From Hippea sp. KM1 (GTDB taxonomy: Bacteria; Campylobacterota_A; Desulfurellia; Desulfurellales; Hippeaceae): a DNA stretch of 64,000 nucleotides. The DNA lies in assembly GCF_000526195.1 (NCBI RefSeq), contig NZ_JAFP01000001.1, positions 310,001 through 374,000 on the forward strand, given 5' to 3'. Position numbers and translations under genes: made by a program. Every line of letters begins with the position of its first letter. Position 1 is the stretch's first letter. The notes under the pieces were generated by a model, which worked only from the letters and a program-made list of their open reading frames with translations, made no database searches and had not been told where the DNA came from. Below, in pieces: positions 1-64,000 of the stretch.

Positions 1-2
1 AT

Positions 3-644
3 AAATACAACGGACCTACGGATGATGCTTTGGTTGAAAGCGCCCATAGGTGGGTTAGAAGGATAGAGGATGCAGGCTTTGTCAATATGAAGGTTTCCAT
101 AAAATCATCAGATCCCCTATCGACGATTATCTGCAATGAAAAGATATCACAGCTTATAGACTATCCCCTGCATTTGGGCGTGACGGAGGCTGGAAGCTCA
201 AGGGAGGGGATTGTTAAGTCAACCTCGGCTTTAGCTGTTTTACTCAGGCAGGGGATCGGTGATACAATAAGGATATCATTGACTGAACCGCCCGAGAATG
301 AGATAGATGTTTGCTATGAGTTGTTGAATGCACTGCATTTAAGAAAGAAGCGCTCGATAGATTTTGTATCATGTCCCACATGCGGGAGGATCGAGATAGA
401 CCTGCTCTCCTTGGTGGATGAGTTAAAAAGGAGGCTATCTGATATAGACAAGCCCATAAAGGTTGCCGTTATGGGGTGTGTGGTTAATGCCCTTGGTGAG
501 GCAAAGGAGGCGGACATAGCCATAGCCGGAGGAAGGCATTTTGGCCTGATTATAAAAGAGGGAAAGATTGTGAAAAAGGTTAAAGAGGATAGGCTTGTTG
601 ATGAGTTTGAGGCGTTTGTGAGGGAGTATGCGAAGGATAAATAG
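3..644 (+). CDS. ispG: IspG (GcpE), 4-hydroxy-3-methylbut-2-enyl diphosphate synthase, C-terminal part
   Basis: IspG reduces 2-C-methyl-erythritol 2,4-cyclodiphosphate in the MEP isoprenoid pathway, using a [4Fe-4S] cluster. The frame is open from the left edge (KYNGPTDDALVESA...), so the N-terminal part of the gene lies outside the window. The C-terminal iron-sulfur domain is present with the CPTCGRIEIDL pair of cysteines and the third ligand in MGCVVNALGEAK. The usual family sequence at the last motif is VNGPGEA; the ALGEAK form is one I associate with Campylobacterota, a hint about lineage. The 3' end overlaps the next gene by 17 bp, so it heads or belongs to a long co-transcribed run. Confidence 0.93.
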   Translation, partial: KYNGPTDDALVESAHRWVRRIEDAGFVNMKVSIKSSDPLSTIICNEKISQLIDYPLHLGVTEAGSSREGIVKSTSALAVLLRQGIGDTIRISLTEPPENEIDVCYELLNALHLRKKRSIDFVSCPTCGRIEIDLLSLVDELKRRLSDIDKPIKVAVMGCVVNALGEAKEADIAIAGGRHFGLIIKEGKIVKKVKEDRLVDEFEAFVREYAKDK

Positions 645-2265
645 GTTTGTTTTGGTTGTCCTTGTCGTTTTTGGTTTCTATCAGTCGGCCTGTGCAGGTT
701 TGAGTCAGAGGGTTGTCTATCACTACACGGCAGGGTATCTGGCGTTTTTTAAAGGCGATTTTAAGAATGCATCAAAACATATGTGGGCTGTATTTCCCCT
801 TGTTAAGTCGAGGGATTTCTTCAACGAGCTTTCCGATGTGCTGATATACCGTGGCGATTATTACAAGGCCGCCAGGGTGTTAAGGAAGGCCATATCCATT
901 TACAAAAACGACAAGGAGTTTTATTACAAGCTCTTCGATGTTTACACCATCTTAAGGGATAAGAAGAAGGCTGAGGAGTTGATGGCGGTCATACAGAAAC
1001 GGTTTGAGAATCAGCCCAGAACATTAAAGGGTATGGCTTTTATGTATATAAAGAACGGCGAGTATGAAAAGGCCTATCCAAAGCTTAAGGAGTATTTGAA
1101 GCTAAAGCCCAACGATCCTGCGGCTTTGTATTATTTGGGTGAGGTTTGTTTGAAACTTAAGAAGATGGAGTGTGCAAGGGATGCCCTAAAGAAGGCCTAT
1201 GGCCTTGCGCCCAATAATTTGAGGATAGCCTTTTCGCTGGCGAGTATTTATGAGAAGGAACATAACTATAAAGGGGCTGTTGGGATTTACGATAAGCTTC
1301 CCAAAACCCACTTCATCTGGTATTTCATGGGAAACGATTATTACCTGATGGGGGATTATAAAAAGTCGTTTGAGGGTTTTGAGAAGGCCTTTGGATTGTC
1401 AAAGAGGGTGGACTATTTAGAGAAGTTGATGTTTGTCGGCATCAGAGCCGGCATGTTTGACAGGGTTAGGGGTTATTGCGATGATTTTTCCGATCTGGTT
1501 CATGAGTCGGATAGATTGAAGCTGTTTTGCGGGATAGCCTATAGGGATAACTGCACCAGGGCCTTTGGGTATCTTGATAAGATAAATCCGAAGGTGGCGT
1601 TTTTTGATGAGGTTGTTTATGTTAAGATAGACTGTCTTGTTAAGCAAAAGGATTGGGATAAACTAAAGACGCTCATCGACTCATACGATAAGCTGGATTA
1701 TTACCTGTATGCCTCATCTGCCCTGGTTCGACATAAGATGTGCAAAGAGGCTTTGGGGCTTTTGTCTGTTGCACTGGATAGGTTTAAAGATCAATCAAAA
1801 AGGGCGAAGCTTTACTTCTATCGGGGTGATATATATTACGATTGCCTAAAGAAGAGGGATAAGGCCATAGAGGATCTGAAGAGCTCTTTGAGACTAAACC
1901 CCAAGGATGCGAGGGTTTTGAACTATTTGGGGTATCTCTATATCGATGAGGATATTGATGCGGCCAGGGGGGTTAAACTGGTTGAGAAGGCCTTAGAGAT
2001 AGATAAAGACAACCCGTATTACCTGGATAGCCTCGGATGGGGGTATTACAAGCTTGGTGAATACAAAAAAGCAGAGGAATTTCTAAAAAGGGCCATTGAG
2101 TTGTTTGGTCATGATAGGGAATCCTTGCTGATAAGCCTTAAGCATCTGGCCCGGGTTTACATAAAGCAGAAAGAGAAAGATAAAGCCGTTGAGACGCTCA
2201 AGAAAGCCAGGGATATATCGCCTAACGATAAGGAGGTAAACAAGCTATTGGAAGAATTAAGATAG
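628..2265 (+). CDS. Exported tetratricopeptide-repeat protein
   Basis: A 545-residue protein built almost wholly of TPR units (for example the segments with YYLGEVCLKLKKMECARDAL and YYLDSLGWGYYKLGEYKKAE). The N-terminus has a basic start (MRRINR), a hydrophobic stretch and an ACA-G site near residue 23, so export to the periplasm or outer membrane by signal peptidase I is likely; a lipobox is not convincing. TPR proteins of this kind scaffold envelope complexes; no enzymatic domain is seen. It sits between ispG (17-bp overlap) and a lytic transglycosylase, which suggests an envelope role, but the specific partner is unknown. Confidence 0.85.
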   Translation: MRRINRFVLVVLVVFGFYQSACAGLSQRVVYHYTAGYLAFFKGDFKNASKHMWAVFPLVKSRDFFNELSDVLIYRGDYYKAARVLRKAISIYKNDKEFYYKLFDVYTILRDKKKAEELMAVIQKRFENQPRTLKGMAFMYIKNGEYEKAYPKLKEYLKLKPNDPAALYYLGEVCLKLKKMECARDALKKAYGLAPNNLRIAFSLASIYEKEHNYKGAVGIYDKLPKTHFIWYFMGNDYYLMGDYKKSFEGFEKAFGLSKRVDYLEKLMFVGIRAGMFDRVRGYCDDFSDLVHESDRLKLFCGIAYRDNCTRAFGYLDKINPKVAFFDEVVYVKIDCLVKQKDWDKLKTLIDSYDKLDYYLYASSALVRHKMCKEALGLLSVALDRFKDQSKRAKLYFYRGDIYYDCLKKRDKAIEDLKSSLRLNPKDARVLNYLGYLYIDEDIDAARGVKLVEKALEIDKDNPYYLDSLGWGYYKLGEYKKAEEFLKRAIELFGHDRESLLISLKHLARVYIKQKEKDKAVETLKKARDISPNDKEVNKLLEELR

Positions 2266-2882
2266 CCGTTTTGGCCTCTGTTTTCTTTCTTTTAGGCGGT
2301 GAATGTCTGGGCGGTTTGGTGGCCTTGAAGGATAAAAGCGGCAAGGTGGTGTATACAAACATCACACGAGGCGTGTTCTTCAGAGCGGCGTTCAAAAGCG
2401 GCTATTCAAAGTCAAAGGTTTTGCAATTAATAGAGGATGCGGCTAAGCGTTACGGGGTTGACTCGGCCCTGGTTAAGGCCATAGCGAAGATTGAGTCTGA
2501 TTACAACCCTATGGCCACATCAAGCAAGAGCGCAAAGGGTGTTATGCAGTTGATGGATAAGACAGCTAAGTTTTACGGTGTTGAGGATCCATACGATGTT
2601 GAACAGAACATCAAAGGAGGGGTTCTATTCCTTAAGCATTTGATAGAGAAATACCATGATGTCAGGCTTGTGGCAGCGGCCTATAACGCCGGTGAGACCG
2701 CGGTTGATAGGTATAAGGGCATACCGCCCTATGCAGAAACAAGGCGTTATGTGGAGAAGTTTTTAAGGGTCTATAAGGGTGGGTATAGGTTGGCTGTAAA
2801 ACACAGATATACCCATAGAAGCTTTAGAAGGATCGTTTACAAGAACGGCGTTTTTACGAATCTAAAGGCTGGCTTATGGTAA
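2247..2882 (+). CDS. Lytic transglycosylase (SLT domain), probably exported
   Basis: Cleaves peptidoglycan glycan strands. The SLT domain carries the catalytic glutamate in IAKIESDYNP, followed by GVMQLMDKTA and the AAYNAGETAV signature; a short DUF4124-like segment (LKDKSGKVVYTN) precedes it. Start choice is unusual: TTG at 2271 gives an N-terminus with no basic residues, whereas reading from ATT at 2247 gives MGRIKIAVLASVFFLLGG, a complete signal peptide, and AGGAGG at 2231-2236 is well placed for it. An in-frame TAA at 2229 rules out anything longer. I therefore prefer the rare ATT start. The last 7 bp overlap pgsA. Confidence 0.85.
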   Translation: MGRIKIAVLASVFFLLGGECLGGLVALKDKSGKVVYTNITRGVFFRAAFKSGYSKSKVLQLIEDAAKRYGVDSALVKAIAKIESDYNPMATSSKSAKGVMQLMDKTAKFYGVEDPYDVEQNIKGGVLFLKHLIEKYHDVRLVAAAYNAGETAVDRYKGIPPYAETRRYVEKFLRVYKGGYRLAVKHRYTHRSFRRIVYKNGVFTNLKAGLW

Positions 2883-3394
2883 GGCATCTGCCCAATATTC
2901 TGTCGATATTCAGGGTGTTTGATTTGATAATAGTGGTGCTTTTTCTTGAAAGGGGCTATCGCATCTGGGCGTTTGTGTTCTTTGTTATAGGTGTTTTAAG
3001 CGATGTCTTGGATGGGCATATTGCAAGGAAAAGCAAGGCCATTACGAAGATAGGAAAGATACTGGATCCCTTGGCCGATAAGGTGTTGGTTGTTGGCATA
3101 TTGATTGCCTTGATAAGAATCATGGACATTCCGTACTGGATGGTGATAGTAATTGTTTTCAGGGAGTTTGCCGTTACCGGTTTAAGGGTTGTTGCTGCAA
3201 GCGAGAGCGTGGTTATATCGGCCAATGTGTGGGGCAAGCTTAAAACAACAAGCCAGTTTGTTGCACTGGGTTTGCTTATTCTGGGTTATAGAGAGATAGG
3301 CGTGTATATGCTGTTTTTGGCCGTTGTAATGACGCTTATATCCGGATATGTATATTACAGGGAGTATTTTAAGGATAGGGATGTCTTCGCTTAA
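2876..3394 (+). CDS. pgsA: CDP-diacylglycerol-glycerol-3-phosphate 3-phosphatidyltransferase
   Basis: Makes phosphatidylglycerol phosphate, the first committed step to PG and cardiolipin, at the inner membrane. The CDP-alcohol phosphotransferase motif is complete: DVLDGHIAR followed after eight residues by G, then DPLAD, fitting D-x2-DG-x2-AR-x8-G-x3-D-x3-D. The N-terminal LPNILSIFRV matches the family start. At 172 residues with four or five membrane segments it is of normal length. It overlaps the transglycosylase by 7 bp and the prenyltransferase by 14 bp. Confidence 0.93.
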   Translation: MVRHLPNILSIFRVFDLIIVVLFLERGYRIWAFVFFVIGVLSDVLDGHIARKSKAITKIGKILDPLADKVLVVGILIALIRIMDIPYWMVIVIVFREFAVTGLRVVAASESVVISANVWGKLKTTSQFVALGLLILGYREIGVYMLFLAVVMTLISGYVYYREYFKDRDVFA

Positions 3395-4235
3395 GAAGTT
3401 TTTGTCTATGATAAAGTTTGAGCATACCATATTCGCCCTGCCCTTTGCCTATATAGGCATGGTTATGGGTTTTAAGAGTGGCTTTTCTTTTAAGGTGTTT
3501 CTGCTTGTTAGCATAGCCATGGCCTCTGCAAGGAGTGCGGCTATGGCTCTAAACCGCATTATAGACAGAAAATACGATGCTTTGAATGAGAGGACCAAAA
3601 ATAGGGAGATTCCAGCCGGTAAGATAAAGCTATCGCAGGCCTATATCTTTACGGCCATATCCATTGTTATCTTTGAGGTTTCCACCTATTTCATAAACGA
3701 TCTGGCCTTTAGGCTATCGCCTATTGCGCTGTTTTTTGTGATAACATACTCATACACGAAGCGCTTTAGCTTGTTGTGTCATCTCTATTTGGGTGCAACG
3801 GACGCCATAGCGCCCTTGGGTGGTTATGTTGCAGCAGCAGGGGAGCTAACAGAGCCTATCTGGTTCTTGGCTATATTCGTTATGTTCTGGATTGCCGGTT
3901 TCGATGTGCTGTATGCCCTGCAGGATGAGCGTTTCGATAGAGAGCACGGCCTTCATTCCATACCCGTGAGGTTCGGCACAAAAGGGGCCTTGTTTGCAGC
4001 GAAGCTCTTTCACGGCATAGGTTTTGTTTTTTTGATCCTTAGCATAGCTGAGTTTGGGTTGTCGTGGATTGCCTATGCAGGCGCAATTGTTGTGCTTGGT
4101 TTGCTTGTGGTTGAGCATCTGCTGGTTGACCCGAATGACCCAAAAAAGATAAACATTGCTTTTTTTAATATCAACAGCTATATTAGCTTAGTGTTGCTAT
4201 TTGCTTTTGTTTTGGGGAGATATTGCTGTGGATAA
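3381..4235 (+). CDS. UbiA-family prenyltransferase (UbiA/MqnP type)
   Basis: Membrane aromatic prenyltransferase of quinone synthesis. Both Asp-rich motifs are present: NRIIDRKYDALNERTKNR near residue 60 and DVLYALQDERFDREHG near residue 175; the rest is about eight hydrophobic helices. The family includes 4-hydroxybenzoate polyprenyltransferase and MqnP of the futalosine menaquinone pathway. An anaerobe of the suspected lineage would use menaquinone, so MqnP is plausible, but sequence alone does not decide. I chose ATG 3381 (MSSLKKFLSMIKFEHT) over GTG at 3348 because it gives the normal family N-terminus; it overlaps pgsA by 14 bp. Confidence 0.88.
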   Translation: MSSLKKFLSMIKFEHTIFALPFAYIGMVMGFKSGFSFKVFLLVSIAMASARSAAMALNRIIDRKYDALNERTKNREIPAGKIKLSQAYIFTAISIVIFEVSTYFINDLAFRLSPIALFFVITYSYTKRFSLLCHLYLGATDAIAPLGGYVAAAGELTEPIWFLAIFVMFWIAGFDVLYALQDERFDREHGLHSIPVRFGTKGALFAAKLFHGIGFVFLILSIAEFGLSWIAYAGAIVVLGLLVVEHLLVDPNDPKKINIAFFNINSYISLVLLFAFVLGRYCCG

Positions 4236-4776
4236 CAAAAGAAGGGACAGGCGCATAAAAAACAGGGTTGTCATATACTATAAAAAACTGAAAGAGGATG
4301 AGGTCGAATCTGTTAAGGAGGAGATTTACAACAGGATAGAGCCTGAGGATTCCTTCAGCTTCTTTGCCTCCCTATACAATATGGATTCCAGATTTGGCGA
4401 CCTGAACAAGGCCTTTGTCTTGATTATGAAGGAGATGGACGCAAAGCTCAATTACATAATAGAGCTTCTAAGGGGTGATAATCCAGCTGATACATTTAAG
4501 GGCTTTGAGAGATCCGAAACATGCGATCTATCATCCTATGGCTTGTCGTTTAAATGCGGGGATTGTCTTGAGGGCGATGTGATATATGGAAGGGTGTTTC
4601 TGCCTATAGCCTCCCACTATGCCATAAAGCTTTTAGGCAGGATAGTTAGGGTTGGGGGTGATGGCTGTGTGGGTATGGATATTGAACACATTACAGCGGC
4701 CGATAGGGAGTTGATTATACACTATATGGTTTATTTTGAAAGAAAACTGGCAAAGAGCAAACTCAATGAACAGTGA
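4228..4776 (+). CDS. PilZ-domain protein
   Basis: A 182-residue protein whose C-terminal half has the PilZ outline: DLSSYGLSF, a GDVIYGRVFLP strand, LLGRIVRV, then GCVGMDIEHITAADRELIIHYM. PilZ domains usually bind cyclic di-GMP; the N-terminal RRDRRIKNR may supply the arginines but the canonical RxxxR spacing is not clear, so binding is uncertain. GTG 4228 is chosen because it overlaps the preceding stop by 8 bp; TTG 4201 would run deep into the prenyltransferase gene. A second PilZ protein lies at 8050. Confidence 0.72.
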   Translation: MDNKRRDRRIKNRVVIYYKKLKEDEVESVKEEIYNRIEPEDSFSFFASLYNMDSRFGDLNKAFVLIMKEMDAKLNYIIELLRGDNPADTFKGFERSETCDLSSYGLSFKCGDCLEGDVIYGRVFLPIASHYAIKLLGRIVRVGGDGCVGMDIEHITAADRELIIHYMVYFERKLAKSKLNEQ

Positions 4777-5173
4777 ATTCTGGATTTTGCAGGCCATATT
4801 TGACTTAGGCCTTGTGGGCTATATTCTTTTGAGTCGGTATTATGAGAAGAAGGAGAGGGAGGGGCTTTTAAGGCTGATTGAGAGCCTGAAGAATTTGGTG
4901 GAGAAGCAGAAGGAGTTGATAAATATAGCCAACTTGAGGATAACGGACCATCAGGATAGGCTCAATAGTATACTTGATGACATCAGGAAGAAGAATACGC
5001 TTTTGACCGAACTGCTCAGCACCATCAAGAACAAGACATACCAGGATGATGTCAAGCTTAGGGTTATAAGCCTAAAGCAAGAGGGTAAGAGTGTGGATGA
5101 GATAGCAAAACAGCTGAACATGAGCAAGGGTGAGGTGGAATTGATTATAAAACTCTATGAGGGGGTTGAATAG
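4766..5173 (+). CDS. Membrane-anchored coiled-coil protein with C-terminal HTH-like segment (DUF2802-like)
   Basis: A 135-residue protein with one N-terminal hydrophobic helix (FWILQAIFDLGLVGYILL), a central coiled coil of about 60 residues, and a C-terminal segment VISLKQEGKSVDEIAKQL that looks like a small helix-turn-helix. This architecture resembles DUF2802 proteins often found near motility and chemotaxis genes. Its position between a PilZ gene (11-bp overlap) and glnB (adjacent) gives no sure role. ATG 4766 is preferred to the earlier ATG 4736 because of the overlap geometry and the clean membrane anchor. Confidence 0.65.
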   Translation: MNSEFWILQAIFDLGLVGYILLSRYYEKKEREGLLRLIESLKNLVEKQKELINIANLRITDHQDRLNSILDDIRKKNTLLTELLSTIKNKTYQDDVKLRVISLKQEGKSVDEIAKQLNMSKGEVELIIKLYEGVE

Positions 5174-5512
<339 letters not shown>

Positions 5513-5518
5513 CCCTTG

Positions 5519-8053
5519 ATGAGTGCGATTGATAAGCTTATCAGTCAAAGCCTTGATGAGAAGAAGGAGCTATTTGAGCAGCTTAAGCAACTCAACTCTA
5601 TAAGAAGGAAAGTCAGATATATCGTCAAATCCCATACCGATTGGATCGATGGTAAGCTTGGTAGGGTTTTTGATGCTGTTTTTCCTAAGGATGAAATCTG
5701 CGTGGTGGCAGTTGGCGGCTATGGCAGGAGACAGCTAAACCCCCATTCCGATATAGATATAATGGTTGTACCTTCTAATATGACCGATGTGGATGAGGGC
5801 GTTAGGGGGGTGTATGATTTCCTTTATGGGGTCGATTATGACTGCAGCGTTGCTGTTAGGAGCATAGATGAGTGTGTTGAGTTTTCAAAAGACGATGATA
5901 CGATAAAGACATCGCTTGCCGATAGCAGGTTCTTGTGGGGTAATCGTTCGATATATGAGAGATACCAGGATGTTTTAAAGAACAGGATCTTAAAAGACGA
6001 TGTCGACGGCTTCATACAGGCTAAGATGGACTATCTTAACAGGATGCATTCACGATACGGTAATACTGTTTATGTGCTTGAGCCCAATGTAAAGGAAGGA
6101 GTTGGCTCTTTAAGGGATTACCATGTGCTTATCTGGATAGCCAAGGTGTTGTTTGGCATAAAAAACGCCATAGAGATGCAAAAGAAGGGGCTTTTGGATG
6201 CAGACAGCTATGCAAAGTTGAGGGAGTCTTTGTATTTCTTATGGCAGTTGAGGAATGCCCTGCATTTTGATGCAGGCAAGAAGAACGATGTGTTATTCTT
6301 GGATTTAAGGCGGAAGATGGCCTTGAGTATGGGTTTTTCTGATAGCCAGAGGTTTTTGGCCGAAGATAGATTGATGAGGCGTTATTACTACAACGCACAG
6401 AACCTAAACAGGGTTGTTGACTATAGCCTTGAGGGTTTCTTTAAGAAGGTTTCGCACACCTATGTATTTTTAGACGATAGGATCAGGATAAACGATAGGA
6501 TAGATGTTAACCGATGCGATAGCGTTTTGGGTGTATTTGAGGCGTTTTACTATTCTGCCCTCTATTCAAAACCCTTAACAGCGAAGAGCTTAAGGCTTGC
6601 AAAGGGCTTTGTATCGGATGCAGCAAGGCAGAGGGATTCGTATTCTGTGGCCTTCATCTTTAGGCAGTTGCTCTCTCTTGAAACCGACATCTCCTATACT
6701 ATTAGACAGATGCACGAGATAGCCCTGCTTGATAGGTATATACCGGAATTTGGTAATGTTTGCTGCCTGACGGAGAATAGCCTCTATCACAAATACACGG
6801 TTGATGAGCACTCTATACAGACATTGGTTAATTTAGAAAGGCTGTATCATTACGATGTGCCAAAGACCTTTGTTATGAGATTGGCCTATATATGGAAGAA
6901 TCTAAAGCCCCACGATAGGTTTGTTTTGAGGCTTGCTGCGCTTTTGCACGATATAGGCAAGATAGAGAAGAAGCACCACGAGATAGTGGGGGAAAAGCTT
7001 GCAGGCGAGATAGCAAAGAGGCTCCATTTGGGGGATGATTTGAAGAAGAAGCTTGAGTTTTTGGTTAGAAACCACCTTCTAATTAACCGCATCATCTCCA
7101 CCCTGGATGTGGACGACCCAAAAACCGTTGAGGATTTCTTAAGGGTGGTGGATAGCAAGGAAAAGCTTAACCTCCTTATGCTTCTGACCTATGCAGATAT
7201 GAAGGCTGTCAACGACAATGTCTGGACAGGCTGGAAGGAGAGCCTAATCGAGACATTGTATCTGAAGGCCACATATACATTTGAAAACAGGGATTACGAT
7301 GAGTATCTAAAGATCAATGCTAAGGCCTCCCGTGAGAAGATAAAGGCCATATTGGGCAGGTGTTATCATGAACTTATCGATACATTCCCAGATAATATCT
7401 TCAATGACATAGACGATGCAACGATGGTTAAATACATAAAGGACATCAAGGATACAAGCAGGAATGTGTTTGCCTATGTGGATGAGAAGACCGAGACGGT
7501 TAAGGTAGTTGTTTATTATAAAAACATCTTTGGTTTCTTCAATAAAATCAGCGGTGTTCTGGCCTGTCAGGATATAAGCATAATAACCGCCAAGTCTTAC
7601 AATCTCAGCGACAACATGATAGTTGATGTTTTGAGTGTTAAGGCCAATGACGGCGGTGTGGATGCCGATGCTATTCAGTCCATGCTAAGGAGTGTGCTTG
7701 ATGGGGAATTTGATCTGGATAGGTGCATGGAGTCGAAGAAGAACAGATTTCTAAGCAGGCTTGAGAGGGCCAAATTGGAGTTAACGCTTCAGCAGGTGGA
7801 TGTTAAGGTTGATAATAGTGTTAGCGATTTATATACTGTAATACGGGTATACGCCCCGGATAGGGTGGGTCTGGTTTATTACATAACCAAGGTGTTCGCC
7901 GAATTTAGGCTACAGGTGGGTATGTTTATTTTGGATACAAAGGGTAATATGGCCGTCGATACATTCTATGTGATTGGTGAGGATTTTAAGAAGATCTATT
8001 CGCCAAAGATATTAGAGCTTATAAAGAGTAAGCTATATGAGGTGTTGGCTTGA
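5519..8053 (+). CDS. glnD: Bifunctional PII uridylyltransferase/uridylyl-removing enzyme
   Basis: Uridylylates PII when glutamine is low and removes UMP when it is high. Domains in order: nucleotidyltransferase with GGYGRRQLNPHSDIDIMVV near residues 70-90; GlnD helical domain; HD hydrolase with LLHDIGKIEKKHH near residue 478; two C-terminal ACT domains, about 660-730 and 770-840, that sense glutamine. At 844 residues it matches the family. Both active centres look intact. ATG 5519 is preferred; TTG 5516 directly precedes it. It overlaps the next gene by 4 bp. Confidence 0.96.
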   Translation: MSAIDKLISQSLDEKKELFEQLKQLNSIRRKVRYIVKSHTDWIDGKLGRVFDAVFPKDEICVVAVGGYGRRQLNPHSDIDIMVVPSNMTDVDEGVRGVYDFLYGVDYDCSVAVRSIDECVEFSKDDDTIKTSLADSRFLWGNRSIYERYQDVLKNRILKDDVDGFIQAKMDYLNRMHSRYGNTVYVLEPNVKEGVGSLRDYHVLIWIAKVLFGIKNAIEMQKKGLLDADSYAKLRESLYFLWQLRNALHFDAGKKNDVLFLDLRRKMALSMGFSDSQRFLAEDRLMRRYYYNAQNLNRVVDYSLEGFFKKVSHTYVFLDDRIRINDRIDVNRCDSVLGVFEAFYYSALYSKPLTAKSLRLAKGFVSDAARQRDSYSVAFIFRQLLSLETDISYTIRQMHEIALLDRYIPEFGNVCCLTENSLYHKYTVDEHSIQTLVNLERLYHYDVPKTFVMRLAYIWKNLKPHDRFVLRLAALLHDIGKIEKKHHEIVGEKLAGEIAKRLHLGDDLKKKLEFLVRNHLLINRIISTLDVDDPKTVEDFLRVVDSKEKLNLLMLLTYADMKAVNDNVWTGWKESLIETLYLKATYTFENRDYDEYLKINAKASREKIKAILGRCYHELIDTFPDNIFNDIDDATMVKYIKDIKDTSRNVFAYVDEKTETVKVVVYYKNIFGFFNKISGVLACQDISIITAKSYNLSDNMIVDVLSVKANDGGVDADAIQSMLRSVLDGEFDLDRCMESKKNRFLSRLERAKLELTLQQVDVKVDNSVSDLYTVIRVYAPDRVGLVYYITKVFAEFRLQVGMFILDTKGNMAVDTFYVIGEDFKKIYSPKILELIKSKLYEVLA

Positions 8054-8733
8054 GAAGGGAGCCCATAAAGGTAGGAGATATAAATAAAGTTGTCCCTATA
8101 GGTCAGAAGATCGTTGTCTATCTTGAGGAAGGCAACTTTGAGGGCACATACTCAAGCTATATATACGACATAGACGACAGCGGTATATACATAGCCATGC
8201 CCACAAACGAAAAGGGCATTAAGGCCGTTGCCAGGATAAACGACAAGATAGAGATAAGCTTTGTCGATAGAAGGGGCTATAGGATCGGCTTTACATCCCG
8301 CCTGATCGATATAATAAAAGAGGGTAATAGGGTTATATACAAGATCGACAAGCCCCAGATGCTGGTTAAGATCGAATTGAGGGAGAATTTCAGGGTTCCT
8401 GTCCTTTTGGAGGCTAAATTTTACCTGTTTAAGAAGGGTAAGATAGTCCAGGCCGAGGGCACCATCCTGGATATAAGCGCAGGCGGTGTAAAGCTCTCCA
8501 CCGAGGTGGAGTTGGAGGTCAGGGATAGGGTGCTTTTGGAATTCAGCCTGGGTGAGTATAAATTGGAAGAGGTCGAGGCTGAGGTTGTAAGGAAGGCTAT
8601 AACCGGTGAGAAGGGCATAAACCATTACGGTTTAAGGTTTACCGATTTAAGCAAGGATCAGGAGGATAAGATCATAAAGTTCTGCATATCCAAGCAGGTT
8701 GAGATGGCAAGAAAGATGAAGGGGCTTGAATAA
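8050..8733 (+). CDS. YcgR-like PilZ protein, predicted cyclic di-GMP receptor
   Basis: A 227-residue protein with an N-terminal YcgR-type beta domain (about 1-105) and a C-terminal PilZ domain. The ligand signature is present: RENFRVP (RxxxR) followed by DISAGGVKL (D/NxSxxG). YcgR binds c-di-GMP and slows the flagellar motor; no flagellar gene lies nearby so the target is open. TTG 8050 overlaps the glnD stop (TTGA). A diguanylate cyclase with an intact GGEEF lies at 29872-31260 in the same window and could supply the signal. Confidence 0.85.
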   Translation: MRREPIKVGDINKVVPIGQKIVVYLEEGNFEGTYSSYIYDIDDSGIYIAMPTNEKGIKAVARINDKIEISFVDRRGYRIGFTSRLIDIIKEGNRVIYKIDKPQMLVKIELRENFRVPVLLEAKFYLFKKGKIVQAEGTILDISAGGVKLSTEVELEVRDRVLLEFSLGEYKLEEVEAEVVRKAITGEKGINHYGLRFTDLSKDQEDKIIKFCISKQVEMARKMKGLE

Positions 8734-9669
8734 GTGGATTTAGATAGACTGAGAAGCGCCAGGGTTGCTGTTGTTGGGGATTTGATCTGCGATAAGTATG
8801 TGATGGGAAGGGTTGAGAGGATCTCACCCGAGGCGCCTGTCCCCATCGTTAGGGTTGAAAGGGAGAGCTATTTTTTGGGGGGTGCCTCCAATGTGGCGTT
8901 GAATTTAAAGAGCCTGGGTTGTGATGTGTATCTGTTTGGTGTTGTGGGCAACGATTCATGCGGCAAAAGGCTTGTGAATATGATTAAAGAGAGCGGCCTG
9001 GATGTTGGTGGTATTATGGTCTTACCCGATAGGCCCACCACCTTAAAGACCCGTGTTATAGCACAATCCCAGCAGATAGTCAGGTTTGATAGGGAAAAGA
9101 TCCTTCAGATTGACAAGAAGTATGCGCTCCAAATAGCCTCAAAGGTTAAGGAGTCGGGTGTAAACGCCGTTATTGTTTCGGATTACGGCAAGGGCGTGGT
9201 TAGCAAACACTTGATTGATGCACTTAAGGGTCTGGGCGTATTTATTGCCGTCGATCCAAAGATAAAGAATGCAGATGCCTATAAAGGGGTTGATGTAATA
9301 ACCCCCAACCTAAAGGAGGCCTGCGAGATCAGCGGTGTTGAGATAGATGCTTTTGTTAACGGCATAGAGCTTGCCGCCAAGAAAATAATAAAAAAGACAC
9401 GGTGCAGGTATCTGCTCATAACCCAGGGTGAAAACGGCATGAGCCTATTTGATAGGGATGGCCTGATTATACACCAGCCCTCTCAGGCAAGGGATGTTTA
9501 CGATGTTACGGGTGCGGGTGATACGGTTATAGCCGTGCTGACGGCGGCTGTCTCGAGTGGTTTTGATATAAGGGATGCGGTTAGGCTATCCAATGCAGCA
9601 GCGGGTATAGTTGTGGGTAAGATGGGCACAGCAACGGTTAGCCTTGAGGAGTTAAAAGAGAACCTATGA
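8734..9669 (+). CDS. rfaE1: D-glycero-beta-D-manno-heptose-7-phosphate kinase
   Basis: PfkB-family sugar kinase that phosphorylates heptose 7-phosphate to the 1,7-bisphosphate for LPS inner core. The family hallmarks are VVGDLICDKYVMGRVERISPEA-type start (residues 12-34), GGASNVALNLKSLG, and the C-terminal anion-hole motif DVTGAGDTV. It is the stand-alone kinase half of HldE; the adenylyltransferase half is a separate gene at 25808-26299. GTG start at 8734 directly follows the previous stop; the 3' end overlaps kdsB by 4 bp. Confidence 0.93.
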   Translation: MDLDRLRSARVAVVGDLICDKYVMGRVERISPEAPVPIVRVERESYFLGGASNVALNLKSLGCDVYLFGVVGNDSCGKRLVNMIKESGLDVGGIMVLPDRPTTLKTRVIAQSQQIVRFDREKILQIDKKYALQIASKVKESGVNAVIVSDYGKGVVSKHLIDALKGLGVFIAVDPKIKNADAYKGVDVITPNLKEACEISGVEIDAFVNGIELAAKKIIKKTRCRYLLITQGENGMSLFDRDGLIIHQPSQARDVYDVTGAGDTVIAVLTAAVSSGFDIRDAVRLSNAAAGIVVGKMGTATVSLEELKENL

Positions 9670-10391
9670 GTGTTGCTGTTCTGATCCCTGCAAGGTTCAA
9701 TTCAAGCAGGTTTGAGGGTAAGGTTATAGCCCCTATTTTAGGTAAACCCATGATACAGTGGGTTTATGAGGGGGTAAGCGGTTCAAAGAAGGCCGATTTT
9801 TTGGCTGTTTTGACCGACGATGAGAGGGTTTACGATGTTGTTCGCTCCTTTGGCGGTAATGTCTATTTTGTTGAGGGTGATTTCAAAAGCGGAACCGATA
9901 GGGTTGCTGCATTCTGCAAGGATAGGGATTTTGATTATATAGTGAATATGCAGGCGGATGAGCCGCTGATTGACCCTTTGACGATAGATACCTTAATCAA
10001 TGTGGTTTTGTCTTCTAAGGATGCCATAGCCACGCTTGCAGGCCGCTGCAGGATGGATGAGGTTGACGATGAGAATGTGGTTAAGGTTGTTGTGGATAAC
10101 GACGGCTATGCGCTATATTTTTCCCGTTCGAGGATTCCGTTTAACAGAAGGGAATTTGATGGCTATCTTAAGCATATAGGCATATACGCCTATCCTAAGC
10201 AGCTTCTTATGAAGATGGCTTCACTTAAGGAGTCAACACTGGAGGCTGCTGAGGGGTTAGAGCAGCTCAGGGCTCTCCAGAACGGCATAAAGATAAGGGT
10301 GGGTTTTACGGATAAATTCCTCATAGGTGTCGATACAAAAGAGGATTTATTAAGGGTGGAGGAGTATCTTAGGGATAATGAACGGCGCTAA
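9666..10391 (+). CDS. kdsB: 3-deoxy-manno-octulosonate cytidylyltransferase
   Basis: Activates Kdo with CTP to CMP-Kdo for lipid A core assembly. Signature LIPARFNSSRFEGKVIAPI at the N-terminus (the family has PAR..S.R.PGK), NMQADEPLIDP, and YFSRSRIPF are visible. At 241 residues it is normal length. ATGA overlap with the kinase gene upstream and a 14-bp overlap with coaBC downstream. It confirms a Gram-negative envelope. Confidence 0.94.
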   Translation: MSVAVLIPARFNSSRFEGKVIAPILGKPMIQWVYEGVSGSKKADFLAVLTDDERVYDVVRSFGGNVYFVEGDFKSGTDRVAAFCKDRDFDYIVNMQADEPLIDPLTIDTLINVVLSSKDAIATLAGRCRMDEVDDENVVKVVVDNDGYALYFSRSRIPFNRREFDGYLKHIGIYAYPKQLLMKMASLKESTLEAAEGLEQLRALQNGIKIRVGFTDKFLIGVDTKEDLLRVEEYLRDNERR

Positions 10392-11583
10392 TGTTGTTTT
10401 AGGGGTTTCGGCCAGCATAGCCATATACAAATCATTGGAGGTCTTGAGTATTCTCAAAAAGAGGGGGTTCAACATAAGGGTTGCAATGACAAAAGAGGCA
10501 AGCAGGCTCATATCGCCTGTGGTCTATAAGGCGTTGACCGGAAGCGATGTGTATGTGGATGTGATGGAGGAGCTGGATTTTGAATCCACCAATATCACCC
10601 ATGTTGCTTTATCTAAATGGGCCGACATCTTTGCCGTTGTGCCTGCCACGGCCAATATTGTAGCTAAATTGGCCAACGGGATTGCCGATGATCCGGTTAG
10701 CCTTGTCGGGCTTGCAACCAATGCGTCAAAGGTTATAGCCCCTGCCATGAATTCATCGATGTATCTAAATCCCATAACACAGAGAAACCTCGACATTCTA
10801 AGGGAGAACGGCTTTCTGGTTGTTGAGCCCATAGAGGGCGATCTGGCATGCAACACAAAGGGTGTGGGACATATAGCCTTCTGTGAGGATATAGCCGATG
10901 TTATTGAATCAACAATGTATTTTAAGCATTTTGAGGATAAAACCATCATAGTAACAGCGGGCCCGACGCGGGAGCCAATAGACCCTGTTAGGTATATAAC
11001 CAACAAATCCAGCGGCAAGATGGGGTTTGCTTTAGCAAAGGTGGCAAGGTATATGGGGGCTGAGGTTGTTCTTATAAGCGGCAATACCCATCTTAGGACA
11101 CCGTATGGCGTTAAAAGGATAGATGTGGAGACGGCCGAGGATATGCTAAATGCCTTAAGGCATGAAATCTCTCGATCGAAGAATGAGATTATACTCATAA
11201 TGGCTGCTGCTATTGCGGATTTTAAGCCTTCTGAATTTACAAATAGAAAGATAAAAAAGGACGGCAGCGGTGAAATGGTGTTGAGGCTTAAGGAGAACCC
11301 CGATCTGACGGTTGAGGTTAAGAGGTTTGCCGATAGCCTGAATAAACACATAAGGGTGGTGGGTTTTGCGGCAGAGACCGATGATTTAATAAATAATGCC
11401 AAAAAGAAGATAGAGAAGAAGGGGCTTGAGTTTATCGTGGCCAACGATGTCTCAAGAAGCGATATAGCCTTTGGCAGTGAGGAGAACGAGGTCGCCATTA
11501 TCTATCCCGATGGGGCGATAGAGCACCTTCAAAAATCACCGAAACAGCAGATAGCCTATGAGATCTTAAGGAGGCTGATTTGA
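10378..11583 (+). CDS. coaBC: Phosphopantothenoylcysteine decarboxylase/phosphopantothenate-cysteine ligase
   Basis: Two consecutive steps of coenzyme A synthesis. The FMN-binding CoaC half (about 1-185) has THVALSKWAD, PATANIVAKLANGIADD, the PAMNSSMY motif and the flap cysteine in LACNTKGVGH. The CoaB half has VTAGPTREPIDPVRYITN and SSGKMG. Length 401 matches the fused bacterial enzyme. It overlaps kdsB by 14 bp and hisD by 4 bp. Confidence 0.96.
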   Translation: MNGANVVLGVSASIAIYKSLEVLSILKKRGFNIRVAMTKEASRLISPVVYKALTGSDVYVDVMEELDFESTNITHVALSKWADIFAVVPATANIVAKLANGIADDPVSLVGLATNASKVIAPAMNSSMYLNPITQRNLDILRENGFLVVEPIEGDLACNTKGVGHIAFCEDIADVIESTMYFKHFEDKTIIVTAGPTREPIDPVRYITNKSSGKMGFALAKVARYMGAEVVLISGNTHLRTPYGVKRIDVETAEDMLNALRHEISRSKNEIILIMAAAIADFKPSEFTNRKIKKDGSGEMVLRLKENPDLTVEVKRFADSLNKHIRVVGFAAETDDLINNAKKKIEKKGLEFIVANDVSRSDIAFGSEENEVAIIYPDGAIEHLQKSPKQQIAYEILRRLI

Positions 11584-12863
11584 TAGAGGTTAAAACCCAA
11601 AAGGACATAGAGGGATTCAGGGATATTGTAAGAAAGAGGGTTCTAAATCTTGAGGCGTATGAGGATGTTGTCAAGGGTATTGTGAGCGATGTTAAAAAGA
11701 GGGGCGATGAGGCCCTCTTTGAATACACCAGGCGTTTTGATGGGTTTGATCCTGAGGTTGAAGGCATAGGTGTTTCGCCTGCTGAGATAGATAAGCTTTC
11801 CGATACCATACCAAAGGAGCACAAAAGGGTAATAGAGTGTGCAGCAGATAGAATATATAGATTCCATGAGGCCTTTAAACCGAAATCTGCCTTCATAGAG
11901 GAAGATGGTGCTATATTGGGTGTAAGGATTACGCCGATAAAGAGGGCCGGGCTTTATGTTCCGGGGGGTAAGGCTGCATACCCTTCAACGGCGCTTATGA
12001 CCATTATCCCCGCTGTGGTTGCCGGCGTTGACGATATACAGATAGCAACGCCGTCTATTGGCGGCGATGTAAACCCTTATGTTGCCTTTATTGCCAAGAT
12101 GTTCGGTATTAGAAGGGTGTATAAGATTGGCGGTGCACAGGCCATTGCCGCATTTGCATACTCTACCCAGACCGTTGATGGGGTTGATGTTATAGCAGGC
12201 CCGGGGAATATATATGTTGCCACGGCAAAGAAGATCGTGTTTGGTGATGTGGGCATAGACAGTATTGCCGGGCCGTCTGAGATTATGGTTGTGGCGGATG
12301 GCTCATCAAATACAGAATACATAGCAAGGGATCTTTTGAGTCAGGCAGAACACGATGAACTTGCCGCCTGCTTCTTTGTCGGGTTTGAGAAGGGTTTAAC
12401 GGCTGAGGTTGAGAAGAGGTTTAAGGAGCTTGCAGACGACAATCCAAGAAGCAACATAACCACGGTTTCCAAAAGCAACGCCATATTTGCCTATTGCGAA
12501 AGCGATGATATTGCTGCCGAGCTGGTTGATGTGGTGGCGCCTGAACATTTAGAGCTCCACCTGAAGGATAATTACGGTTTTCTCAACAAGATAAGAAACG
12601 CCGGGGCTGTTTTTATAGGCGAGTATTCAACAGAACCCATCGGGGATTATGTGGCAGGCCCGAACCACACCTTGCCCACGGGTTCAACGGCGAGGTTTTT
12701 CTCACCCCTCTCCTGCGATACCTTCATGAAAAAGAGCAGCATAATCCATTTTCAAAAAAGGGGTTTTGATAGGGTTGCCTCCTGCGCCTCGGATTTTGCA
12801 AGGATTGAGGGTCTATATGCCCACAAAAACGCCATCGATGTGAGGATGGATGGAAATAGTTAA
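11580..12863 (+). CDS. hisD: Histidinol dehydrogenase
   Basis: Oxidises histidinol to histidine in two NAD-dependent steps. Seen: GPGNIYVATAKKIVFG, DSIAGPSEIMVVAD, the zinc-site segment DLLSQAEHDELA, VAPEHLELH and GPNHTLPTGSTARFFSPL. Length 427 is typical. TTG start overlapping the coaBC stop as TTGA. It stands alone here: no other his gene is in the window, so the pathway genes are dispersed in this genome. Confidence 0.96.
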   Translation: MIEVKTQKDIEGFRDIVRKRVLNLEAYEDVVKGIVSDVKKRGDEALFEYTRRFDGFDPEVEGIGVSPAEIDKLSDTIPKEHKRVIECAADRIYRFHEAFKPKSAFIEEDGAILGVRITPIKRAGLYVPGGKAAYPSTALMTIIPAVVAGVDDIQIATPSIGGDVNPYVAFIAKMFGIRRVYKIGGAQAIAAFAYSTQTVDGVDVIAGPGNIYVATAKKIVFGDVGIDSIAGPSEIMVVADGSSNTEYIARDLLSQAEHDELAACFFVGFEKGLTAEVEKRFKELADDNPRSNITTVSKSNAIFAYCESDDIAAELVDVVAPEHLELHLKDNYGFLNKIRNAGAVFIGEYSTEPIGDYVAGPNHTLPTGSTARFFSPLSCDTFMKKSSIIHFQKRGFDRVASCASDFARIEGLYAHKNAIDVRMDGNS

Positions 12864-13305
12864 ACCCACGCTCTTGGATGTGGATGGAATCTATAGCTTA
12901 GTTGAGTATTTTGCTAAAAGGGGTGATGTCCTAAAAAGGAGCAGGGAGGATATTGCCGAGCGTATCAGGGAGTTTACCTGTATCAAGGATGGTGGAGATG
13001 TTGTTGCGGCAAGCAGCCTGAGGCTTTACTATCCATTTTTGGCAGAGATCAGGAGCATAGTGGTTAAAGAGATCTATCAGAATAAGGGTTTGGGTGCTGC
13101 TTTGGTTGAGGCATCCCTTGATGAGGCGAGGCGATTGAATGTTAAGGATGTCTTTGCCCTGACTTTCAAAAAGGAGTTCTTTTTGAGATTGGGTTTTGTT
13201 GAGATAGACAAGAAAGAACTCCCCTCTAAGAAGATCTGGGAGGATTGCGTAAATTGCCCACTATTCCCCTCTTGTAAGGAGGAGGCGGTCATAATTTCCC
13301 TATAG
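12850..13305 (+). CDS. GNAT N-acetyltransferase, short ArgA-type N-acetylglutamate synthase
   Basis: A 151-residue GNAT protein with the acetyl-CoA site VVKEIYQNKGLGAALVEASL and the C-terminal KIWEDCVNCPLFPSC motif that marks the short ArgA-like enzymes. These acetylate glutamate as the first step of arginine synthesis. argB, the next enzyme, is at 31371, unlinked. It overlaps hisD by 14 bp and is the last gene of the leading run; an AT-rich promoter region follows. Confidence 0.8.
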   Translation: MEIVKPTLLDVDGIYSLVEYFAKRGDVLKRSREDIAERIREFTCIKDGGDVVAASSLRLYYPFLAEIRSIVVKEIYQNKGLGAALVEASLDEARRLNVKDVFALTFKKEFFLRLGFVEIDKKELPSKKIWEDCVNCPLFPSCKEEAVIISL

Positions 13306-13342
13306 TTAATATCTTACTCAATACTGCCTTTATTAACATACT

Positions 13343-13380
13343 TTGACAAAATTGACAAAAAACGACTAATTTTATATCAT
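13343..13380 (+). promoter_or_regulatory. Sigma70-type promoter of the glutamate synthase operon with duplicated -35 hexamer
   Basis: In the 107-bp gap before the operon, TTGACA (13352-13357) is followed after 17 bp by TATCAT (13375-13380). A second TTGACA lies at 13343-13348; together they form a perfect 9-bp tandem direct repeat, TTGACAAAA twice. GGAGG at 13401-13405 then serves the GTG start at 13413. Confidence 0.7.
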
Positions 13381-13412
13381 TTGTGTCCAAAGTTTTTTAA
13401 GGAGGCAAACAA

Positions 13413-14927
13413 GTGAAATGGATGAAGAATCTAAAAGACTATGTGCCACCTTCCTTCGTCGTAGAAAGGGATGATTATAGATGTATAAGGTGTAAGGCGT
13501 GCGTTGAGCAGTGTTCGTTTGATGCAACCTTCTATGACGAGGAGGAGGATAGGGTTTGGAATTGGAATGCCAACTGCGTTGGGTGTAATAGGTGTGTTGC
13601 CATCTGCCCCACAGAGGCTATAGTTGTTAGGCGTGCCGAGCCGTCCTATCGCTATAACCACAACTGGAGCGGGCATATAGATAGCCTGAAAAAAAGGGCT
13701 ATGTTTGGTGGAACGCCCGTGGTTTCCATGGGTAATGATAAGCCGTATCCCATCTATTGGGATCATCTGCTTCTGAATGCATCACAGGTTACAAACCCCT
13801 CCATTGACCCGTTAAGGGAGCCTATGGAGCTAAAGACATTCCTTGGAAGGAAACCCCAGGCTTTGAGTGTTTCAGATGGCGGATTGAAGACCCGATTGGC
13901 GCCCCAACTTGAATTGGAGGTGCCTGTAATGTTTGCCGCCATGAGCTATGGGGCTTTGAGTTATAATGTTATAGAGGCTTTAGGGAGGGCAGCCAAAGAG
14001 GTTGGAACATATTACAACTCCGGAGAGGGTGGTCTGAATAAGGATCACTATAAGTTTAAGGGGAATATTATTGTTCAGGTGGCATCCGGCAGGTTTGGTG
14101 TTCATAAGGATTATTTGGATGTTGGAAGTGCCATCGAGATTAAGATAGGACAGGGTGCAAAGCCCGGTATCGGTGGGCATCTGCCGGGTGAGAAGGTCTC
14201 TGAGACCATATCCGAGACCAGAATGATGCCCAAGGGCTCTGATGCCATTTCTCCTGCGCCCCATCACGATGTTTACTCAATCGAGGACTTAAGACAGCTA
14301 ATTTATGCTTTAAAAGAGGCCACAGAATACAAGAAGCCGGTTGCCGTTAAGATTGCAGCTGTCCACAATGTCGCTGCTATTGCAAGCGGTATAGCAAGGG
14401 CTGGTGCAGACATCATAGTATTGGATGGATTCAAGGGTGGAACAGGTGCAGCGCCACAGGTCATAAGGGATAATGTGGGTCTGCCTATCGAGCTTGCCCT
14501 GGCCGTTGTTGATGAGAGGTTGAGACAGGAAGGCATCAGACAGGATGTCTCTATTGTTATAGGCGGTGGCGTAAGAAATTCCATGGATGTGGTTAAGGCC
14601 ATAGCGCTTGGGGCTGATGCTGTTTACATAGGAACGGCGGCCCTGGTGGCTATAGGGTGCACCATGTGTCAGCAGTGTCATACGGGAAGGTGTGCCTGGG
14701 GTATATCGACGCAGGATCCACACTTGGGCAAGAGGGTTAATCCAGACATAGCAAGTAAGAGGCTTATAAACCTCCTTGAGGTTTGGGCTTTGGAGATAAA
14801 GGAAACGATGGGTGCTATGGGTATAAACTCCATAGAGTCGTTGAGGGGCAATAGGCTTAATCTGCGCGGCGTGGGCTTGACAGAGAAAGAGCTTGAAATA
14901 CTTGGCGTGCTGCCAGCAGGAGAGTAA
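13413..14927 (+). CDS. gltB2: Glutamate synthase FMN-domain subunit with N-terminal ferredoxin domain (archaeal/Thermotoga type)
   Basis: The catalytic synthase subunit that makes glutamate from 2-oxoglutarate and ammonia. Residues 20-75 hold two [4Fe-4S] motifs (CIRCKACVEQC and CVGCNRCVAICP); the rest is the FMN TIM barrel, with GGLKTRLAPQ, YNSGEGG, KIGQGAKPG, GGTGAAP and IGGGVRNSMDV, and the cysteine cluster CTMCQQCHTGRC near the end. In most bacteria this domain is part of one large GltB; here the domains are separate genes, as in Thermotoga maritima and archaea. GTG start with a strong RBS. Confidence 0.93.
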   Translation: MKWMKNLKDYVPPSFVVERDDYRCIRCKACVEQCSFDATFYDEEEDRVWNWNANCVGCNRCVAICPTEAIVVRRAEPSYRYNHNWSGHIDSLKKRAMFGGTPVVSMGNDKPYPIYWDHLLLNASQVTNPSIDPLREPMELKTFLGRKPQALSVSDGGLKTRLAPQLELEVPVMFAAMSYGALSYNVIEALGRAAKEVGTYYNSGEGGLNKDHYKFKGNIIVQVASGRFGVHKDYLDVGSAIEIKIGQGAKPGIGGHLPGEKVSETISETRMMPKGSDAISPAPHHDVYSIEDLRQLIYALKEATEYKKPVAVKIAAVHNVAAIASGIARAGADIIVLDGFKGGTGAAPQVIRDNVGLPIELALAVVDERLRQEGIRQDVSIVIGGGVRNSMDVVKAIALGADAVYIGTAALVAIGCTMCQQCHTGRCAWGISTQDPHLGKRVNPDIASKRLINLLEVWALEIKETMGAMGINSIESLRGNRLNLRGVGLTEKELEILGVLPAGE

Positions 14928-14938
14928 GGAGAACTTAA

Positions 14939-15379
14939 ATGAGAGTGGTAAGGATAAAAGAGGATAACTGTGTTTACTGCCATCTGTGTGAGGTTGCATG
15001 TATCGTTGAGCATTCACAATCCAAGGATATTATAAAGGCCTTCAAGAAAGAGGAAAAACCCATTGCAAGGTGTACGGTGGAGTTTAATTACCCCGTCTCG
15101 CTTTCTGTTATGTGCAGGCACTGCGAGGATGCCCCGTGTATAGAGGCCTGTCAGAACGGTTCTATGCACAGGGATGAGAGGGGGTATGTGGTTGTTAATC
15201 CGGATACTTGCGTCGGTTGCTGGATGTGTATAATGGCCTGTCCTTACGGCGTTATAAAGAGGGATAACCGAAGAGAGGTTTGGGGATTGTCCACAAAATG
15301 CGATGCCTGTCCAGAAAGGGAAATACCTGCCTGCGTTGAGGCTTGTCCAAACGAGGCTTTAACTTTTGAGGAACTGTAA
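14939..15379 (+). CDS. Polyferredoxin subunit of glutamate synthase (four [4Fe-4S] motifs)
   Basis: A 146-residue electron carrier with four cysteine groups: CVYCHLCEVAC, CRHCEDAPCIEAC, CVGCWMCIMACP and CDACPEREIPACVEACP. The pattern is that of HycB/DMSO-reductase-B-like ferredoxins. It most likely shuttles electrons from the flavin oxidoreductase (next gene) to the FMN subunit (previous gene). AAGGAGA lies just before the ATG. Spacing to both neighbours is about 11 bp, so it is in the operon. Confidence 0.88.
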   Translation: MRVVRIKEDNCVYCHLCEVACIVEHSQSKDIIKAFKKEEKPIARCTVEFNYPVSLSVMCRHCEDAPCIEACQNGSMHRDERGYVVVNPDTCVGCWMCIMACPYGVIKRDNRREVWGLSTKCDACPEREIPACVEACPNEALTFEEL

Positions 15380-15390
15380 AGGGGAAAATC

Positions 15391-16650
15391 ATGAGGGTTG
15401 TTATAATCGGTAATTCGGTTGCATCTGTTAACGCCATTGAGGCGATAAGGGAGAAGGATAAGATATCCACCATCACTGTCATCTCTGATGAGAATTACAG
15501 GGCTTATTCCCATCCCCTTCTGCCCAACCTCGTTATAGGTGAGGTTAGCAGATCCGAGGAGCGTTTCTATTACAGAAGACAGGACTTCTATGAGAAGAAC
15601 AAGGTTGAGACGATTCTGGGTAAAAGGGCGGTAAGGATATTGCCAAAGAACAAGCAGGTGGAGTTAGATAACGCTCAGAAGGTCGAATACGACAAGTTGC
15701 TCATAGCCTGCGGTGGAAATCCTGTAAAACCCCCGATGGAGGGGCTGGATCTTGAGGGTGTTCATACGCTAACCAACATAAAGGCCGCAGATAAACTGAG
15801 GAAGGATCTTAAAAACATAAAGAAGTGCGTTGTTATAGGCGGTGGCTTAATCGGTTCCAAGACGGCTGAGAAGCTGGCCAAGAAGGGTATATCTGTAACC
15901 CTTGTTGAGCTAATGAGAAGGGTTCTCTATCCCGTTTTGGACGATACGGCGGCAGATTACATCCACAAAGAGCTAAAGGCCTTAGGCGTTAGGCTTGTGT
16001 TAAATGACTCTGTTGAGGAGATATTCGGTGATAAAAGGGTTAAAGGTGTAAGGTTAAAAAGCGGCAAACAGATTGAGGCAGACGGCGTGGTGGTGGCCGT
16101 TGGTGTTGCGCCCAATGCATCTTTGGCAAAGGATGCCGGATTGGATGTTGATAGGGGTGTGGTGGTAAACGACTTTATGCAGACAAGCGATGAGAATATA
16201 TTTGCAGCGGGTGATGTTGCCCAGGCCTATGATTTGGTAATGTCTCAGAAGAGGCCTATACCAATACTGCCTCTGGCTGCAAGACAGGGTAGGGTTGCAG
16301 GCCTCAATATGGTCGGCATGGATGTAAAATACAAGGGTGGTTTTGCAACCAACTCCATTACGATAGGTAAGGTTAGCTTTATCTCTATGGGCATTGTTGA
16401 TTCCGATGAGCTTGAGGTGTTAAAGATTAAAAGAGACGGTGAGTATAGAAAATTCTTGATAGACGGGGATAACAGGCTAAAGGGCGCTATTCTTGTGGGC
16501 AATATTGAAAAAGCCGGTATGTTTAACTGGATGATTCAGAATAGATTTGATGTCTCCTGGATCAAGGATACCTTCCTAAACAGCGATTTCGGATGGAAGT
16601 ATTTTGATAAGGCCTTCAGGGTGTTGAGGCTGGATAGAAAAATAAAATAA
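15391..16650 (+). CDS. FAD-dependent pyridine nucleotide oxidoreductase, glutamate synthase electron-input subunit
   Basis: A 419-residue flavoprotein of the NADH-oxidase/nitrite-reductase-like class. It has an N-terminal FAD Rossmann motif (VVIIGNSVASVNAIEAI), the NAD(P) motif VVIGGGLIGSKTAEKLAKKG near residue 150, and the FAD-closing EENIFAAGDVA-type segment (DENIFAAGDVAQAYD). In the split glutamate synthase it takes the place of GltD and accepts electrons from NAD(P)H. No active-site disulfide is evident. Position between the polyferredoxin and amidotransferase genes supports the assignment. Confidence 0.86.
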   Translation: MRVVIIGNSVASVNAIEAIREKDKISTITVISDENYRAYSHPLLPNLVIGEVSRSEERFYYRRQDFYEKNKVETILGKRAVRILPKNKQVELDNAQKVEYDKLLIACGGNPVKPPMEGLDLEGVHTLTNIKAADKLRKDLKNIKKCVVIGGGLIGSKTAEKLAKKGISVTLVELMRRVLYPVLDDTAADYIHKELKALGVRLVLNDSVEEIFGDKRVKGVRLKSGKQIEADGVVVAVGVAPNASLAKDAGLDVDRGVVVNDFMQTSDENIFAAGDVAQAYDLVMSQKRPIPILPLAARQGRVAGLNMVGMDVKYKGGFATNSITIGKVSFISMGIVDSDELEVLKIKRDGEYRKFLIDGDNRLKGAILVGNIEKAGMFNWMIQNRFDVSWIKDTFLNSDFGWKYFDKAFRVLRLDRKIK

Positions 16651-16662
16651 CGGGTGGTTAAG

Positions 16663-17790
16663 ATGGAGCTTGTTAAGGATATATCGGGTTGTGGTATTGC
16701 GGGTTTTATAAACACCGATGGCGAGAGGGTGTCTGGCGTCGATATTGTTGATGCCATTACGCTTATGAGGGATAGAGGCAATGGCTTGGGAGCGGGTTTT
16801 GCCGCTTACGGTATCTATCCAGATTTTAAGGAGTTTTACGCCCTCCATGTGATGTACGATGATGAGTTTGCCAGAAAGCAGACGGAGGAGTATTTAGAGA
16901 GAAAAGTGCATATTGAGCAGCACGGCGGTATGCCCACAAGGCCCATAAAGAAGAAAAGACCGATGTTCTTTGTCTATTTTGTCAGGCCGAGGGAGCAGTC
17001 GACAAAGGCAGAGAGTGAGGAGTTCAGACTGGAGGAGGCCGAGGAGTTTATCTTCAAATTGGTTATGTATATAAACGAGAGGATAGACGGGGCTTTTGTC
17101 ATCTCTTCGGGCAAGAACATGGGTGTTTTTAAGGGCGTTGGATACCCCGATGAGATAGCAAACTTCTTTAGGGTGGATGAATATAAGGCCTTCTGCTGGA
17201 CGGCGCACAACAGGTTTCCAACCAATACACCCGGATGGTGGGGTGGAGCCCATCCCTTCTCGTTGTTGGGCTGGAGCGTTGTGCATAACGGCGAGATCTC
17301 ATCATACGGAGCCAATAAGCGTTATTTGGAGATGTATGGGTATAAGTGTACACAGAAGACCGATACAGAGGTTGTTGTATATCTGTTGGATTTGCTGGTC
17401 AGAAAGCACGGTCTGCATCTAAATATGGTGGGCAAGATCTTTGCTCCTCCATTATGGGATGAGATAGAACTCATGGCGGAGAAGGATAGGGAGCTTTATA
17501 AGGCGTTGAGGATGGTTTACGGCGGTGCGATGCTCAACGGACCGTTCTCCATAATAGTGGGCTTTAAAGGCGGTATGTTCGGTTTGAACGATAGGATAAA
17601 ACTAAGACCGCTGGTGGTTGCGAAGAAGGGTTCTAATGTCTATATGGCAAGTGAGGAGTCTGCTATACGCTATATAGCCAAGGATTTGGATGAGATATAT
17701 ATGCCGAAGGCGGGTGAGCCCATCATAGCCATGCTCACCGATGAGGCGTATGAGAAGGTTTACGGTGATAAGGAGAGAACATATGTATGA
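16663..17790 (+). CDS. gltB1: Glutamate synthase glutaminase (class II amidotransferase) subunit
   Basis: Releases ammonia from glutamine for the synthase subunit. The class II (Ntn) nucleophile is the cysteine in SGCGIAGFIN; it lies about ten residues from the start, so a short propeptide must be removed. Other marks are TAHNRFPTNTPGWWGGAHPF and VVHNGEISSYGANKRY. ATG 16663 has a GGGTGG five bases upstream; GTG 16654 is possible. The 3' end overlaps the next gene by 8 bp. Confidence 0.92.
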   Translation: MELVKDISGCGIAGFINTDGERVSGVDIVDAITLMRDRGNGLGAGFAAYGIYPDFKEFYALHVMYDDEFARKQTEEYLERKVHIEQHGGMPTRPIKKKRPMFFVYFVRPREQSTKAESEEFRLEEAEEFIFKLVMYINERIDGAFVISSGKNMGVFKGVGYPDEIANFFRVDEYKAFCWTAHNRFPTNTPGWWGGAHPFSLLGWSVVHNGEISSYGANKRYLEMYGYKCTQKTDTEVVVYLLDLLVRKHGLHLNMVGKIFAPPLWDEIELMAEKDRELYKALRMVYGGAMLNGPFSIIVGFKGGMFGLNDRIKLRPLVVAKKGSNVYMASEESAIRYIAKDLDEIYMPKAGEPIIAMLTDEAYEKVYGDKERTYV

Positions 17791-18529
17791 GATAGATGCA
17801 AAGGATGTTTACTATAGGGACTTAAACGAGAGGATTAGAGAGGCCATAAGGGAGCATCAGAGGGATATAGTTTTGCACAATGTCTGCGGTCAGTATTACA
17901 TAGGCTGTGGCTTGAACGACAAGGATATAAAGATCACCATAAACGGTGTACCGGGCAATGATCTTGGTGCATTTATGAATGGGCCTACCATCATTGTTAA
18001 CGATGATACTCAAGACGGTGTTGGTAATACGATGAACGGCGGCAAGATCGTTGTTTACGGTCATGCCGGTGATGTTGTGGCATACAGCATGAGGGGCGGC
18101 AAGATATTTATCGAAAAGGATGTGGGCTATAGGGCCTGTATACACATGAAGGCGTATAAAGAGATGAACCCCACCGTTGTTATAGGTGGTTGTGCCGGTG
18201 CGTTTATGGGTGAGTATATGGCCGGTGGCACACTGATCTTGTTGGGTTTAACAAGGAGTGAGGAGAAGCCCATAACAGGCATGTATCTGGCCACCGGTAT
18301 GCACGGGGGCAAGATATTCATCCGTGGAAGGGTGGATGAGCACCTTCTGTGGAAGGAGGCTGTGATTGTCAGCCCGGATAAAGAGGAGCTAAAGAAAATC
18401 GAAGAGGAAGTTAAAGAATTTTGCAATTTATTTAAAATTGACTATAATAAAGTTATGGATGAGGAATTTGTAAAGGTTGTCCCGAAATCGACAAGACCTT
18501 ACGGGCATCTTTACATTCCAGGGCCTTAA
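17783..18529 (+). CDS. gltB3: Glutamate synthase GXGXG (alpha-subunit C-terminal) domain protein
   Basis: Structural beta-helix subunit equivalent to the C-terminal domain of GltB. The repeated GGxxxxxG turns (MNGGKIVVYGHAGD, MRGGKIFIEKDVG, MAGGTLILLG, MHGGKIFIRG) are plain. At 248 residues from ATG 17783 (MYEIDAKDVYYRDL) it is normal for the stand-alone form; an earlier GTG would overlap the previous gene more than needed. Last gene of the operon; 6S RNA follows after 11 bp. Confidence 0.93.
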   Translation: MYEIDAKDVYYRDLNERIREAIREHQRDIVLHNVCGQYYIGCGLNDKDIKITINGVPGNDLGAFMNGPTIIVNDDTQDGVGNTMNGGKIVVYGHAGDVVAYSMRGGKIFIEKDVGYRACIHMKAYKEMNPTVVIGGCAGAFMGEYMAGGTLILLGLTRSEEKPITGMYLATGMHGGKIFIRGRVDEHLLWKEAVIVSPDKEELKKIEEEVKEFCNLFKIDYNKVMDEEFVKVVPKSTRPYGHLYIPGP

Positions 18530-18540
18530 AATTAATAGGA

Positions 18541-18713
18541 CCCTGGGGCATTCGTGATGTGCTTTTTTCCTTAGAGCCAACACCTAACAATGGGGGGCTG
18601 GCTCTGGTTGGGGGTGAGCATGCCTCAAAAGAGGAAGCAAGCCCCTAATCACGAGGCTCCCACCTATCGTTGTTAGGTTCTAGGAAGAAGACAACACACG
18701 GTGTCCCCGGGGT
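18541..18713 (+). ncRNA. ssrS: 6S RNA
   Basis: 6S RNA binds sigma70-RNA polymerase as an open-promoter mimic. The 5' end (CCCTGGGGCATTCGTG) pairs with the 3' end (CACGGTGTCCCCGGGG) to close a long rod, followed by a T5 tract. The interior has the conserved GGTT...GGTGAGCATGC segment, close to the E. coli sequence. Its position just upstream of the 5-formyl-THF cyclo-ligase gene repeats the ssrS-ygfA linkage of many bacteria. A weak promoter-like pair TTGCAA / TATAAT (18421-18426, 18443-18448) lies in the 3' end of the preceding gene and may start a precursor. Ends are accurate to a few bases. Confidence 0.92.
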
Positions 18714-18742
18714 TTTTATTATATAAACATAAGAGGACAACT

Positions 18743-19282
18743 TTGGATAAAAACGAATTGAGAAATCAGCTCCTCAAAAAAAGAGGGGCTTTAAATAGAT
18801 CCTATAGAATACACAAGAGTGCCATAATCAGCAAAAAGGTCTATAAACTGCTAAAGGGGAGCTCTGTTATTGCTTCTTATTGTCCTTTCGGCAGTGAGGC
18901 TAACCCCAATCTATTGTTTGATACCTCAAAGCTATACTTCCCCAAGGTGGATAGGTTCAATAAAGGCAATATGCGTTTTTTTAGGGGGGTTTTGAAGAAG
19001 GGTTTTGGCAACATAAAGGAGCCCTTCATTAAAAAACGCATAGCGCCTAAATCCTCCATCGATGCCATAATCGTTCCGGGTGTTGGATTTGATCAGAGGG
19101 GTTATAGAATTGGATATGGCGGCGGCTTTTATGACAGGTTTTTAAAACGAACGGTTGCGCTCAAGGTGGGCGTATGTTTTGATTGTTGTGTTTTAGACAG
19201 GATAGACGAGGATCCGCACGATGTAGCTGTGGATGTTCTGATTACCGAGAGAAGAAAAATTCAGTGCAGATTGAGGAGATGA
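18743..19282 (+). CDS. ygfA: 5-formyltetrahydrofolate cyclo-ligase
   Basis: Converts 5-formyl-THF to 5,10-methenyl-THF with ATP. Seen: the basic N-terminus ELRNQLLKKRGALN, IVPGVGFDQRGYRIGYG and GGGFYDRFL, the family signature. TTG 18743 (MDKNELRNQ) with AGAGGA at 18732-18737 is preferred to GTG 18701, which lies inside the 6S RNA closing stem. About 179 residues, normal length. Confidence 0.9.
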   Translation: MDKNELRNQLLKKRGALNRSYRIHKSAIISKKVYKLLKGSSVIASYCPFGSEANPNLLFDTSKLYFPKVDRFNKGNMRFFRGVLKKGFGNIKEPFIKKRIAPKSSIDAIIVPGVGFDQRGYRIGYGGGFYDRFLKRTVALKVGVCFDCCVLDRIDEDPHDVAVDVLITERRKIQCRLRR

Positions 19283-19286
19283 GAAG

Positions 19287-20849
19287 ATGGGAGTGATGGA
19301 AATTGGATTGATAATAGGCTTGTCTGTTATCGTGGGTGTTTTGGGCGGTATCTTTGGATACCATCAGTTTGTTGTCAGGAAGAAGGAGTATGCAAAGCAG
19401 AGGGCCGAAGACATCATAAAGGATGCGGAGAAGGAGAAGGAGAATATCCTGAAGGCCGCTCAGATTGAGGCTCAGGAGTTTATGATTAAGGCCAAAAAGG
19501 AGCTTGAAGAGGAGGAGAAGCAGACCAGAAGGGAGCTTCAAAAGTGGGAAAAGAGGCTTCAGTCCAAGGAGACCAACCTTGAGAAGAGGCAGGCGTATTT
19601 GGATGAGAAGATCGAGTTTGTAAACAAGAAACAGGAAGACATATCCGCCATAGAGAAAGAGCTTGAAGACAAGATGCAGAAGATCGATGAGATGATAGAG
19701 GAGCAGAAGAAGAAGCTTGAAGAGATTAGTGGTATGACATCGGAGGAGGCCAAAGAGCAACTCATATCATCCATCGAGGATGAGGCAAAAAGGGAAGCCG
19801 CTGCCAAGATAAAGAAGATCGAAGAAGACTTAAGGAACGAAGCCAAACGGCTATCGCAAGACATACTCATAACATCGATGGAAAAGATTGCAAGCAGCTA
19901 TGTAGCCGAAAGGACCGTTGCAACCGTTACGCTCCCCAACGACGAGATGAAGGGCAGGATCATAGGAAGGGAAGGCAGGAACATACGCTCCTTTGAGAAG
20001 GAGACAGGCACAGACCTAATAATCGACGATACGCCAGAGGTGGTTGTTATCTCAAGCTTTAACCCGTTGAGGAGAGAGATAGCCAAAATAGCCCTTGAGA
20101 GGCTGGTGAGCGACGGAAGGATACATCCTGCAAGAATAGAGGAAACGGTTGAGAAGGTCAGACAGGAGTTGTTCCAGGAGGCGGCAGAGGAGGCTAAGAA
20201 GGTCGTGTTTGATCTGGATATTGGCGATTTGCATCCTGAGCTTATGAAGTATCTGGGTCTTTTGAAATACAGAACAAGCTATACACAGAATGTCTTAGCC
20301 CACTCCGTTGAGGTTGCATACTTGGCCGGTTTGATGGCGGCTGAATTGGGCCTGAATGTTAAACTCGCCAAGAGGGCAGGACTGCTGCACGATATAGGAA
20401 AGGCTGTGGATCAGGAGGTTGAGGGCTCCCATACGAAGGTTGGTGCGGATCTGGCCAAGAAATACGGCGAGAATGAGTATGTGATAAACGCCATCATGTC
20501 CCACCACGGTGAGATCGAACCCAACTGCCCTGAGAGTGTGCTTGTGGCTATAGCAGATACCCTATCTGCTGCAAGGCCTGGAGCAAGGAGGGAGAGGCTT
20601 GAAAGCTATATCCAGAGGCTTGAGGAGCTTGAGGAGATTGCAAAATCCAAGGACGGCGTAAAGGAGGCATACGCAATCCAGGCCGGTAGGGAGTTAAGGG
20701 TTATCGTTGAGCCCACGATGATAGACGACGATAAGAGCTTTATGCTGGCAAGGGATATAGCAAAGAACATAGCCGAGAAGATCACATACACAGGCCAAGT
20801 AAAGATAGTCGTTATAAGGGAAAAAAGGTCTATAGAGTATGCCAATTAG
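19287..20849 (+). CDS. rny: Ribonuclease Y
   Basis: Membrane-anchored endoribonuclease that starts mRNA decay. Order: N-terminal transmembrane helix (about 5-25), long charged coiled coil (about 30-200), KH domain with IIGREGRNIRSFEKETG, HD domain with LLHDIGKAVD and SHHGE. At 520 residues it matches the family. It overlaps ymdB by 11 bp, the common rny-ymdB pairing. Confidence 0.96.
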   Translation: MGVMEIGLIIGLSVIVGVLGGIFGYHQFVVRKKEYAKQRAEDIIKDAEKEKENILKAAQIEAQEFMIKAKKELEEEEKQTRRELQKWEKRLQSKETNLEKRQAYLDEKIEFVNKKQEDISAIEKELEDKMQKIDEMIEEQKKKLEEISGMTSEEAKEQLISSIEDEAKREAAAKIKKIEEDLRNEAKRLSQDILITSMEKIASSYVAERTVATVTLPNDEMKGRIIGREGRNIRSFEKETGTDLIIDDTPEVVVISSFNPLRREIAKIALERLVSDGRIHPARIEETVEKVRQELFQEAAEEAKKVVFDLDIGDLHPELMKYLGLLKYRTSYTQNVLAHSVEVAYLAGLMAAELGLNVKLAKRAGLLHDIGKAVDQEVEGSHTKVGADLAKKYGENEYVINAIMSHHGEIEPNCPESVLVAIADTLSAARPGARRERLESYIQRLEELEEIAKSKDGVKEAYAIQAGRELRVIVEPTMIDDDKSFMLARDIAKNIAEKITYTGQVKIVVIREKRSIEYAN

Positions 20850-21627
20850 GGTTTTGTTTGTAGGCGACATAGTAGGAAAGCCCGGAAGAAGAACATTCAA
20901 GGCCCTCATAGAGGATGTAAAGTCCTCTGTGGGGGCCGATTTTGTTATAGTGAATGTGGAGAACTCCGCTGACGGTTTTGGTATTACCAAGAAGATTTAT
21001 GACGAATTGAGTCCGTATGCGGATGTTATGAGCGGGGGCAATCACAGCTGGGATAAGGATGAGATCCTAAAAGAGATAGACAACATGGATAAACTCTTAA
21101 GACCGGTGAATCTATCGGCATTTGCCCCGGGAAGGGGTTTTGTCATAAAGAACATAAACGGCACAAGCATAATGGTTGTTAACGCTATTGGCAGGGTTTT
21201 TATGGAGCCGTGCGATAATCCTTTTGTTGTTTTGGATGAGCTGGCCGAGAGGTATGCTGATATTAAGGTAAAGATCGTCGATTTTCACGCTGAGGCCACA
21301 AGTGAAAAGGAGGCCTTAGGGTGGCATTTAGACGGCAAGTTCTCTGCGATTCTTGGCACACATACCCATGTTCAGACCGCAGATGAGAGGATTTTACCCA
21401 AGGGCACTGCATACATAACCGATGTTGGCATGACGGGATGTCATGATGGGGTTTTGGGTTTTGGCTATCAAGAGGCGCTTGAGAGGTTTCTAACCGGCAT
21501 CAAGAGGAGGCTTAAGGTTTGTAAGACCAATCTAAGGCTGAACGGCTGCGTTATTGAGATCGACCAGGAAAGCGGAAGGGCTTTGAGTATAAAAAGGATA
21601 AATATCCCCTATGAGCCTAAAACCTAA
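20839..21627 (+). CDS. ymdB: YmdB-family metallophosphoesterase
   Basis: Di-metal phosphoesterase of the TIGR00282 family, reported in Bacillus subtilis to hydrolyse 2',3'-cyclic nucleotides and act on RNA-related signalling. Metal-site motifs: FVGDIVGKPGR, VENSADGFG, SGGNHSWD, DFHAEATSEK, GTHTHVQTAD and DVGMTGCHDG. Length 262 is typical. Overlap with rny suggests joint expression. It converges on prmC with an 11-bp overlap of 3' ends. Confidence 0.93.
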   Translation: MPIRVLFVGDIVGKPGRRTFKALIEDVKSSVGADFVIVNVENSADGFGITKKIYDELSPYADVMSGGNHSWDKDEILKEIDNMDKLLRPVNLSAFAPGRGFVIKNINGTSIMVVNAIGRVFMEPCDNPFVVLDELAERYADIKVKIVDFHAEATSEKEALGWHLDGKFSAILGTHTHVQTADERILPKGTAYITDVGMTGCHDGVLGFGYQEALERFLTGIKRRLKVCKTNLRLNGCVIEIDQESGRALSIKRINIPYEPKT

Positions 21628-22417
21628 GGATTGCAACCCTTTCCTTGTTTGAGAAATCCCTGATTATCTTGTATGTGTATGGATTGTCTTTTATGAGTTT
21701 TATCTGAGGCGGCCCAATCTCCATCACAAGCCATTCTGTTATCCTTCTGGCATCTTCTATTAGATTCTGAATGAATGCATTACCCGAGGATGGCATCAGG
21801 GCGATTTTGGGTTCAAATTTAACATCGTCTGAGAGCCCTTTATATTCATCCTCCAATACATACGGCGGGTTTGTTGCTATTATGTCCACCCTATCCTTGA
21901 TAAAGCCTAAACCGTCTGCATTTACAAAACAGACATCGGCCTTTAGCCTTCTTGCGTTGAGCCTTGCAACCCTCAGAGCTTCTGTGGATATATCCGATGC
22001 GACTATGCATCGGTTTAGGAGTTTTGAAAGCGTGATAGCTATACAGCCGCTTCCTGTGCCTAAATCGACTATTCTGGGGTTTTCTATGCCCGATGCTATC
22101 TTTAGGGTGGCATCCACGACAAGCTCGGTCTCCGGGCGTGGAATCAATACGCCCTCATCCACATAGAACTCAAGCCCATAGAACTCCTTAGAATGGGTGA
22201 TGTATGCCATGGGGTATTTGCACCTTCTTTTGTTTAACAGTTCTTCTATTGTCTCTATCTGTTCCTTTTTTAACTCCTTATCAGGGTTTGTTAGGATGTA
22301 TACATCGTCTTTTTTTATGGCCTCTTTCAGTATGAGCAAGGCATCGATGTGGTATGTTGCTATGTCGGCGTCTTTTAGTGTTTGTATGGCCTTCTGGAGC
22401 GCCTCTTTTATATTCAT
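21617..22417 (-). CDS. prmC: Peptide chain release factor N5-glutamine methyltransferase
   Basis: Methylates the GGQ glutamine of RF1/RF2. The SAM motif VDLGTGSGCIAITL and the substrate motif TNPPYVLEDE are both seen; the N-terminal helical domain (IDALLILKEAI) is also present. Length 266. ATGA overlap with tilS upstream; no prfA is adjacent in this window, unlike the common prfA-prmC order. Confidence 0.93.
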   Translation of the reverse strand: MNIKEALQKAIQTLKDADIATYHIDALLILKEAIKKDDVYILTNPDKELKKEQIETIEELLNKRRCKYPMAYITHSKEFYGLEFYVDEGVLIPRPETELVVDATLKIASGIENPRIVDLGTGSGCIAITLSKLLNRCIVASDISTEALRVARLNARRLKADVCFVNADGLGFIKDRVDIIATNPPYVLEDEYKGLSDDVKFEPKIALMPSSGNAFIQNLIEDARRITEWLVMEIGPPQIKLIKDNPYTYKIIRDFSNKERVAILRF

Positions 22418-23382
22418 AGCTTTTCTATAATCAGCCTGTTGCCTTTCTTGTATGCCTTGATGAGTTTTCTTAGTGTTAAGCTTTTGCCTTTTGTTAAAAC
22501 CTCAAGCAATCTCTCTGTGTTGTGAAAGCTTAAATTGTACTCTGAGTTTATAAGCCTCTTTACGGCCATGTTCAGGATCCTCTTTAGTATGGCGTTTGAT
22601 GTGTTTAGATTGGTTGTGTCTATGATGGCCCTGTTGGATGTGATTGTTGTTGATCTTACAAACTCCCTTTCGGCTATCTCTTTTAAGAAGAGACTCTCCT
22701 CTGCCATTATCATGGAGTTTCTAAAAAGCGTGTCAATTATGTTGGGGTTGATCTGTTTTAGTATAGGCATGAGCTTAAGCCTTATCATGTTTCTTTTGAA
22801 GTGTGTGTCTGAGTTTGATTTGTCTGTTTTGTATGGTATATTGCGTTCTTTAAGAAACGAGACGATTTCCTGCTTTTCAAAGACCAGTATGGGACGGATG
22901 AAAAATCCCCGCTTGGGTTTTAGGGATGATAGTCCGTCTGTTGAACTCCCTCTGAATAGGTTTATAAGCAGCGTCTCTGCCACATCGTCTTTGGTATGAC
23001 CCGTTGCTATAACATCTAAGTTCAATCTTGACCTTGCATTACAGAAGAACTCATACCTCTTCCTTCGTGCCCCATCCTCTAAGGATAGCCTGTTTTGCCT
23101 TGAAAAGGCCATAACATCGCATTCACCCTTTAAAAAGGGGCATCCCAATGAATCAGCCAGCTCTTTAACAAAGGCCTCCTCTTCGTCTGCCTCCTCTCTT
23201 AGTTTGTGGTTGAAGTGCAGAACGGTTAGGTTTAGCAGGTATTCTTTCGATAGTGCATTAAGGAGGGTTAGCATAAAGACAGAATCCGGCCCTCCCGATA
23301 CCGCAACGCCTATTTTTAGCCCCTTCGATAGGAGGCTATGCTTTTTTGCGAACGCTTCTAATCTCTTTAAGTATTCGTCCAT
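22414..23382 (-). CDS. tilS: tRNA(Ile)-lysidine synthetase
   Basis: Converts the CAU anticodon of a tRNA-Ile to lysidine so that AUA is read, important here because ATA is used often. The ATP-pyrophosphatase loop GVAVSGGPDSVFML lies at residues 25-38 and the GHTKDDVAETLLINLFRGS motif follows. Length 322 suggests a short C-terminal domain. It overlaps both neighbours (47 bp with the membrane protein upstream). Confidence 0.93.
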   Translation of the reverse strand: MDEYLKRLEAFAKKHSLLSKGLKIGVAVSGGPDSVFMLTLLNALSKEYLLNLTVLHFNHKLREEADEEEAFVKELADSLGCPFLKGECDVMAFSRQNRLSLEDGARRKRYEFFCNARSRLNLDVIATGHTKDDVAETLLINLFRGSSTDGLSSLKPKRGFFIRPILVFEKQEIVSFLKERNIPYKTDKSNSDTHFKRNMIRLKLMPILKQINPNIIDTLFRNSMIMAEESLFLKEIAEREFVRSTTITSNRAIIDTTNLNTSNAILKRILNMAVKRLINSEYNLSFHNTERLLEVLTKGKSLTLRKLIKAYKKGNRLIIEKL

Positions 23383-24235
23383 CTAAGTAAAAAACACCCC
23401 CCAAAAGGCTGCAAAATACCACAACGAAGAATACCGCAACGCTTAGGCTTACCGACTGTGTGGAATTTAGATGGGCAAATTTAAAAAAATAGACAAATGA
23501 AAACTCCCTTACGCCTATGCCATTGAACGATACAGGCAGAAAGCTTATAAGTGTTATAATGGGTATAAAGGCAAAATAATAGGCAGTGCTAACCTTAAAG
23601 CCAAGCAACTTTCCTGTGAGTATATAAACCAGTATGACAGACACCTGAACCAGAACCGATAGAGCGCTCACGGTTATTAATTTATCGCTTTTGTGGAATA
23701 GGGCAATATCTTGATAGAACTTCTTTAGCTTTGGGTGGTTGAAGAACCTTAAGAAGAATATGCCAACTATCGCAAATATGTTTGCTGCTATGACTATTAT
23801 GGCTATCTTTATGCTGAACAGCTTAAAGAATGCAATAAGGCTTACAAGCGAAAGGGCAAGCAGAGCCAGAAGGCCGTTGTATCTTTCTAAGAATATGGAG
23901 CTTATGGATTTTTGCCAGCCTATCTGTTTTGAAAGCATGTATGCCTTAACCCCATCCCCGCCGATTATGCTTGGCAGAAATAGGTTTGCAAACATGCCCA
24001 TAAGATATAACTTAAAGAGGTCTTTGGTTGATACATCTTCTCCTAAGCTTTTTATTATCATATGCCACCTTATACTGCTTATTATCTGCGAGGTCAGATA
24101 GATGAGGGCAAGGCCTAAAAACTGAATCGGCCCTATTCTGGTTAGCATAGCTGTAAATGCGTGGATGTCTATTTTATAAAGCAGGATGGATATAAGGCCT
24201 ATACTTATCAGGATCTTTATAAGGAGCTTTACCAT
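23336..24235 (-). CDS. Flippase-like membrane protein (LPG synthase TM/UPF0104 family)
   Basis: A 299-residue polytopic protein of the lysylphosphatidylglycerol-synthetase transmembrane family, with about eight helices. Conserved residues include the RWHMIIKSLG segment after the second helix and NLFLPSIIGGDGVKAYML, the family mark; the C-terminal half has FLPVSFNGIGVREF. Members without the catalytic C-terminal domain are thought to move lipids. The neighbouring EpmA-like gene overlaps by 7 bp, but a functional link is not known. Confidence 0.82.
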   Translation of the reverse strand: MVKLLIKILISIGLISILLYKIDIHAFTAMLTRIGPIQFLGLALIYLTSQIISSIRWHMIIKSLGEDVSTKDLFKLYLMGMFANLFLPSIIGGDGVKAYMLSKQIGWQKSISSIFLERYNGLLALLALSLVSLIAFFKLFSIKIAIIVIAANIFAIVGIFFLRFFNHPKLKKFYQDIALFHKSDKLITVSALSVLVQVSVILVYILTGKLLGFKVSTAYYFAFIPIITLISFLPVSFNGIGVREFSFVYFFKFAHLNSTQSVSLSVAVFFVVVFCSLLGGVFYLDGRILKEIRSVRKKA

Positions 24236-25284
24236 ATGCTATCCCTGTTTAGAAGGATCATAATGAGCCTGTCTATGCCCACGGCTATGCCTGAGGTTGG
24301 TGGTATGCCAAATTCCAATGCTTCTATAAAATACTCATCAACATCGTTGAATCTTTCTCTTATCCGATTTGGGTCGTTTTCCTCATCATAGCAGTTGGCA
24401 AGCTCAACGCCTGCTATGTATAGCTCAAATCTTTTAGCATAACCGTTTTCTATCCTGGCCAGGGCGGCCCTTTCCTTTGGGAAGTTGTATATCACAACGG
24501 GGTGTTCGGTTCCGAGCTTTTTTTCTATCCTTAAGCCGAATATCGCATCGGCTATCTCCCACCTGTTTAGGCTCCCCTCTATGCCGAAGCGCTTTTTTAG
24601 TGTTTCTTTTTCCTCTCTTTCTATGTCGATGCCTGCAAATCGTTCAAATGCCTCTTTGTATGGTATGTATTCTATCCGATTTAAATCGATGGATAGCCCC
24701 CTGTATTTGAGCTTATCTGAGCCGTTTAGGTGTTTTATAAGCTCTATAAGCCTTTCGATTATCTGTTTCGGTTTTGCAAGAACCTCATACCATTCGAGTA
24801 TTATAAACTCCTTTTTGTGTAATCTGTCCTTGTGGTCGTCCCTGTATGCAAAGGAGAGCTCAAATAGTTTGTCGAATCCCAGGCTTAGAAGTTTTTTTAT
24901 CTCAACCTCCGGTGAGCTTGCAAGGAAACCGGCCGGTGTTTCTATGTAATTGATGTTTGCTTCGTGTATTATCTCATCCTTTAGCTTAGGTGTTAGAACC
25001 TCTATAAAGCCGCGGTTTGAGAAAAATTCCCTTATGGCCTTTAGGATTGAGAATTTTTGTGTATAATAGGCGAGGTTTTCCTTTAGACTCTTAAGGGGTC
25101 TTTTGTTTTTGCATCTCAACAAGAGGTTGTCTTTGTCGTCTATTATGTCTCCCTCTGAGTGTTTTGTTTCAAAGGGGAGGCTAACGGTTCGATTGTTTAT
25201 GAGGAGTGTTGTTGATTTTTTGTCTTTTTTTACTATTCTACCAAACACGGAGGGTATGTTATGAAAAAAGAGGCTTTTTTGCAA
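24229..25284 (-). CDS. epmA: EpmA-like (PoxA/GenX) class II lysyl-tRNA synthetase paralogue
   Basis: Class II synthetase core without the LysRS anticodon-binding OB domain. In other bacteria EpmA lysylates elongation factor P. Visible: motif 1 region around ILKAIREFFSNRGFIEVLTP, motif 2 AYRDDHKDRLHKKEFIILEWYE, motif 3 GIPPTSGIAVGIDRL. About 70 N-terminal residues rich in beta-strands precede the core, more than in E. coli EpmA. No efp or epmB lies in this window. The start is unsure: TTG 25284 overlaps the divergent gmhA start by 24 bp, while GTG 25248 avoids it; neither has a good RBS. Confidence 0.8.
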   Translation of the reverse strand: MQKSLFFHNIPSVFGRIVKKDKKSTTLLINNRTVSLPFETKHSEGDIIDDKDNLLLRCKNKRPLKSLKENLAYYTQKFSILKAIREFFSNRGFIEVLTPKLKDEIIHEANINYIETPAGFLASSPEVEIKKLLSLGFDKLFELSFAYRDDHKDRLHKKEFIILEWYEVLAKPKQIIERLIELIKHLNGSDKLKYRGLSIDLNRIEYIPYKEAFERFAGIDIEREEKETLKKRFGIEGSLNRWEIADAIFGLRIEKKLGTEHPVVIYNFPKERAALARIENGYAKRFELYIAGVELANCYDEENDPNRIRERFNDVDEYFIEALEFGIPPTSGIAVGIDRLIMILLNRDSIW

Positions 25285-25824
25285 GCCGTTGATGAACTCA
25301 AGGGGTTGCTTGATAGGCTGGACTATGAACTCTTAAAAAGAATAGGCGATGTTATAATAGATTCCATAAAAGATGGTGGCAAGGTTATGATATGCGGCAA
25401 CGGCGGTTCGGCTGCCGATGCTCAACATATGGCGGCGGAGCTGGTTAATAGGTTTTTAAGGGAGAGGAAACCCTTGCCGGCTGTATCGTTGAGCGTGGAT
25501 ACATCCGTATTGACGAGCATAGCCAACGATTACGACTTTGGGTTTGTTTTCTCAAAGCAGGTTGAGGCCATCGGAAGCAAGGGCGATGTCTTGATCGGTA
25601 TTAGCACATCGGGTAATTCGGCCAATGTATTGAACGCCTTTGAGGTGGCAAAAAGGATGGGTATAAAAACCGTTGCCCTTTTAGGCAGGGATGGTGGCAA
25701 GATACTGCCGTTGAGTGATTATGTCGTTGTGGTTGGCTCCAATTCAACACCGAGAATACAAGAGGTGCACGGCTTTGTCATACATGTATTGTGTGGGATG
25801 GTGGAGGATGGATTATTCGGATAG
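25261..25824 (+). CDS. gmhA: Sedoheptulose 7-phosphate isomerase
   Basis: First step of ADP-heptose synthesis for LPS. SIS-domain protein of 187 residues with MICGNGGSAADAQHMAAELVNRF-type substrate loop (residues 42-64), GISTSGNSANVL and the C-terminal TPRIQEVHGFVIHVLCG carrying the catalytic histidine. GGAGGG precedes the ATG. The coding start lies in or next to the divergent EpmA-like gene, so its promoter must overlap that gene's 5' end. Confidence 0.95.
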   Translation: MKKEAFLQAVDELKGLLDRLDYELLKRIGDVIIDSIKDGGKVMICGNGGSAADAQHMAAELVNRFLRERKPLPAVSLSVDTSVLTSIANDYDFGFVFSKQVEAIGSKGDVLIGISTSGNSANVLNAFEVAKRMGIKTVALLGRDGGKILPLSDYVVVVGSNSTPRIQEVHGFVIHVLCGMVEDGLFG

Positions 25825-26299
25825 GATTGTTGATTTTGACACTATAGCCCGTATATCGAATAAATTAAGACAGGACGGCAGGGTTATAGGTTTTACAAAC
25901 GGTTGTTTTGATATACTCCATGCAGGCCATGTCAGCTATCTGAACAGGGCAAAGGGGCTTGTGGATGTATTGATAGTGGGGTTGAACTCCGATGCATCCG
26001 TGCGCAGGATAAAGGGCAATAAACGACCCATCAATCCCCAGTATGATAGGGCGGTTGTGCTGGCGTCGTTAAGGTCTGTGGATTTTGTTGTTGTATTTGA
26101 TGAGGATACGCCGTTAGAACTTATAAAGATAATAAGACCCGACATCTTGATAAAGGGTGCTGATTGGAAGGATAAGGGTGTTGTTGGGGCTGATGTTGTG
26201 AAATCTTACGGCGGGAGGGTGGAGTTTATAGAATTTTTGGATGGGCGCTCAACAACAGGAACCATTGAGAGGATAATCGATGCTTACTGTAATAGATGA
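25808..26299 (+). CDS. rfaE2: D-glycero-beta-D-manno-heptose 1-phosphate adenylyltransferase
   Basis: Nucleotidyltransferase that makes ADP-heptose; the stand-alone C-terminal half of HldE. It has FTNGCFDILHAGHVSYL (HxGH), VGLNSDASVRRIKG and the ending GRSTTGTIERI. ATG 25808 overlaps gmhA by 17 bp. With gmhA beside it and rfaE1 at 8734 only gmhB (phosphatase) is missing from the pathway in the window. Confidence 0.94.
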   Translation: MDYSDRIVDFDTIARISNKLRQDGRVIGFTNGCFDILHAGHVSYLNRAKGLVDVLIVGLNSDASVRRIKGNKRPINPQYDRAVVLASLRSVDFVVVFDEDTPLELIKIIRPDILIKGADWKDKGVVGADVVKSYGGRVEFIEFLDGRSTTGTIERIIDAYCNR

Positions 26300-27110
26300 G
26301 TTTGAATCCTATCTTAAAAGCAGGTATTCATCCCCAAACACCATAAAGGCATACCTGGGCGATGTTAAGGAGTTTTTAAAGCTATCGAGCGGGTTTGATA
26401 CAGACGGCGTTGAGGCCTTTCTGTCTGTTTTGTTTAAGAAGGGGCTTTCTGTTTCAACCATAACGAGGAAGCTTGCATCGTTGAGCGTGTTTTTTGATTT
26501 CTTAAGACAGAAGGGCGTTGTTGATACAAACCCTCTTGATGTTATCGATAAGCCAAAACAGAGCCGCCCCTTGCCTAAGTTTTTGGAGGTGGATGAAATC
26601 ATAGCGCTGCTTGAAGGCATAAAGGATAAAAGGGATAGGGCGTTGGTTGAGCTGATATATTCAAGCTCCCTCAGGGCATCCGAGGTGTTAAACCTCAATG
26701 TTGAGGATGTGGATCTTGACAATTTGCGCATACGCATAAAAAGAAAGGGGGGCAAGGAGGTCTATCTGCCGATAACAGAAAGGGCTGCGAGGTATCTGAA
26801 GGAATACATAAAAGACAGGACAGGCGGGCCGCTGTTTTTGAACAGATACGGTAAGCGCCTCTCGGATAGATACCTAAGAAAGCTTATTAAGCGATACGCT
26901 CTATCGAGTGTGTTTAAGGATATATCACCCCATACCTTGAGGCATTCAAAGGCGACCCATTTGCTTAACAGCGGTATGGATATAAGGATACTGCAGAGGT
27001 TTCTTGGCCATTCATCCATAAGGGCCACACAGATTTACACACACTTAAACCTTAAGGAATTGGCCGAAGCATACGATTCATCCCATCCTTTGGCAAGAGA
27101 CGATGGATAA
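26280..27110 (+). CDS. XerC/XerD-type tyrosine recombinase
   Basis: A 276-residue site-specific recombinase with a SAM-like N-terminal core-binding domain and a catalytic domain. Catalytic residues: Arg in SSLRASEVLNL, HxxR in SPHTLRHS, the LGHSS histidine, and Tyr in ATQIYTHLN. Size and C-terminus are those of chromosome dimer resolvases rather than phage integrases, and no prophage genes are nearby. It overlaps rfaE2 by 20 bp and the MFS gene by 8 bp. Whether it is XerC, XerD or a single Xer cannot be told here. Confidence 0.88.
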   Translation: MLTVIDEFESYLKSRYSSPNTIKAYLGDVKEFLKLSSGFDTDGVEAFLSVLFKKGLSVSTITRKLASLSVFFDFLRQKGVVDTNPLDVIDKPKQSRPLPKFLEVDEIIALLEGIKDKRDRALVELIYSSSLRASEVLNLNVEDVDLDNLRIRIKRKGGKEVYLPITERAARYLKEYIKDRTGGPLFLNRYGKRLSDRYLRKLIKRYALSSVFKDISPHTLRHSKATHLLNSGMDIRILQRFLGHSSIRATQIYTHLNLKELAEAYDSSHPLARDDG

Positions 27111-28299
27111 GAAGAAAAAGAACTATCTTTTGGGCGTTGCCCACGGTGTATTCTATTTCGCCTCAAACGGTTTTGTCGATTATACCACCGTATTACCCAC
27201 ATTCCTTAAATACCTGATTAACTCAAACTCTATCATAGGCTTTGTTGCTGCCATCTCCAGGGGCGGGTCTGTGTTTTTTCAGCTGTTAAGCGCCTTCTGG
27301 CTACAGGGAAGGAGGAAGAAGCCTTATCTTGTTTTATCCCTGTGGGTTAGGTTTCTAAGCTGGGTTATGATTGCAGCCTCGTCCTTTGTGCTTCTGCCAT
27401 CCCACCCCTTTGCCCAGCTGATTGTGTTTGTTGTTTTTATTAGTTTGTTTTCGTTTGCAGGCGGTATAGCCACAATACCGTTTTACGATATCATTTCCCA
27501 CAACATACCGTCCGAGCTGTTAGGGCGTTTCTGGGCGATGAGGCAGTTTTTGGGCGGTGTGCTTGCGGTGGGGAGCGGCTATCTGGTTAAGTTGATATTA
27601 AACGGATACGGGTATCCGCAGGGGTATAGAATACTCTTTGTGCTTGCCGCCTTGGGATTTGGTCTGACCTCGCTGAGTCTGGGTCTTATGGATGAGGGGT
27701 TTGAGAAACAGAAAACCAATAAGTCGTTTGGCGATTTTATACGCACGGCTGTTGATATATTAAAAAACGACACAAGACTTACAAAACTTGTGGTGGTTGA
27801 GTTTCTAAGCCATTCCATATTCATGTGTCTGCCCTTTGTTGCCATCTATACAACCACTAAGTTGGGTATGCCCACATCGAAGGTTGGCTATTTTGTTTCT
27901 ATTCAGATGATAGGCAGTATTGCATCAAATCTATTCTGGGGCTATTTTGCCGACAGGAAGGGGCCTCGATTTATCATAATTGCCACCAACATACTCGCAT
28001 TTTTCGTTCCGTTCTTGAGCCTGTTTTTTAAGACGCCGGGTTTGTTTTTGATTGTGTTTTTTATCATGGGCGCATACATACACGGCACATTTATAGGCTA
28101 TACCAACTATCTGCTTAAGATTGCACCTAAACATAACAGACCCACCTATGTCAGCATAAGGGGCACATTCAACGCCATATCCTATTTTTTGCCCGCCTTG
28201 GGTGGATATATAGCCGACGGTTTTTCGTTTAATACACTATTTGCCGTTGTCTCGGTTTTATCTCTGATCGCCCTGATTGTCTCTTTTAGGCTTAAATGA
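27103..28299 (+). CDS. Major facilitator superfamily transporter
   Basis: A 398-residue protein with about twelve hydrophobic helices. A loop between helices 8 and 9 (WGYFADRKGPRFII) has the MFS motif A form. The substrate is not recognisable. It overlaps the xer gene by 8 bp and converges with the YidE-type transporter, whose 3' end it overlaps by 8 bp, leaving no room for a separate terminator. Confidence 0.82.
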   Translation: MDKKKKNYLLGVAHGVFYFASNGFVDYTTVLPTFLKYLINSNSIIGFVAAISRGGSVFFQLLSAFWLQGRRKKPYLVLSLWVRFLSWVMIAASSFVLLPSHPFAQLIVFVVFISLFSFAGGIATIPFYDIISHNIPSELLGRFWAMRQFLGGVLAVGSGYLVKLILNGYGYPQGYRILFVLAALGFGLTSLSLGLMDEGFEKQKTNKSFGDFIRTAVDILKNDTRLTKLVVVEFLSHSIFMCLPFVAIYTTTKLGMPTSKVGYFVSIQMIGSIASNLFWGYFADRKGPRFIIIATNILAFFVPFLSLFFKTPGLFLIVFFIMGAYIHGTFIGYTNYLLKIAPKHNRPTYVSIRGTFNAISYFLPALGGYIADGFSFNTLFAVVSVLSLIALIVSFRLK

Positions 28300-29875
28300 G
28301 CTTTGCGCCGATTTGTGCAAGTATTATAGAAAGCACCATAGCAAAGGGATATACGGCGGCATAGCCTATTGAGGGGTAATCGGATGATGTTATGTTGTTT
28401 GCCATGGTTAGTGAAGGAGTGGATGTCATAGCGCCTGAAATAACACCCATTATGTCAAATAGGTTCATCTTCAGAAGCCTTCTCATGATAATTGTGGATA
28501 GAAACAGTGGTATCAGGATAGACAGAAGGCCTATTACTATGCTGATCCAGCCGTGATTCTTTATAGCCTCAAACAGGTATTTTCCGGAGTTTGTTCCTAT
28601 GGTTGCAAGGAATATCAACTGCCCCAGCACCTTCAACAAGGAGTTGGAATGGGGCGATAATTGCCAGACTATTCTGCCTGTTCTGCCCAGCCTTCCTAAA
28701 ATTAGGGCTGTTATGAGTATGCCGCCTACAAAGCTGAATTTAACCATGCCCAGATACGGTATACTAAAGGGTATGCTCCCTATGAATATCCCTATGACTA
28801 TACCAAACGATATGGGCAAAAAGTCTGCAGCAGGATACCTCAATAGGTCGTTTCCTATTAAACCGATAAGCCTTTTTTCGTATTTTTTGGGTGCAACGAC
28901 ATAGAGCTTGTCTCCCAGCATGAGCGTTAGGCTTTTGTATGGGGGTATGTCTATGCCGGACCTTCTGATTTTTGTTATGACGGCGTGTAAGGGTTTTAGC
29001 TGTTTGATCTCGCCGATCTTTTTGCCCACTATGTCTTTGTTGGTTACAAGAAGTCTGTAAACCTTCATATCGTCGTGGAATGTGTATGTGTCCTCAATCT
29101 CATCACCTAAGATGATCTTTAGGTTGTCCAGCTGTTCCTTTGTGCCCGATGCCCGCACGATGTCGCCATAATGGAGTATGGCATCCTCATCGGATGGGTC
29201 TGTTGGATACTTCGATTCGACCCTCTCTATTATGGTTGTTGTGAGTTTCTCTATCTGGGATTTGTGTATGGCTTTGGCTTTAAAGCTCTCGTTGGTGATT
29301 TTGAAGTTCTTTGTTATGATGTCGGGGTGGAGGCATTTTTGTCTTTCCTCAAAGCTCCTTTTCTCCTCGTTTATGTCAACCTTTAAGATGGACGGCAAAA
29401 ACCTTACAAATATCACCGTTGCAATAATGGCAAACGGATAGACAACGCCGAATGCTATGGATATATTTGGCAACCCTTTGATCTCCAGTGCCGCTGCCAG
29501 TGCCGGTGCGCTTGATATAGCGCCTGTAAATATACCTTCGGCCACATCCTTGGGCAGCCCCATGTATATTGAGATACCGAACGAGGCTAAGAATATGCCA
29601 ATGAGCAAGAGGAAGGCAACGGCGTTGAACTTCAGACCGTGCTCCTTTATGGTTTCAAAGAAACCTGGCCCTGCCTGCAGGCCAACGGCGTATATGAAGA
29701 GTGCAAGGCCGAAAAATTTGAACTCGTTGGGTATGCTTATGCCAAAATGGCCGGCTATTAAGGCTATGATGAGGATAGCGGATATATCTAAAGAAAAACC
29801 CTTGATCTTCACATTTCCAAGCAGATAGCCAAGGGCTATGATGAGGAATAGGTAAAAGATGTCGGAGTGGATCAT
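28292..29875 (-). CDS. YidE/YbjL-type (aspartate:alanine exchanger family) transporter
   Basis: A 527-residue protein with two halves of hydrophobic helices separated by two RCK_C (TrkA-C) domains around residues 200-350 (IVRASGTKEQLDNLKIIL and KSLTLMLGDKLYVVAP). The repeats GLQAGPGFFETIKEHG and GTNSGKYLFEAIKNHG mark the two halves. The family includes the AspT exchanger, but most members have no known substrate. It overlaps the diguanylate cyclase by 4 bp. Confidence 0.83.
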   Translation of the reverse strand: MIHSDIFYLFLIIALGYLLGNVKIKGFSLDISAILIIALIAGHFGISIPNEFKFFGLALFIYAVGLQAGPGFFETIKEHGLKFNAVAFLLLIGIFLASFGISIYMGLPKDVAEGIFTGAISSAPALAAALEIKGLPNISIAFGVVYPFAIIATVIFVRFLPSILKVDINEEKRSFEERQKCLHPDIITKNFKITNESFKAKAIHKSQIEKLTTTIIERVESKYPTDPSDEDAILHYGDIVRASGTKEQLDNLKIILGDEIEDTYTFHDDMKVYRLLVTNKDIVGKKIGEIKQLKPLHAVITKIRRSGIDIPPYKSLTLMLGDKLYVVAPKKYEKRLIGLIGNDLLRYPAADFLPISFGIVIGIFIGSIPFSIPYLGMVKFSFVGGILITALILGRLGRTGRIVWQLSPHSNSLLKVLGQLIFLATIGTNSGKYLFEAIKNHGWISIVIGLLSILIPLFLSTIIMRRLLKMNLFDIMGVISGAMTSTPSLTMANNITSSDYPSIGYAAVYPFAMVLSIILAQIGAKLI

Positions 29876-31260
29876 ATCTTACAGTTTGGATCGGCCGTGA
29901 TTACCCTGTTTCTTCCGTTTCTCTTTGCCGTATAGAGCGCCTCATCGGCCTCTTTTATAAGGTCTTCTATGCTTTTGGTCTGGCCGTTTTTTATGTTTAA
30001 TCTGCTTACGCCTGCAGAAACGGTTATCTTTATGGGTATGTCTCTCCATTTAAACTGGGTCTTCTCCACCACCTGTCTTATATAATCGGCCTTTCTGGCG
30101 GCGTTTTCGCTCTCTGAATTGCTCATGACGCATAAAAACTCCTCACCGCCGTATCTCATTACTATATCTTCTGTTCTGAAGTTGGATTTTAATATCTTAC
30201 TGAAGCTTGAAAGAATGTAATCCCCCGCTTGATGGCCGTATGTATCGTTGATCTTTTTGAAGTGGTCTATATCAAACATTATCATGCACAGGCATTGTTC
30301 CGTTCTTAGGGCTCTTTTGTATTCCTCTTTTAGCCTTATCATGCCGAAGCGCCTGTTGTATAGGCCTGTTAGTTCATCGTATGCTGCCATCTGCTGGGTT
30401 TTTTCATACATCTCGGCACTTTCATAGGCGAACTTGTATTCGTTTAGTATGCGCTCTATCAACACCCTTCTTTCCTTTGTTAGATAATAGCTGCTGTATA
30501 GGACAAACAGCCACGCATGCTTTGAGTATTTGATGGGGAAATAGCTTACCTCGGCAGGTTTTATGCTGCCTGTGCCGAATTCCACCAATTCTACATCGTC
30601 CTTTTTGGTGCTTACCGGCTTGCCCTTGTCGATTATATCCAGAAGGGAGTTTTGTCGGTTGGCCGTCAGGTTTGTGTGTATATTTCTTGAGCATTCAAGT
30701 GAAAGCGAACCATCCGGGTTTAGCCTGTATATCTCACAGCCTAAAAGCTCAAGCTCATCCGATAGGAATCTGGATGTCTTGTTGTTTAGCTCGGATCTGT
30801 CTGTTATCTTGTTTAGGATTGAGGAAAACTTCTCTATCAGCTCATGTTGCCAGAACTGTCCCCTGATGATCCTGATCAGGGCGTTGTATTTAATCGCCAG
30901 CTCGCCTATGATATCTTCGGATGTGATCTTCACATAGCAGTCTGTGCATTCTGAAATGGATTGAACCTTGCCGACCTGATAGTTGAAGATGTTGTTTGTT
31001 ATGATCTCTATGTTGCTTTTGAACTCCTCCAGTTTCTTCAGTATTGTCAGCTTTACGATGAAGAATGAGATGATGCCCACTAATATGCCGGATATGATTG
31101 TGGCAACAAGAAACGGTGCAGAAAAGATCTTATCCTCAGGCAGCTTGAGCAGGTGTATGGAGGTGGGTATAAACAGAATCCCCACCAATATGCCCATTAA
31201 TATCATATAAAAGGCATTTTCCTTGACTATGCTACCTGAGAAGATATTTTTCTTTTTCAT
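29872..31260 (-). CDS. Membrane-bound diguanylate cyclase (GGDEF)
   Basis: Synthesises cyclic di-GMP. From ATG 31260 (MKKKNIFSGS) there are two N-terminal transmembrane helices, a linker with the cysteine pair ECTDC, a GAF-like sensor region (about 130-275) and a GGDEF domain. The catalytic loop is RYGGEEF and the inhibitory I-site RTED sits five residues upstream, so product inhibition is expected. AGGAGC precedes the start and a good promoter is seen at 31283-31312. PilZ receptors at 4228 and 8050 could respond to it. Confidence 0.92.
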   Translation of the reverse strand: MKKKNIFSGSIVKENAFYMILMGILVGILFIPTSIHLLKLPEDKIFSAPFLVATIISGILVGIISFFIVKLTILKKLEEFKSNIEIITNNIFNYQVGKVQSISECTDCYVKITSEDIIGELAIKYNALIRIIRGQFWQHELIEKFSSILNKITDRSELNNKTSRFLSDELELLGCEIYRLNPDGSLSLECSRNIHTNLTANRQNSLLDIIDKGKPVSTKKDDVELVEFGTGSIKPAEVSYFPIKYSKHAWLFVLYSSYYLTKERRVLIERILNEYKFAYESAEMYEKTQQMAAYDELTGLYNRRFGMIRLKEEYKRALRTEQCLCMIMFDIDHFKKINDTYGHQAGDYILSSFSKILKSNFRTEDIVMRYGGEEFLCVMSNSESENAARKADYIRQVVEKTQFKWRDIPIKITVSAGVSRLNIKNGQTKSIEDLIKEADEALYTAKRNGRNRVITADPNCKI

Positions 31261-31282
31261 AAAAGCTCCTTTTAACGGTAAT

Positions 31283-31312
31283 GCTATAGCATAAACCATG
31301 CCTAAAAGTCAA
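31283..31312 (-). promoter_or_regulatory. Predicted promoter of the diguanylate cyclase gene
   Basis: On the minus strand TTGACT (31307-31312) is followed after 18 bp by TATAGC (31283-31288), 22 bp before the start codon. A weaker plus-strand pair for argB, TTGATT (31323-31328) and extended -10 TGCTAAACT (31341-31349), lies just beyond, so the gap holds divergent promoters. Confidence 0.55.
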
Positions 31313-31370
31313 ACGGTTATCTTGATTTTTTGTGTTATTGTGCTAAACTCCAACTAAACAGGTGGTGGGT

Positions 31371-32228
31371 ATGTTTGATAAGGGCGATTGTCTGGTTGAG
31401 GTTTTACCTTACATAAAGAGGTTCTACTCAAAGACGGTGGTTATAAAATACGGCGGCAGTGCCATGATTGACCCGTCGTTGAAGGATAGCTTCTCTAAGG
31501 ATGTGGCCCTGCTTAAGTATGTCGGTATTAACCCCATTATAGTCCACGGCGGTGGCCCTGAAATCGGTGAGGTGTTAAAGAAGCTCAATATGGAGAGTAA
31601 GTTTTATGAGGGCTTGAGGATCACCGATGAGGGCACCATGGAAGTTGTGGTTATGGTCTTGGCCGGTAAGGTAAACAAGGAGATAGTGCTGCAGATCAAC
31701 AAAAACGGCGGCAAGGCAGTGGGCATTAGCGGTGTCGATGCCCAGATTATAAAGGCCAAAAAGAAGCTTCTAAAGGATGTGGATTTGGGGCTTGTTGGCG
31801 ATGTTGACCATGTTAACCCCACCATATTGACCCATCTATCCCAAAGCGGCTATATACCGGTTGTATCCCCAATTGGTGTGGATGATGATGGCAAAAGGTA
31901 CAACATAAATGCCGATAGTGTGGCCAGCGCAATAGCAATAAGCCTAAGGGCTGAAAAGCTCATATACCTGACAGACACAGACGGTGTGCTGGATAAGGAT
32001 GGCAAGCTCATATCGTCCATAGAGATCAATCAGATAACACACCTGATAAACGATGGAACCATAACAGGCGGCATGATACCCAAGCTTTTGTCAGCCAAAG
32101 AGGCTATAGAGAAGGGTGTTGGTAAGGTTCATATCATAAACGGCACAAGGTTGCACTCCTTATTGGAGGAGATATTCACTCAAGAGGGTGTGGGAAGCCA
32201 GATATATGCACAAAACAGAGAGTCTTGA
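31371..32228 (+). CDS. argB: Acetylglutamate kinase
   Basis: Second step of arginine synthesis. Family marks: VVIKYGGSAMIDPSLKDSF, PIIVHGGGPEIG, INKNGGKAVGISG, YNINADSVASAIA and GTITGGMIPKL. ATG 31371 (MFDKGDCLVEVLPYIKRF) with AGGTGG upstream is preferred to GTG 31362. It shares a transcript with the following histidine kinase, which begins inside its 3' end (23-bp overlap). Confidence 0.95.
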   Translation: MFDKGDCLVEVLPYIKRFYSKTVVIKYGGSAMIDPSLKDSFSKDVALLKYVGINPIIVHGGGPEIGEVLKKLNMESKFYEGLRITDEGTMEVVVMVLAGKVNKEIVLQINKNGGKAVGISGVDAQIIKAKKKLLKDVDLGLVGDVDHVNPTILTHLSQSGYIPVVSPIGVDDDGKRYNINADSVASAIAISLRAEKLIYLTDTDGVLDKDGKLISSIEINQITHLINDGTITGGMIPKLLSAKEAIEKGVGKVHIINGTRLHSLLEEIFTQEGVGSQIYAQNRES

Positions 32229-33480
32229 GCATTTCTTGACCATACTGGAAAAATCCAGAAGCCTTAAGGAGCTATACCTCCATGGATTACCGTTTTTCTT
32301 TGAGGTTTGCCCAACAGAGAGGCTTCTGTTTTTTAAGTTCAGCAAGAGAAAGAACTGCTTTGACCCAAAGCTTGGCCTCTTAAGGAGTGAAACACTAAGG
32401 GTTATAGACGGCAATTACGACCATTTCGATGAGGAGAGGCTGTTTGCCAGTGAGTTTAATAAAAAATTCAGGGTTCTTGGGGTTAAATGCAACGACACGG
32501 TGCGTAATATCGTTAAGATATTCGTCGATAACAGGGTTAGGCTTATAAAGAAGAACGATATAACATCGACCAAGCTTAGAGAGGTTTTGAGTGAGTTTGG
32601 GTTTAATGAGGAGATATTGAGCATACCGTTTATCTCGTTGGGTGAGGTTGTGGGCTTTATGCTTGTCGATAGGTGCGATATGGACAAGGCCAATTGCTTC
32701 ATCGGTGCTTTTGGTTGCGCCCTGGGCAGGCTCCTTCTGAAAAAGAGCGTGGATAACCTTACAAGTATTATAGAATCCCAGAAGGAGGAGCTAAAACGGA
32801 GCGAGGCCATATGTCAGATAGGCAAGACAGCCCTGACCATTGCCCATGAGATGAAGAATTCTCTGGTTGGCATAATCGGCCTGTTTGGCAAGCTAAAGGA
32901 TAAGATTGAAGGCGATCAGAAGGCCGTTAAATATTACCAGATAATAGATAAGGAGCTTAAAAAGCTTTACGATTTTACGCTCGATATAAACAAGTTTTCC
33001 AAAATCACCAAGCCCAGGGATTTCAGCTTTGTTGACCTTGAGGATGTTATCGATAACTCCATAGAAATGGTTTCGGCCTTTGCCAATGATGTCTCCTTCT
33101 CTGTTTCCATAGATGAGAATATAGACAGGGTATTTGCAGATAAAAGCCAGCTTGAGCAGGTGTTTTTGAATCTGTTTAAGAACTCCATAGAGGCGGCAAA
33201 GGACAAAAAAAGGATAAGAATAGATGTCTCCGCAAAGATCGAAGACGGCAGGGTGGTTATAAGGATAAAGGACAACAGTGGCGGTGTGGATCAGGAGACG
33301 CTTAAGAACATGCTTAAGCCATTTTTTACAACAAAATCTTACGGAACGGGGCTGGGTTTGTCTATTGTGAAGGGTATAATTGATAACCATGACGGTGAGT
33401 TGTTTTTTAGCAATGTGGAGGGAGGGCTTGAGTGTGTTATACGGCTCCCCTTAAAAGGAGGTAAAAAGGATGGTCGATAA
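32206..33480 (+). CDS. Soluble sensor histidine kinase
   Basis: A 424-residue kinase with no membrane helix. The N-terminal 200 residues look GAF-like (IPFISLGEVVGFMLVDRCDM); then the phosphoacceptor His near residue 214 in TIAHEMKNSLVGI, the N box FLNLFKNSIEAAKD, G1 DNSGGV and G2 YGTGLGLSIVKGIIDNH. ATG 32206 (MHKTESLEHFL) is inside argB. The next gene is a single-domain response regulator, its likely partner. The signal is unknown. Confidence 0.9.
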   Translation: MHKTESLEHFLTILEKSRSLKELYLHGLPFFFEVCPTERLLFFKFSKRKNCFDPKLGLLRSETLRVIDGNYDHFDEERLFASEFNKKFRVLGVKCNDTVRNIVKIFVDNRVRLIKKNDITSTKLREVLSEFGFNEEILSIPFISLGEVVGFMLVDRCDMDKANCFIGAFGCALGRLLLKKSVDNLTSIIESQKEELKRSEAICQIGKTALTIAHEMKNSLVGIIGLFGKLKDKIEGDQKAVKYYQIIDKELKKLYDFTLDINKFSKITKPRDFSFVDLEDVIDNSIEMVSAFANDVSFSVSIDENIDRVFADKSQLEQVFLNLFKNSIEAAKDKKRIRIDVSAKIEDGRVVIRIKDNSGGVDQETLKNMLKPFFTTKSYGTGLGLSIVKGIIDNHDGELFFSNVEGGLECVIRLPLKGGKKDGR

Positions 33481-33829
33481 GAAGAAGATTATGGTTGTGG
33501 ACGATGAGGATGCCATAAGGTTGCTGTATGAGGAGGAATTTGAGGATGAGGGTTATGAGGTGATATCGTGCGCAAGCGGCGATGAGGCCCTCGAGCGCTT
33601 TGATGAGGAAAAACCGGATCTTGTTATATTGGACATAGCGATGCCCGGTATGAGTGGGTTGGATGTTCTGGCAAAGATCAAGGAAAAATCACCCAATACT
33701 CCTGTTATCATGTCCACCGCATACTCCCATTATAAGAATGATTTTTACACCTATGTGGCCGATGCTTATATTGTTAAATCGCCCGATTTGACAGAACTCA
33801 AGGAGAAGGTGGCACAACTTTTGGGGTGA
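33470..33829 (+). CDS. Single-domain response regulator (receiver only)
   Basis: A 119-residue CheY-like receiver with acidic pair Asp11/Asp12 (VVDDED), phosphoacceptor Asp55 (VILDIAMPG), the STAYS threonine and the lysine in YIVKSP. No output domain, so it probably acts by protein contact or passes phosphate on. It overlaps the kinase gene by 11 bp. Confidence 0.9.
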   Translation: MVDKKKIMVVDDEDAIRLLYEEEFEDEGYEVISCASGDEALERFDEEKPDLVILDIAMPGMSGLDVLAKIKEKSPNTPVIMSTAYSHYKNDFYTYVADAYIVKSPDLTELKEKVAQLLG

Positions 33830-33835
33830 ATTTTC

Positions 33836-33864
33836 TTGACATATAGCTTTAAATTTAATAGAAA
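33836..33864 (+). promoter_or_regulatory. Predicted promoter of the ferredoxin gene
   Basis: TTGACA (33836-33841), 17-bp spacer, TAGAAA (33859-33864), about 45 bp before the ATG at 33910. The -10 is a 4/6 match. Confidence 0.5.
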
Positions 33865-33909
33865 AGCAACGGTAAAGTTTGAGAAAGGAATTTTGTAGGA
33901 GGTGTATCC

Positions 33910-34095
33910 ATGGCTAAGGTTTGGGTTGATGAGGCAAGCTGCATTGGTTGTGAGGCTTGTGTTGATGAGTTGCCAGATGTTTTCCAGATGAAAGATGGTA
34001 AGGCTGTAGTTGTAAATGCTGAGGGTGCTTCTTTGGACGAGATCAAAGAGGTTGCTGAGGCTTGCCCAACAGAGTCCATTAAGGTTGAAGAGTAA
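33910..34095 (+). CDS. Single-cluster [4Fe-4S] ferredoxin
   Basis: A 61-residue ferredoxin with CIGCEAC near residues 11-17 and the fourth ligand in ACPTESI near residue 52. Acidic overall, as expected of a soluble electron carrier. AGGAGG lies 8 bp before the ATG. It has its own predicted promoter and a strong terminator, so it is probably a well-expressed single gene. Confidence 0.93.
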   Translation: MAKVWVDEASCIGCEACVDELPDVFQMKDGKAVVVNAEGASLDEIKEVAEACPTESIKVEE

Positions 34096-34106
34096 TTAAG
34101 AACTAA

Positions 34107-34137
34107 AGAGGGCGCCTTATGTGCGCCCCTTTTTTTA
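34107..34137 (+). terminator. Rho-independent terminator after the ferredoxin gene
   Basis: Stem GGGCGC (34110-34115) / GCGCCC (34123-34128) with a 7-base loop, followed by a run of T from 34130. It starts 12 bp after the ferredoxin stop. Confidence 0.85.
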
Positions 34138-34223
34138 TTTCCCCTCCTTTTTAATTTTCCAATTTTTGATTTATTTTTTTATAGAAATTTAGTATAAAGC
34201 TAAACAGGAGTGGAGCTTTTGGT

Positions 34224-34253
34224 TTGCAATAATAAAATTTATTGTTTATTATT
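34224..34253 (+). promoter_or_regulatory. Promoter with overlapping inverted repeat before the zinc-ribbon/ABC transporter operon
   Basis: TTGCAA (34224-34229) and TATTAT (34247-34252) are 17 bp apart. A perfect 9-bp inverted repeat, AATAATAAA (34228-34236) and TTTATTATT (34245-34253), spans the spacer and -10, where a repressor would block polymerase. The region is very AT-rich, so the repeat could be chance. Confidence 0.5.
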
Positions 34254-34267
34254 CAAGGGGGTGCGGG

Positions 34268-34423
34268 ATGGAAGAGCAAAAGGTTGAGGCCGTTGAGGTT
34301 AGGTGTCCGAAGTGTGGTTATACCATGATAATATACATGCCCAAAGAGGAGATTCCCAAATGCCCCAGGTGCGGAACGCAGATGGTTATCAGTGAGTTGC
34401 TGGATGAGGGTAAATATTATTAA
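34268..34423 (+). CDS. Small zinc-ribbon protein (51 residues)
   Basis: Reads MEEQKVEAVEVRCPKCGY... to ...LLDEGKYY. Two cysteine pairs, CPKC and CPRC, 19 residues apart, form a zinc-ribbon/rubredoxin-like knuckle. A GGGGG stretch precedes the ATG. It lies 12 bp before the transporter's binding-protein gene and is preceded by a promoter, so it is the first gene of that operon. Function unknown; small ribbons of this kind may act in regulation or metal handling. Confidence 0.8.
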   Translation: MEEQKVEAVEVRCPKCGYTMIIYMPKEEIPKCPRCGTQMVISELLDEGKYY

Positions 34424-34435
34424 GGGAGGTTTGCT

Positions 34436-35263
34436 ATGAGAAGGTTTTTTGGTTTGGTTGCTTTCTTGGTCTCGGTTTTCATGTTGATGTCTTTTACCTC
34501 TAAGGCATCCGATATCAACCTGTGGCACAATTCAACGCTTTACAAGATTCAAAAGAAGGGTGTTCTGAGGGTCGGTTTGAACGCTGGCTATATGCCGTTT
34601 GAGATGAGGAGCAAAACAGGTAAGATCATAGGTTTTGATGTTGATTTGGCAAAGCTTATGGCAAAGGCCATGGGTGTTAAGCTTAAGATAGTCAACACCG
34701 ATTGGGATGGTATAATACCGGCTCTTATGACAAACAAATTTGATATCATCATGAGCGGTATGACCATAACGCAGAAGAGGAATCTTAAGGTTAACTTTGC
34801 CGATCCATACATCGTTGTTGGCCAGACGATACTTTTGAATAAGAAGTGGGCCGGTAAAGTGAAAAGCTATAAAGACCTCAATAGCCCCAAGTTCACCATT
34901 ACCGTTATGTTGGGAACAACGGGCGATTTTGCCGCTAAGAAGTTCATGCCTAAGGCCAAGATTCAGGAGTTCCAGACAGAGGAAGAGGCCGTTATGCAGG
35001 TTATACAGGGAAGGGCCGATGCGTTTGTTTACGATAAGCCTTACAACAGCATCTTTTACTCCACAAAGGGCAAGGGTAAGTTGATCTTTTTGGATAAGCC
35101 GTTTACATATGAGCCTCTGGGATGGGCAATAAACAAGGGCGATCCAGACTTTTTGAACTGGCTAAACAACTTCTTAAGGCAGATCAAACACGACGGCACT
35201 TATGATAAGATTTACAAGAAGTGGTTTGTTGATGTAAAAGCCTGGAAGGATAAGGTTCAATAG
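34436..35263 (+). CDS. Polar amino-acid ABC transporter, periplasmic binding protein
   Basis: A 275-residue family 3 solute-binding protein. Signal peptide MRRFFGLVAFLVSVFMLMSF with cleavage after SKA. The family signature GFDVDLAKLMAKAMGVKL follows, plus GTTGDFAAKKFMPKAKI and RADAFVYDKPYN, the regions that line the ligand cleft. The ligand is probably a polar or acidic amino acid. GGAGG before the ATG. First of three transporter genes. Confidence 0.92.
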   Translation: MRRFFGLVAFLVSVFMLMSFTSKASDINLWHNSTLYKIQKKGVLRVGLNAGYMPFEMRSKTGKIIGFDVDLAKLMAKAMGVKLKIVNTDWDGIIPALMTNKFDIIMSGMTITQKRNLKVNFADPYIVVGQTILLNKKWAGKVKSYKDLNSPKFTITVMLGTTGDFAAKKFMPKAKIQEFQTEEEAVMQVIQGRADAFVYDKPYNSIFYSTKGKGKLIFLDKPFTYEPLGWAINKGDPDFLNWLNNFLRQIKHDGTYDKIYKKWFVDVKAWKDKVQ

Positions 35264-35265
35264 GC

Positions 35266-36207
35266 ATGAAAAAGAAAAAGAATACCCTGATATGGAATAT
35301 AGTCTTTGTGCTTGTCGTTGTGGGTATAGGTTTTTCTATCTACAAGGCCTCATTGAGGGTGAACTATTCATGGAATTGGAGGGCTGTGCCCTCCTATCTT
35401 GTTTATAAGGATCAGGTGGAGATAGACTCCCCTGTTAACGGTTTTGTTGAGGGGTATGAGTCTGGAGCCGTTGTTGTAAAATCCACAGACGGCAAGGTTT
35501 ACAAGATAAAAGCCGACCATCCCACGGTCTCTAAAGGGGCTGTTGTCTCTGTTGGAGATGAGGTGGGCTATAACTCAAGCTATAAGGCCGGCCCTCTTTT
35601 GATGGGTCTTTACATGACCATAAAGGTCTCCATTGCTTCCATTATTATGGCTTTGGTTATAGGTTTTATAGCGGGTCTTATGAGGATTTCAGACAACCCC
35701 CTGCTTAGAAACCTCTCAATTTTGTACATAGAGCTTGTCAGGGGAACGCCTCTTTTGGTTCAGATATTTATAGTCTATTTCTTTATAGGCACGATATTCA
35801 GTATGACGAGGTTTTTTGCCGGCGCCTTTGCCTTGGCTGTTTTTGAGGGTGCCTATATAGCCGAAATAATAAGGGCTGGTATACAATCCATTCCTCGTGG
35901 ACAGACAGAGGCAGCCGTGGCCTTGGGTATGAATTACTATCAGGTGATGAGATACATCATTATGCCACAGGCCATAAAGAGGGTTTTGCCTGCTTTAGCC
36001 GGTCAGTTTATATCATTAATAAAGGATTCCTCCTTGCTGTCTGTTATCTCCTTAACAGAGCTTACAAAGGCAGGAAGGGAGATAGTCTCCTCCACATTTA
36101 GCCCGTTTGAGGTGTGGTTCAGTGTAGCCGCACTCTATTTTATCGTAACTTACACCTTATCCCTCCTGGATAGGTATTTGGAAAGGAGATTGGCTGGCAA
36201 TGAGTGA
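35266..36207 (+). CDS. Amino-acid ABC transporter permease with extra periplasmic beta domain
   Basis: The C-terminal 210 residues are a HisM/GlnP-type permease, with the EAA loop [22 protein letters not shown]. The N-terminal 105 residues are unusual: one membrane helix (about 9-29), then a Trp-rich [14 protein letters not shown] and a compact strand-rich segment ([10 protein letters not shown] ... [13 protein letters not shown]) that resembles a barrel-sandwich/HlyD-like fold placed in the periplasm. Similar extended permeases occur in other anaerobes to my knowledge. It overlaps the ATPase gene by 8 bp. Confidence 0.88.
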
Positions 36208-36946
36208 TACCAACGAACCTATAATAATAGCCGAGCATCTGCATAAGACATTCCCAAACGGCGTTAAGGCCTTAAGGGATGTATCTCTAAGCGTTAACAG
36301 AGGAGAAGTGGTTGTCATAATAGGTGCATCTGGCAGCGGGAAAACGACATTCTTAAGAACGATAAACCAGCTTGAAACGGTGGATGAGGGCAGGATCATC
36401 GTTGAGGGTGTGGAGATAACGGATCCCAAAACAAACCTCACCAAGATTAGAGCCGATGTCGGCATGGTGTTTCAGCATTTCAATGTTTTTCCCCATCTAA
36501 CGGTGCTTGAGAATGTTATGATAGGCCAGATTCTGGTTAGAAAAAGAAATAAAGAAGAGGCAAGGCAGATTGCGCTTGAGTTTCTATCGAAGGTGGGTAT
36601 AGCCGATAAGAAGGATGACTATCCAACCAACCTGAGCGGTGGCCAGCAGCAGAGGGTGGCAATAGCAAGGGCATTGGCCATGCATCCCAAGATCATGCTG
36701 TTTGATGAGGCAACAAGCGCCCTGGATCCTGAGATGGTTGGAGGGATTTTAGACATAATGAAGCAGCTTGCAAAGGCGGGCATGACGATGGTTGTTGTGA
36801 CCCATGAGATGGGCTTTGCCAGGGAAGCGGCCGACAGGATAGTTTACATGGACTCAGGCAAGATCATAGAGATCGGAACGCCTGATGAGATATTCAACAA
36901 TCCAAAGAGCGACAGATTAAAGCAGTTCTTAAGTCAGATCCTATGA
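36200..36946 (+). CDS. Amino-acid ABC transporter ATP-binding protein (GlnQ-like)
   Basis: Walker [12 protein letters not shown]-loop [11 protein letters not shown], signature [15 protein letters not shown], Walker [15 protein letters not shown] and the switch histidine in VVTHEMGFA are all present. Length 248. The QHFNVFPH form is characteristic of polar amino-acid importers. 4-bp overlap with the next gene. Confidence 0.95.
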
Positions 36947-37971
36947 AGAGGATAAAGATCCCCATCGAAGAGGCCGTAGGCCAACCCATACCGCACGATT
37001 TTACCAAGATAGCCCCTGATGAGGGCTTTAAGGGGGTCTTGTTCAAAAGGGGGCATATCATAAGGCAAGAGGACATACCCCTTCTAAAGAGCATAGGCAA
37101 GAACTATATATACAAGCTTGTGCTCGATGAGGATGAGGTTCATGAGGATGATTTTGCCAAAGAGATGGCCAAGAGGATAGCCGGTGATAACATTGTGTAT
37201 GATGATGAGCCCTCTGAGGGCAAGATCGTCTTCAGGGCGGCTATAGATGGACTGCTCAAGATAGATAAAAAGCGTATAATAAAGCTCAATTTGATGTCGG
37301 AGACATCTTTTCCCACCATCCATGGGGATTTTCCTGTTAAAGAGAATCAGAGCGTTGCGGCCTTCAGGATTATACCCCTTATTGTTAAAAGAAGGGTGCT
37401 TGATAGGGCCTTAAGGATAGTGGATAGGCCTCTTATTGAGGTTGTCGAATACAAGATAAGAAGGGCATCCTTAATAATAACAGGCACAGAGGTGTATGAG
37501 GGCAGGGTTAGAGATCTGTTTAGGCCAAAGATGGAGCGGAGGCTTAAGGAGTTTGGCGTAAGTGTTATAGATAGCAGGATAGTCATGGACGATATAAATC
37601 AGATAAAATCCACCTTTCTGGATTTTGCAAAAAACGGTTCTGAGATGATCCTTGTAAGCGGCGGCTCCAGTGTGGATCCGGATGATTTAACAAAGAAAGC
37701 CTTAAAGAGGGCAGGCGTTAAATTTATCAGAGAGGGCAACCCCATTCAGCCTGCCAACAACCTAACGATTGGGTATTTTGATGATATAACCGTTTGTGTG
37801 GTGCCTGCCGGGGCTTTGTTCTATAAGGCCAGTGCATTCGATATATTCTTGCCCAGACTATTGGCAAGGGATAAGATTACAAAAAGGGATATTGCAGAGT
37901 ATGCCATAGGCGGTTTGTGCCATTTTTGCAAGGTATGCGTCTATCCTGTCTGTCCGTTTGGTAAGAAGTGA
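36943..37971 (+). CDS. Molybdopterin-binding (MoCF_biosynth) protein with C-terminal cysteine cluster
   Basis: A 342-residue relative of MoeA/MogA. Residues about 170-310 form the MoCF domain, with [15 protein letters not shown] and [12 protein letters not shown]. The N-terminal part resembles a MoeA-like region ([16 protein letters not shown]). The C-terminus ends in [17 protein letters not shown], four cysteines in a short tail that could hold a metal or iron-sulfur centre. It sits between the ABC ATPase and moeA with 1-4 bp overlaps, so it is co-transcribed with both. Precise role unknown. Confidence 0.85.
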
Positions 37972-39146
37972 TGATCAGGGTAAATGAGGCAATTGAGATA
38001 ATCAAAGACAACACCCGTCCTGTTGATGGATGGGAAGAGGTGTTTTTGGATGGCGCTCTGGATAGGGTTTCTTATGAGGATGTCTTTTCTCAAATAGATG
38101 TCCCGTCCTTTAGCCGTTCTGCTATGGATGGCTATGCCGTGGTTTTTTCATCAAAAAACGATAAGCGCTTTAGAATAGTGGATGACGAGGGGTTGCTAAA
38201 GGAAGGCTGCTGCATAAGGATCAATACAGGCTTTCCTATTCCCGAGCAGGCTGATGCTATAGCCGAGGTGGAGATTGTAAAAAAGGACGGAGGGTTTATA
38301 GAGCTTACGAGGGATATAGAGAGGCAGAGGAACTTCACCTTTAGCGGTGTTGAGCTTAAAAGGGGCGATGTCGTCGTTGCAAGGGGTGAAAGGATAAGTG
38401 TAAGAAAGTGGGGGCTTTTGGCATATAGCGGTGTGTATAGGCTAAAGGTTAGAAGAAGGCCCAATGTGGGTATTATAACAACAGGTGATGAGGTTGTCTT
38501 TGCAGGCGATAGGCTCAAAAGGGGCGGGGTTTATAACGCCAATTATTACATTTTGTATGGGCTTACAAGGAAGTGGTTATGCAATCCGATTTACTTTGGT
38601 CATGTAAAGGATGACCCTGAAAAGCTAAGGGAAGCAATAGCCTATGCCATCAATAGATGCGATGCCGTTTTGACCACGGGTGGTGTTAGCAAGGGCAGCA
38701 GGGATTTTATAAAATCCATCCTTAAGGATATGGATGCCAAGGTGTTTTTTGATAAGACAACGATAAAACCGGGTAAACCCGCCGTTTTTGCGACCGTTGG
38801 AGATAAACCGTTTTTTGGCCTGCCGGGCTGGCCTGCTGCGTTGTACACGACGGCCTATGTTTATTTAAAACCCATGCTGTTTAGGCTTGCAGGACTTGAT
38901 AGTGTCGGTGTGGGTTATCCCTATTGCGTAATGGATGAGCCTACACACTCAAGGGCTGGCAAGTGTTATTTTAATAGGGTTAGATTGAGTGTGGTTGATG
39001 GTGAATACCACGGTGTCTCTGCAGGCTCTCAGAAAACAGACAACTTCTATTCCATTGCCGTTGCGGATGGGCTGGTCAGGATAGATGAGGAGGAAGAAGA
39101 CAAGGAAGAGGGAGTAAGACTCCCCTTGATTGTCTTTGACGATTAG
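37971..39146 (+). CDS. moeA: Molybdopterin molybdenumtransferase
   Basis: Inserts molybdate (or tungstate) into adenylylated molybdopterin. MoeA marks: VPSFSRSAMDGYAV near residues 40-55, TGFPIPEQADAI, GIITTGDEVV, TTGGVSKGSRDFIK, and KPGKPAVFATVGDKPFFGLPG. Length about 391. ATG 37971 overlaps the previous stop by one base; GTG 37968 is equally possible. Last gene of the transporter operon, it converges with 39153-39500. Confidence 0.93.
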   Translation: MIRVNEAIEIIKDNTRPVDGWEEVFLDGALDRVSYEDVFSQIDVPSFSRSAMDGYAVVFSSKNDKRFRIVDDEGLLKEGCCIRINTGFPIPEQADAIAEVEIVKKDGGFIELTRDIERQRNFTFSGVELKRGDVVVARGERISVRKWGLLAYSGVYRLKVRRRPNVGIITTGDEVVFAGDRLKRGGVYNANYYILYGLTRKWLCNPIYFGHVKDDPEKLREAIAYAINRCDAVLTTGGVSKGSRDFIKSILKDMDAKVFFDKTTIKPGKPAVFATVGDKPFFGLPGWPAALYTTAYVYLKPMLFRLAGLDSVGVGYPYCVMDEPTHSRAGKCYFNRVRLSVVDGEYHGVSAGSQKTDNFYSIAVADGLVRIDEEEEDKEEGVRLPLIVFDD

Positions 39147-39152
39147 AAGGGC

Positions 39153-39500
39153 TTATTTTTTGAATAGGCTCTCCACATCGATCACTTTGTCTTCCTTCTT
39201 TGAGGATGAGAACACATCGTTCTGCGGCATGCTTGAGCTAATCTTGATATTGCTTTTTGCCTCGTAATACTTATTCTCCAAATCCTCAGGAACCTTTGAG
39301 TATTCATATACAACCTTGTCCATGCTGATAAATCCGCTTATCTTCTCCTCAAAAGGAAAACCGTAAGGCACTATGGCTATCTGGATGCCGGCTGAGCCGG
39401 GTATGACCTGAATCAGGGCCACATCCTCCAGGCCGTTTCTTTCCTGATTGTATGTGCCTATCACCGTCTCGCCCGTTGTGAGCTTCACAAACTTAACCAT
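39153..39500 (-). CDS. Sm-like (LSm fold) small protein, putative
   Basis: A 115-residue protein that I do not recognise by name. The first 70 residues, starting MVKFVKLTTGETVIGTYN and going on to IAIVPYGFPFEEKISGFISM and VVYEYSKVPEDLENKYYEA, follow the strand pattern of the Sm-like proteins known from phages and cyanobacteria: a lysine-leucine strand, TGE turn, and a conserved acidic-Pro segment before the last helix. The tail is low-complexity with serines and lysines. It ends the ffh-rplS-yraN run, one base from yraN. Confidence 0.6.
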   Translation of the reverse strand: MVKFVKLTTGETVIGTYNQERNGLEDVALIQVIPGSAGIQIAIVPYGFPFEEKISGFISMDKVVYEYSKVPEDLENKYYEAKSNIKISSSMPQNDVFSSSKKEDKVIDVESLFKK

Positions 39501-39501
39501 T

Positions 39502-39861
39502 TCATTCCTCCATGAATGCGTTTTTAATCCATTCTATCTTGTTTTCGCTTATGCCTATAGCGTCGAATCTAACATCCATATCCGAGATGTTGCGTTTTTG
39601 CATAAAGAACCTGGCGCATTTTATTATTTTGGCTCTTTTTGAAGGGGTTATATACTCCAACGGCTCGCTGCCATCGAATCTTGACTTCACCTCAACAAAA
39701 ACCAATAAATCACCCTTATGCGCTATTATGTCTATTTCACCGTCTCTGCAATGAAAGTTCTTCTCTATGATGGTGTATCCGTTGTTTTTTAGAAGGCGGG
39801 CAGCCTTGTTTTCTGCCCACCGTCCTGTTTTATTAGAATCCCTTTTTCTTAATCTTAGCAG
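39502..39861 (-). CDS. yraN: UPF0102/YraN-family endonuclease-like protein with non-standard start
   Basis: Predicted PD-(D/E)xK nuclease-fold protein. The frame holds [17 protein letters not shown], then [14 protein letters not shown] and [11 protein letters not shown], which carry the catalytic Asp and ExK. No ATG, GTG or TTG precedes the GEID motif; the first in-frame TTG (39705) would remove half of the active site. CTG at 39861, five bases after AGAGG, gives a normal 119-residue protein, and an in-frame stop lies a few codons upstream. The 5' end then overlaps rplS by 29 bp. Confidence 0.82.
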
Positions 39862-40189
39862 CTTTACCTCTTCTATCCCTTAGGTAATAGAGTCTTGCCC
39901 TTCTTACCTTACCCCTCTGGATGACCTCTATCTTTTCTACAGCCGGACTTAGGTATGGAAAGATCTTTTCAACACCTATACCGTTTGACTCCTTCCTGAC
40001 GGTAAATGTGCCATCAAGGCCCCTTCCGCCTCTTCTTCTAATTACGATACCTGCAAATACCTGAATCCTCTCCTTGTTGCCCTCTTTTACCCTTGTATAG
40101 ACCTTTACTGTATCGCCCGGCCAGATCTCGGGTATCTCTTTGTTTAGAGATTGAACCATCTCATCCTTGAATGCCTTTAACTTATCCAT
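39833..40189 (-). CDS. rplS: Ribosomal protein L19
   Basis: 50S subunit protein. [41 protein letters not shown] and [19 protein letters not shown] are the standard blocks. ATG 40189 has GGGAG six bases upstream; TTG 40195 directly abuts that site and is unlikely. Overlaps trmD by 8 bp. Confidence 0.97.
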
Positions 40190-40853
40190 CTTCAACTCCC
40201 ATCCACTTTATTGTTTTTTCTTTGGCCTTTTTTTCTCTCCACTCTTTTATCTTTTTGTGGTTGCCCGAAAGCAACACATCCGGCACAGCCATGCCCCTGA
40301 AAACCCTGGGTCTTGTGTATTGCGGGTATTCTATCAAGCCGTTTTCAAAACTCTCTTCCTTTAGGGATTCCTCATTACCCAAAACACCTGGAATCAGCCT
40401 TACGGTGGCATCCACTATGGCCATAGCCGCTATCTCCCCGCCGCTTAGCACAAACCTGCCTATGGATATCTCCTCATCGGCTAAATACCTGACCCGTTCA
40501 TCAAAGCCCTCGTATCTGCCGCATATGATAGCGACAGAGGCCCTTTTTGACATCTCTTTGGCCTTTTTTTGGTCAAAGATGTATCCCCCAGGGCTTAAAA
40601 GCACAACATGAACATCGGGCCTTTTCTCTTTGATGTAATCTACCGCCCTGTAAATGGGTTCTGGTTTCATTACCATGCCTGCGCCACCGCCGTATGGATA
40701 GTCATCTGTGGTTCTGTGTTTATCGGTGGCAAAATCCCTGATGTTTACAAGCTCTATCTTCACAAGGCCTTTTTCCTGGGCTCTCTTTATGATTGTTTCG
40801 TTAAATACGCTCTCAAACATGTTAGGAAAGATGCTTAATATAAAAAACTCCAT
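40182..40853 (-). CDS. trmD: tRNA (guanine-N1)-methyltransferase
   Basis: Methylates G37 of tRNAs to keep the reading frame. SPOUT-knot motifs [48 protein letters not shown] and [14 protein letters not shown] are present. Length 223. It follows khpA by 2 bp; the usual rimM gene between rpsP/khpA and trmD is absent. Confidence 0.97.
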
Positions 40854-40855
40854 TA

Positions 40856-41086
40856 CTACTCAATGATTTCCAGCACTGCCTTTTTGCCTGCTTTCTTGCT
40901 TGCCGCATTAAGAATGGTTCTAATTGCCTTGATGGTTTTGCCCTCTTTGCCTATGATCTTGCCTAAATCGTCTCTATCCACAGACAATTCTATGACGGTT
41001 GTTTTCTCACCGCCAATCTCTTTGATCTTAACGGCTTCCTGATTATCTACAAGGCTATTGACTATGCAGCTTATTAGCTCCTTCAT
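40856..41086 (-). CDS. khpA: KH-domain RNA-binding protein
   Basis: A 76-residue KH protein with the GxxG loop in [17 protein letters not shown]. KhpA is commonly encoded between rpsP and rimM/trmD and acts as an RNA chaperone with KhpB in Gram-positives. Six bases separate it from rpsP. Confidence 0.94.
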
Positions 41087-41092
41087 AGCCTA

Positions 41093-41326
41093 TTACCCCA
41101 CCTTTTTTACGAGGTTTTTTACGGTTTCGGATACCTTAGCCCCCTTCTCGATCCAGCCGTTGTATTTGTCCATATCCACCTTTATTGTTGGTGGCTCTGT
41201 CTTTGGGTCATAGTATCCTATCGTTTCTATAACCGCACCGTCTCTCTTTTTCCTTGAATCAACAGCAACGATCCTGTAAAAGGGTTTCTTCTTCATTCCG
41301 CCTCTTCTGAGTCTTATTACTACCAC
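41093..41326 (-). CDS. rpsP: Ribosomal protein S16
   Basis: 30S subunit protein of 77 residues with VVIRLRRGGMKKKPFYRIV and ETIGYYDPKTEPP. Ten bases after ffh; same operon. Confidence 0.97.
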   Translation of the reverse strand: MVVIRLRRGGMKKKPFYRIVAVDSRKKRDGAVIETIGYYDPKTEPPTIKVDMDKYNGWIEKGAKVSETVKNLVKKVG

Positions 41327-41336
41327 CTTTGCCTCC

Positions 41337-42662
41337 TTACATCTTTATTCCTAATCTTTTCATGAGATTGAACGCCTTTGATTTATTCATGCCCTTCATC
41401 ATCTTATTCATCTCTATAAACTGCTTGATAAGCCTGTTTACATCGCTTACCCTGGTTCCGCTGCCCTTGGCTATCCTTCTTTTTCTGCTTGCGTTTAGGA
41501 TTTTATAGTTCTGTCTTTCCTGCTTTGTCATCGATAGAATTATCGCCTCGATGTGTTTTATCTCCTTGTTGAACGCCTCTTCATCGTCTATCTTTATCTT
41601 GTTCATGCCCGGTATCATCTGTATTATCTTGGCTATAGAGCCCATTTTCTGTATCTTTTTGAGTTGATTGAGGAAATCGTCGAGTGTAAATTGCTGTTTC
41701 TTTAGCTTTCTTGCAAGTTCCTTGGCCTCTTCTTCGCTCTCTGTCTGCCTTACCTTCTCAATGAGCGTAAGGACATCGCCCATTCCCAAGATCCTTGAGG
41801 CCACCCTATCCGGATAGAAGGGCTCAAAGTCGCTGATCTTCTCTCCGACGCCTGCAAACTTTATCGGCTTTCCGACAACCTTCATAATGGAAAGGGCTGC
41901 ACCACCCCTTGCATCACCGTCAAGCTTGGTAAATATTGCACCGGTGATTCCCACCCTTTCATCAAACACCTTTGCCACATTTACCGCTTCCTGTCCTATC
42001 ATGGCGTCGGCGACAAAGAGTATCTCATCCGGGCTGATTCTCTCCTTTATCCTTTCAAGCTCCTCCATCAATTCATCGTCTATGTGGAGCCTTCCTGCAG
42101 TATCTATTATGATAACATTCTTGCCGTTCTGTTTGGCAAAGCCTAAGGCCTCTTGTGCTATATCCTCCGGTTTTGCATTCTCCTTGAAGAATACATCGAT
42201 GTTTATCTGTTTGCCTAAAACCTCAAGCTGCTTTACGGCCGCTGGTCTGTATATGTCGCATGCAACCAAAAGGGGCTGTCTGCCTTTGGAGCGTAAGAAC
42301 TTGGCAAGCTTTGCAGCCGTTGTTGTCTTACCACTGCCCTGAAGTCCAACGAGCATTATAATGAAGGGTGTTTTGGTTATGGTTAGGGGTTGCGCCTGAC
42401 CGCCTAAAATCTCGGTTAGCTTTTTATGGACCTCTTCAACGATTATTTGACCGGGTGTTAGGCTCTTTTCTAACTCTTTCCCTTTTAGCTCTTCCTTGAG
42501 TTCTTTTATGAAATCCTTTACAACCTTATAGTTTACATCCGCCTCTAATAGGGCAAACTTTATCTCCCTAAGGGCGCTGTCCAGATCCTTTTCAGTGATA
42601 ACGCCTTTTGACTTTATGACCTTAAAAATATCGTTAAGCTTCTCGGTCAAATCCGAAAACAT
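41337..42662 (-). CDS. ffh: Signal recognition particle protein Ffh
   Basis: GTPase that targets nascent membrane proteins. N domain, then G domain with GLQGSGKTTTAAKLA, DTAGRLHID, TKLDGDARGGAAL and the GVGEKISDFEPF closing loop, then a methionine-rich M domain (from about 300) that binds 4.5S RNA. Start ATG 42662 with GGGGGTG upstream. It leads the operon ffh-rpsP-khpA-trmD-rplS-yraN. Confidence 0.97.
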   Translation of the reverse strand: MFSDLTEKLNDIFKVIKSKGVITEKDLDSALREIKFALLEADVNYKVVKDFIKELKEELKGKELEKSLTPGQIIVEEVHKKLTEILGGQAQPLTITKTPFIIMLVGLQGSGKTTTAAKLAKFLRSKGRQPLLVACDIYRPAAVKQLEVLGKQINIDVFFKENAKPEDIAQEALGFAKQNGKNVIIIDTAGRLHIDDELMEELERIKERISPDEILFVADAMIGQEAVNVAKVFDERVGITGAIFTKLDGDARGGAALSIMKVVGKPIKFAGVGEKISDFEPFYPDRVASRILGMGDVLTLIEKVRQTESEEEAKELARKLKKQQFTLDDFLNQLKKIQKMGSIAKIIQMIPGMNKIKIDDEEAFNKEIKHIEAIILSMTKQERQNYKILNASRKRRIAKGSGTRVSDVNRLIKQFIEMNKMMKGMNKSKAFNLMKRLGIKM

Positions 42663-42686
42663 CAAAACACCCCCAAGTAACGCACA

Positions 42687-42715
42687 ATCCTATTAAAAAT
42701 AGGGATAATTGTCAA
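42687..42715 (-). promoter_or_regulatory. Promoter of the ffh operon
   Basis: TTGACA (42710-42715), 17-bp spacer, TAGGAT (42687-42692) on the minus strand, 25 bp before the start codon. The -35 is a perfect match. Confidence 0.75.
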
Positions 42716-42726
42716 TATTTTTACCC

Positions 42727-43128
42727 TTAGGGTATATACTTTTCCTTTGAATATGCAACACCCTGCACGGTTGCTATGAGATTATCCTCTTCGTCTTTCA
42801 CCTCTATTTGATAGACAGATGTTTTTCTATTCTTTGATATCCTTTTAGCATAGGCTCTTAATGTGCCTTTCGATGCGGGCTTTACAAATGTGATATTTGC
42901 CGTCAGACTAAGGTTTAGTATGCCTTCTGAATTTGATGCTGCACCAAAGGCCAGATCTGCAAGTGAAAATATGGCTCCGCCCTGAACCACACCTGCGGCG
43001 TTTAGGTGTTTCTCGTCTATCTCCATTTGAGATACAGCATAACCTTCCCTTACCTCTATCAATCTCATGCCGTTGTGAATAGCAAACCTATCGTTGGAGT
43101 TTATCAACTCTTTTACCCTGTTATGCAT
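42727..43128 (-). CDS. PaaI-type hotdog thioesterase
   Basis: A 133-residue hotdog-fold protein with NAAGVVQGGAIFSLADLAFG, the helix and loop carrying the catalytic region of PaaI/4HBT enzymes. It probably hydrolyses acyl- or aryl-CoA. It lies 3 bp after the PP2C gene and may be the last gene of that operon; the LuxC/LuxE-type cluster with CoA-dependent enzymes is only 6 kb away. Confidence 0.85.
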   Translation of the reverse strand: MHNRVKELINSNDRFAIHNGMRLIEVREGYAVSQMEIDEKHLNAAGVVQGGAIFSLADLAFGAASNSEGILNLSLTANITFVKPASKGTLRAYAKRISKNRKTSVYQIEVKDEEDNLIATVQGVAYSKEKYIP

Positions 43129-43131
43129 TTG

Positions 43132-45036
43132 CTAAATATTGCCAGATTTTGCTTTTGATTTCAAGGTGTTGTTTCTATGCAGAACCAAAACAGTGGCATC
43201 ATCGTAAAGCTCTTTTTTGTTTACAAAGGACAATAGCTCTTTTTTGATGACTTCTGAAATGTTTGGTTTTGAGTCTAAGTTTTCTAAAATGAGCCTGTTT
43301 AGCCTGTCGTATCCGAACTGTTCATCCTTATCGTTTGTTGCATCCAAAACGCCATCGCTAAAGATAATTAATGTATCAAAGCTGTCAAGCCTTATCCTTC
43401 TAATTTTAAAGTCAAAATTCTCAAACACGCCAACAGGCAGGTTTTTATCCAAAAGCGGCGTGAATAAGGCATCCCCTTTTATTGCAACAGGCGGCTCATG
43501 GCCCGCATTGCAAAACTCAAGCTCCCCGTTTTGCCCATCTATCAGCCCAATAAACATCGTTGCAAAGTGATTCTGTTTTGTGATGGCGGCAAGGTAGTTG
43601 TTTAAAAAGTTAACCATGTTTTTTATTGAATCCGACTGCTTACTTAAAACATTTATGATGCTCTTTATCATGGCCACATACAAAACAGCCGGAATGCTTT
43701 TTCCCGAAACATCCCCAAGATAGAAGAGGATTTTTCCATCGTTAAGTCTATTTGCACCGTAAAAATCACCGCCCACCTGCCTTGCCCACATGCTAAAGCC
43801 CTCAACCTTAAACCCGCCAAGCTCTATATTTAGTTCATTTGGCACAAAAGCACTCTGGATCTTTTTTGCAAGCTCCAACTCGTTTTCTATCCTTGCCTTA
43901 TCCTTGACCTCTTCGATGTATTTTTTTAGCGATTTCTGCATAACATCCAAGGCCTCTGCTATGGTTTGGGATTCATCGTTAAAGCTTGATGGTATCTCGA
44001 CATCGAAGTTGCCCTTTGCGATTTTGAGCGAGATTTCCTTAATTTTTGATATGTCGCGGGTTATGTTTTTGGATATTAGCAAAATGATTAAAACAACAAA
44101 AGACAGGCCGCCTGCGATGATTAGAAGCGAATAGAGCTTGTATCTTTTGATTTGCAAGAATAGCTCGCTTTTTGGAAAGATCACGCCAAGAATCCAATCC
44201 GTTCCCCTGATTGGCAGACCAAGCAGAAGAAAATGGTTGTTTGCGCTCGATATCTCTAAGTATTTTTTCTCATTATTCAGTATATCCTGCGCAAGGCTTT
44301 TTAGTCTCTGTTTGTCGTATAGCTTTATTATCTGAGAAACGCTGTTTCTCGTTTCTTTATTGACATTTGTTAATAGATCGCCGTTTTTTGTAAAAAGAAA
44401 CGCCCCGCCCGTTTTGAGCACCCTTATTTTGCCAACAATCCTTGATAAGAATCCTATGCTTATATCGGCCGTTGCTATGCCGATGATTTTGCCTGAGCCG
44501 TCTTTAATTAGGGCGCTGTATGTGCTCATCCAGACTCCGCCGCCGCCCTTGTCAAAGTATGGTTCGCTCCACATGTTTCTTTTTAACTCGATAGGCTTTT
44601 TAAACCAGTCGCTTTCTGTGTATCTGTATGATGGCGGTATGAGCTGTTTTTCTAAAATCCTGCCGTCTTTTGCATAGTAATACTGACAATAATACCTCTT
44701 GCCCTTGAAGTATCCCGGGATAAATGCCAAAGCCATGCCATAGATGAATTTGCTCCTTTTTACATCCTCTATCATTAGCCTTTTTACCTCATCGATCGAG
44801 ATAATCCCTTCAGAGACGAGATTTGCTATCTCTTTAGGCCTTGACGAGGTGTTAAAAGTGATTTTCTCGATGTCCCTTGCAGCCTTGTATGCGAGCATGT
44901 TTGCCTTTAGCAAGGAATTGTTATAAAGCGTATCTCTCATGTTAATCTCGCCTATGTAAACAAGAATTGCAAAGATGGGCAGAAGCGTAATGGTTAGATA
45001 AAATATGAGCTTTGCTCTAATGGTTTGAAATCTCAA
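43132..45036 (-). CDS. Membrane sensor PP2C-type (SpoIIE/RsbU) phosphatase
   Basis: A 634-residue partner-switch phosphatase. Transmembrane helix at about 12-30, periplasmic dCache-type sensor domain (about 35-295; contains SDWFKKPIELKRNMWSEPY and IGIATADISIGFL), second helix about 300-325, HAMP (ISLKIAKGNFDVEIP), then a SpoIIE domain with QVGGDFYGANRL, YLGDVSGKSIPAVL, FCNAGHEPP, and LIIFSDGVLDATN. It should dephosphorylate the STAS protein encoded at 45411. It overlaps the kinase gene by 20 bp. Confidence 0.92.
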   Translation of the reverse strand: MRFQTIRAKLIFYLTITLLPIFAILVYIGEINMRDTLYNNSLLKANMLAYKAARDIEKITFNTSSRPKEIANLVSEGIISIDEVKRLMIEDVKRSKFIYGMALAFIPGYFKGKRYYCQYYYAKDGRILEKQLIPPSYRYTESDWFKKPIELKRNMWSEPYFDKGGGGVWMSTYSALIKDGSGKIIGIATADISIGFLSRIVGKIRVLKTGGAFLFTKNGDLLTNVNKETRNSVSQIIKLYDKQRLKSLAQDILNNEKKYLEISSANNHFLLLGLPIRGTDWILGVIFPKSELFLQIKRYKLYSLLIIAGGLSFVVLIILLISKNITRDISKIKEISLKIAKGNFDVEIPSSFNDESQTIAEALDVMQKSLKKYIEEVKDKARIENELELAKKIQSAFVPNELNIELGGFKVEGFSMWARQVGGDFYGANRLNDGKILFYLGDVSGKSIPAVLYVAMIKSIINVLSKQSDSIKNMVNFLNNYLAAITKQNHFATMFIGLIDGQNGELEFCNAGHEPPVAIKGDALFTPLLDKNLPVGVFENFDFKIRRIRLDSFDTLIIFSDGVLDATNDKDEQFGYDRLNRLILENLDSKPNISEVIKKELLSFVNKKELYDDATVLVLHRNNTLKSKAKSGNI

Positions 45037-45418
45037 TCTCTATCCTATTGAAGCCGTTTTCCCTTTTGTATGAGAAGCTTTTTGCCATATTTGTGACCAA
45101 AAAGAGGCCAAAGCCCCCTTCCTTTGTATTCTCTTTTAGCGGCTCGTTGATTCTATCGTCTTTATACTTCGTTGGATCAAATTCATCACCGTCGTATAAA
45201 AACGAAAGCCGAACGCTGTTTGGGCTTGTTTTTATACCAACCTCAACAAATGTGGTGTCTAACTTTACTGCATGCCTGAACATGTTTGTCATGATTTCCT
45301 CGTATATGAGCCTGACTTTGAAGAGTAAGTCGTTGTCTGGTATATGCTTTTTGCAGAAGGTATCGATACCTTTCATGGCGTTTTCAAGCGTATCGCTATT
45401 TAGGTCAATCCTAAACAT
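45017..45418 (-). CDS. RsbW-like anti-sigma/serine kinase ATPase domain protein
   Basis: A 133-residue GHKL ATPase of the HATPase_c_2 type. The N box LIYEEIMTNMFRHA and the G2 loop GGFGLFLVTNMAKSF are intact. In partner switching such proteins bind and phosphorylate a STAS protein and hold a target such as a sigma factor. No sigma factor gene is adjacent. 8-bp overlap with the STAS gene and 20-bp with the phosphatase. Confidence 0.9.
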   Translation of the reverse strand: MFRIDLNSDTLENAMKGIDTFCKKHIPDNDLLFKVRLIYEEIMTNMFRHAVKLDTTFVEVGIKTSPNSVRLSFLYDGDEFDPTKYKDDRINEPLKENTKEGGFGLFLVTNMAKSFSYKRENGFNRIEIEISNH

Positions 45419-45722
45419 CTTTGGCCTTTTTTAAAAAGGAGTAAAAGCCAGCTATGTTTAAGACATTGTCCACCATGCCGTTTGGCTTGTAAATTGAGAC
45501 ATCCTTGTTGATGGCTTTTCTGTCCTTCACCGTGGCGATTATCACCTGCAGGCCTGCACTGCTTATGTATTCCAAATCCTCAAAGTCAAACACAACGCTT
45601 TTGTCGGTTTCCTTTAGCCTTTCCAAAACCGCCTCATAGACCTCTTTGGCGTTTAGGGAATCCAGCTTGCCGTCGATTTTTATAACCAAAACGCCATCTT
45701 TCTCTTTAAATTCCAACCCCAC
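45411..45722 (-). CDS. STAS-domain anti-anti-sigma factor-like protein
   Basis: A 103-residue STAS protein with VLVIKIDGKLDSLNAKEV, the switch segment VVFDFEDLEYISSAGLQVI (Ser-Ser site for phosphorylation) and a C-terminal helix. GTG 45722 (MGLEFKEKDG) is chosen because GAGGAGG lies five bases upstream; the longer TTG 45764 start would add residues that include this RBS and overlap the -10 region. First gene of the partner-switch operon. Confidence 0.9.
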   Translation of the reverse strand: MGLEFKEKDGVLVIKIDGKLDSLNAKEVYEAVLERLKETDKSVVFDFEDLEYISSAGLQVIIATVKDRKAINKDVSIYKPNGMVDNVLNIAGFYSFLKKAKDV

Positions 45723-45764
45723 CTCAACCTCCTCGGTATGCCTGCAAGATATTCTAAACTTCAA

Positions 45765-45793
45765 ATTATATTACATTAGAGCTTAATCTTCAA
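45765..45793 (-). promoter_or_regulatory. Promoter of the partner-switch operon
   Basis: TTGAAG (45788-45793), 17-bp spacer, TATAAT (45765-45770) on the minus strand. The predicted transcript starts about 35 bp before the GTG at 45722. Confidence 0.75.
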
Positions 45794-45805
45794 CAAAACC
45801 CACCC

Positions 45806-45838
45806 CCATTTTTCACACCTCGCAAGTGTGAAAAATGG
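45806..45838. repeat. Dispersed palindromic repeat, copy 1
   Basis: Perfect 13-bp arms CCATTTTTCACAC (45806-45818) and GTGTGAAAAATGG (45826-45838) around CTCGCAA. Related copies are at 47112, 47741 and 49060. There is no T run after the stem on either strand, so it is not a typical terminator. Confidence 0.85.
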
Positions 45839-45853
45839 TTGTTTAAATTCCAT

Positions 45854-45882
45854 TTGACATCCACTAAATTATGTATTACAAA
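45854..45882 (+). promoter_or_regulatory. Predicted promoter of the Tat-exported protein gene
   Basis: TTGACA (45854-45859) and TACAAA (45877-45882), 17 bp apart, about 35 bp before the ATG at 45917. Confidence 0.5.
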
Positions 45883-45916
45883 TTATCTAAATAGATTTAT
45901 TTTAAGGTGAAGATAG

Positions 45917-47068
45917 ATGGGTGGTTTTGAAAAAAGGTCGGGGCGCAGGGAATTTGTCAGGAATATTCTTTTTGGGCTGGGCGGATTGGCTTTCGGCTAT
46001 ACACCTTTTGCACTGCTGCCGAAGCAAGCAGAAGCAAGAAGAAGAATGAGTAAAAGGTTAGAAGAGAAGTTAAAAATTGCTGACTTCTACTTCAGCTTTC
46101 ACGACTATTCTAAAAAGGAAGCAGATAGAAGATATAATTTAACTGCAAACCTATTCAACAAAGTTCCACCTATGCTTGTTGAATATTATGCAAGAACAGG
46201 TGATGATACTTTATAGGATGCTTGGGAGTTTATGTTCGATTCCTACAGAACTTGGGAAGATTACAGAACTGCAATGCTATATTTAGATTTACAAAAGGGA
46301 TTTAACCATGGGAGACATTTTGACTTGAAAAGAGCTAAATACGAACCGATGTATGCTGTAGAATACACATTTTTACCTCTTTTTTATCTACCTGGAGATA
46401 TAAAAACACCAAAAGAATTTGACAAAGCAACTCATTATAAAGAAAATATGCCTATGTATTATTACTTTATGGGCGTTGGAGAATTGATTTATTTTTTAGT
46501 AGATGAAGGATATAAGAGTAACAAAACAGACCATGGAGAGGTTGCTGACTATTGTATTAAGATGTTCTCCTCTTCATTATTTGAAACATATTACCCAGGT
46601 AGTGGAAAAAGATTAGGCAGTTTATTCTTCCATGTGGACTTGGATAAAAAGAAAGAAATGATATACGATTTGATTATACCAAAAATAACAGAACACGGAA
46701 CATTAGATAAGCTTTTAGAATACAAAGATAACGAAAATTTGCCTCTAAAAGAGAGGAGAGAACTTTTTTACAAAGGTCTTGTATATGCTCACAACTTACC
46801 TTTGGAGAATCAAATTGAGTATATGAAAAGGTTGTGGGCTTCCGCAGCTATCACTGCATTAGATAGTGCCTATGCGTTAGGTTACTTGTTTGTAACAGGG
46901 TATTATCATTGGTATATTAAAAAAACTTATCTAAAACCTCTAGACATAATATTTTACAACTTAGAAAAACCATATAATTTACGAAATGGTCGGAAAAATT
47001 ACCTGCCATTTGTTCGAGGTCCTGTTTTTATTTACCGAGGTTATATGAGTAATGAAATTTTATTTTAA
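45917..47068 (+). pseudogene. Tat-exported protein of unknown function, interrupted by an in-frame TAG
   Basis: One continuous frame of 383 codon positions is broken only by TAG at 46214-46216 (codon 100), between ...ARTGDDTL and DAWEFMFDSY... The N-terminus SGRREFVRNILFGLGG with an AEA site near residue 38 is a twin-arginine signal, so the product would be exported folded. The rest (rich in Tyr, Phe, Lys) matches nothing I recognise. Base composition is plainly more AT-rich than the core genes, suggesting transfer. Either a nonsense mutation, a sequencing error, or rare readthrough; ATG 46232 could start a leaderless remainder. Confidence 0.75.
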
Positions 47069-47111
47069 ATTATTTCCGAAAATTAACTTTACCAATTCAG
47101 AAATCTCCTCC

Positions 47112-47143
47112 CCATTTTTTGCACCTACGAGGTGCAAAAATGG
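47112..47143. repeat. Dispersed palindromic repeat, copy 2
   Basis: CCATTTTTTGCACCT (47112-47126) and AGGTGCAAAAATGG (47130-47143) around ACG; one T is unpaired. Same outer arms as copy 1 but a different, fully palindromic centre. It lies 43 bp after the Tat protein gene. Confidence 0.85.
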
Positions 47144-47169
47144 TCGGCTGACAAAATCCCTTCACCACA

Positions 47170-47196
47170 AGCCGCCAAACCCTGGCGGCTGTTTTT
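47170..47196 (+). terminator. Rho-independent terminator
   Basis: Perfect stem AGCCGCC (47170-47176) / GGCGGCT (47184-47190), 7-base loop, then GTTTTT. It ends transcription from the Tat protein gene. The rest of 47069-47263 holds only repeat copy 2. Confidence 0.85.
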
Positions 47197-47263
47197 GTGC
47201 ATTTTTGAATGGTTCAGTTTGCCATATCAACTATTAGGCGGGGAATATTATTGGCGCTGTTAG

Positions 47264-47443
47264 CTATTCTGCTCCCAGGTTTTTTAGAATTTTTCTCGCC
47301 AACGGCTCTTTTATTTCTTTATGCCTCGGCACTGCTTCGATAACCCCTGTTTTCGGGTTTATCCACAAAGAATGCGATCTTCCTTCTCTTTTGATATAGC
47401 ATCCAGCTATACGGAGTTTTCTCTCTAAATCACGGCGATTCAT
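47264..47443 (-). CDS. hicA: HicA mRNA-interferase toxin
   Basis: A 59-residue dsRBD-like toxin that cleaves mRNA during translation. Reads MNRRDLERKLRIAGC, then the catalytic histidine in EGRSHSLWINPKTG, then VPRHKEIKEPLARKIL and ends LKNLGAE. The start ATG overlaps the hicB stop by 4 bp, so it is translated after its antitoxin (order hicB-hicA). The frame looks intact. Confidence 0.92.
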   Translation of the reverse strand: MNRRDLERKLRIAGCYIKREGRSHSLWINPKTGVIEAVPRHKEIKEPLARKILKNLGAE

Positions 47444-47658
47444 GCAACTTCAACCTTATCAAGTATCACATCGTCGGGTAATCCTCGCAAGATATCTTCT
47501 CGACGATCCTTTAGGATTAATTCAATGGCCTCTTTTAGGTTTTCTTTGGCTTCTTCAACTGTCTCTCCCTGACCGTTTGCACCAGGGATTTCAGGACATA
47601 TAGCCCAATATCCACCCTCAGGAGCTTTATCTATTATTGCCGTAAACTCTGCTTTCAT
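47440..47658 (-). CDS. hicB: HicB antitoxin
   Basis: A 72-residue antitoxin: FTAIIDKAPEGGYWAICPEI, then ETVEEAKENLKEAIEL, the typical HicB partial RNase-H fold. It is the short form without a clear C-terminal DNA-binding domain. GGAGG precedes the ATG. Probably neutralises the HicA encoded next. Confidence 0.93.
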   Translation of the reverse strand: MKAEFTAIIDKAPEGGYWAICPEIPGANGQGETVEEAKENLKEAIELILKDRREDILRGLPDDVILDKVEVA

Positions 47659-47688
47659 TTTTTACCTCCAACAGTTGGTTGATAAATT

Positions 47689-47715
47689 CTTATACCGAAA
47701 AACACAATTAGTCAA
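47689..47715 (-). promoter_or_regulatory. Predicted promoter of hicBA
   Basis: TTGACT (47710-47715) and TATAAG (47689-47694) with a short 15-bp spacer on the minus strand. Between it and hicB lies a small palindrome CCAACAGTTGG (47668-47678) that overlaps the RBS and could be an autoregulatory site. Confidence 0.45.
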
Positions 47716-47740
47716 GCCTCTGACTTCTTTCACTACCGAA

Positions 47741-47775
47741 CCAAAAATTCGCACCTCGCAAGTGTGCAAAAGCGG
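47741..47775. repeat. Dispersed palindromic repeat, copy 3 (degenerate)
   Basis: CCAAAAATTCGCAC, CTCGCAA, GTGTGCAAAAGCGG. The centre equals copy 1 and 4 but the arms have decayed. It separates hicBA from the RhuM-Fic gene, ending 5 bp from the latter's stop. Confidence 0.65.
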
Positions 47776-47779
47776 CAGA

Positions 47780-48553
47780 TTACAAAAACCGCTCATCAAA
47801 GGAGATGAAGTTCATTATTAGCTTGATCAACTGTTCTTTCTGCTCTGGCGGGCTTGCGGCTACAAGATAACATAATGCGGTTAGGGTGTTGCTGTTAAAT
47901 TTGGCAAAAAGCTCCTCTTTTGATGAGTTTTCATATAGAAACTTCAAAAATAAAAGCGCTCCAATTCGCTTGTTTCCGTCAACAAAGGGATGGTTCTTTA
48001 TGATTAGATAAAGCAGATTTGCCGCTTTTACCTCGATCCATTTCCAGACTAAGGCGTATTTTTCTATGATTTCAATCAAACCCTTTGCCTCTTTTGAGGT
48101 TAAAGAAGGCGTGTTTATGTTTTCTTTTATGAATTTTATCGTATTTTCAAGCTCTTTCAGTCTTTCTTGGGTTATCCTTTTTTCATTTATCGCATAACCA
48201 TTTATGAGGTAGTTCTTTAAAACATTGGTTGCCCAGATTCTAAATTGGGTTGCTTTTTTGGAGTTGACACGGTAGCCGACAGATATTATTACATCAAGGT
48301 TAAAATACTCTATTGTTCTTCTTACCCTTCTTTTGCCCTCGATTTGAACTGTTGCAAATTTTGCAACAGTTGAATTCCTGTTCAACTCCCCGGACTTAAA
48401 AATATTCCTGATATGTCTTGAAATAACAGACTTGTCTTTTTCAAATAGCATAGCGATTTGGTTTAGCGTCAGCCATATTGTTTCCTCTTTTATCTGAACC
48501 TCTACTCTTTTATCCTTGTCCTCAAAAATAACCAACTGGTTTTCAGGCTCCAT
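47780..48553 (-). CDS. RhuM-Fic protein with internal deletion
   Basis: A 257-residue protein: RhuM domain at about 1-175 (TLNQIAMLFEKDKSVISRHI, FNLDVIISVGYRVNSKKATQF, LIEIIEKYALVWKWIE) fused to the C-terminal Fic/Doc core with HPFVDGNKRIG. Against its intact paralogue at 61360, about 75 residues between WKWIE and KAANLLYLIIKNHPF are missing in frame, removing the helices before the Fic motif. So Fic activity (AMPylation or phosphorylation) is doubtful. Own promoter at 48589-48617. Synonymous sites differ widely from the paralogue, so it is not a recent duplicate. Confidence 0.85.
   Translation of the reverse strand: MEPENQLVIFEDKDKRVEVQIKEETIWLTLNQIAMLFEKDKSVISRHIRNIFKSGELNRNSTVAKFATVQIEGKRRVRRTIEYFNLDVIISVGYRVNSKKATQFRIWATNVLKNYLINGYAINEKRITQERLKELENTIKFIKENINTPSLTSKEAKGLIEIIEKYALVWKWIEVKAANLLYLIIKNHPFVDGNKRIGALLFLKFLYENSSKEELFAKFNSNTLTALCYLVAASPPEQKEQLIKLIMNFISFDERFL
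48347..48371. repeat. Perfect inverted repeat inside the RhuM-Fic coding sequence
   Basis: AACTGTTGCAAA (48347-48358), one base, TTTGCAACAGTT (48360-48371). It encodes STVAKFATVQ on the minus strand. The paralogue has an inverted repeat of the same 25-bp span at the same codons (61542-61566) with compensating changes. Confidence 0.85.
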
Positions 48554-48588
48554 TTTATCACCTTTTATTGTTTTTTATAGTTTAAATC

Positions 48589-48617
48589 AGTATATTACAT
48601 TTTCAGCTTATATTCAA
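48589..48617 (-). promoter_or_regulatory. Promoter of the RhuM-Fic gene
   Basis: TTGAAT (48612-48617), 17-bp spacer, TATACT (48589-48594) on the minus strand, 36 bp before the ATG at 48553. It overlaps the end of the truncated PIN gene. Confidence 0.7.
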
Positions 48618-48624
48618 CAAAATT

Positions 48625-48741
48625 TTAATTTAGAGTCGTATCCTTTTCAACCTCTGAAAATAATAAAGAGGCAACATTTGAGTATGGCTTTCTGTCCATT
48701 AGAACATCCAAAACAACATTTGTATCAAACAAAACCCTCAC
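48625..48741 (-). pseudogene. Truncated PIN-domain toxin
   Basis: GTG start overlapping the antitoxin stop, then VRVLFDTNVVLDVLMDR-type PIN N-terminus (M R V L F D T N V V L D V L) and SNVASLLFSEVEKD, ending at a stop after 38 residues. Complete PIN toxins are about 130 residues and need acidic residues further on, so this is a dead remnant cut off at its 3' side, where the RhuM-Fic promoter now lies. Confidence 0.75.
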
Positions 48742-48979
48742 AGATATTTTTCCTCAAGGAATTTTTTATAGTCTTCTTCGGAAAGCTTTTTATCTTTCAA
48801 TAAACCCTTTAGTTTTCTTGTTATGGGGGGGGAAGGGTTTGCTCTTTTATTTCCTTGGCATCAAAGCTTTTAAAAAACTTTTCAACCAGTGAAGAGACCG
48901 ACTCTCCCTTTTCTTTGGAGTATAACTTAGCTTTTTTAATTGCATCCTCATCAAGCCTCAAGGTCAGCTTTGCCTTCAT
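48738..48979 (-). pseudogene. DUF6364-type antitoxin with frameshift in a G8/C8 tract
   Basis: Reads MKAKLTLRLDEDAIKKAKLY, an RHH-like DNA-binding start, to KEQTLPPP and a stop. Right before that stop lies a run of eight C on the coding strand (G at 48825-48832). With one base more, or two fewer, the frame continues ITRKLKGLLKDKKLSEEDY to EEKYL and a stop that overlaps the PIN start as in intact operons. The frameshift may be mutation, sequencing error or phase variation. Confidence 0.72.
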
Positions 48980-49001
48980 GGCATACCCCTGCCGTATAGA
49001 T

Positions 49002-49039
49002 TTTAGGCATATTATACGCCTAAATGACGGAATCTACAA
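49002..49039 (-). promoter_or_regulatory. Promoter-operator of the degenerate toxin-antitoxin operon
   Basis: TTGTAG (49034-49039), 17-bp spacer, TATAAT (49011-49016) on the minus strand. A palindrome TTTAGGC (49002-49008) ... GCCTAAA (49018-49024) is centred on the -10, the usual place for an antitoxin operator. This accounts for most of 48980-49059; the 48554-49093 stretch contains otherwise only the two gene remnants, the RhuM promoter and repeat copy 4. Confidence 0.7.
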
Positions 49040-49059
49040 GTTTATTCTTAAACTCATCC

Positions 49060-49091
49060 CCATTTCTTGCACCTCGTAAGTGAAAAAATGG
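49060..49091. repeat. Dispersed palindromic repeat, copy 4
   Basis: CCATTTCTTGCAC, CTCGTAA, GTGAAAAAATGG: imperfect arms, same centre type as copies 1 and 3. It ends 3 bp before the stop codon of the LuxC-PaaK fusion gene. Confidence 0.75.
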
Positions 49092-49093
49092 TT

Positions 49094-51793
49094 TTAGATT
49101 CTTTCATCCACGATAAGTCTGATTTTGCCGGTTCGTGGGTTTCTCTCTATTTCGTTTTGCTTTACAACCTCAACGGCTACATCGTTGATTAAGCCCCTCT
49201 CAAACATCGCCCGCATCTCTTTTGATTTGTCGTATATGGCCTTTTTTAGCTTTTCAGCCATATCTTTGTAGCCACTCTCATTATCGCTCATGGCCTCAAC
49301 CTTTACCCTTAACCTATCCTTCTTATCCAAGATTTCTGCAATAAGTTGGAAGTGGCTGCTCAAGCCCTTAACCTCATAAACAGCCTCAGCCACAACCTCA
49401 GGATGAATATTGCCGCCGCCTATAATCAACACATCATCGCTTCTTCCCAAAAGCTCAAACACCCTTGTTCTGCGCCCGCATTGGCAGTCCATATCGACCC
49501 ACCTGCCCAAATCTCCAACCTCATATCGAATCGTCGGCATAAGCTTTCTGTGCAGGTTCGTCACAACAATGCGCCCAATCTCTCCGGGCTTGCACGGCTT
49601 GCCTTCATCATCCAAAATCTCGACATAGTGCAAGTCCTCATGGACATGGTGCAGGCCGTCTTTTAGGTATTTACATTGGTACCCTATGGCTCCCGTGTCG
49701 TTTGTCGTATAGCCGGTTGATGCAAACTTTCTAACACCAAGCACCCGTCTTAAATACTCTTTTGCCTCCTTAAAGAGATGCTCACCACCCGTTACGATTT
49801 TCTCAATGGTTAAATCTATCTTGTTCTGCTCAACATACTCAGCAACAGATAAAGCCACAGACGGTATCGTTATAAAGCCGTTTGCACCGAATATTTTTAA
49901 ATTATTTACAATTTCTTCCATTTTCAAATTGCCGCCAATGGGCAGAATCCTGCAGCCTGTGAACTCAAGCGCCATATTGTATGACACAAAACTTGCCCAC
50001 ATATTACCTGCAAAAAGCAGATTTGCCACCACATCGTTTTCGTCAAAGATTGACAGTTTCAAGCCCTTGCCCAGCTTCAAAGCATTAAACCACTGCTCCT
50101 CAAAGGTCCTGTAAACCACTTTAGGTTTTCCTGTTGTGCCGCCGCTTGAAAAGACATATCCGCCAGAAGCTTCATCGGTCAATAAACCCTCACCATGAGG
50201 CGGAGGCGGCAGATATTTTTTGTAATCATCACCCACCATTAGGGGCAGTTTTTCAAAATCCTCAAATGAATTTATCCTTATACCGCCGTATCTTTTGCTT
50301 AAAAGCGGTGAGTGCTTTTTGGCATAATCGACAATTAACCTTAACCTTTTAAGCGTCAGCTCATCCCTTTCATCATCGGGCAGATAATCAAAATAGTCCT
50401 CTTTCTCGTCGTAGCAGTGCTTTTGAATTGTGATATCCCAGCCTGCATCAAGCTCATCACGAGCCAGTGAAACCCATCTGACAAGCTCAGACAGCCCCCT
50501 CGTTCCGTCGTGCGGTGTTCCGTGCTTTCTAACCGCCATTTTTCCTGCATCAACAAACCTGTCTGCACCGACCAAAGCCAGTTTATCCGCAAGCTCCTTT
50601 GCTTTCTCATTATCTGCAATAATAGAAACACTTTGAACAAACTGCCCCATAGGTTCAACGACTTTCACGACATCGTCCACTTTTTCGACCGGTTTTACAA
50701 AAAGTGTTCGGTTGTGATTGGATATGGTAAACTCAGCAGAGTCCTGATAGATAACGCTTGCAAGTGAGTTTTTTGAAAAGTAGTAATCACCCGTCCCGAA
50801 AGCCTTTGCAACCTTGGCAAGCTCCCTGACCTTTGTAATTTCCACAGCCTCATCTTCAAACACTATTCCCTGGGGTAACTTTTCACCCCAAAAATCAAAC
50901 GCCCTGCCTATCTCAACCATCATCCTCTTTGCAAGCTCTTTTCCTTCAACATAAACCACATGCGGGGATGAGCAGGCAGACTGCTCCCACATAACAGCAT
51001 CACGGGCAATGAACTTTGCCGTCTCTTCTATGCCGCGTTTGAACAGCTCATCCTTTTGCACAACAACAAAGCTGTATTTTGGCCCATACTCTATGAGTTT
51101 GCAGTGTAAACCCTGATTCTTTCTGTATGACATAACGGTCTCTGAGCCGCCGTAAACCACAATGGCATCTAAATTCTGTTTTATAATGTTTTCAATCTCT
51201 TCAGTTCCGCCCTTCCAGTTGATAAGCGCCATAGCCTTGTGCAGAATCCCCGTATCGTCAAGCTCCTTTAGGCTTTTTGCAAAAAGGATGGGGAATATAG
51301 GATCAAGAGTTGACATCTTCATTATGTTTATGTTCTTCGTTGCAAGCCCCTGAATCAGGCTGTCCACACCGCCGACAAAGACATTGCCCGCCGAGACATG
51401 TCCAACAACGCCAAGCGGCTCAGCCTTAATCAAACCCTTAAAGGCGCTGTTGTAAGTCCACTCATTCAGATAGTTCTTATCGCCCAAATCGGCATTGAGC
51501 CTTGCTGTCATACCGCCTCTTGATAGAAGTGAGCACATAGTTTTTATACCCTCTTCAACCATTCTTCTACTGAATCCAATTCTTGAGGGCAGCTCATCCA
51601 AAGCTGTCTTCCTGTATTTGTAATTCTCATCAGCCCAAGCATTCGATACCCTATCAAGCACATCTACAATATCATCGACCTTTAGTTTTGCAGCATCGTT
51701 TTTTAAAGCTTTTGCCCTATCAACAATTGACTGCATATCGGATGGCTTTAGGATACCAAAATCCCTTATCTCTCCAAACAGATAAAACTCCAT
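49094..51793 (-). CDS. LuxC-type acyl-CoA reductase fused to PaaK-like adenylate-forming domain
   Basis: An 899-residue two-domain enzyme. Residues 1-460 match LuxC, the aldehyde-dehydrogenase-type acyl-CoA/acyl-protein reductase of bioluminescence: EPLGVVGHVSAGNVFVGGVD and the nucleophile Cys274 in MWEQSACSSPHVV. Residues about 470-899 are a phenylacetate-CoA-ligase-like domain with SSGGTTGKP (549-557), STGYTTNDTGAIGYQC, YEVGDLGRW and NPRTGKIRLI. Activation and reduction of an acid to an aldehyde in one protein would fit. Last gene of a tight six-gene operon, 3 bp after luxE. The substrate is unknown. Confidence 0.88.
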   Translation of the reverse strand: MEFYLFGEIRDFGILKPSDMQSIVDRAKALKNDAAKLKVDDIVDVLDRVSNAWADENYKYRKTALDELPSRIGFSRRMVEEGIKTMCSLLSRGGMTARLNADLGDKNYLNEWTYNSAFKGLIKAEPLGVVGHVSAGNVFVGGVDSLIQGLATKNINIMKMSTLDPIFPILFAKSLKELDDTGILHKAMALINWKGGTEEIENIIKQNLDAIVVYGGSETVMSYRKNQGLHCKLIEYGPKYSFVVVQKDELFKRGIEETAKFIARDAVMWEQSACSSPHVVYVEGKELAKRMMVEIGRAFDFWGEKLPQGIVFEDEAVEITKVRELAKVAKAFGTGDYYFSKNSLASVIYQDSAEFTISNHNRTLFVKPVEKVDDVVKVVEPMGQFVQSVSIIADNEKAKELADKLALVGADRFVDAGKMAVRKHGTPHDGTRGLSELVRWVSLARDELDAGWDITIQKHCYDEKEDYFDYLPDDERDELTLKRLRLIVDYAKKHSPLLSKRYGGIRINSFEDFEKLPLMVGDDYKKYLPPPPHGEGLLTDEASGGYVFSSGGTTGKPKVVYRTFEEQWFNALKLGKGLKLSIFDENDVVANLLFAGNMWASFVSYNMALEFTGCRILPIGGNLKMEEIVNNLKIFGANGFITIPSVALSVAEYVEQNKIDLTIEKIVTGGEHLFKEAKEYLRRVLGVRKFASTGYTTNDTGAIGYQCKYLKDGLHHVHEDLHYVEILDDEGKPCKPGEIGRIVVTNLHRKLMPTIRYEVGDLGRWVDMDCQCGRRTRVFELLGRSDDVLIIGGGNIHPEVVAEAVYEVKGLSSHFQLIAEILDKKDRLRVKVEAMSDNESGYKDMAEKLKKAIYDKSKEMRAMFERGLINDVAVEVVKQNEIERNPRTGKIRLIVDERI

Positions 51794-51796
51794 AAT

Positions 51797-52918
51797 CTAC
51801 CTCTTTTTTGCCTTTAAAAGTTCTGTTGCACTGATTGCGCATCCCTCATGTTTTTTCACACCAGCCCTGCCCTTTAACTCGATATATTGACGAGTTATTC
51901 CACATGGGCAGTTGGAATTCAGCACTGCATAGTCGGTCGATAAAACGGATATCGCAGGCTGAGCGTAATTGTAAGGCGATAAAACCTGCAAAAGCCCTCT
52001 TTCATTTTCGCCCAAAACCTCTAAAGTCCCCGGTTTTCTGATAAACACCTTTGAGTAAATCGGAATATGAAAGTGGTGCTTTGAGCATGTCATATAAGGA
52101 ACGCCGTGCTCCACAAAACCGTAAATATCCACTATTCTTGATTTATCAATCGACAAAAACTCATTTGTAAGTTCGGCAAACTCATCAAAGGGAATAGCCC
52201 TATTTTGTGCTGTCTTCCAGCCGCCTGCTATGATAATCAGGCTTTCTTTGTTGAAGTTCAATTTCAATCCGTCGCTTTTCATCTTAAGCAGCGCCTCATA
52301 GATAAAAGCGGGAAACCCAATAATCCTTAAAGGCATTGAGTTTTTTGCAAATTCTTTCAATTTTTCAATGGTTTTATCCAGAAAAAACTTTGCATTTGAA
52401 TTTTCATCGGCATCTATGGCAAAGAACTTTTCGTTTTCCGGTGCAAATGTTGAATACATCTGATGGGCATAGGCTGCACCCTTGCCTTGAGAAACCCTTG
52501 GCGAATAGGCAAAAATCAAGTAATTCACGGGCTTTTTACTCACAAGCCCATAGCTTTTTACAATGTTTTCCCTCATCTTGCTCTGCCTGTTCTTTGATGC
52601 CTCATCCCAAGAGATATGGCTTTTCTGTCCGCTTGTTCCGCTTGATGTAAATGTCGCAACCACCTGCGATTTGTCGATAGAGAGCAAATCATACCACTTA
52701 AAAGCATCGACAATAATGTGGGGCAGCTTGTAAAGCTCATCTATTGAGCCTATAGAGTCAAAGCTAAAATTTTCCTGCTCGCAGATGTTTCTGTAAATCT
52801 CGCTGTTTTTATAGTGAAACCCAAAAGCCTCCTTCATTGCATTGAAGAATATGTCGTTACACTCCTTTGTGTCGCAGAAGGCATCCTCAATTTCAAACAG
52901 TTTATCAATCCACTTCAT
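51797..52918 (-). CDS. luxE: LuxE-type acyl-protein synthetase
   Basis: LuxE activates fatty acid with ATP and carries it on a cysteine for LuxC. Seen: TFTSSGTSGQKSHISWDE (adenylation loop), IIGFPAFIYEALL, YGFVEHGVPYMTCSKHHFH, and the C-terminal Cys 14 residues from the end (HEGCAISATELL), in the place of the acyl-accepting Cys of Vibrio LuxE. ATG 52918 has GGAG before it; a longer TTG 52930 is less likely. No luciferase luxAB or transferase luxD is present. Confidence 0.88.
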   Translation of the reverse strand: MKWIDKLFEIEDAFCDTKECNDIFFNAMKEAFGFHYKNSEIYRNICEQENFSFDSIGSIDELYKLPHIIVDAFKWYDLLSIDKSQVVATFTSSGTSGQKSHISWDEASKNRQSKMRENIVKSYGLVSKKPVNYLIFAYSPRVSQGKGAAYAHQMYSTFAPENEKFFAIDADENSNAKFFLDKTIEKLKEFAKNSMPLRIIGFPAFIYEALLKMKSDGLKLNFNKESLIIIAGGWKTAQNRAIPFDEFAELTNEFLSIDKSRIVDIYGFVEHGVPYMTCSKHHFHIPIYSKVFIRKPGTLEVLGENERGLLQVLSPYNYAQPAISVLSTDYAVLNSNCPCGITRQYIELKGRAGVKKHEGCAISATELLKAKKR

Positions 52919-52919
52919 A

Positions 52920-54227
52920 CTAACTCCCAAATCTCTTGTCTATCAAACGCTTAACTTTGCCCGTTATGGGGCTTCTTTCTGAGCTTCCTAATTCGACAAA
53001 CTCAACCTCAAAAACCTTTATAAACTCAACATCGACCGCTTCTTTAAACAGCGGAATCTCATTTTTTAGGTTCTCTTTAATCAAATCAGCATACTTTTTG
53101 CTGTTTTGAGGCTCTGATGACTCTATCCTTAAAATGAAACTCGTCTTTCCATCGTCTATTTCGTCGATTATCACCTGATAGTTTGCGCTTATCCCGTCTT
53201 TTGAGATAAACTCAGAGAAGCACTTTTCAATCTGACCCATCGAAACATAGGCGCCGCCAAATTTAAAATCCTCACCAGCCCTGCCTTTTAGGACAATAAG
53301 CGGATTTTTATCACCGCAGGAGCAGCTTTCCTTTTTTATATAGCCCATATCTCCGATTCGATAGCGTATAACAGGAGATGATATTCTGCCCAGATTGGTA
53401 ACAACGACCTCTCCCAACTCTCCGACATCGCACGGTTTATCCTTTTCAAAGTCATAAATCTCTATGAATTGAAAATCGGTCGGTATGTGGTATTCGCTTG
53501 CTGCACACCTCTTGCACTGATACCCCATAAGACCGCAGTCTGCGCTTGAATAACCGGCAGCCCTTAATCCAACATCACCAAATGCCTCTTTAAGCAGTTT
53601 TCTTGCGTTGTCGCTTAAGTTTTCACCTGCAAACTGAATCATTCTGACACTGTCAAATTTTTTACCCTTTTTCAAAAGCGTGTCTGCAAAGTAAATCAAA
53701 AGGCTTGGAATACTCAAAATTACAGTTGGTTTAAACAGCTCAAAGTAATAAATCAGCTTATCAAAATCGGTTATTGCCGATATGGGCAGATGCACAGCAC
53801 CTATCTCTTTTATGATTTCATGACCGCCAAGAAACGATGGCCACATATTGCCAGCCACAAACAAGTTTGCAACAATGTCTTTTTTATTTACTCCGAGTAC
53901 CTTTAAGGCATTTGCCTGAACAAAAGCAAATTTATCCCACTCATCGTGCGTAAGACTGCTGAAGCGGGCAACACCGCTTGTGCCGCCTGTTGATACGATA
54001 ATCATATCCTCAATATCCACTGTGAGCATCGCTTTTGTGTTGGGATAGGCGTTGTTTCTTATCTCATCACGGCTAAGAAAAGGAATCTTCAGCCAATCCT
54101 CATAGCTTTTAATCTCGCCCAATCCTTTGTATTTTTCCTTAAAATACCCGCTTTTGCTTTTTGCTGCATTGAATATATCTATTGCCTTTTCAAGCTGCTT
54201 GTTAAAATCGTAATACTCAAAAATCAT
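52920..54227 (-). CDS. PaaK-like adenylate-forming enzyme B
   Basis: A 435-residue member of the phenylacetate-CoA ligase family: IVSTGGTSGVARFSS (P-loop), AAGYSSADCGLMGYQC, IRYRIGDMGYI and SPITGKVKRLID. It has two CxC/CxxC cysteine groups (YQCKRCAAS, CSCGD) that may bind zinc. It is homologous to the C-terminal half of the LuxC fusion and to the next gene, so the operon encodes three PaaK-like domains plus LuxE. Substrate unknown. Two bases separate it from luxE. Confidence 0.82.
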   Translation of the reverse strand: MIFEYYDFNKQLEKAIDIFNAAKSKSGYFKEKYKGLGEIKSYEDWLKIPFLSRDEIRNNAYPNTKAMLTVDIEDMIIVSTGGTSGVARFSSLTHDEWDKFAFVQANALKVLGVNKKDIVANLFVAGNMWPSFLGGHEIIKEIGAVHLPISAITDFDKLIYYFELFKPTVILSIPSLLIYFADTLLKKGKKFDSVRMIQFAGENLSDNARKLLKEAFGDVGLRAAGYSSADCGLMGYQCKRCAASEYHIPTDFQFIEIYDFEKDKPCDVGELGEVVVTNLGRISSPVIRYRIGDMGYIKKESCSCGDKNPLIVLKGRAGEDFKFGGAYVSMGQIEKCFSEFISKDGISANYQVIIDEIDDGKTSFILRIESSEPQNSKKYADLIKENLKNEIPLFKEAVDVEFIKVFEVEFVELGSSERSPITGKVKRLIDKRFGS

Positions 54228-54230
54228 ATC

Positions 54231-55574
54231 TTACCCCTTTATGAACTTGTGTTTTTTCACTGCCTGTTTTTGAGAGATTTCCTTAATCTCAACATTGATA
54301 AGCTCTATATCTGCAGCCTTTGTTAGGCTGTCGTATTTTGCGTTGAATTCACGAGAGTATGACTTTAAGAACTCAATAAGCTTATCCTTACAGTATTTCT
54401 CTTTGTCTTTGTTTTCGCCGTCTGTGTAAACGGTGAAGTAGAATGTGTCTATGCCTTCAATCTTTTTCTGCTCAACCTCAAAAACACCGCTGTATTTTAG
54501 CTCTTTTAGTGAATAGAAGAACCTGCCGATTTGGGGGATTTTCAGATTTGTGCCGTAAAAGACGACGCTGTCTGAAACCCTGCCGAATATGCATATCATC
54601 TCATCGGGAAGGCCTTGGTATAAACTTTTAGGAATTTTGCCTTCAAATTCTCCTTTTTCAAGCAAAATGCCAGAATCCTTCGTATCGTAGCGAATCAGGG
54701 GTATAAGCTGATCCTTTGTAACAACAATACTGCCGTCTATAATCTCAACAAACGCACTACTTGTCCTTTTCATTATCATCGGCGGATCGTCCGTATCAAA
54801 AAGCTCTCTGCATAAAGCGGAGTTTTCCAGCAAAAACCGCCTTAAACCGATTGTTTCTTTCGTCTCCATGCCCAAGTCTCCTGTGTCTGCAGAGCCATAA
54901 CCCGTCCAGAGTGCTACAGCATCGCTTTTGTGTCCGAATTTTAAAGCAATATCTTTTCTAAAGCTTTCTGAGAAATACTCGCCCACAACGGGAAAAAAGA
55001 CGCATCCCTCAAGCAGGTCTTTATCGTCCTTTAAAAGCGAATAGATGATGCTTACATTGGATGCGTTTGTTATCCAGATAAACTGGTCAAAGCTGTTTTT
55101 AAACCTCTTGACGATTTGCTCACCCTCTTTTAGGTCAAGCCCCGGAAGAGCGGTTGTTAATTGATAATCGACTTTGGAAGCAAGGCTGCGCATAGCACAA
55201 GCCAACTGCATCCCGCCAATCCACATACCAAAAGCCAAAGAGACAATAACAAGCGTTCTTTTTTTATCTATTGAGTAGAGAGCTTTGAATGATTCTTCAA
55301 TGGCTTTTAAATACTTTTCCTCATCATCTGCCTGTTTCAACCAATAGACGCTGCCCGTTTTTGAGAACCCGCTTGAAGCACCGATTAGGGAGCATCTTTT
55401 CATCCCATCCTTCCTTGTTGTCTTTTCTATGTCGTATTTCAGAAGGTAGTTTTCCTTTGTCATAATCGGTATATCATCCCACTCTTTGACATTTTCGACA
55501 TTAGAATCTTTTAGGAATTGTCTGTAAGCCTCCACATTTGATTTTACATCCTCAAACAGGGCAAATCTGTCCAC
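54231..55574 (-). CDS. PaaK-like adenylate-forming protein A, P-loop divergent
   Basis: A 447-residue relative of PaaK/LuxE. The core folds are recognisable (WTGYGSADTGDLGMETKE, LIPLIRYDTKDSGILLEK, FGRVSDSVVFYGTNL), but the ATP loop reads SLIGASSGFSKTGSVYW rather than SSGTTGxP, lacking the usual threonine pair. It may have lost or altered adenylation and act as a partner, or use a different substrate. 1-3 bp gaps on both sides place it in the operon. Confidence 0.75.
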   Translation of the reverse strand: MDRFALFEDVKSNVEAYRQFLKDSNVENVKEWDDIPIMTKENYLLKYDIEKTTRKDGMKRCSLIGASSGFSKTGSVYWLKQADDEEKYLKAIEESFKALYSIDKKRTLVIVSLAFGMWIGGMQLACAMRSLASKVDYQLTTALPGLDLKEGEQIVKRFKNSFDQFIWITNASNVSIIYSLLKDDKDLLEGCVFFPVVGEYFSESFRKDIALKFGHKSDAVALWTGYGSADTGDLGMETKETIGLRRFLLENSALCRELFDTDDPPMIMKRTSSAFVEIIDGSIVVTKDQLIPLIRYDTKDSGILLEKGEFEGKIPKSLYQGLPDEMICIFGRVSDSVVFYGTNLKIPQIGRFFYSLKELKYSGVFEVEQKKIEGIDTFYFTVYTDGENKDKEKYCKDKLIEFLKSYSREFNAKYDSLTKAADIELINVEIKEISQKQAVKKHKFIKG

Positions 55575-55575
55575 A

Positions 55576-56772
55576 TCAAGCCTCCTTCAGCTCTTTTATA
55601 AAGCCTATCCTTACGGCGTTTATGCCAATAAAGACACCGCTTAGGAGCAAAACCCACCTAAGACCCACAAGGTCTATAAAGACACCGGTTAGAGCATAGC
55701 TCAACGGCGATAGAGACATAGAGATGGCGCTCAAAAACGACATAATCCTGCCAAGCAGGTTGGCAGGCAGTCTTGTTTGATACAAAGACAACAGGTGCAC
55801 ATTAGCAGCGTTTAAGAAAAATCCTATAAAAAACAGGCTTAAAAGCGTTATGTAAAAATAGTGAATCTCGCCGAATATTACAAACATCAACCCAACCAAA
55901 AAAATCGAAAAGACAATAACATCCCTCGGGTGGGCTTTTATTTTTATTGAACTTAAAATTATGGATGAGCTAAACATACCGAAACCGTAGGATGCCATCA
56001 TGGCTGCTATGCCTTTTGAATCCATGTGATAGATTTTGCCTGCAAATATTGGTATGACAATCGTTATTGCGGCAAAGAAGAAGTTTATAACGGCTGTTTT
56101 ATCCAATAGTTTTGATGCTATCGGCTGGCTTTTTATCGTTCTAAAACCGTCCTTAATTGTTTCAAAAAAGGATAGTTTCACAGCTGTGGTTTCCATTTTT
56201 TTTAGTTTTATGCCCCACAAGAAAAAAGCCGAAAGCAAAAAGGAAAAGCTGTTTGATAAAAATGCAAGCGGAACGCCGATTGATGCAATCAGCCCTGCGC
56301 CTATTATAGGCCCTAAAACAATACTGAAGCTTGATGTGGTTTGGACTATGCCGTTTGCCTGAGTTATGTTTTCTTTTTTTACAATCTGGGGTATTATGGA
56401 CATCGATGCCGGCATAAAATAGGCACTCGCCACAGACATAATCGATGTAAAAAACATAAGGTAAAACAGATTTAGTTTGTGATAATAGGCAAGAAATGCC
56501 AAAGCAAATGTGCAGGCTGACTGAATAATGTCTGTTGCAACCATTATCCTTGCGCGGTTTTTCCTATCGGCTAAAGAGCCTGCAAATGGAAAGACCAAAA
56601 CAGCAGGCAGGCTGAACGATACCATAACAAGGGCGACAACAAGACCCGAATGGCTCCATTTGTAGCTTATCCACAAAAGCACAAGCGAATGAATGCCGTC
56701 GCCGATGCGGGATACAAAGCGGGATAGGAAGTATCTCAAAAAATAACGGTTGGAACTAAATACATTTACCAC
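55576..56772 (-). CDS. MFS exporter (EntS/MefA-like)
   Basis: A 398-residue twelve-helix MFS protein. Motif A FAGSLADRKNRARIM follows helix 2, and VLGPIIGAGLIASIG is a motif C-like antiporter segment of drug/siderophore exporters. It overlaps the upstream gene by 7 bp and precedes the adenylating enzymes by 1 bp. Its place in the operon suggests that it exports the product. Confidence 0.85.
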   Translation of the reverse strand: MVNVFSSNRYFLRYFLSRFVSRIGDGIHSLVLLWISYKWSHSGLVVALVMVSFSLPAVLVFPFAGSLADRKNRARIMVATDIIQSACTFALAFLAYYHKLNLFYLMFFTSIMSVASAYFMPASMSIIPQIVKKENITQANGIVQTTSSFSIVLGPIIGAGLIASIGVPLAFLSNSFSFLLSAFFLWGIKLKKMETTAVKLSFFETIKDGFRTIKSQPIASKLLDKTAVINFFFAAITIVIPIFAGKIYHMDSKGIAAMMASYGFGMFSSSIILSSIKIKAHPRDVIVFSIFLVGLMFVIFGEIHYFYITLLSLFFIGFFLNAANVHLLSLYQTRLPANLLGRIMSFLSAISMSLSPLSYALTGVFIDLVGLRWVLLLSGVFIGINAVRIGFIKELKEA

Positions 56773-58199
56773 AAAACCCTCTTCATCATAGAAACAGAAT
56801 AGTTAAACAGCTCTTTTGCAAAACTGCCGTAAACCTTAATTCTGTCTGTGTCTATCAGCGTGTTTAAATATTGAAACCTAACTGCATCCTTGCCGTCTAA
56901 GATATACGGGGCAACGCCGCAGAAGAAAAAACCCATCTCCTCAATTTTGTCTATATGCTCATCCAAAGGTGCATCGTTTAGCGGTATATTCAAAAATACA
57001 ACCTCGGCCTGGGTTGAGAGTCTTAAGCGGTTGAAGGCGCTTTTTATCTCCTTTGATAGGTTTTTGCTTATGCTGAGGACATTTATCGTTCCAAATCCCC
57101 ACGGTGCGTTGTATTTTGAGTCTATAAGGCTTTCGTTGTCGTATAAGGGCTTAGACGGTGTTTCTGTTTCAAAGTCCAAGTTGCCGTAGATTTTTTTCAT
57201 AATTGCGCTGTGTTTTTCGGGTAGATAGACAAGCCTTTTTTCAGATGCAAGCGGCTTAAAGTACAAGATGCAGCTTTCACGCTCAGATAAAGGCTTTATC
57301 TCCATTTTCTTGTAGTTGAACTCCTTTGGAACCAAGCCAAACGACACGCCGCAGGCCTTAGAGCCGAATTCCTCGTTGATCTTCTGCGTTCCTGTATGGC
57401 TTGTTACAGGCTGTGAAAAGATGCCCTTTAGCTTCAAATCTAAAGCTAATTCTTCCAATTTCTTGCGCATGCTTTTGGCAAGCTTCTTACCCCTATATGC
57501 AGGGTCAACCGCCGCCTGCCCCAATTCGGCCACCGATTTGCTTGATAGCTTCTCTATCGCATAATGCCCGACAACCTTGCCGTATTTTTTGTCAATGGCC
57601 GTTATGGAGATAAGCTCCTTGCTCTTGTTCATCGCCTCTATCACTTCGGGGTAATACATATCGCCGTTTGGATAGCTATAACCGTAGGTTTTGTAAATTA
57701 GCCTTGAAACCTGATATGCATTTTTTGGTTTTAATGGCTCAATATAAATCTCATCCGACGGCTCTTCTTCACTTTCTTGCTCGAATAACATCTCGTATTG
57801 GGTTATATCCTTCTGTGGTTTGTTAAACAGAAGCCTTAGCTCCTTGCCCTCTTTGCCGTGGTTAACCCAGATGAGCCTGTCGCAGTAAGCCTGTATGAGG
57901 CTTAGGCTAAGTTTTTCTGTCTCGTTTGACTCATCGGCTTTGGGCAGTGGTATGCCCTTATCAAAAAATGAAACTATGAAGTGTTTTGGATCTATCCTTG
58001 TAATAATCCTTATTATTCTACTTTCTTTGTCGGCCTTTAGAAGCCTCAAGACATAGGAAAACGCCTCTTCGGCTATTAAGTAGAATCGGTCCAATTCCTC
58101 TTTCTCAAAGCCAGAGACCCTGGCCGATTCAACTATAAAGGACTGAACGATCCTCAACGAGACCAAATCATCCTGCACTGATAATTCAAAGTTTATCAT
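56766..58199 (-). CDS. RsbW-like HATPase-GNAT acetyltransferase fusion
   Basis: A 477-residue protein. Residues 1-130 follow the RsbW/HATPase_c_2 outline (LYLIAEEAFSYVLRLL at the N-box place, FDKGIPLP at G1), but the N-box asparagine is replaced (EEAFSY) and the glycine-rich G2 loop is absent, so ATP binding is doubtful. Residues about 155-300 are a GNAT domain with GQAAVDPAYRGKKLAKSM, the acetyl-CoA loop; a further 170 residues resemble a second GNAT-like fold. First gene of the operon; could acetylate the product or regulate. ATG 58199; GTG 58202 is also possible. Confidence 0.8.
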   Translation of the reverse strand: MINFELSVQDDLVSLRIVQSFIVESARVSGFEKEELDRFYLIAEEAFSYVLRLLKADKESRIIRIITRIDPKHFIVSFFDKGIPLPKADESNETEKLSLSLIQAYCDRLIWVNHGKEGKELRLLFNKPQKDITQYEMLFEQESEEEPSDEIYIEPLKPKNAYQVSRLIYKTYGYSYPNGDMYYPEVIEAMNKSKELISITAIDKKYGKVVGHYAIEKLSSKSVAELGQAAVDPAYRGKKLAKSMRKKLEELALDLKLKGIFSQPVTSHTGTQKINEEFGSKACGVSFGLVPKEFNYKKMEIKPLSERESCILYFKPLASEKRLVYLPEKHSAIMKKIYGNLDFETETPSKPLYDNESLIDSKYNAPWGFGTINVLSISKNLSKEIKSAFNRLRLSTQAEVVFLNIPLNDAPLDEHIDKIEEMGFFFCGVAPYILDGKDAVRFQYLNTLIDTDRIKVYGSFAKELFNYSVSMMKRVLW

Positions 58200-58208
58200 C
58201 ACTACCCC

Positions 58209-58236
58209 TATAAATATTTCTTGTGAAATATTTATA
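58209..58236. promoter_or_regulatory. 28-bp perfect palindrome at the start of the LuxC/LuxE operon transcript
   Basis: TATAAATATTTC (58209-58220), TTGT, GAAATATTTATA (58225-58236): 12-bp perfect arms. It lies between the predicted start point (about 58235) and the first start codon (58199), so it may be an operator read as a roadblock or a 5' mRNA hairpin. Confidence 0.75.
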
Positions 58237-58241
58237 CTTAA

Positions 58242-58270
58242 AGTTTAGTGTCTAAAGCTGGGAAAGTCAA
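58242..58270 (-). promoter_or_regulatory. Promoter of the LuxC/LuxE operon
   Basis: TTGACT (58265-58270), 17-bp spacer, TAAACT (58242-58247) on the minus strand. The leader would be about 36 bases and begins in the palindrome. Confidence 0.7.
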
Positions 58271-58350
58271 AAAAATAGTTGAGTTTTTGGGTGAATGGTT
58301 GATTGCGGTCCTGTGGAGTCAAACATAGGGTTTGGCTATAGAATAAAAAG

Positions 58351-58379
58351 TTGTATCGGTTTGTTTTATGGTTTATAAA
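58351..58379 (+). promoter_or_regulatory. Predicted promoter of the type I restriction-modification operon
   Basis: TTGTAT (58351-58356), 17-bp spacer, TATAAA (58374-58379). GGAGG at 58425-58429 is seven bases before the third ATG (58437). Confidence 0.6.
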
Positions 58380-58436
58380 TATTGAAGAGCTTGATTGTTG
58401 AAAAGAGCGATGGATGTGTAAATAGGAGGTATGATG

Positions 58437-59192
58437 ATGAAAAATGAGGAATCATTTGAGCAGAAACTCTGGAAAGCTGCAGATAAACTAAGAAAAAATA
58501 TCGATGCTGCTGAATATAAGCATGTAGTGTTGGGTTTGATATTCTTAAGATATATTTCCGATGCTTTTGAAAATTTATATGAAAAGCTAAAAAAAGGTGA
58601 AGGTGAATACGCAGGAGCTGACCCTGAAGATGTGGATGAATACAGAGCCGAAAATGTCTTTTATGTTCCCCAAAAAGCAAGATGGGGATATCTAAAGGCA
58701 AATGCGAAAAAACCTGAGATTGGAAAGATTTTAGATGAAGCGATGGAGTTAATTGAAAAAGAAAACCCTTCACTCAAGGGTGTACTTCCTAAAGTTTATT
58801 CCAGAGGTAATCTTGATCCAATTAGCCTTGGTGGTCTTATCGATTTGTTCAGTAATGTGGCATTTGATGAAGCAAAGGAGAAAAGTGCAGATATTTTAGG
58901 ACATGTTTTTGAGTATTTTCTTGGTCAATTTGCACTTGCAGAAGGAAAAAAAGGGGGGCAGTTTTACACTCCAAGAAGCGTTGTTGAATTATTAGTTGAA
59001 ATGCTTGAACCTTATAGAGGCAGGGTTTTTGACCCTTGCTGTGGTTCTGGTGGTATGTTCGTTCAATCTGAGAAATTTGTCAAAGAACATCAAGGAAAAA
59101 TAGGTGATATTTCAATTTATGGCCAGGAAAGCAATCAAACAACATGGCGTCTCTGTAAAATGAATCTTGCAATAAGGAGTATTGACTCTATA
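58437..59192 (+). pseudogene. hsdM: HsdM (type I DNA methyltransferase), N-terminal part, cut by IS3 element
   Basis: N-terminal helical domain ([20 protein letters not shown], then [15 protein letters not shown]) and the SAM-binding motif [16 protein letters not shown]. Coding runs to [13 protein letters not shown], then enters the insertion element and stops at 59204. The 3' part resumes at 60580 in the same codon phase. Three successive ATGs (58431, 58434, 58437); the last has correct RBS spacing. The methyltransferase is divided between its SAM motif and its NPPF catalytic motif, so it should be inactive. Confidence 0.9.
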
Positions 59193-59230
59193 ATGCCCCC
59201 GTAAACTTCATCAGATTTTTGAACACTTCT

Positions 59231-59258
59231 CTTCTCAAATCTGATAAGATTTGAGAAG
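59231..59258. repeat. Hairpin upstream of the IS3 transposase
   Basis: CTTCTCAAATCT (59231-59242), GATA, AGATTTGAGAAG (59247-59258), perfect 12-bp arms; a second pair ATCAGAT (59261-59267) / ATCTGAT (59276-59282) follows. Such structures can protect IS elements from read-through transcription. Confidence 0.75.
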
Positions 59259-59319
59259 TAATCAGATGTTCTTAAATCTGATTTAGTCTTAAAAGTTTGA
59301 TTGATTTGAGGAGGTTGTT

Positions 59320-60492
59320 GTGTCAAAGAAACACAGAAAGTTTTCTTCTGAGTTTAAGGCCAAAGTGGTCTTAGAGTTGTTGGAAGGTGACAAGAGTGTA
59401 AGTGAGATTGCATCCAAATACGGCATATTACCTAAATCCATACATCAGTGGAAGAAGCAGTTTTTGGAGAATGCATCCTTAGCCTTTGAGAATGCTGTCC
59501 CGGCAAAGAAGTATAAGGAAGAGATAAGAGAGAAGGAATCCCAAATTGAGGCTCTATCCAAAGCATTGGGTCAGGCTACCATAGAAAGGGACTGGGTATT
59601 AAAAAAATTAAAGAGCTTGGGCTTGAAGACTAAGAAGAGCCTGGTGGAGCCCAAGCTCAAAAACCTTTCAATCACCAGGCAAACAGAGCTTTTAGGGATG
59701 AACAGGTCTACACTGTATTACAAGAACAAGCCAGAGATTTCAGAAGAAGACATAGAAATCATGAATGCCATTGATGAGATATACACAGAGTTTCCATACT
59801 ACGGATACAGAAGGATATACCACCAGTTGAGAAGAAAAGGCTTTGATAATGTGGGAAAGAGAAGAATAACAAGGTTCATGAAGATTATGGGCATAAGGGC
59901 TTTATATCCCAAAAGGAAGAGATTTAAAACAACAGAATTGGATAAGAACACAAAGGCCTATCCATATCTGCTAAACGACATAATACCCACAAAGCCCAAT
60001 CAGGTATGGGTCTCAGATATCACATACATCAGGCTCTGTAAGGGCTTTGCCTATCTGTGCGTCATAATGGACCTAAAATCAAGGGCTGTATTATCACACA
60101 AACTATCACCAACAATGGATGATGAACTTGTTGTAAGGACTATAGAATCTGCTATAGAAAAATACGGAAGACCCGATATCTTCAACTCTGACCAGGGGAG
60201 CCAATACACCTCAAACAGGACAATAGAGCTTCTAAAGAAACACAACATATCCATATCCATGGATGCCAAGGGCAGGTGTTTTGACAACATACACATGGAG
60301 AGGTTCTTCAGAAGCTTAAAACAGGAGAATATCTATCCAAGCTGCTATGAGAGATTCAAAGACGCAAAAACTGGAATAGATGAATACATACACACCTACA
60401 ATAGCAAGAGATTACACTCTGCTATTGGATATAAGACGCCTTTTGAGGTATATGGGTGTATGTCAGAAACAAAAGAAAACATAGTTGCTTGA
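59320..60492 (+). CDS. IS3-family transposase, OrfA and OrfB fused in one frame
   Basis: A 390-residue transposase. Residues 1-95 are OrfA-like: HTH (SEFKAKVVLELLEGDKSVSE, then IASKYGILPKSIHQWKKQF) and a leucine-zipper stretch. The rest is OrfB with an HTH_21 segment (YYGYRRIYHQLRRKG) and the DDE core: WVSDITYI, FNSDQGSQYT, and Glu in HMERFFRSLKQENI. Usually orfA and orfB need a -1 frameshift; here the frame is continuous, though an A7 run (59601-59607) remains at the junction. GTG start with GAGGAGG five bases upstream. Looks active. Confidence 0.93.
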   Translation: MSKKHRKFSSEFKAKVVLELLEGDKSVSEIASKYGILPKSIHQWKKQFLENASLAFENAVPAKKYKEEIREKESQIEALSKALGQATIERDWVLKKLKSLGLKTKKSLVEPKLKNLSITRQTELLGMNRSTLYYKNKPEISEEDIEIMNAIDEIYTEFPYYGYRRIYHQLRRKGFDNVGKRRITRFMKIMGIRALYPKRKRFKTTELDKNTKAYPYLLNDIIPTKPNQVWVSDITYIRLCKGFAYLCVIMDLKSRAVLSHKLSPTMDDELVVRTIESAIEKYGRPDIFNSDQGSQYTSNRTIELLKKHNISISMDAKGRCFDNIHMERFFRSLKQENIYPSCYERFKDAKTGIDEYIHTYNSKRLHSAIGYKTPFEVYGCMSETKENIVA

Positions 60493-60579
60493 AAAGGAGG
60501 TGAGTAGTCCTGTTAACTGAGGGTTAAGGAGAGAGAAGGAAAAGGGAAATGGGAAGAATTGACTTGACAAGTGGGGGCA

Positions 60580-61356
60580 ATATACTCATCGCAGGTTAAA
60601 TGGAATCCGGAAGGTTCATTCTTAAATGATGCCCATAAAGATTTAAAAGCGGATTTTGTAATTGCCAATCCACCTTTTAATGATAGTGATTGGAGTGGTG
60701 AATTACTCAGAAAAGATGTTAGATGGAAATATGGAGTTCCTCCTGCAGGAAATGCAAATTATGCATGGATACAACACTTTATTTTTCATCTTGCACCCCA
60801 CGGAAAAGCGGGTTTTGTTTTGGCTAAAGGTGCTTTGACCACAAAACAAACAGCTGAATATGAGATTAGGAAAAACATGATAGAGGATGATATCGTTGAT
60901 TGTATCGTAAATCTACCTTCGAAACTTTTTTTGAATACTCAAATACCAGCTTCTTTATGGTTTTTAAGAAAAAACAAAACCACCAGAAAAGGGCAAATCC
61001 TTTTTATTGATGCAAGGGATATGGGAGAGCTGATTAACAGAAGACAGAGGGTTTTAACACCTGAAGATATAAGAAAAATTGCTGATACTTACCATAAATG
61101 GCAGAAAGATGATGAAAGTTATGAGGATATCAAAGGCTTTTGCAAATCTGCCACCATTGAAGAGGTGAGAGAACTTGATTATGTGCTTACTCCAGGAAGG
61201 TATGTAGGCCTTCCTGATGAAGAAGATGATTTTGATTTTGAAGAAAGATTTAAAAAGTTAAAAGCTGAGTTCTTGGAGCAGTTAAAAGAAGAGGAAAGAT
61301 TGAATAAACTTATTTTGGAAAATCTGGAAAAAATAGAAATAAATTCTGAAGGATGA
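60580..61356 (+). pseudogene. hsdM: HsdM, C-terminal part downstream of the IS3 element
   Basis: Continues the interrupted gene from IYSSQVKWNPEGSFLNDA through the catalytic motif FVIANPPFNDSDW, MIEDDIVDCIVNLPSKLFLNTQIPASLWFL and the C-terminal coiled coil ending LENLEKIEINSEG. A GTG at 60571 inside the element end could allow translation of this fragment, but without the SAM site it cannot methylate. Three bases precede the next gene. Confidence 0.9.
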
Positions 61357-61359
61357 AAT

Positions 61360-62349
61360 ATGAGTTATGAAAATGAATTGGTTATTTTTGAAGATAAGGA
61401 TAAAAAGATTGAAGTTCAGCTGAAAGAGGAGACGATTTGGCTGAGTCTTAATCAAATTGCTTACTTGTTTGATGTTCAAAAAGCAGCGATATCAAAACAT
61501 ATTAGAAATATTTTTAAATCAGGAGAGTTAGAACCTGATTCAACTGTTTCCAAAATGGAAACAGTTCAAAATGAAGGTACACGAAAAGTAAAAAGACAAA
61601 TTACTTATTATAACCTTGATGTAATCATAGCTGTCGGTTACCGCGTTAATTCTAAAAAAGCAACTCAGTTTAGAATCTGGGCAACTAATGTTTTGAAAAA
61701 TTACTTAATAAAAGGGTATGCAATAAATGAAAAAAGGCTTACCAAAGAAAAATTAAAAGAACTTGAGAGTACAATAAAGTTTATAAAAGATAATATAAAC
61801 ACACCTTCCCTTACTGCAAAAGAAGCAAAAGGTTTGCTTGAAATTATAGAAAAATATGCTTTAGTCTGGAAATGGATTGAAGAATATGACACAGGAAAGA
61901 TTGAGACTAAAATCACAAGAAAAGAGAGAAAAAAGATAAGTTATGAGGAAGCAAAATCCGCAGTAAAAGAGCTAAAAGAATATCTTATAAAAAGAAATGA
62001 AGCTTCGGAAATTTTTGGAATAGAAAGAGACAGAGGACTTTTTAAAAGCGCACTAAACACAATTTACCAGAGTTTTGGTGGTAAAGAGCTCTATCCTTCT
62101 TTTGAAGAAAAGGCGTCAAATCTGCTTTATTTAATAATAAAAAATCATCCATTTGTTGATGGAAACAAAAGAATTGGAGCGCTTCTATTTTTACAATTTT
62201 TATATGAGAACCTATCCCAAGAAGAACTTTTCACCAAATTTAACAGCAATACTTTGACAGCTATTTGCTATCTTGTAGCGGCAAGTCCGCCAGAGCAGAA
62301 AGAACAGTTAGTAAAATTGATAATGAATTTTATATCTTTTGAAGGATAA
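61360..62349 (+). CDS. RhuM-Fic protein, intact, between hsdM and hsdS
   Basis: A 329-residue protein: RhuM domain (LSLNQIAYLFDVQKAAISKHI, YNLDVIIAVGYRVNSKKATQF), a helical region (about 175-250: KISYEEAKSAVKELKEYLIK, FGIERDRGLFKSALNTIYQ) and Fic/Doc C-terminus with HPFVDGNKRIGALLF. HxFx(D)GNKR is the Doc-type catalytic loop. Its place inside a type I RM operon is a recurrent one for RhuM/Fic genes and suggests an accessory or guard role; no antitoxin is seen beside it. Reading ATG 61360, 3 bp after the hsdM stop. Confidence 0.88.
   Translation: MSYENELVIFEDKDKKIEVQLKEETIWLSLNQIAYLFDVQKAAISKHIRNIFKSGELEPDSTVSKMETVQNEGTRKVKRQITYYNLDVIIAVGYRVNSKKATQFRIWATNVLKNYLIKGYAINEKRLTKEKLKELESTIKFIKDNINTPSLTAKEAKGLLEIIEKYALVWKWIEEYDTGKIETKITRKERKKISYEEAKSAVKELKEYLIKRNEASEIFGIERDRGLFKSALNTIYQSFGGKELYPSFEEKASNLLYLIIKNHPFVDGNKRIGALLFLQFLYENLSQEELFTKFNSNTLTAICYLVAASPPEQKEQLVKLIMNFISFEG
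61542..61566. repeat. Perfect inverted repeat inside the intact RhuM-Fic gene
   Basis: AACTGTTTCCA (61542-61552), AAA, TGGAAACAGTT (61556-61566), encoding STVSKMETVQ. It matches position and span of the repeat at 48347-48371 in the paralogue while differing in sequence on both arms. Confidence 0.85.
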
Positions 62350-62391
62350 AAAGAAAGGATGAAGGATTAAATGTGAAACGGAGGACTTTTG

Positions 62392-63017
62392 ATGAGTGAG
62401 AAAATACCTGAAGGGTGGAAAAAGGTAAAGTTAGGGGAAGTTTTGAATTTTGGTAATGGTAAAGTGCGCCCAAAGACAATGGGTAATATCCCAATATATG
62501 GAGGAAATGGTATATTAGGATATTGCGATAAGTATAATTATGAAGGAGAAACAATCATTATTGGTCGGGTTGGTGCTTATTGTGGGTCAGTTTATTTTGA
62601 AGATAGACCAATTTGGATTTCTGATAATGCTCTTGCTGCAAAATCAAAAGCTGGAAATAATGCTAAGTTCATATATTATTTCTTAAAAAATTTAGATTTA
62701 AATCAATTTGCATTAGGATCAAGCCATCCACTAATTACTCAAACACTATTAAACTCAATTGAGGTTGAAATTTGCATGGATATAAAAGAGCAAAAGGCGA
62801 TTGCAGGAGTCCTTTCGTCTCTTGATAATAAAATAGACCTGCTCCACCGCCAGAACAAAACATTAGAACAAATGGCAGAAATACTTTTTAGACAGTGGTT
62901 TATAGAACCTTGTAAAAATGGATTACCTGAAGGTTGGAAAGAAAAAACTTTTATTGATTTTATAGAAAAAACTTTGGGTGGAGATTGGGGGAAAGAAAAA
63001 ATAGAAAATGATTATAC
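62392..63017 (+). pseudogene. hsdS: HsdS (type I specificity subunit), truncated by a second insertion element
   Basis: First target recognition domain (PEGWKKVKLGEVLNFGNGKV, GRVGAYCGSVYF, LGSSHPLITQTLLNSIEV) and the conserved spacer helix (KEQKAIAGVLSSLDNKIDLL, NKTLEQMAEILFRQWFIE), then the start of the second domain (LPEGWKEKTFIDFIEKTLGG). After KIENDY the sequence enters the IS end and stops at 63054. Normal HsdS has about 400 residues, so the second recognition domain is lost. GGAGG at 62380-62384 supports ATG 62392. Confidence 0.88.
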
Positions 63018-64000
63018 CCCTCATTCCGCACCTCTCCCTCCATTTATACCATAAAACCCCATATAAGTTCCACCCAACAGCTCCAGTATTAGCCTATGCT
63101 TATCTTCCAACCCAACAATTTGTTCTTGGTTGTTTAGAATAAGTAGGTGTATGGCAAAGAAGTTCTCAAACACCCACCTTGCTGTTGGGTTCTGAATGGG
63201 TTTCCCAAGCTGATTGGGAAAGGTCTTGTTTTTATTCTTAAGCTCACTTCTTATTCTGTATTCCAAGGCAGCATATACAAGTAAGGATATAGTCATTATC
63301 ATAAGCATTGCTTCAATGCGTTTTGGATTTTTCAAAAACATGGCATCACTTAGAAACTCCGGTGATTTTAGAAACCTAAAGCCCCTTTCTATCCTCTGTT
63401 GTGATTTGTACTCATCAAGCAGTTCTTTTTCTGATAGTTTCATGTCATTGGTTGCAAGGATAAAAAGACCACTCTTTTGGTTCTGCTTCTGTTCTATGTA
63501 CCCTTTGTTTGGTTTGGTATCTATAACCCAGTAGTATTCATAGTAATCCGGTTTGGCATCCGATTTTGGTCTTCCTTTTGTCTTGTATTTGGGCTTTGAT
63601 ATGAGTTTAGCTTCTGTTATGGTTAGGCACTCTAACTTACTTGTTTTTTCTTTAAGTACCTCTTTTGCGTCAGCTTCGCAGAAAAATCTTCTCCTCTGCA
63701 GTTTCTCAATGAGTTTCATTTCCTGTTTTTCTTTTTCTTGATACTCTCTCTTTATCGTTTTATCCATTTTTGATTTAGCATAGCTGCTTTTATACAGAAC
63801 CCATTTCTGTCTCATTCCCTCATAATCTACTATATATGGGATAGCTTGATAGTTCTCATCAAGCTGGATAAATTCCCCTTCATTGTGGTTTCTGAGTATC
63901 TCTTTTGCCTTCTTCAGTTTTGATGGAACCCTTGAGATGAAAAGCATACCGTTCTTTTTAAACTCCTTCATTGTTTTAGAGCTAAAGAGAGCAGCATCGG
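63015..64000 (-). mobile_element. Second insertion sequence (IS4-superfamily, IS1634-like), incomplete at right edge
   Basis: From about 63015 the hsdS coding pattern ends and CCCCTCATTCCGCACC begins, followed by a transposase on the opposite strand. The other end, inverted repeats and target duplication lie beyond the window, so the exact boundary is not fixed. Confidence 0.8.
63021..64000 (-). CDS. DDE transposase (IS1634-like), partial at its 5' end
   Basis: The frame is open to the right edge and reads DAALFSSKTMKEFKKNGML, then FISRVPSKLKKAKEI, the region after the first catalytic Asp (ADAAL type). Further on: KPDYYEYYWVIDT, GLFILATNDMKLSEKELLDE and YKSQQRIERGFRFLKSPEFL with the catalytic Glu (YxxxxxIERGFRxLK). 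It ends GFYGINGGRGAE. The N-terminal part is outside the window; the visible part is intact. An internal ATG at 63971 is not the true start. Confidence 0.88.
   Translation of the reverse strand, partial: DAALFSSKTMKEFKKNGMLFISRVPSKLKKAKEILRNHNEGEFIQLDENYQAIPYIVDYEGMRQKWVLYKSSYAKSKMDKTIKREYQEKEKQEMKLIEKLQRRRFFCEADAKEVLKEKTSKLECLTITEAKLISKPKYKTKGRPKSDAKPDYYEYYWVIDTKPNKGYIEQKQNQKSGLFILATNDMKLSEKELLDEYKSQQRIERGFRFLKSPEFLSDAMFLKNPKRIEAMLMIMTISLLVYAALEYRIRSELKNKNKTFPNQLGKPIQNPTARWVFENFFAIHLLILNNQEQIVGLEDKHRLILELLGGTYMGFYGINGGRGAE

Follow-up and report, generated by a model that had tools for sequence, protein, structure and literature searches.

Gene content and layout of the operon

The window, the 64,000-nucleotide stretch of DNA analysed here, carries on its minus strand, between positions 58202 and 49094, all six open-reading frames that a first-pass annotation had placed there, with the start of the first gene moved from 58199 to 58202. 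From 5′ to 3′, the operon comprises a 478-aa fusion of a degenerate HATPase and a GNAT (56766..58202; HATPase at residues ~ 1–140, GNAT at ~ 150–290, and a conserved C-terminal region extending to 478), a 398-aa MFS exporter (55576..56772; MFS E = 4e-38, nearest NCBIfam model H+ antiporter 2A0121, EntS- and Mef-like), a 447-aa divergent PaaK-like protein (54231..55574), a 435-aa PaaK-like AMP-forming ligase recognized by a PaaK-type profile match (52920..54227), a 377-aa LuxE acyl-protein synthetase (51797..52930; PF04443 E = 5e-45), and an 899-aa LuxC-PaaK fusion (49094..51793; LuxC at residues 35–440, PF05893 E = 3e-90, and a PaaK-type ligase at ~ 470–899). The original domain assignments held, that of the 447-aa protein as PaaK-like by profile–profile comparison only, with a match to the PaaK set at 98.8% probability. 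Spacings computed from the listed starts, from gene 1 to gene 6, are − 7, + 1, + 3, − 11, and + 3 bp. The − 11 depends on a TTG start of LuxE that is uncertain. A single promoter had also been proposed, but promoter-like matches occurred at chance level (26 observed vs 21.4 ± 4.7 expected).

Two relatives contain full-length orthologues of the genes in the same order, and dN/dS values of 0.05–0.10 for the five operon genes where measurable show purifying selection, indicating that the six genes are more than chance reading frames. The region around the operon is accessory and contains IS3 and toxin–antitoxin remnants as well as a type I methylase that is split; the host of the operon is a relative of heat-loving sulfur bacteria.

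Catalytic residues and comparison with known systems

The LuxC half of the fusion retains the catalytic Cys274, which is conserved in 98% of 41 fusions and aligns with the LuxC chain of PDB 7xc6, and the C-terminus is a PaaK-type AMP-binding domain in which both the P-loop (SSGGTTGKPK) and Lys890 are conserved. LuxE has the P-loop TSSGTSG and an acyl cysteine, Cys364, found in 32/34 sequences and aligning with the C-terminal Cys of 7xc6 LuxE; it also carries Cys282, Cys341, and Cys343, which are absent in 7xc6 LuxE. Both stand-alone ligases and the C-terminus of the fusion belong to the PaaK/coenzyme F390 synthetase/BagE-FevW superfamily, and the PaaK-type proteins fall far under every curated cut-off of the named NCBIfam equivalogs, the best PaaK scores being 145.5 and 126.6 of 700 bits. 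The equivalog cut-offs for LuxC (171.7 of 750 bits) and LuxE (114.1 of 550 bits) were likewise missed. Catalytic competence is uncertain for the 447-aa protein, which had zero Pfam or NCBIfam matches, has an altered P-loop (ASSGFSKTGS), and is missing the C-terminal RTGK motif; a homologue sits between two PaaKs at another locus, L115. AlphaFold models of the HATPase-GNAT protein and the fusion reached mean pLDDT of only 49.0 and 48.6, a quality too low for searching by fold.

LuxC and LuxE are classical enzymes of bacterial luminescence. A search of the whole 1.74-Mb single-contig genome with the luciferase model PF00296, which detected 10/14 controls, returned no match, in line with the reported lack of luciferase, and a luminescence function was rejected. 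The operon contains no LuxD, and PF02273 gave no match in the genome, but no control matched this model either. The operon resembles the Lux reductase of 7xc6 in its adjacent genes, in the P-loop and C-terminal acyl Cys of LuxE, and in the catalytic Cys of LuxC; it differs from the luminescence reductase in that its LuxC continues into a PaaK-type ligase, GNAT, PaaK, and MFS genes are added, and the operon is without LuxD. None of the six proteins matches any PADLOC model, and anti-phage defence was rejected on that basis.

In stand-alone carboxylic acid reductase (CAR), activation and reduction occur in one chain. The fusion likewise joins the two, but with the domain order reversed, a LuxC/ALDH-like reductase with a Cys nucleophile, and no carrier domain in a Pfam scan. 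In the grixazone pathway of Streptomyces griseus, an AMP-binding enzyme makes an acyl-AMP that a second protein reduces to an aryl aldehyde (GriC/GriD; PMC10179220). The likeness lies in the chemistry as reported, an AMP-dependent activation and then a reduction; GriC and GriD are two separate proteins in an account without LuxE, and their substrate, 3-amino-4-hydroxybenzoate, comes from dedicated genes (PMC10179220).

Distribution and movement of the cassette

Gene neighbourhoods were counted at 24 loci whose flanks extended for 4 kb or more on each side. LuxE was adjacent to the fusion at 23 of these and a GNAT lay within 6 kb of the fusion at 19, while an MFS gene was present at six. LuxE and the LuxC-PaaK fusion form a cross-phylum module, and export lies outside the core cassette, most core loci being without MFS. 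With the core this widespread, a lone oddity specific to the window was rejected; the six genes are one lineage's elaboration of a common GNAT-LuxE-LuxC/PaaK cassette. The core genes keep each other's company in different phyla instead of having independent conserved neighbours elsewhere, an outcome that favours the earlier interpretation. In the open-access literature searched, no paper was found that unites LuxC, LuxE, and PaaK in one cluster, and the earlier description of a luciferase-free system for activating and reducing acids as undescribed stands within that literature.

A Streptomyces plasmid carries PaaK, MFS, GNAT, LuxE, and the fusion together, and a Salmonella conjugative plasmid carries LuxE, the fusion, PaaK, and GNAT without MFS. 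E. coli genomes contained no copy of the Salmonella cluster, the sole match being a short terminal repeat of ~ 75 bp, and phage records gave nothing more than partial PaaK- or LuxC-like matches. In the host family, the operon is present in 3/16 genomes and the nearest kin of the fusion beyond the family are in Bacteroidales and Muiribacteriota; the operon has therefore moved horizontally. Genomes of one family, f122, commonly carry the GNAT-LuxE-fusion cassette, apparently by vertical inheritance. An encapsulin at locus L113 was considered as an enclosure for the aldehyde enzymes; this was ruled out, as an adjacent small encapsulated-ferritin-like protein ending in LTVGNLFGKN accounts for it.

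Proposed function in acid reduction and export

These features are consistent with an operon encoding a carboxylic acid reductase that uses ATP and NAD(P)H, together with the tailoring and export of a small molecule, a reading that we regard as about evenly balanced between right and wrong. The step from acid to aldehyde is its well-supported part, with aldehyde formation drawn from knowledge of the families. One or more acids would be adenylated by LuxE and by the PaaK half of the fusion, the acyl group would pass to Cys364 of LuxE and/or straight to Cys274 of the LuxC half, and the LuxC half would reduce the thioester to the aldehyde. GNAT, the third conserved member of the core, may transfer an acyl group to or from the reduced material, the acetylation suggested earlier being one option among others, and the extra PaaK pair may activate or join a second acid. 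The MFS protein would export a small product, most likely a secreted specialized metabolite or signal. Retained catalytic residues, joint conservation, plasmid clusters, purifying selection, the absent luciferase, the GriC/GriD precedent, and a sparse horizontal distribution all support the reductase reading; two activation modules for a single reductase, which it does not explain, speak against it. The common, apparently vertical cassette of f122 looks a better fit to a housekeeping role than to a specialized metabolite.

Luminous LuxC and LuxE act on fatty acids. The core cassette could instead make fatty aldehyde or alcohol that ends up in a lipid or surface modification bound to the cell (an ether lipid, a lipoprotein, or a glycolipid), with GNAT acylating the lipid and MFS moving it. 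The frequency of the cassette in f122 favours this, as does a weak match of the MFS protein to the model of the lysophospholipid transporter LplT. So do flagellar glycosylation islands of Aeromonas, where luxE and luxC occur with ACP, a 3-oxoacyl-ACP reductase, and an AMP-dependent synthetase, and thus, as here, beside such a synthetase and outside a lux operon (PMC7874193). Those islands differ in having ACP, a ketoacyl reductase, and glycosyltransferases, and the available part of that report leaves the fusion, GNAT, PaaK pair, and MFS unmentioned. The operon is without ACP, glycosyltransferase, or lipid acyltransferase, the annotations flanking the Streptomyces and Salmonella versions show none either, and the ligases get their highest scores from models of PaaK and F390 synthetase, not from those of fatty acid ligases. 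We consider a lipid role rather unlikely.

Aromatic degradation normally begins with PaaK enzymes, and a location within an accessory region would also suit a route degrading or detoxifying an environmental aryl or fatty acid. Such a role is very improbable, given that the operon is without oxygenase, hydratase, or beta-oxidation genes, that reduction toward the aldehyde runs in the wrong direction for catabolism, and that the MFS protein scores highest with efflux models.

A nearby partner-switching module and the HATPase-GNAT front

On the same strand, 3.3–6 kb downstream of the operon, lies a partner-switching module made up of a 117-aa STAS protein (45411..45764), a 133-aa RsbW-type HATPase that is the best RsbW of the genome (45017..45418), and a 634-aa dCache-HAMP-SpoIIE phosphatase whose SpoIIE domain was the sole one detected genome-wide (43132..45036). 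Their proximity raises the possibility of a circuit in which the operon's product is an exported signal, Cache-SpoIIE is its sensor, and STAS/RsbW partner switching feeds back on the HATPase-fused GNAT. On a Bacteroidales contig, STAS, RsbW, and Cache-SpoIIE directly follow LuxE and the fusion, four loci have a GNAT with a HATPase-like N-terminus, and SpoIIE occurs in 3/3 operon-positive vs 4/13 operon-negative family genomes, a difference that is not significant (p ~ 0.06, by hand). However, the module stands alone at other sites in operon-negative relatives, one copy being flanked by the 386-aa neighbour that it also has here, and is not near the operon in G014 and G008, which weakens the case for the partner-switch genes as operon members.

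The RsbW-like/GNAT fusion described earlier is present (GNAT E = 4e-7), but its HATPase_c_2 match is below the Pfam cut-off (24.6 of 27.4 bits) and key ATP-site residues are missing: the N-box Asn and glycine-rich lid are lost (EEAFSYV and KLSLSL instead), with DKGIP alone kept. The GNATs of the Salmonella and Streptomyces versions are without a HATPase. We judge signalling of this kind unlikely. Against G014, a recombination breakpoint near 57000 marks where the HATPase-GNAT front was exchanged between copies that are otherwise close. A bolder and more doubtful version is an undescribed cross-phylum secreted small-molecule system in which partner switching via the fused pseudo-HATPase would directly control a product-shaping GNAT, the Cache-SpoIIE sensor would close the loop, and recombination would swap the front between strains, as expected of a specificity determinant.

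LuxC and LuxE, with the LuxC-PaaK fusion and GNAT, form a conserved cassette outside the luminous bacterial groups, including on a Salmonella plasmid and in Streptomyces, that generic annotations such as AMP-binding protein and acyl-CoA reductase mask. The clusters are short and easily expressed in a laboratory host, which makes a metabolite or lipid class across several phyla directly testable.

Organization and conservation of the operon

The six open-reading frames reported in the first-pass annotation were confirmed at 58202-49094 of the minus strand, beginning with a HATPase–GNAT fusion (478 aa, 56766-58202) and continuing with an MFS exporter (398 aa), a divergent PaaK-like protein (447 aa), a PaaK-like ligase (435 aa), LuxE (377 aa), and a LuxC–PaaK fusion (899 aa, 49094-51793). 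Spacings in gene order, from the listed starts, are −7, +1, +3, −11, and +3 bp. The LuxC, LuxE, AMP-binding, MFS, and GNAT assignments were likewise matched by Pfam and NCBIfam, with scores far under the curated equivalog cut-offs wherever such cut-offs exist. A single promoter had been proposed, but promoter-like matches were no more frequent than chance. The 447-aa protein matched no Pfam or NCBIfam model; profile–profile comparison, with a profile built from four sequences, matched it to PaaK over 396 columns at 98.8% probability. With an altered P-loop and no C-terminal RTGK motif, this protein may be inactive as a ligase.

The six genes are present in identical order in a Desulfurellaceae MAG (G014, loci L003/L008) and in a genome (G008) of the same genus as the one studied here. 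Compared with L003, five of the genes have dN/dS of 0.05-0.10, while synonymous sites in the HATPase–GNAT gene, unlike those in the other five, are saturated; the operon genes are real and constrained. Nucleotide identity to G014 steps sharply near 57000, inside the HATPase–GNAT gene, with about 0.87 on the downstream side and about 0.66 on the upstream side, and both copies are equally distant from G008 across the breakpoint scan. This is read as recombination in one of the two copies, replacing the HATPase, most of the GNAT domain, and the upstream region.

The LuxC–PaaK fusion in other genomes

The fusion is not confined to this stretch. A profile search of 386 genomes recovered three family members with it and, among distant genomes, four with a full or nearly full copy (G108, G142, G212, and G279), and a search around G279 added more than 20 genomes, mostly of family f122 and its neighbors. 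Among the 41 fusion loci read, 24 had at least 4 kb of flank on both sides; these include many close relatives and are not 24 independent cases. LuxE adjoins the fusion in 23 of the 24 and a GNAT lies within 6 kb in 19, compared with six for MFS and five for a stand-alone PaaK. PaaK, MFS, GNAT, LuxE, and the fusion stand in a row on a plasmid of Streptomyces sp. NBC_00158, and a conjugative plasmid of Salmonella enterica (CP054717.1, L030 9600-15900) carries LuxE, the fusion, PaaK, and GNAT with a Tn3 transposase close by. CP053580.1 has the fusion as well. Searching 5,426 E. coli genomes turned up no copy of the Salmonella cluster. Another locus (G422) contains PaaK, HATPase–GNAT, LuxE, the fusion, MFS, and a second GNAT. 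From these counts and loci, GNAT, LuxE, and LuxC–PaaK make up the core, which the present operon extends with MFS and two PaaK-like proteins. The GNAT position in the core is filled by two subtypes, with profiles that match across the acetyltransferase domain.

In a Muiribacteriota MAG (G390), a homologue of the divergent 447-aa protein lies between two PaaK genes (L115 5357-9369), and the fusion is encoded elsewhere in that genome. At L113 12699-14011 (G411), LuxE and the fusion have as neighbors an encapsulin and a small protein with the C-terminus LTVGNLFGKN, probably an encapsulated ferritin cargo; genes for STAS and SpoIIE proteins are close by.

Predicted chemistry

In the lux system, an acid is adenylated, the acyl group is transferred to Cys, and NADPH reduces it to the aldehyde. 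Cys274 in the LuxC half of the fusion shows 98% conservation and lines up with the catalytic Cys of LuxC in 7xc6, the LuxC–LuxE fatty acid reductase structure. Cys364 of LuxE, present in 32/34, corresponds in the alignment to the C-terminal Cys of LuxE in 7xc6. The SSGGTTGKPK loop and Lys890 of the fusion are also conserved. Given these residues and the established lux biochemistry, LuxE and the fusion would carry out adenylation, acyl transfer to Cys, and then NADPH reduction to an aldehyde. LuxE of this group retains Cys282, Cys341, and Cys343, with a CxCG motif resembling that of the fusion's PaaK half, whereas 7xc6 LuxE lacks all three. GriC/GriD provide a precedent for AMP-binding activation with reduction: an AMP-binding enzyme works with a reductase to form an aryl aldehyde (PMC10179220). 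In the present operon, the GNAT would acylate a target, the PaaK pair would activate an acid, and a product would be exported. A genome-wide search found no luciferase family member, which rules out luminescence and upholds the description of a system without luciferase.

A candidate regulatory module

Downstream of the operon, on the same strand, lie genes for a STAS protein (45411-45764), the best RsbW of the genome (45017-45418), and the only SpoIIE phosphatase found in it, with a dCache sensor (dCache–HAMP–SpoIIE, 43132-45036); with a hotdog (4HBT) thioesterase they form a tight run (42727-45764). On a Bacteroidales contig, LuxE and the fusion are followed directly by STAS, RsbW, and Cache–SpoIIE (37%, 21%, and 28% identity, respectively, to the present proteins). 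This placement and the HATPase carried by the GNAT suggest partner-switch control of the operon, which we nevertheless consider unlikely, since in G014 and G008 the module is not close to the operon and it occurs at other sites in operon-negative relatives, stand-alone in some and in one beside the same 386-aa neighbor as here. That neighbor (45917-47068), with a Tat-like N-terminus and no Pfam match, is split by an in-frame TAG near 46214; its reading frame is open in L128 (3506-4666).

Ancestry and novelty

In a tree of the 41 fusions, the present one clusters with two other Desulfurellaceae, two Bacteroidales MAGs, and one Muiribacteriota MAG (support 99/99), and on this grouping the gene has crossed phyla. 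The operon occurs in 3/16 genomes of the family. Here it lies in an accessory region, with RhuM/Fic and HicAB-like genes, a transposase, and a type I methylase interrupted by IS3 on its flanks. In GC3 the operon resembles the remainder of the window, and base composition thus gives no sign of very recent arrival. The methylase, HsdM (58431-61356), is broken by the IS3-type transposase at 59320-60492. A short sequence of the form 'ccatttttgcacctcgcaagtg...aaaatgg' recurs between genes of the accessory region (45800-45840, 47108-47150, 47748-47775, and 49065-49095).

A full-text search of open-access papers returned no description of LuxC, LuxE, and PaaK in one cluster, consistent with the proposal of an undescribed system, although a prior description in subscription papers may exist. 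Aeromonas flagellar glycosylation islands carry the nearest described LuxE/LuxC set outside luminescence (PMC7874193). We regard the operon as an arrangement of known enzyme families that is conserved, fused, and uncharacterized.
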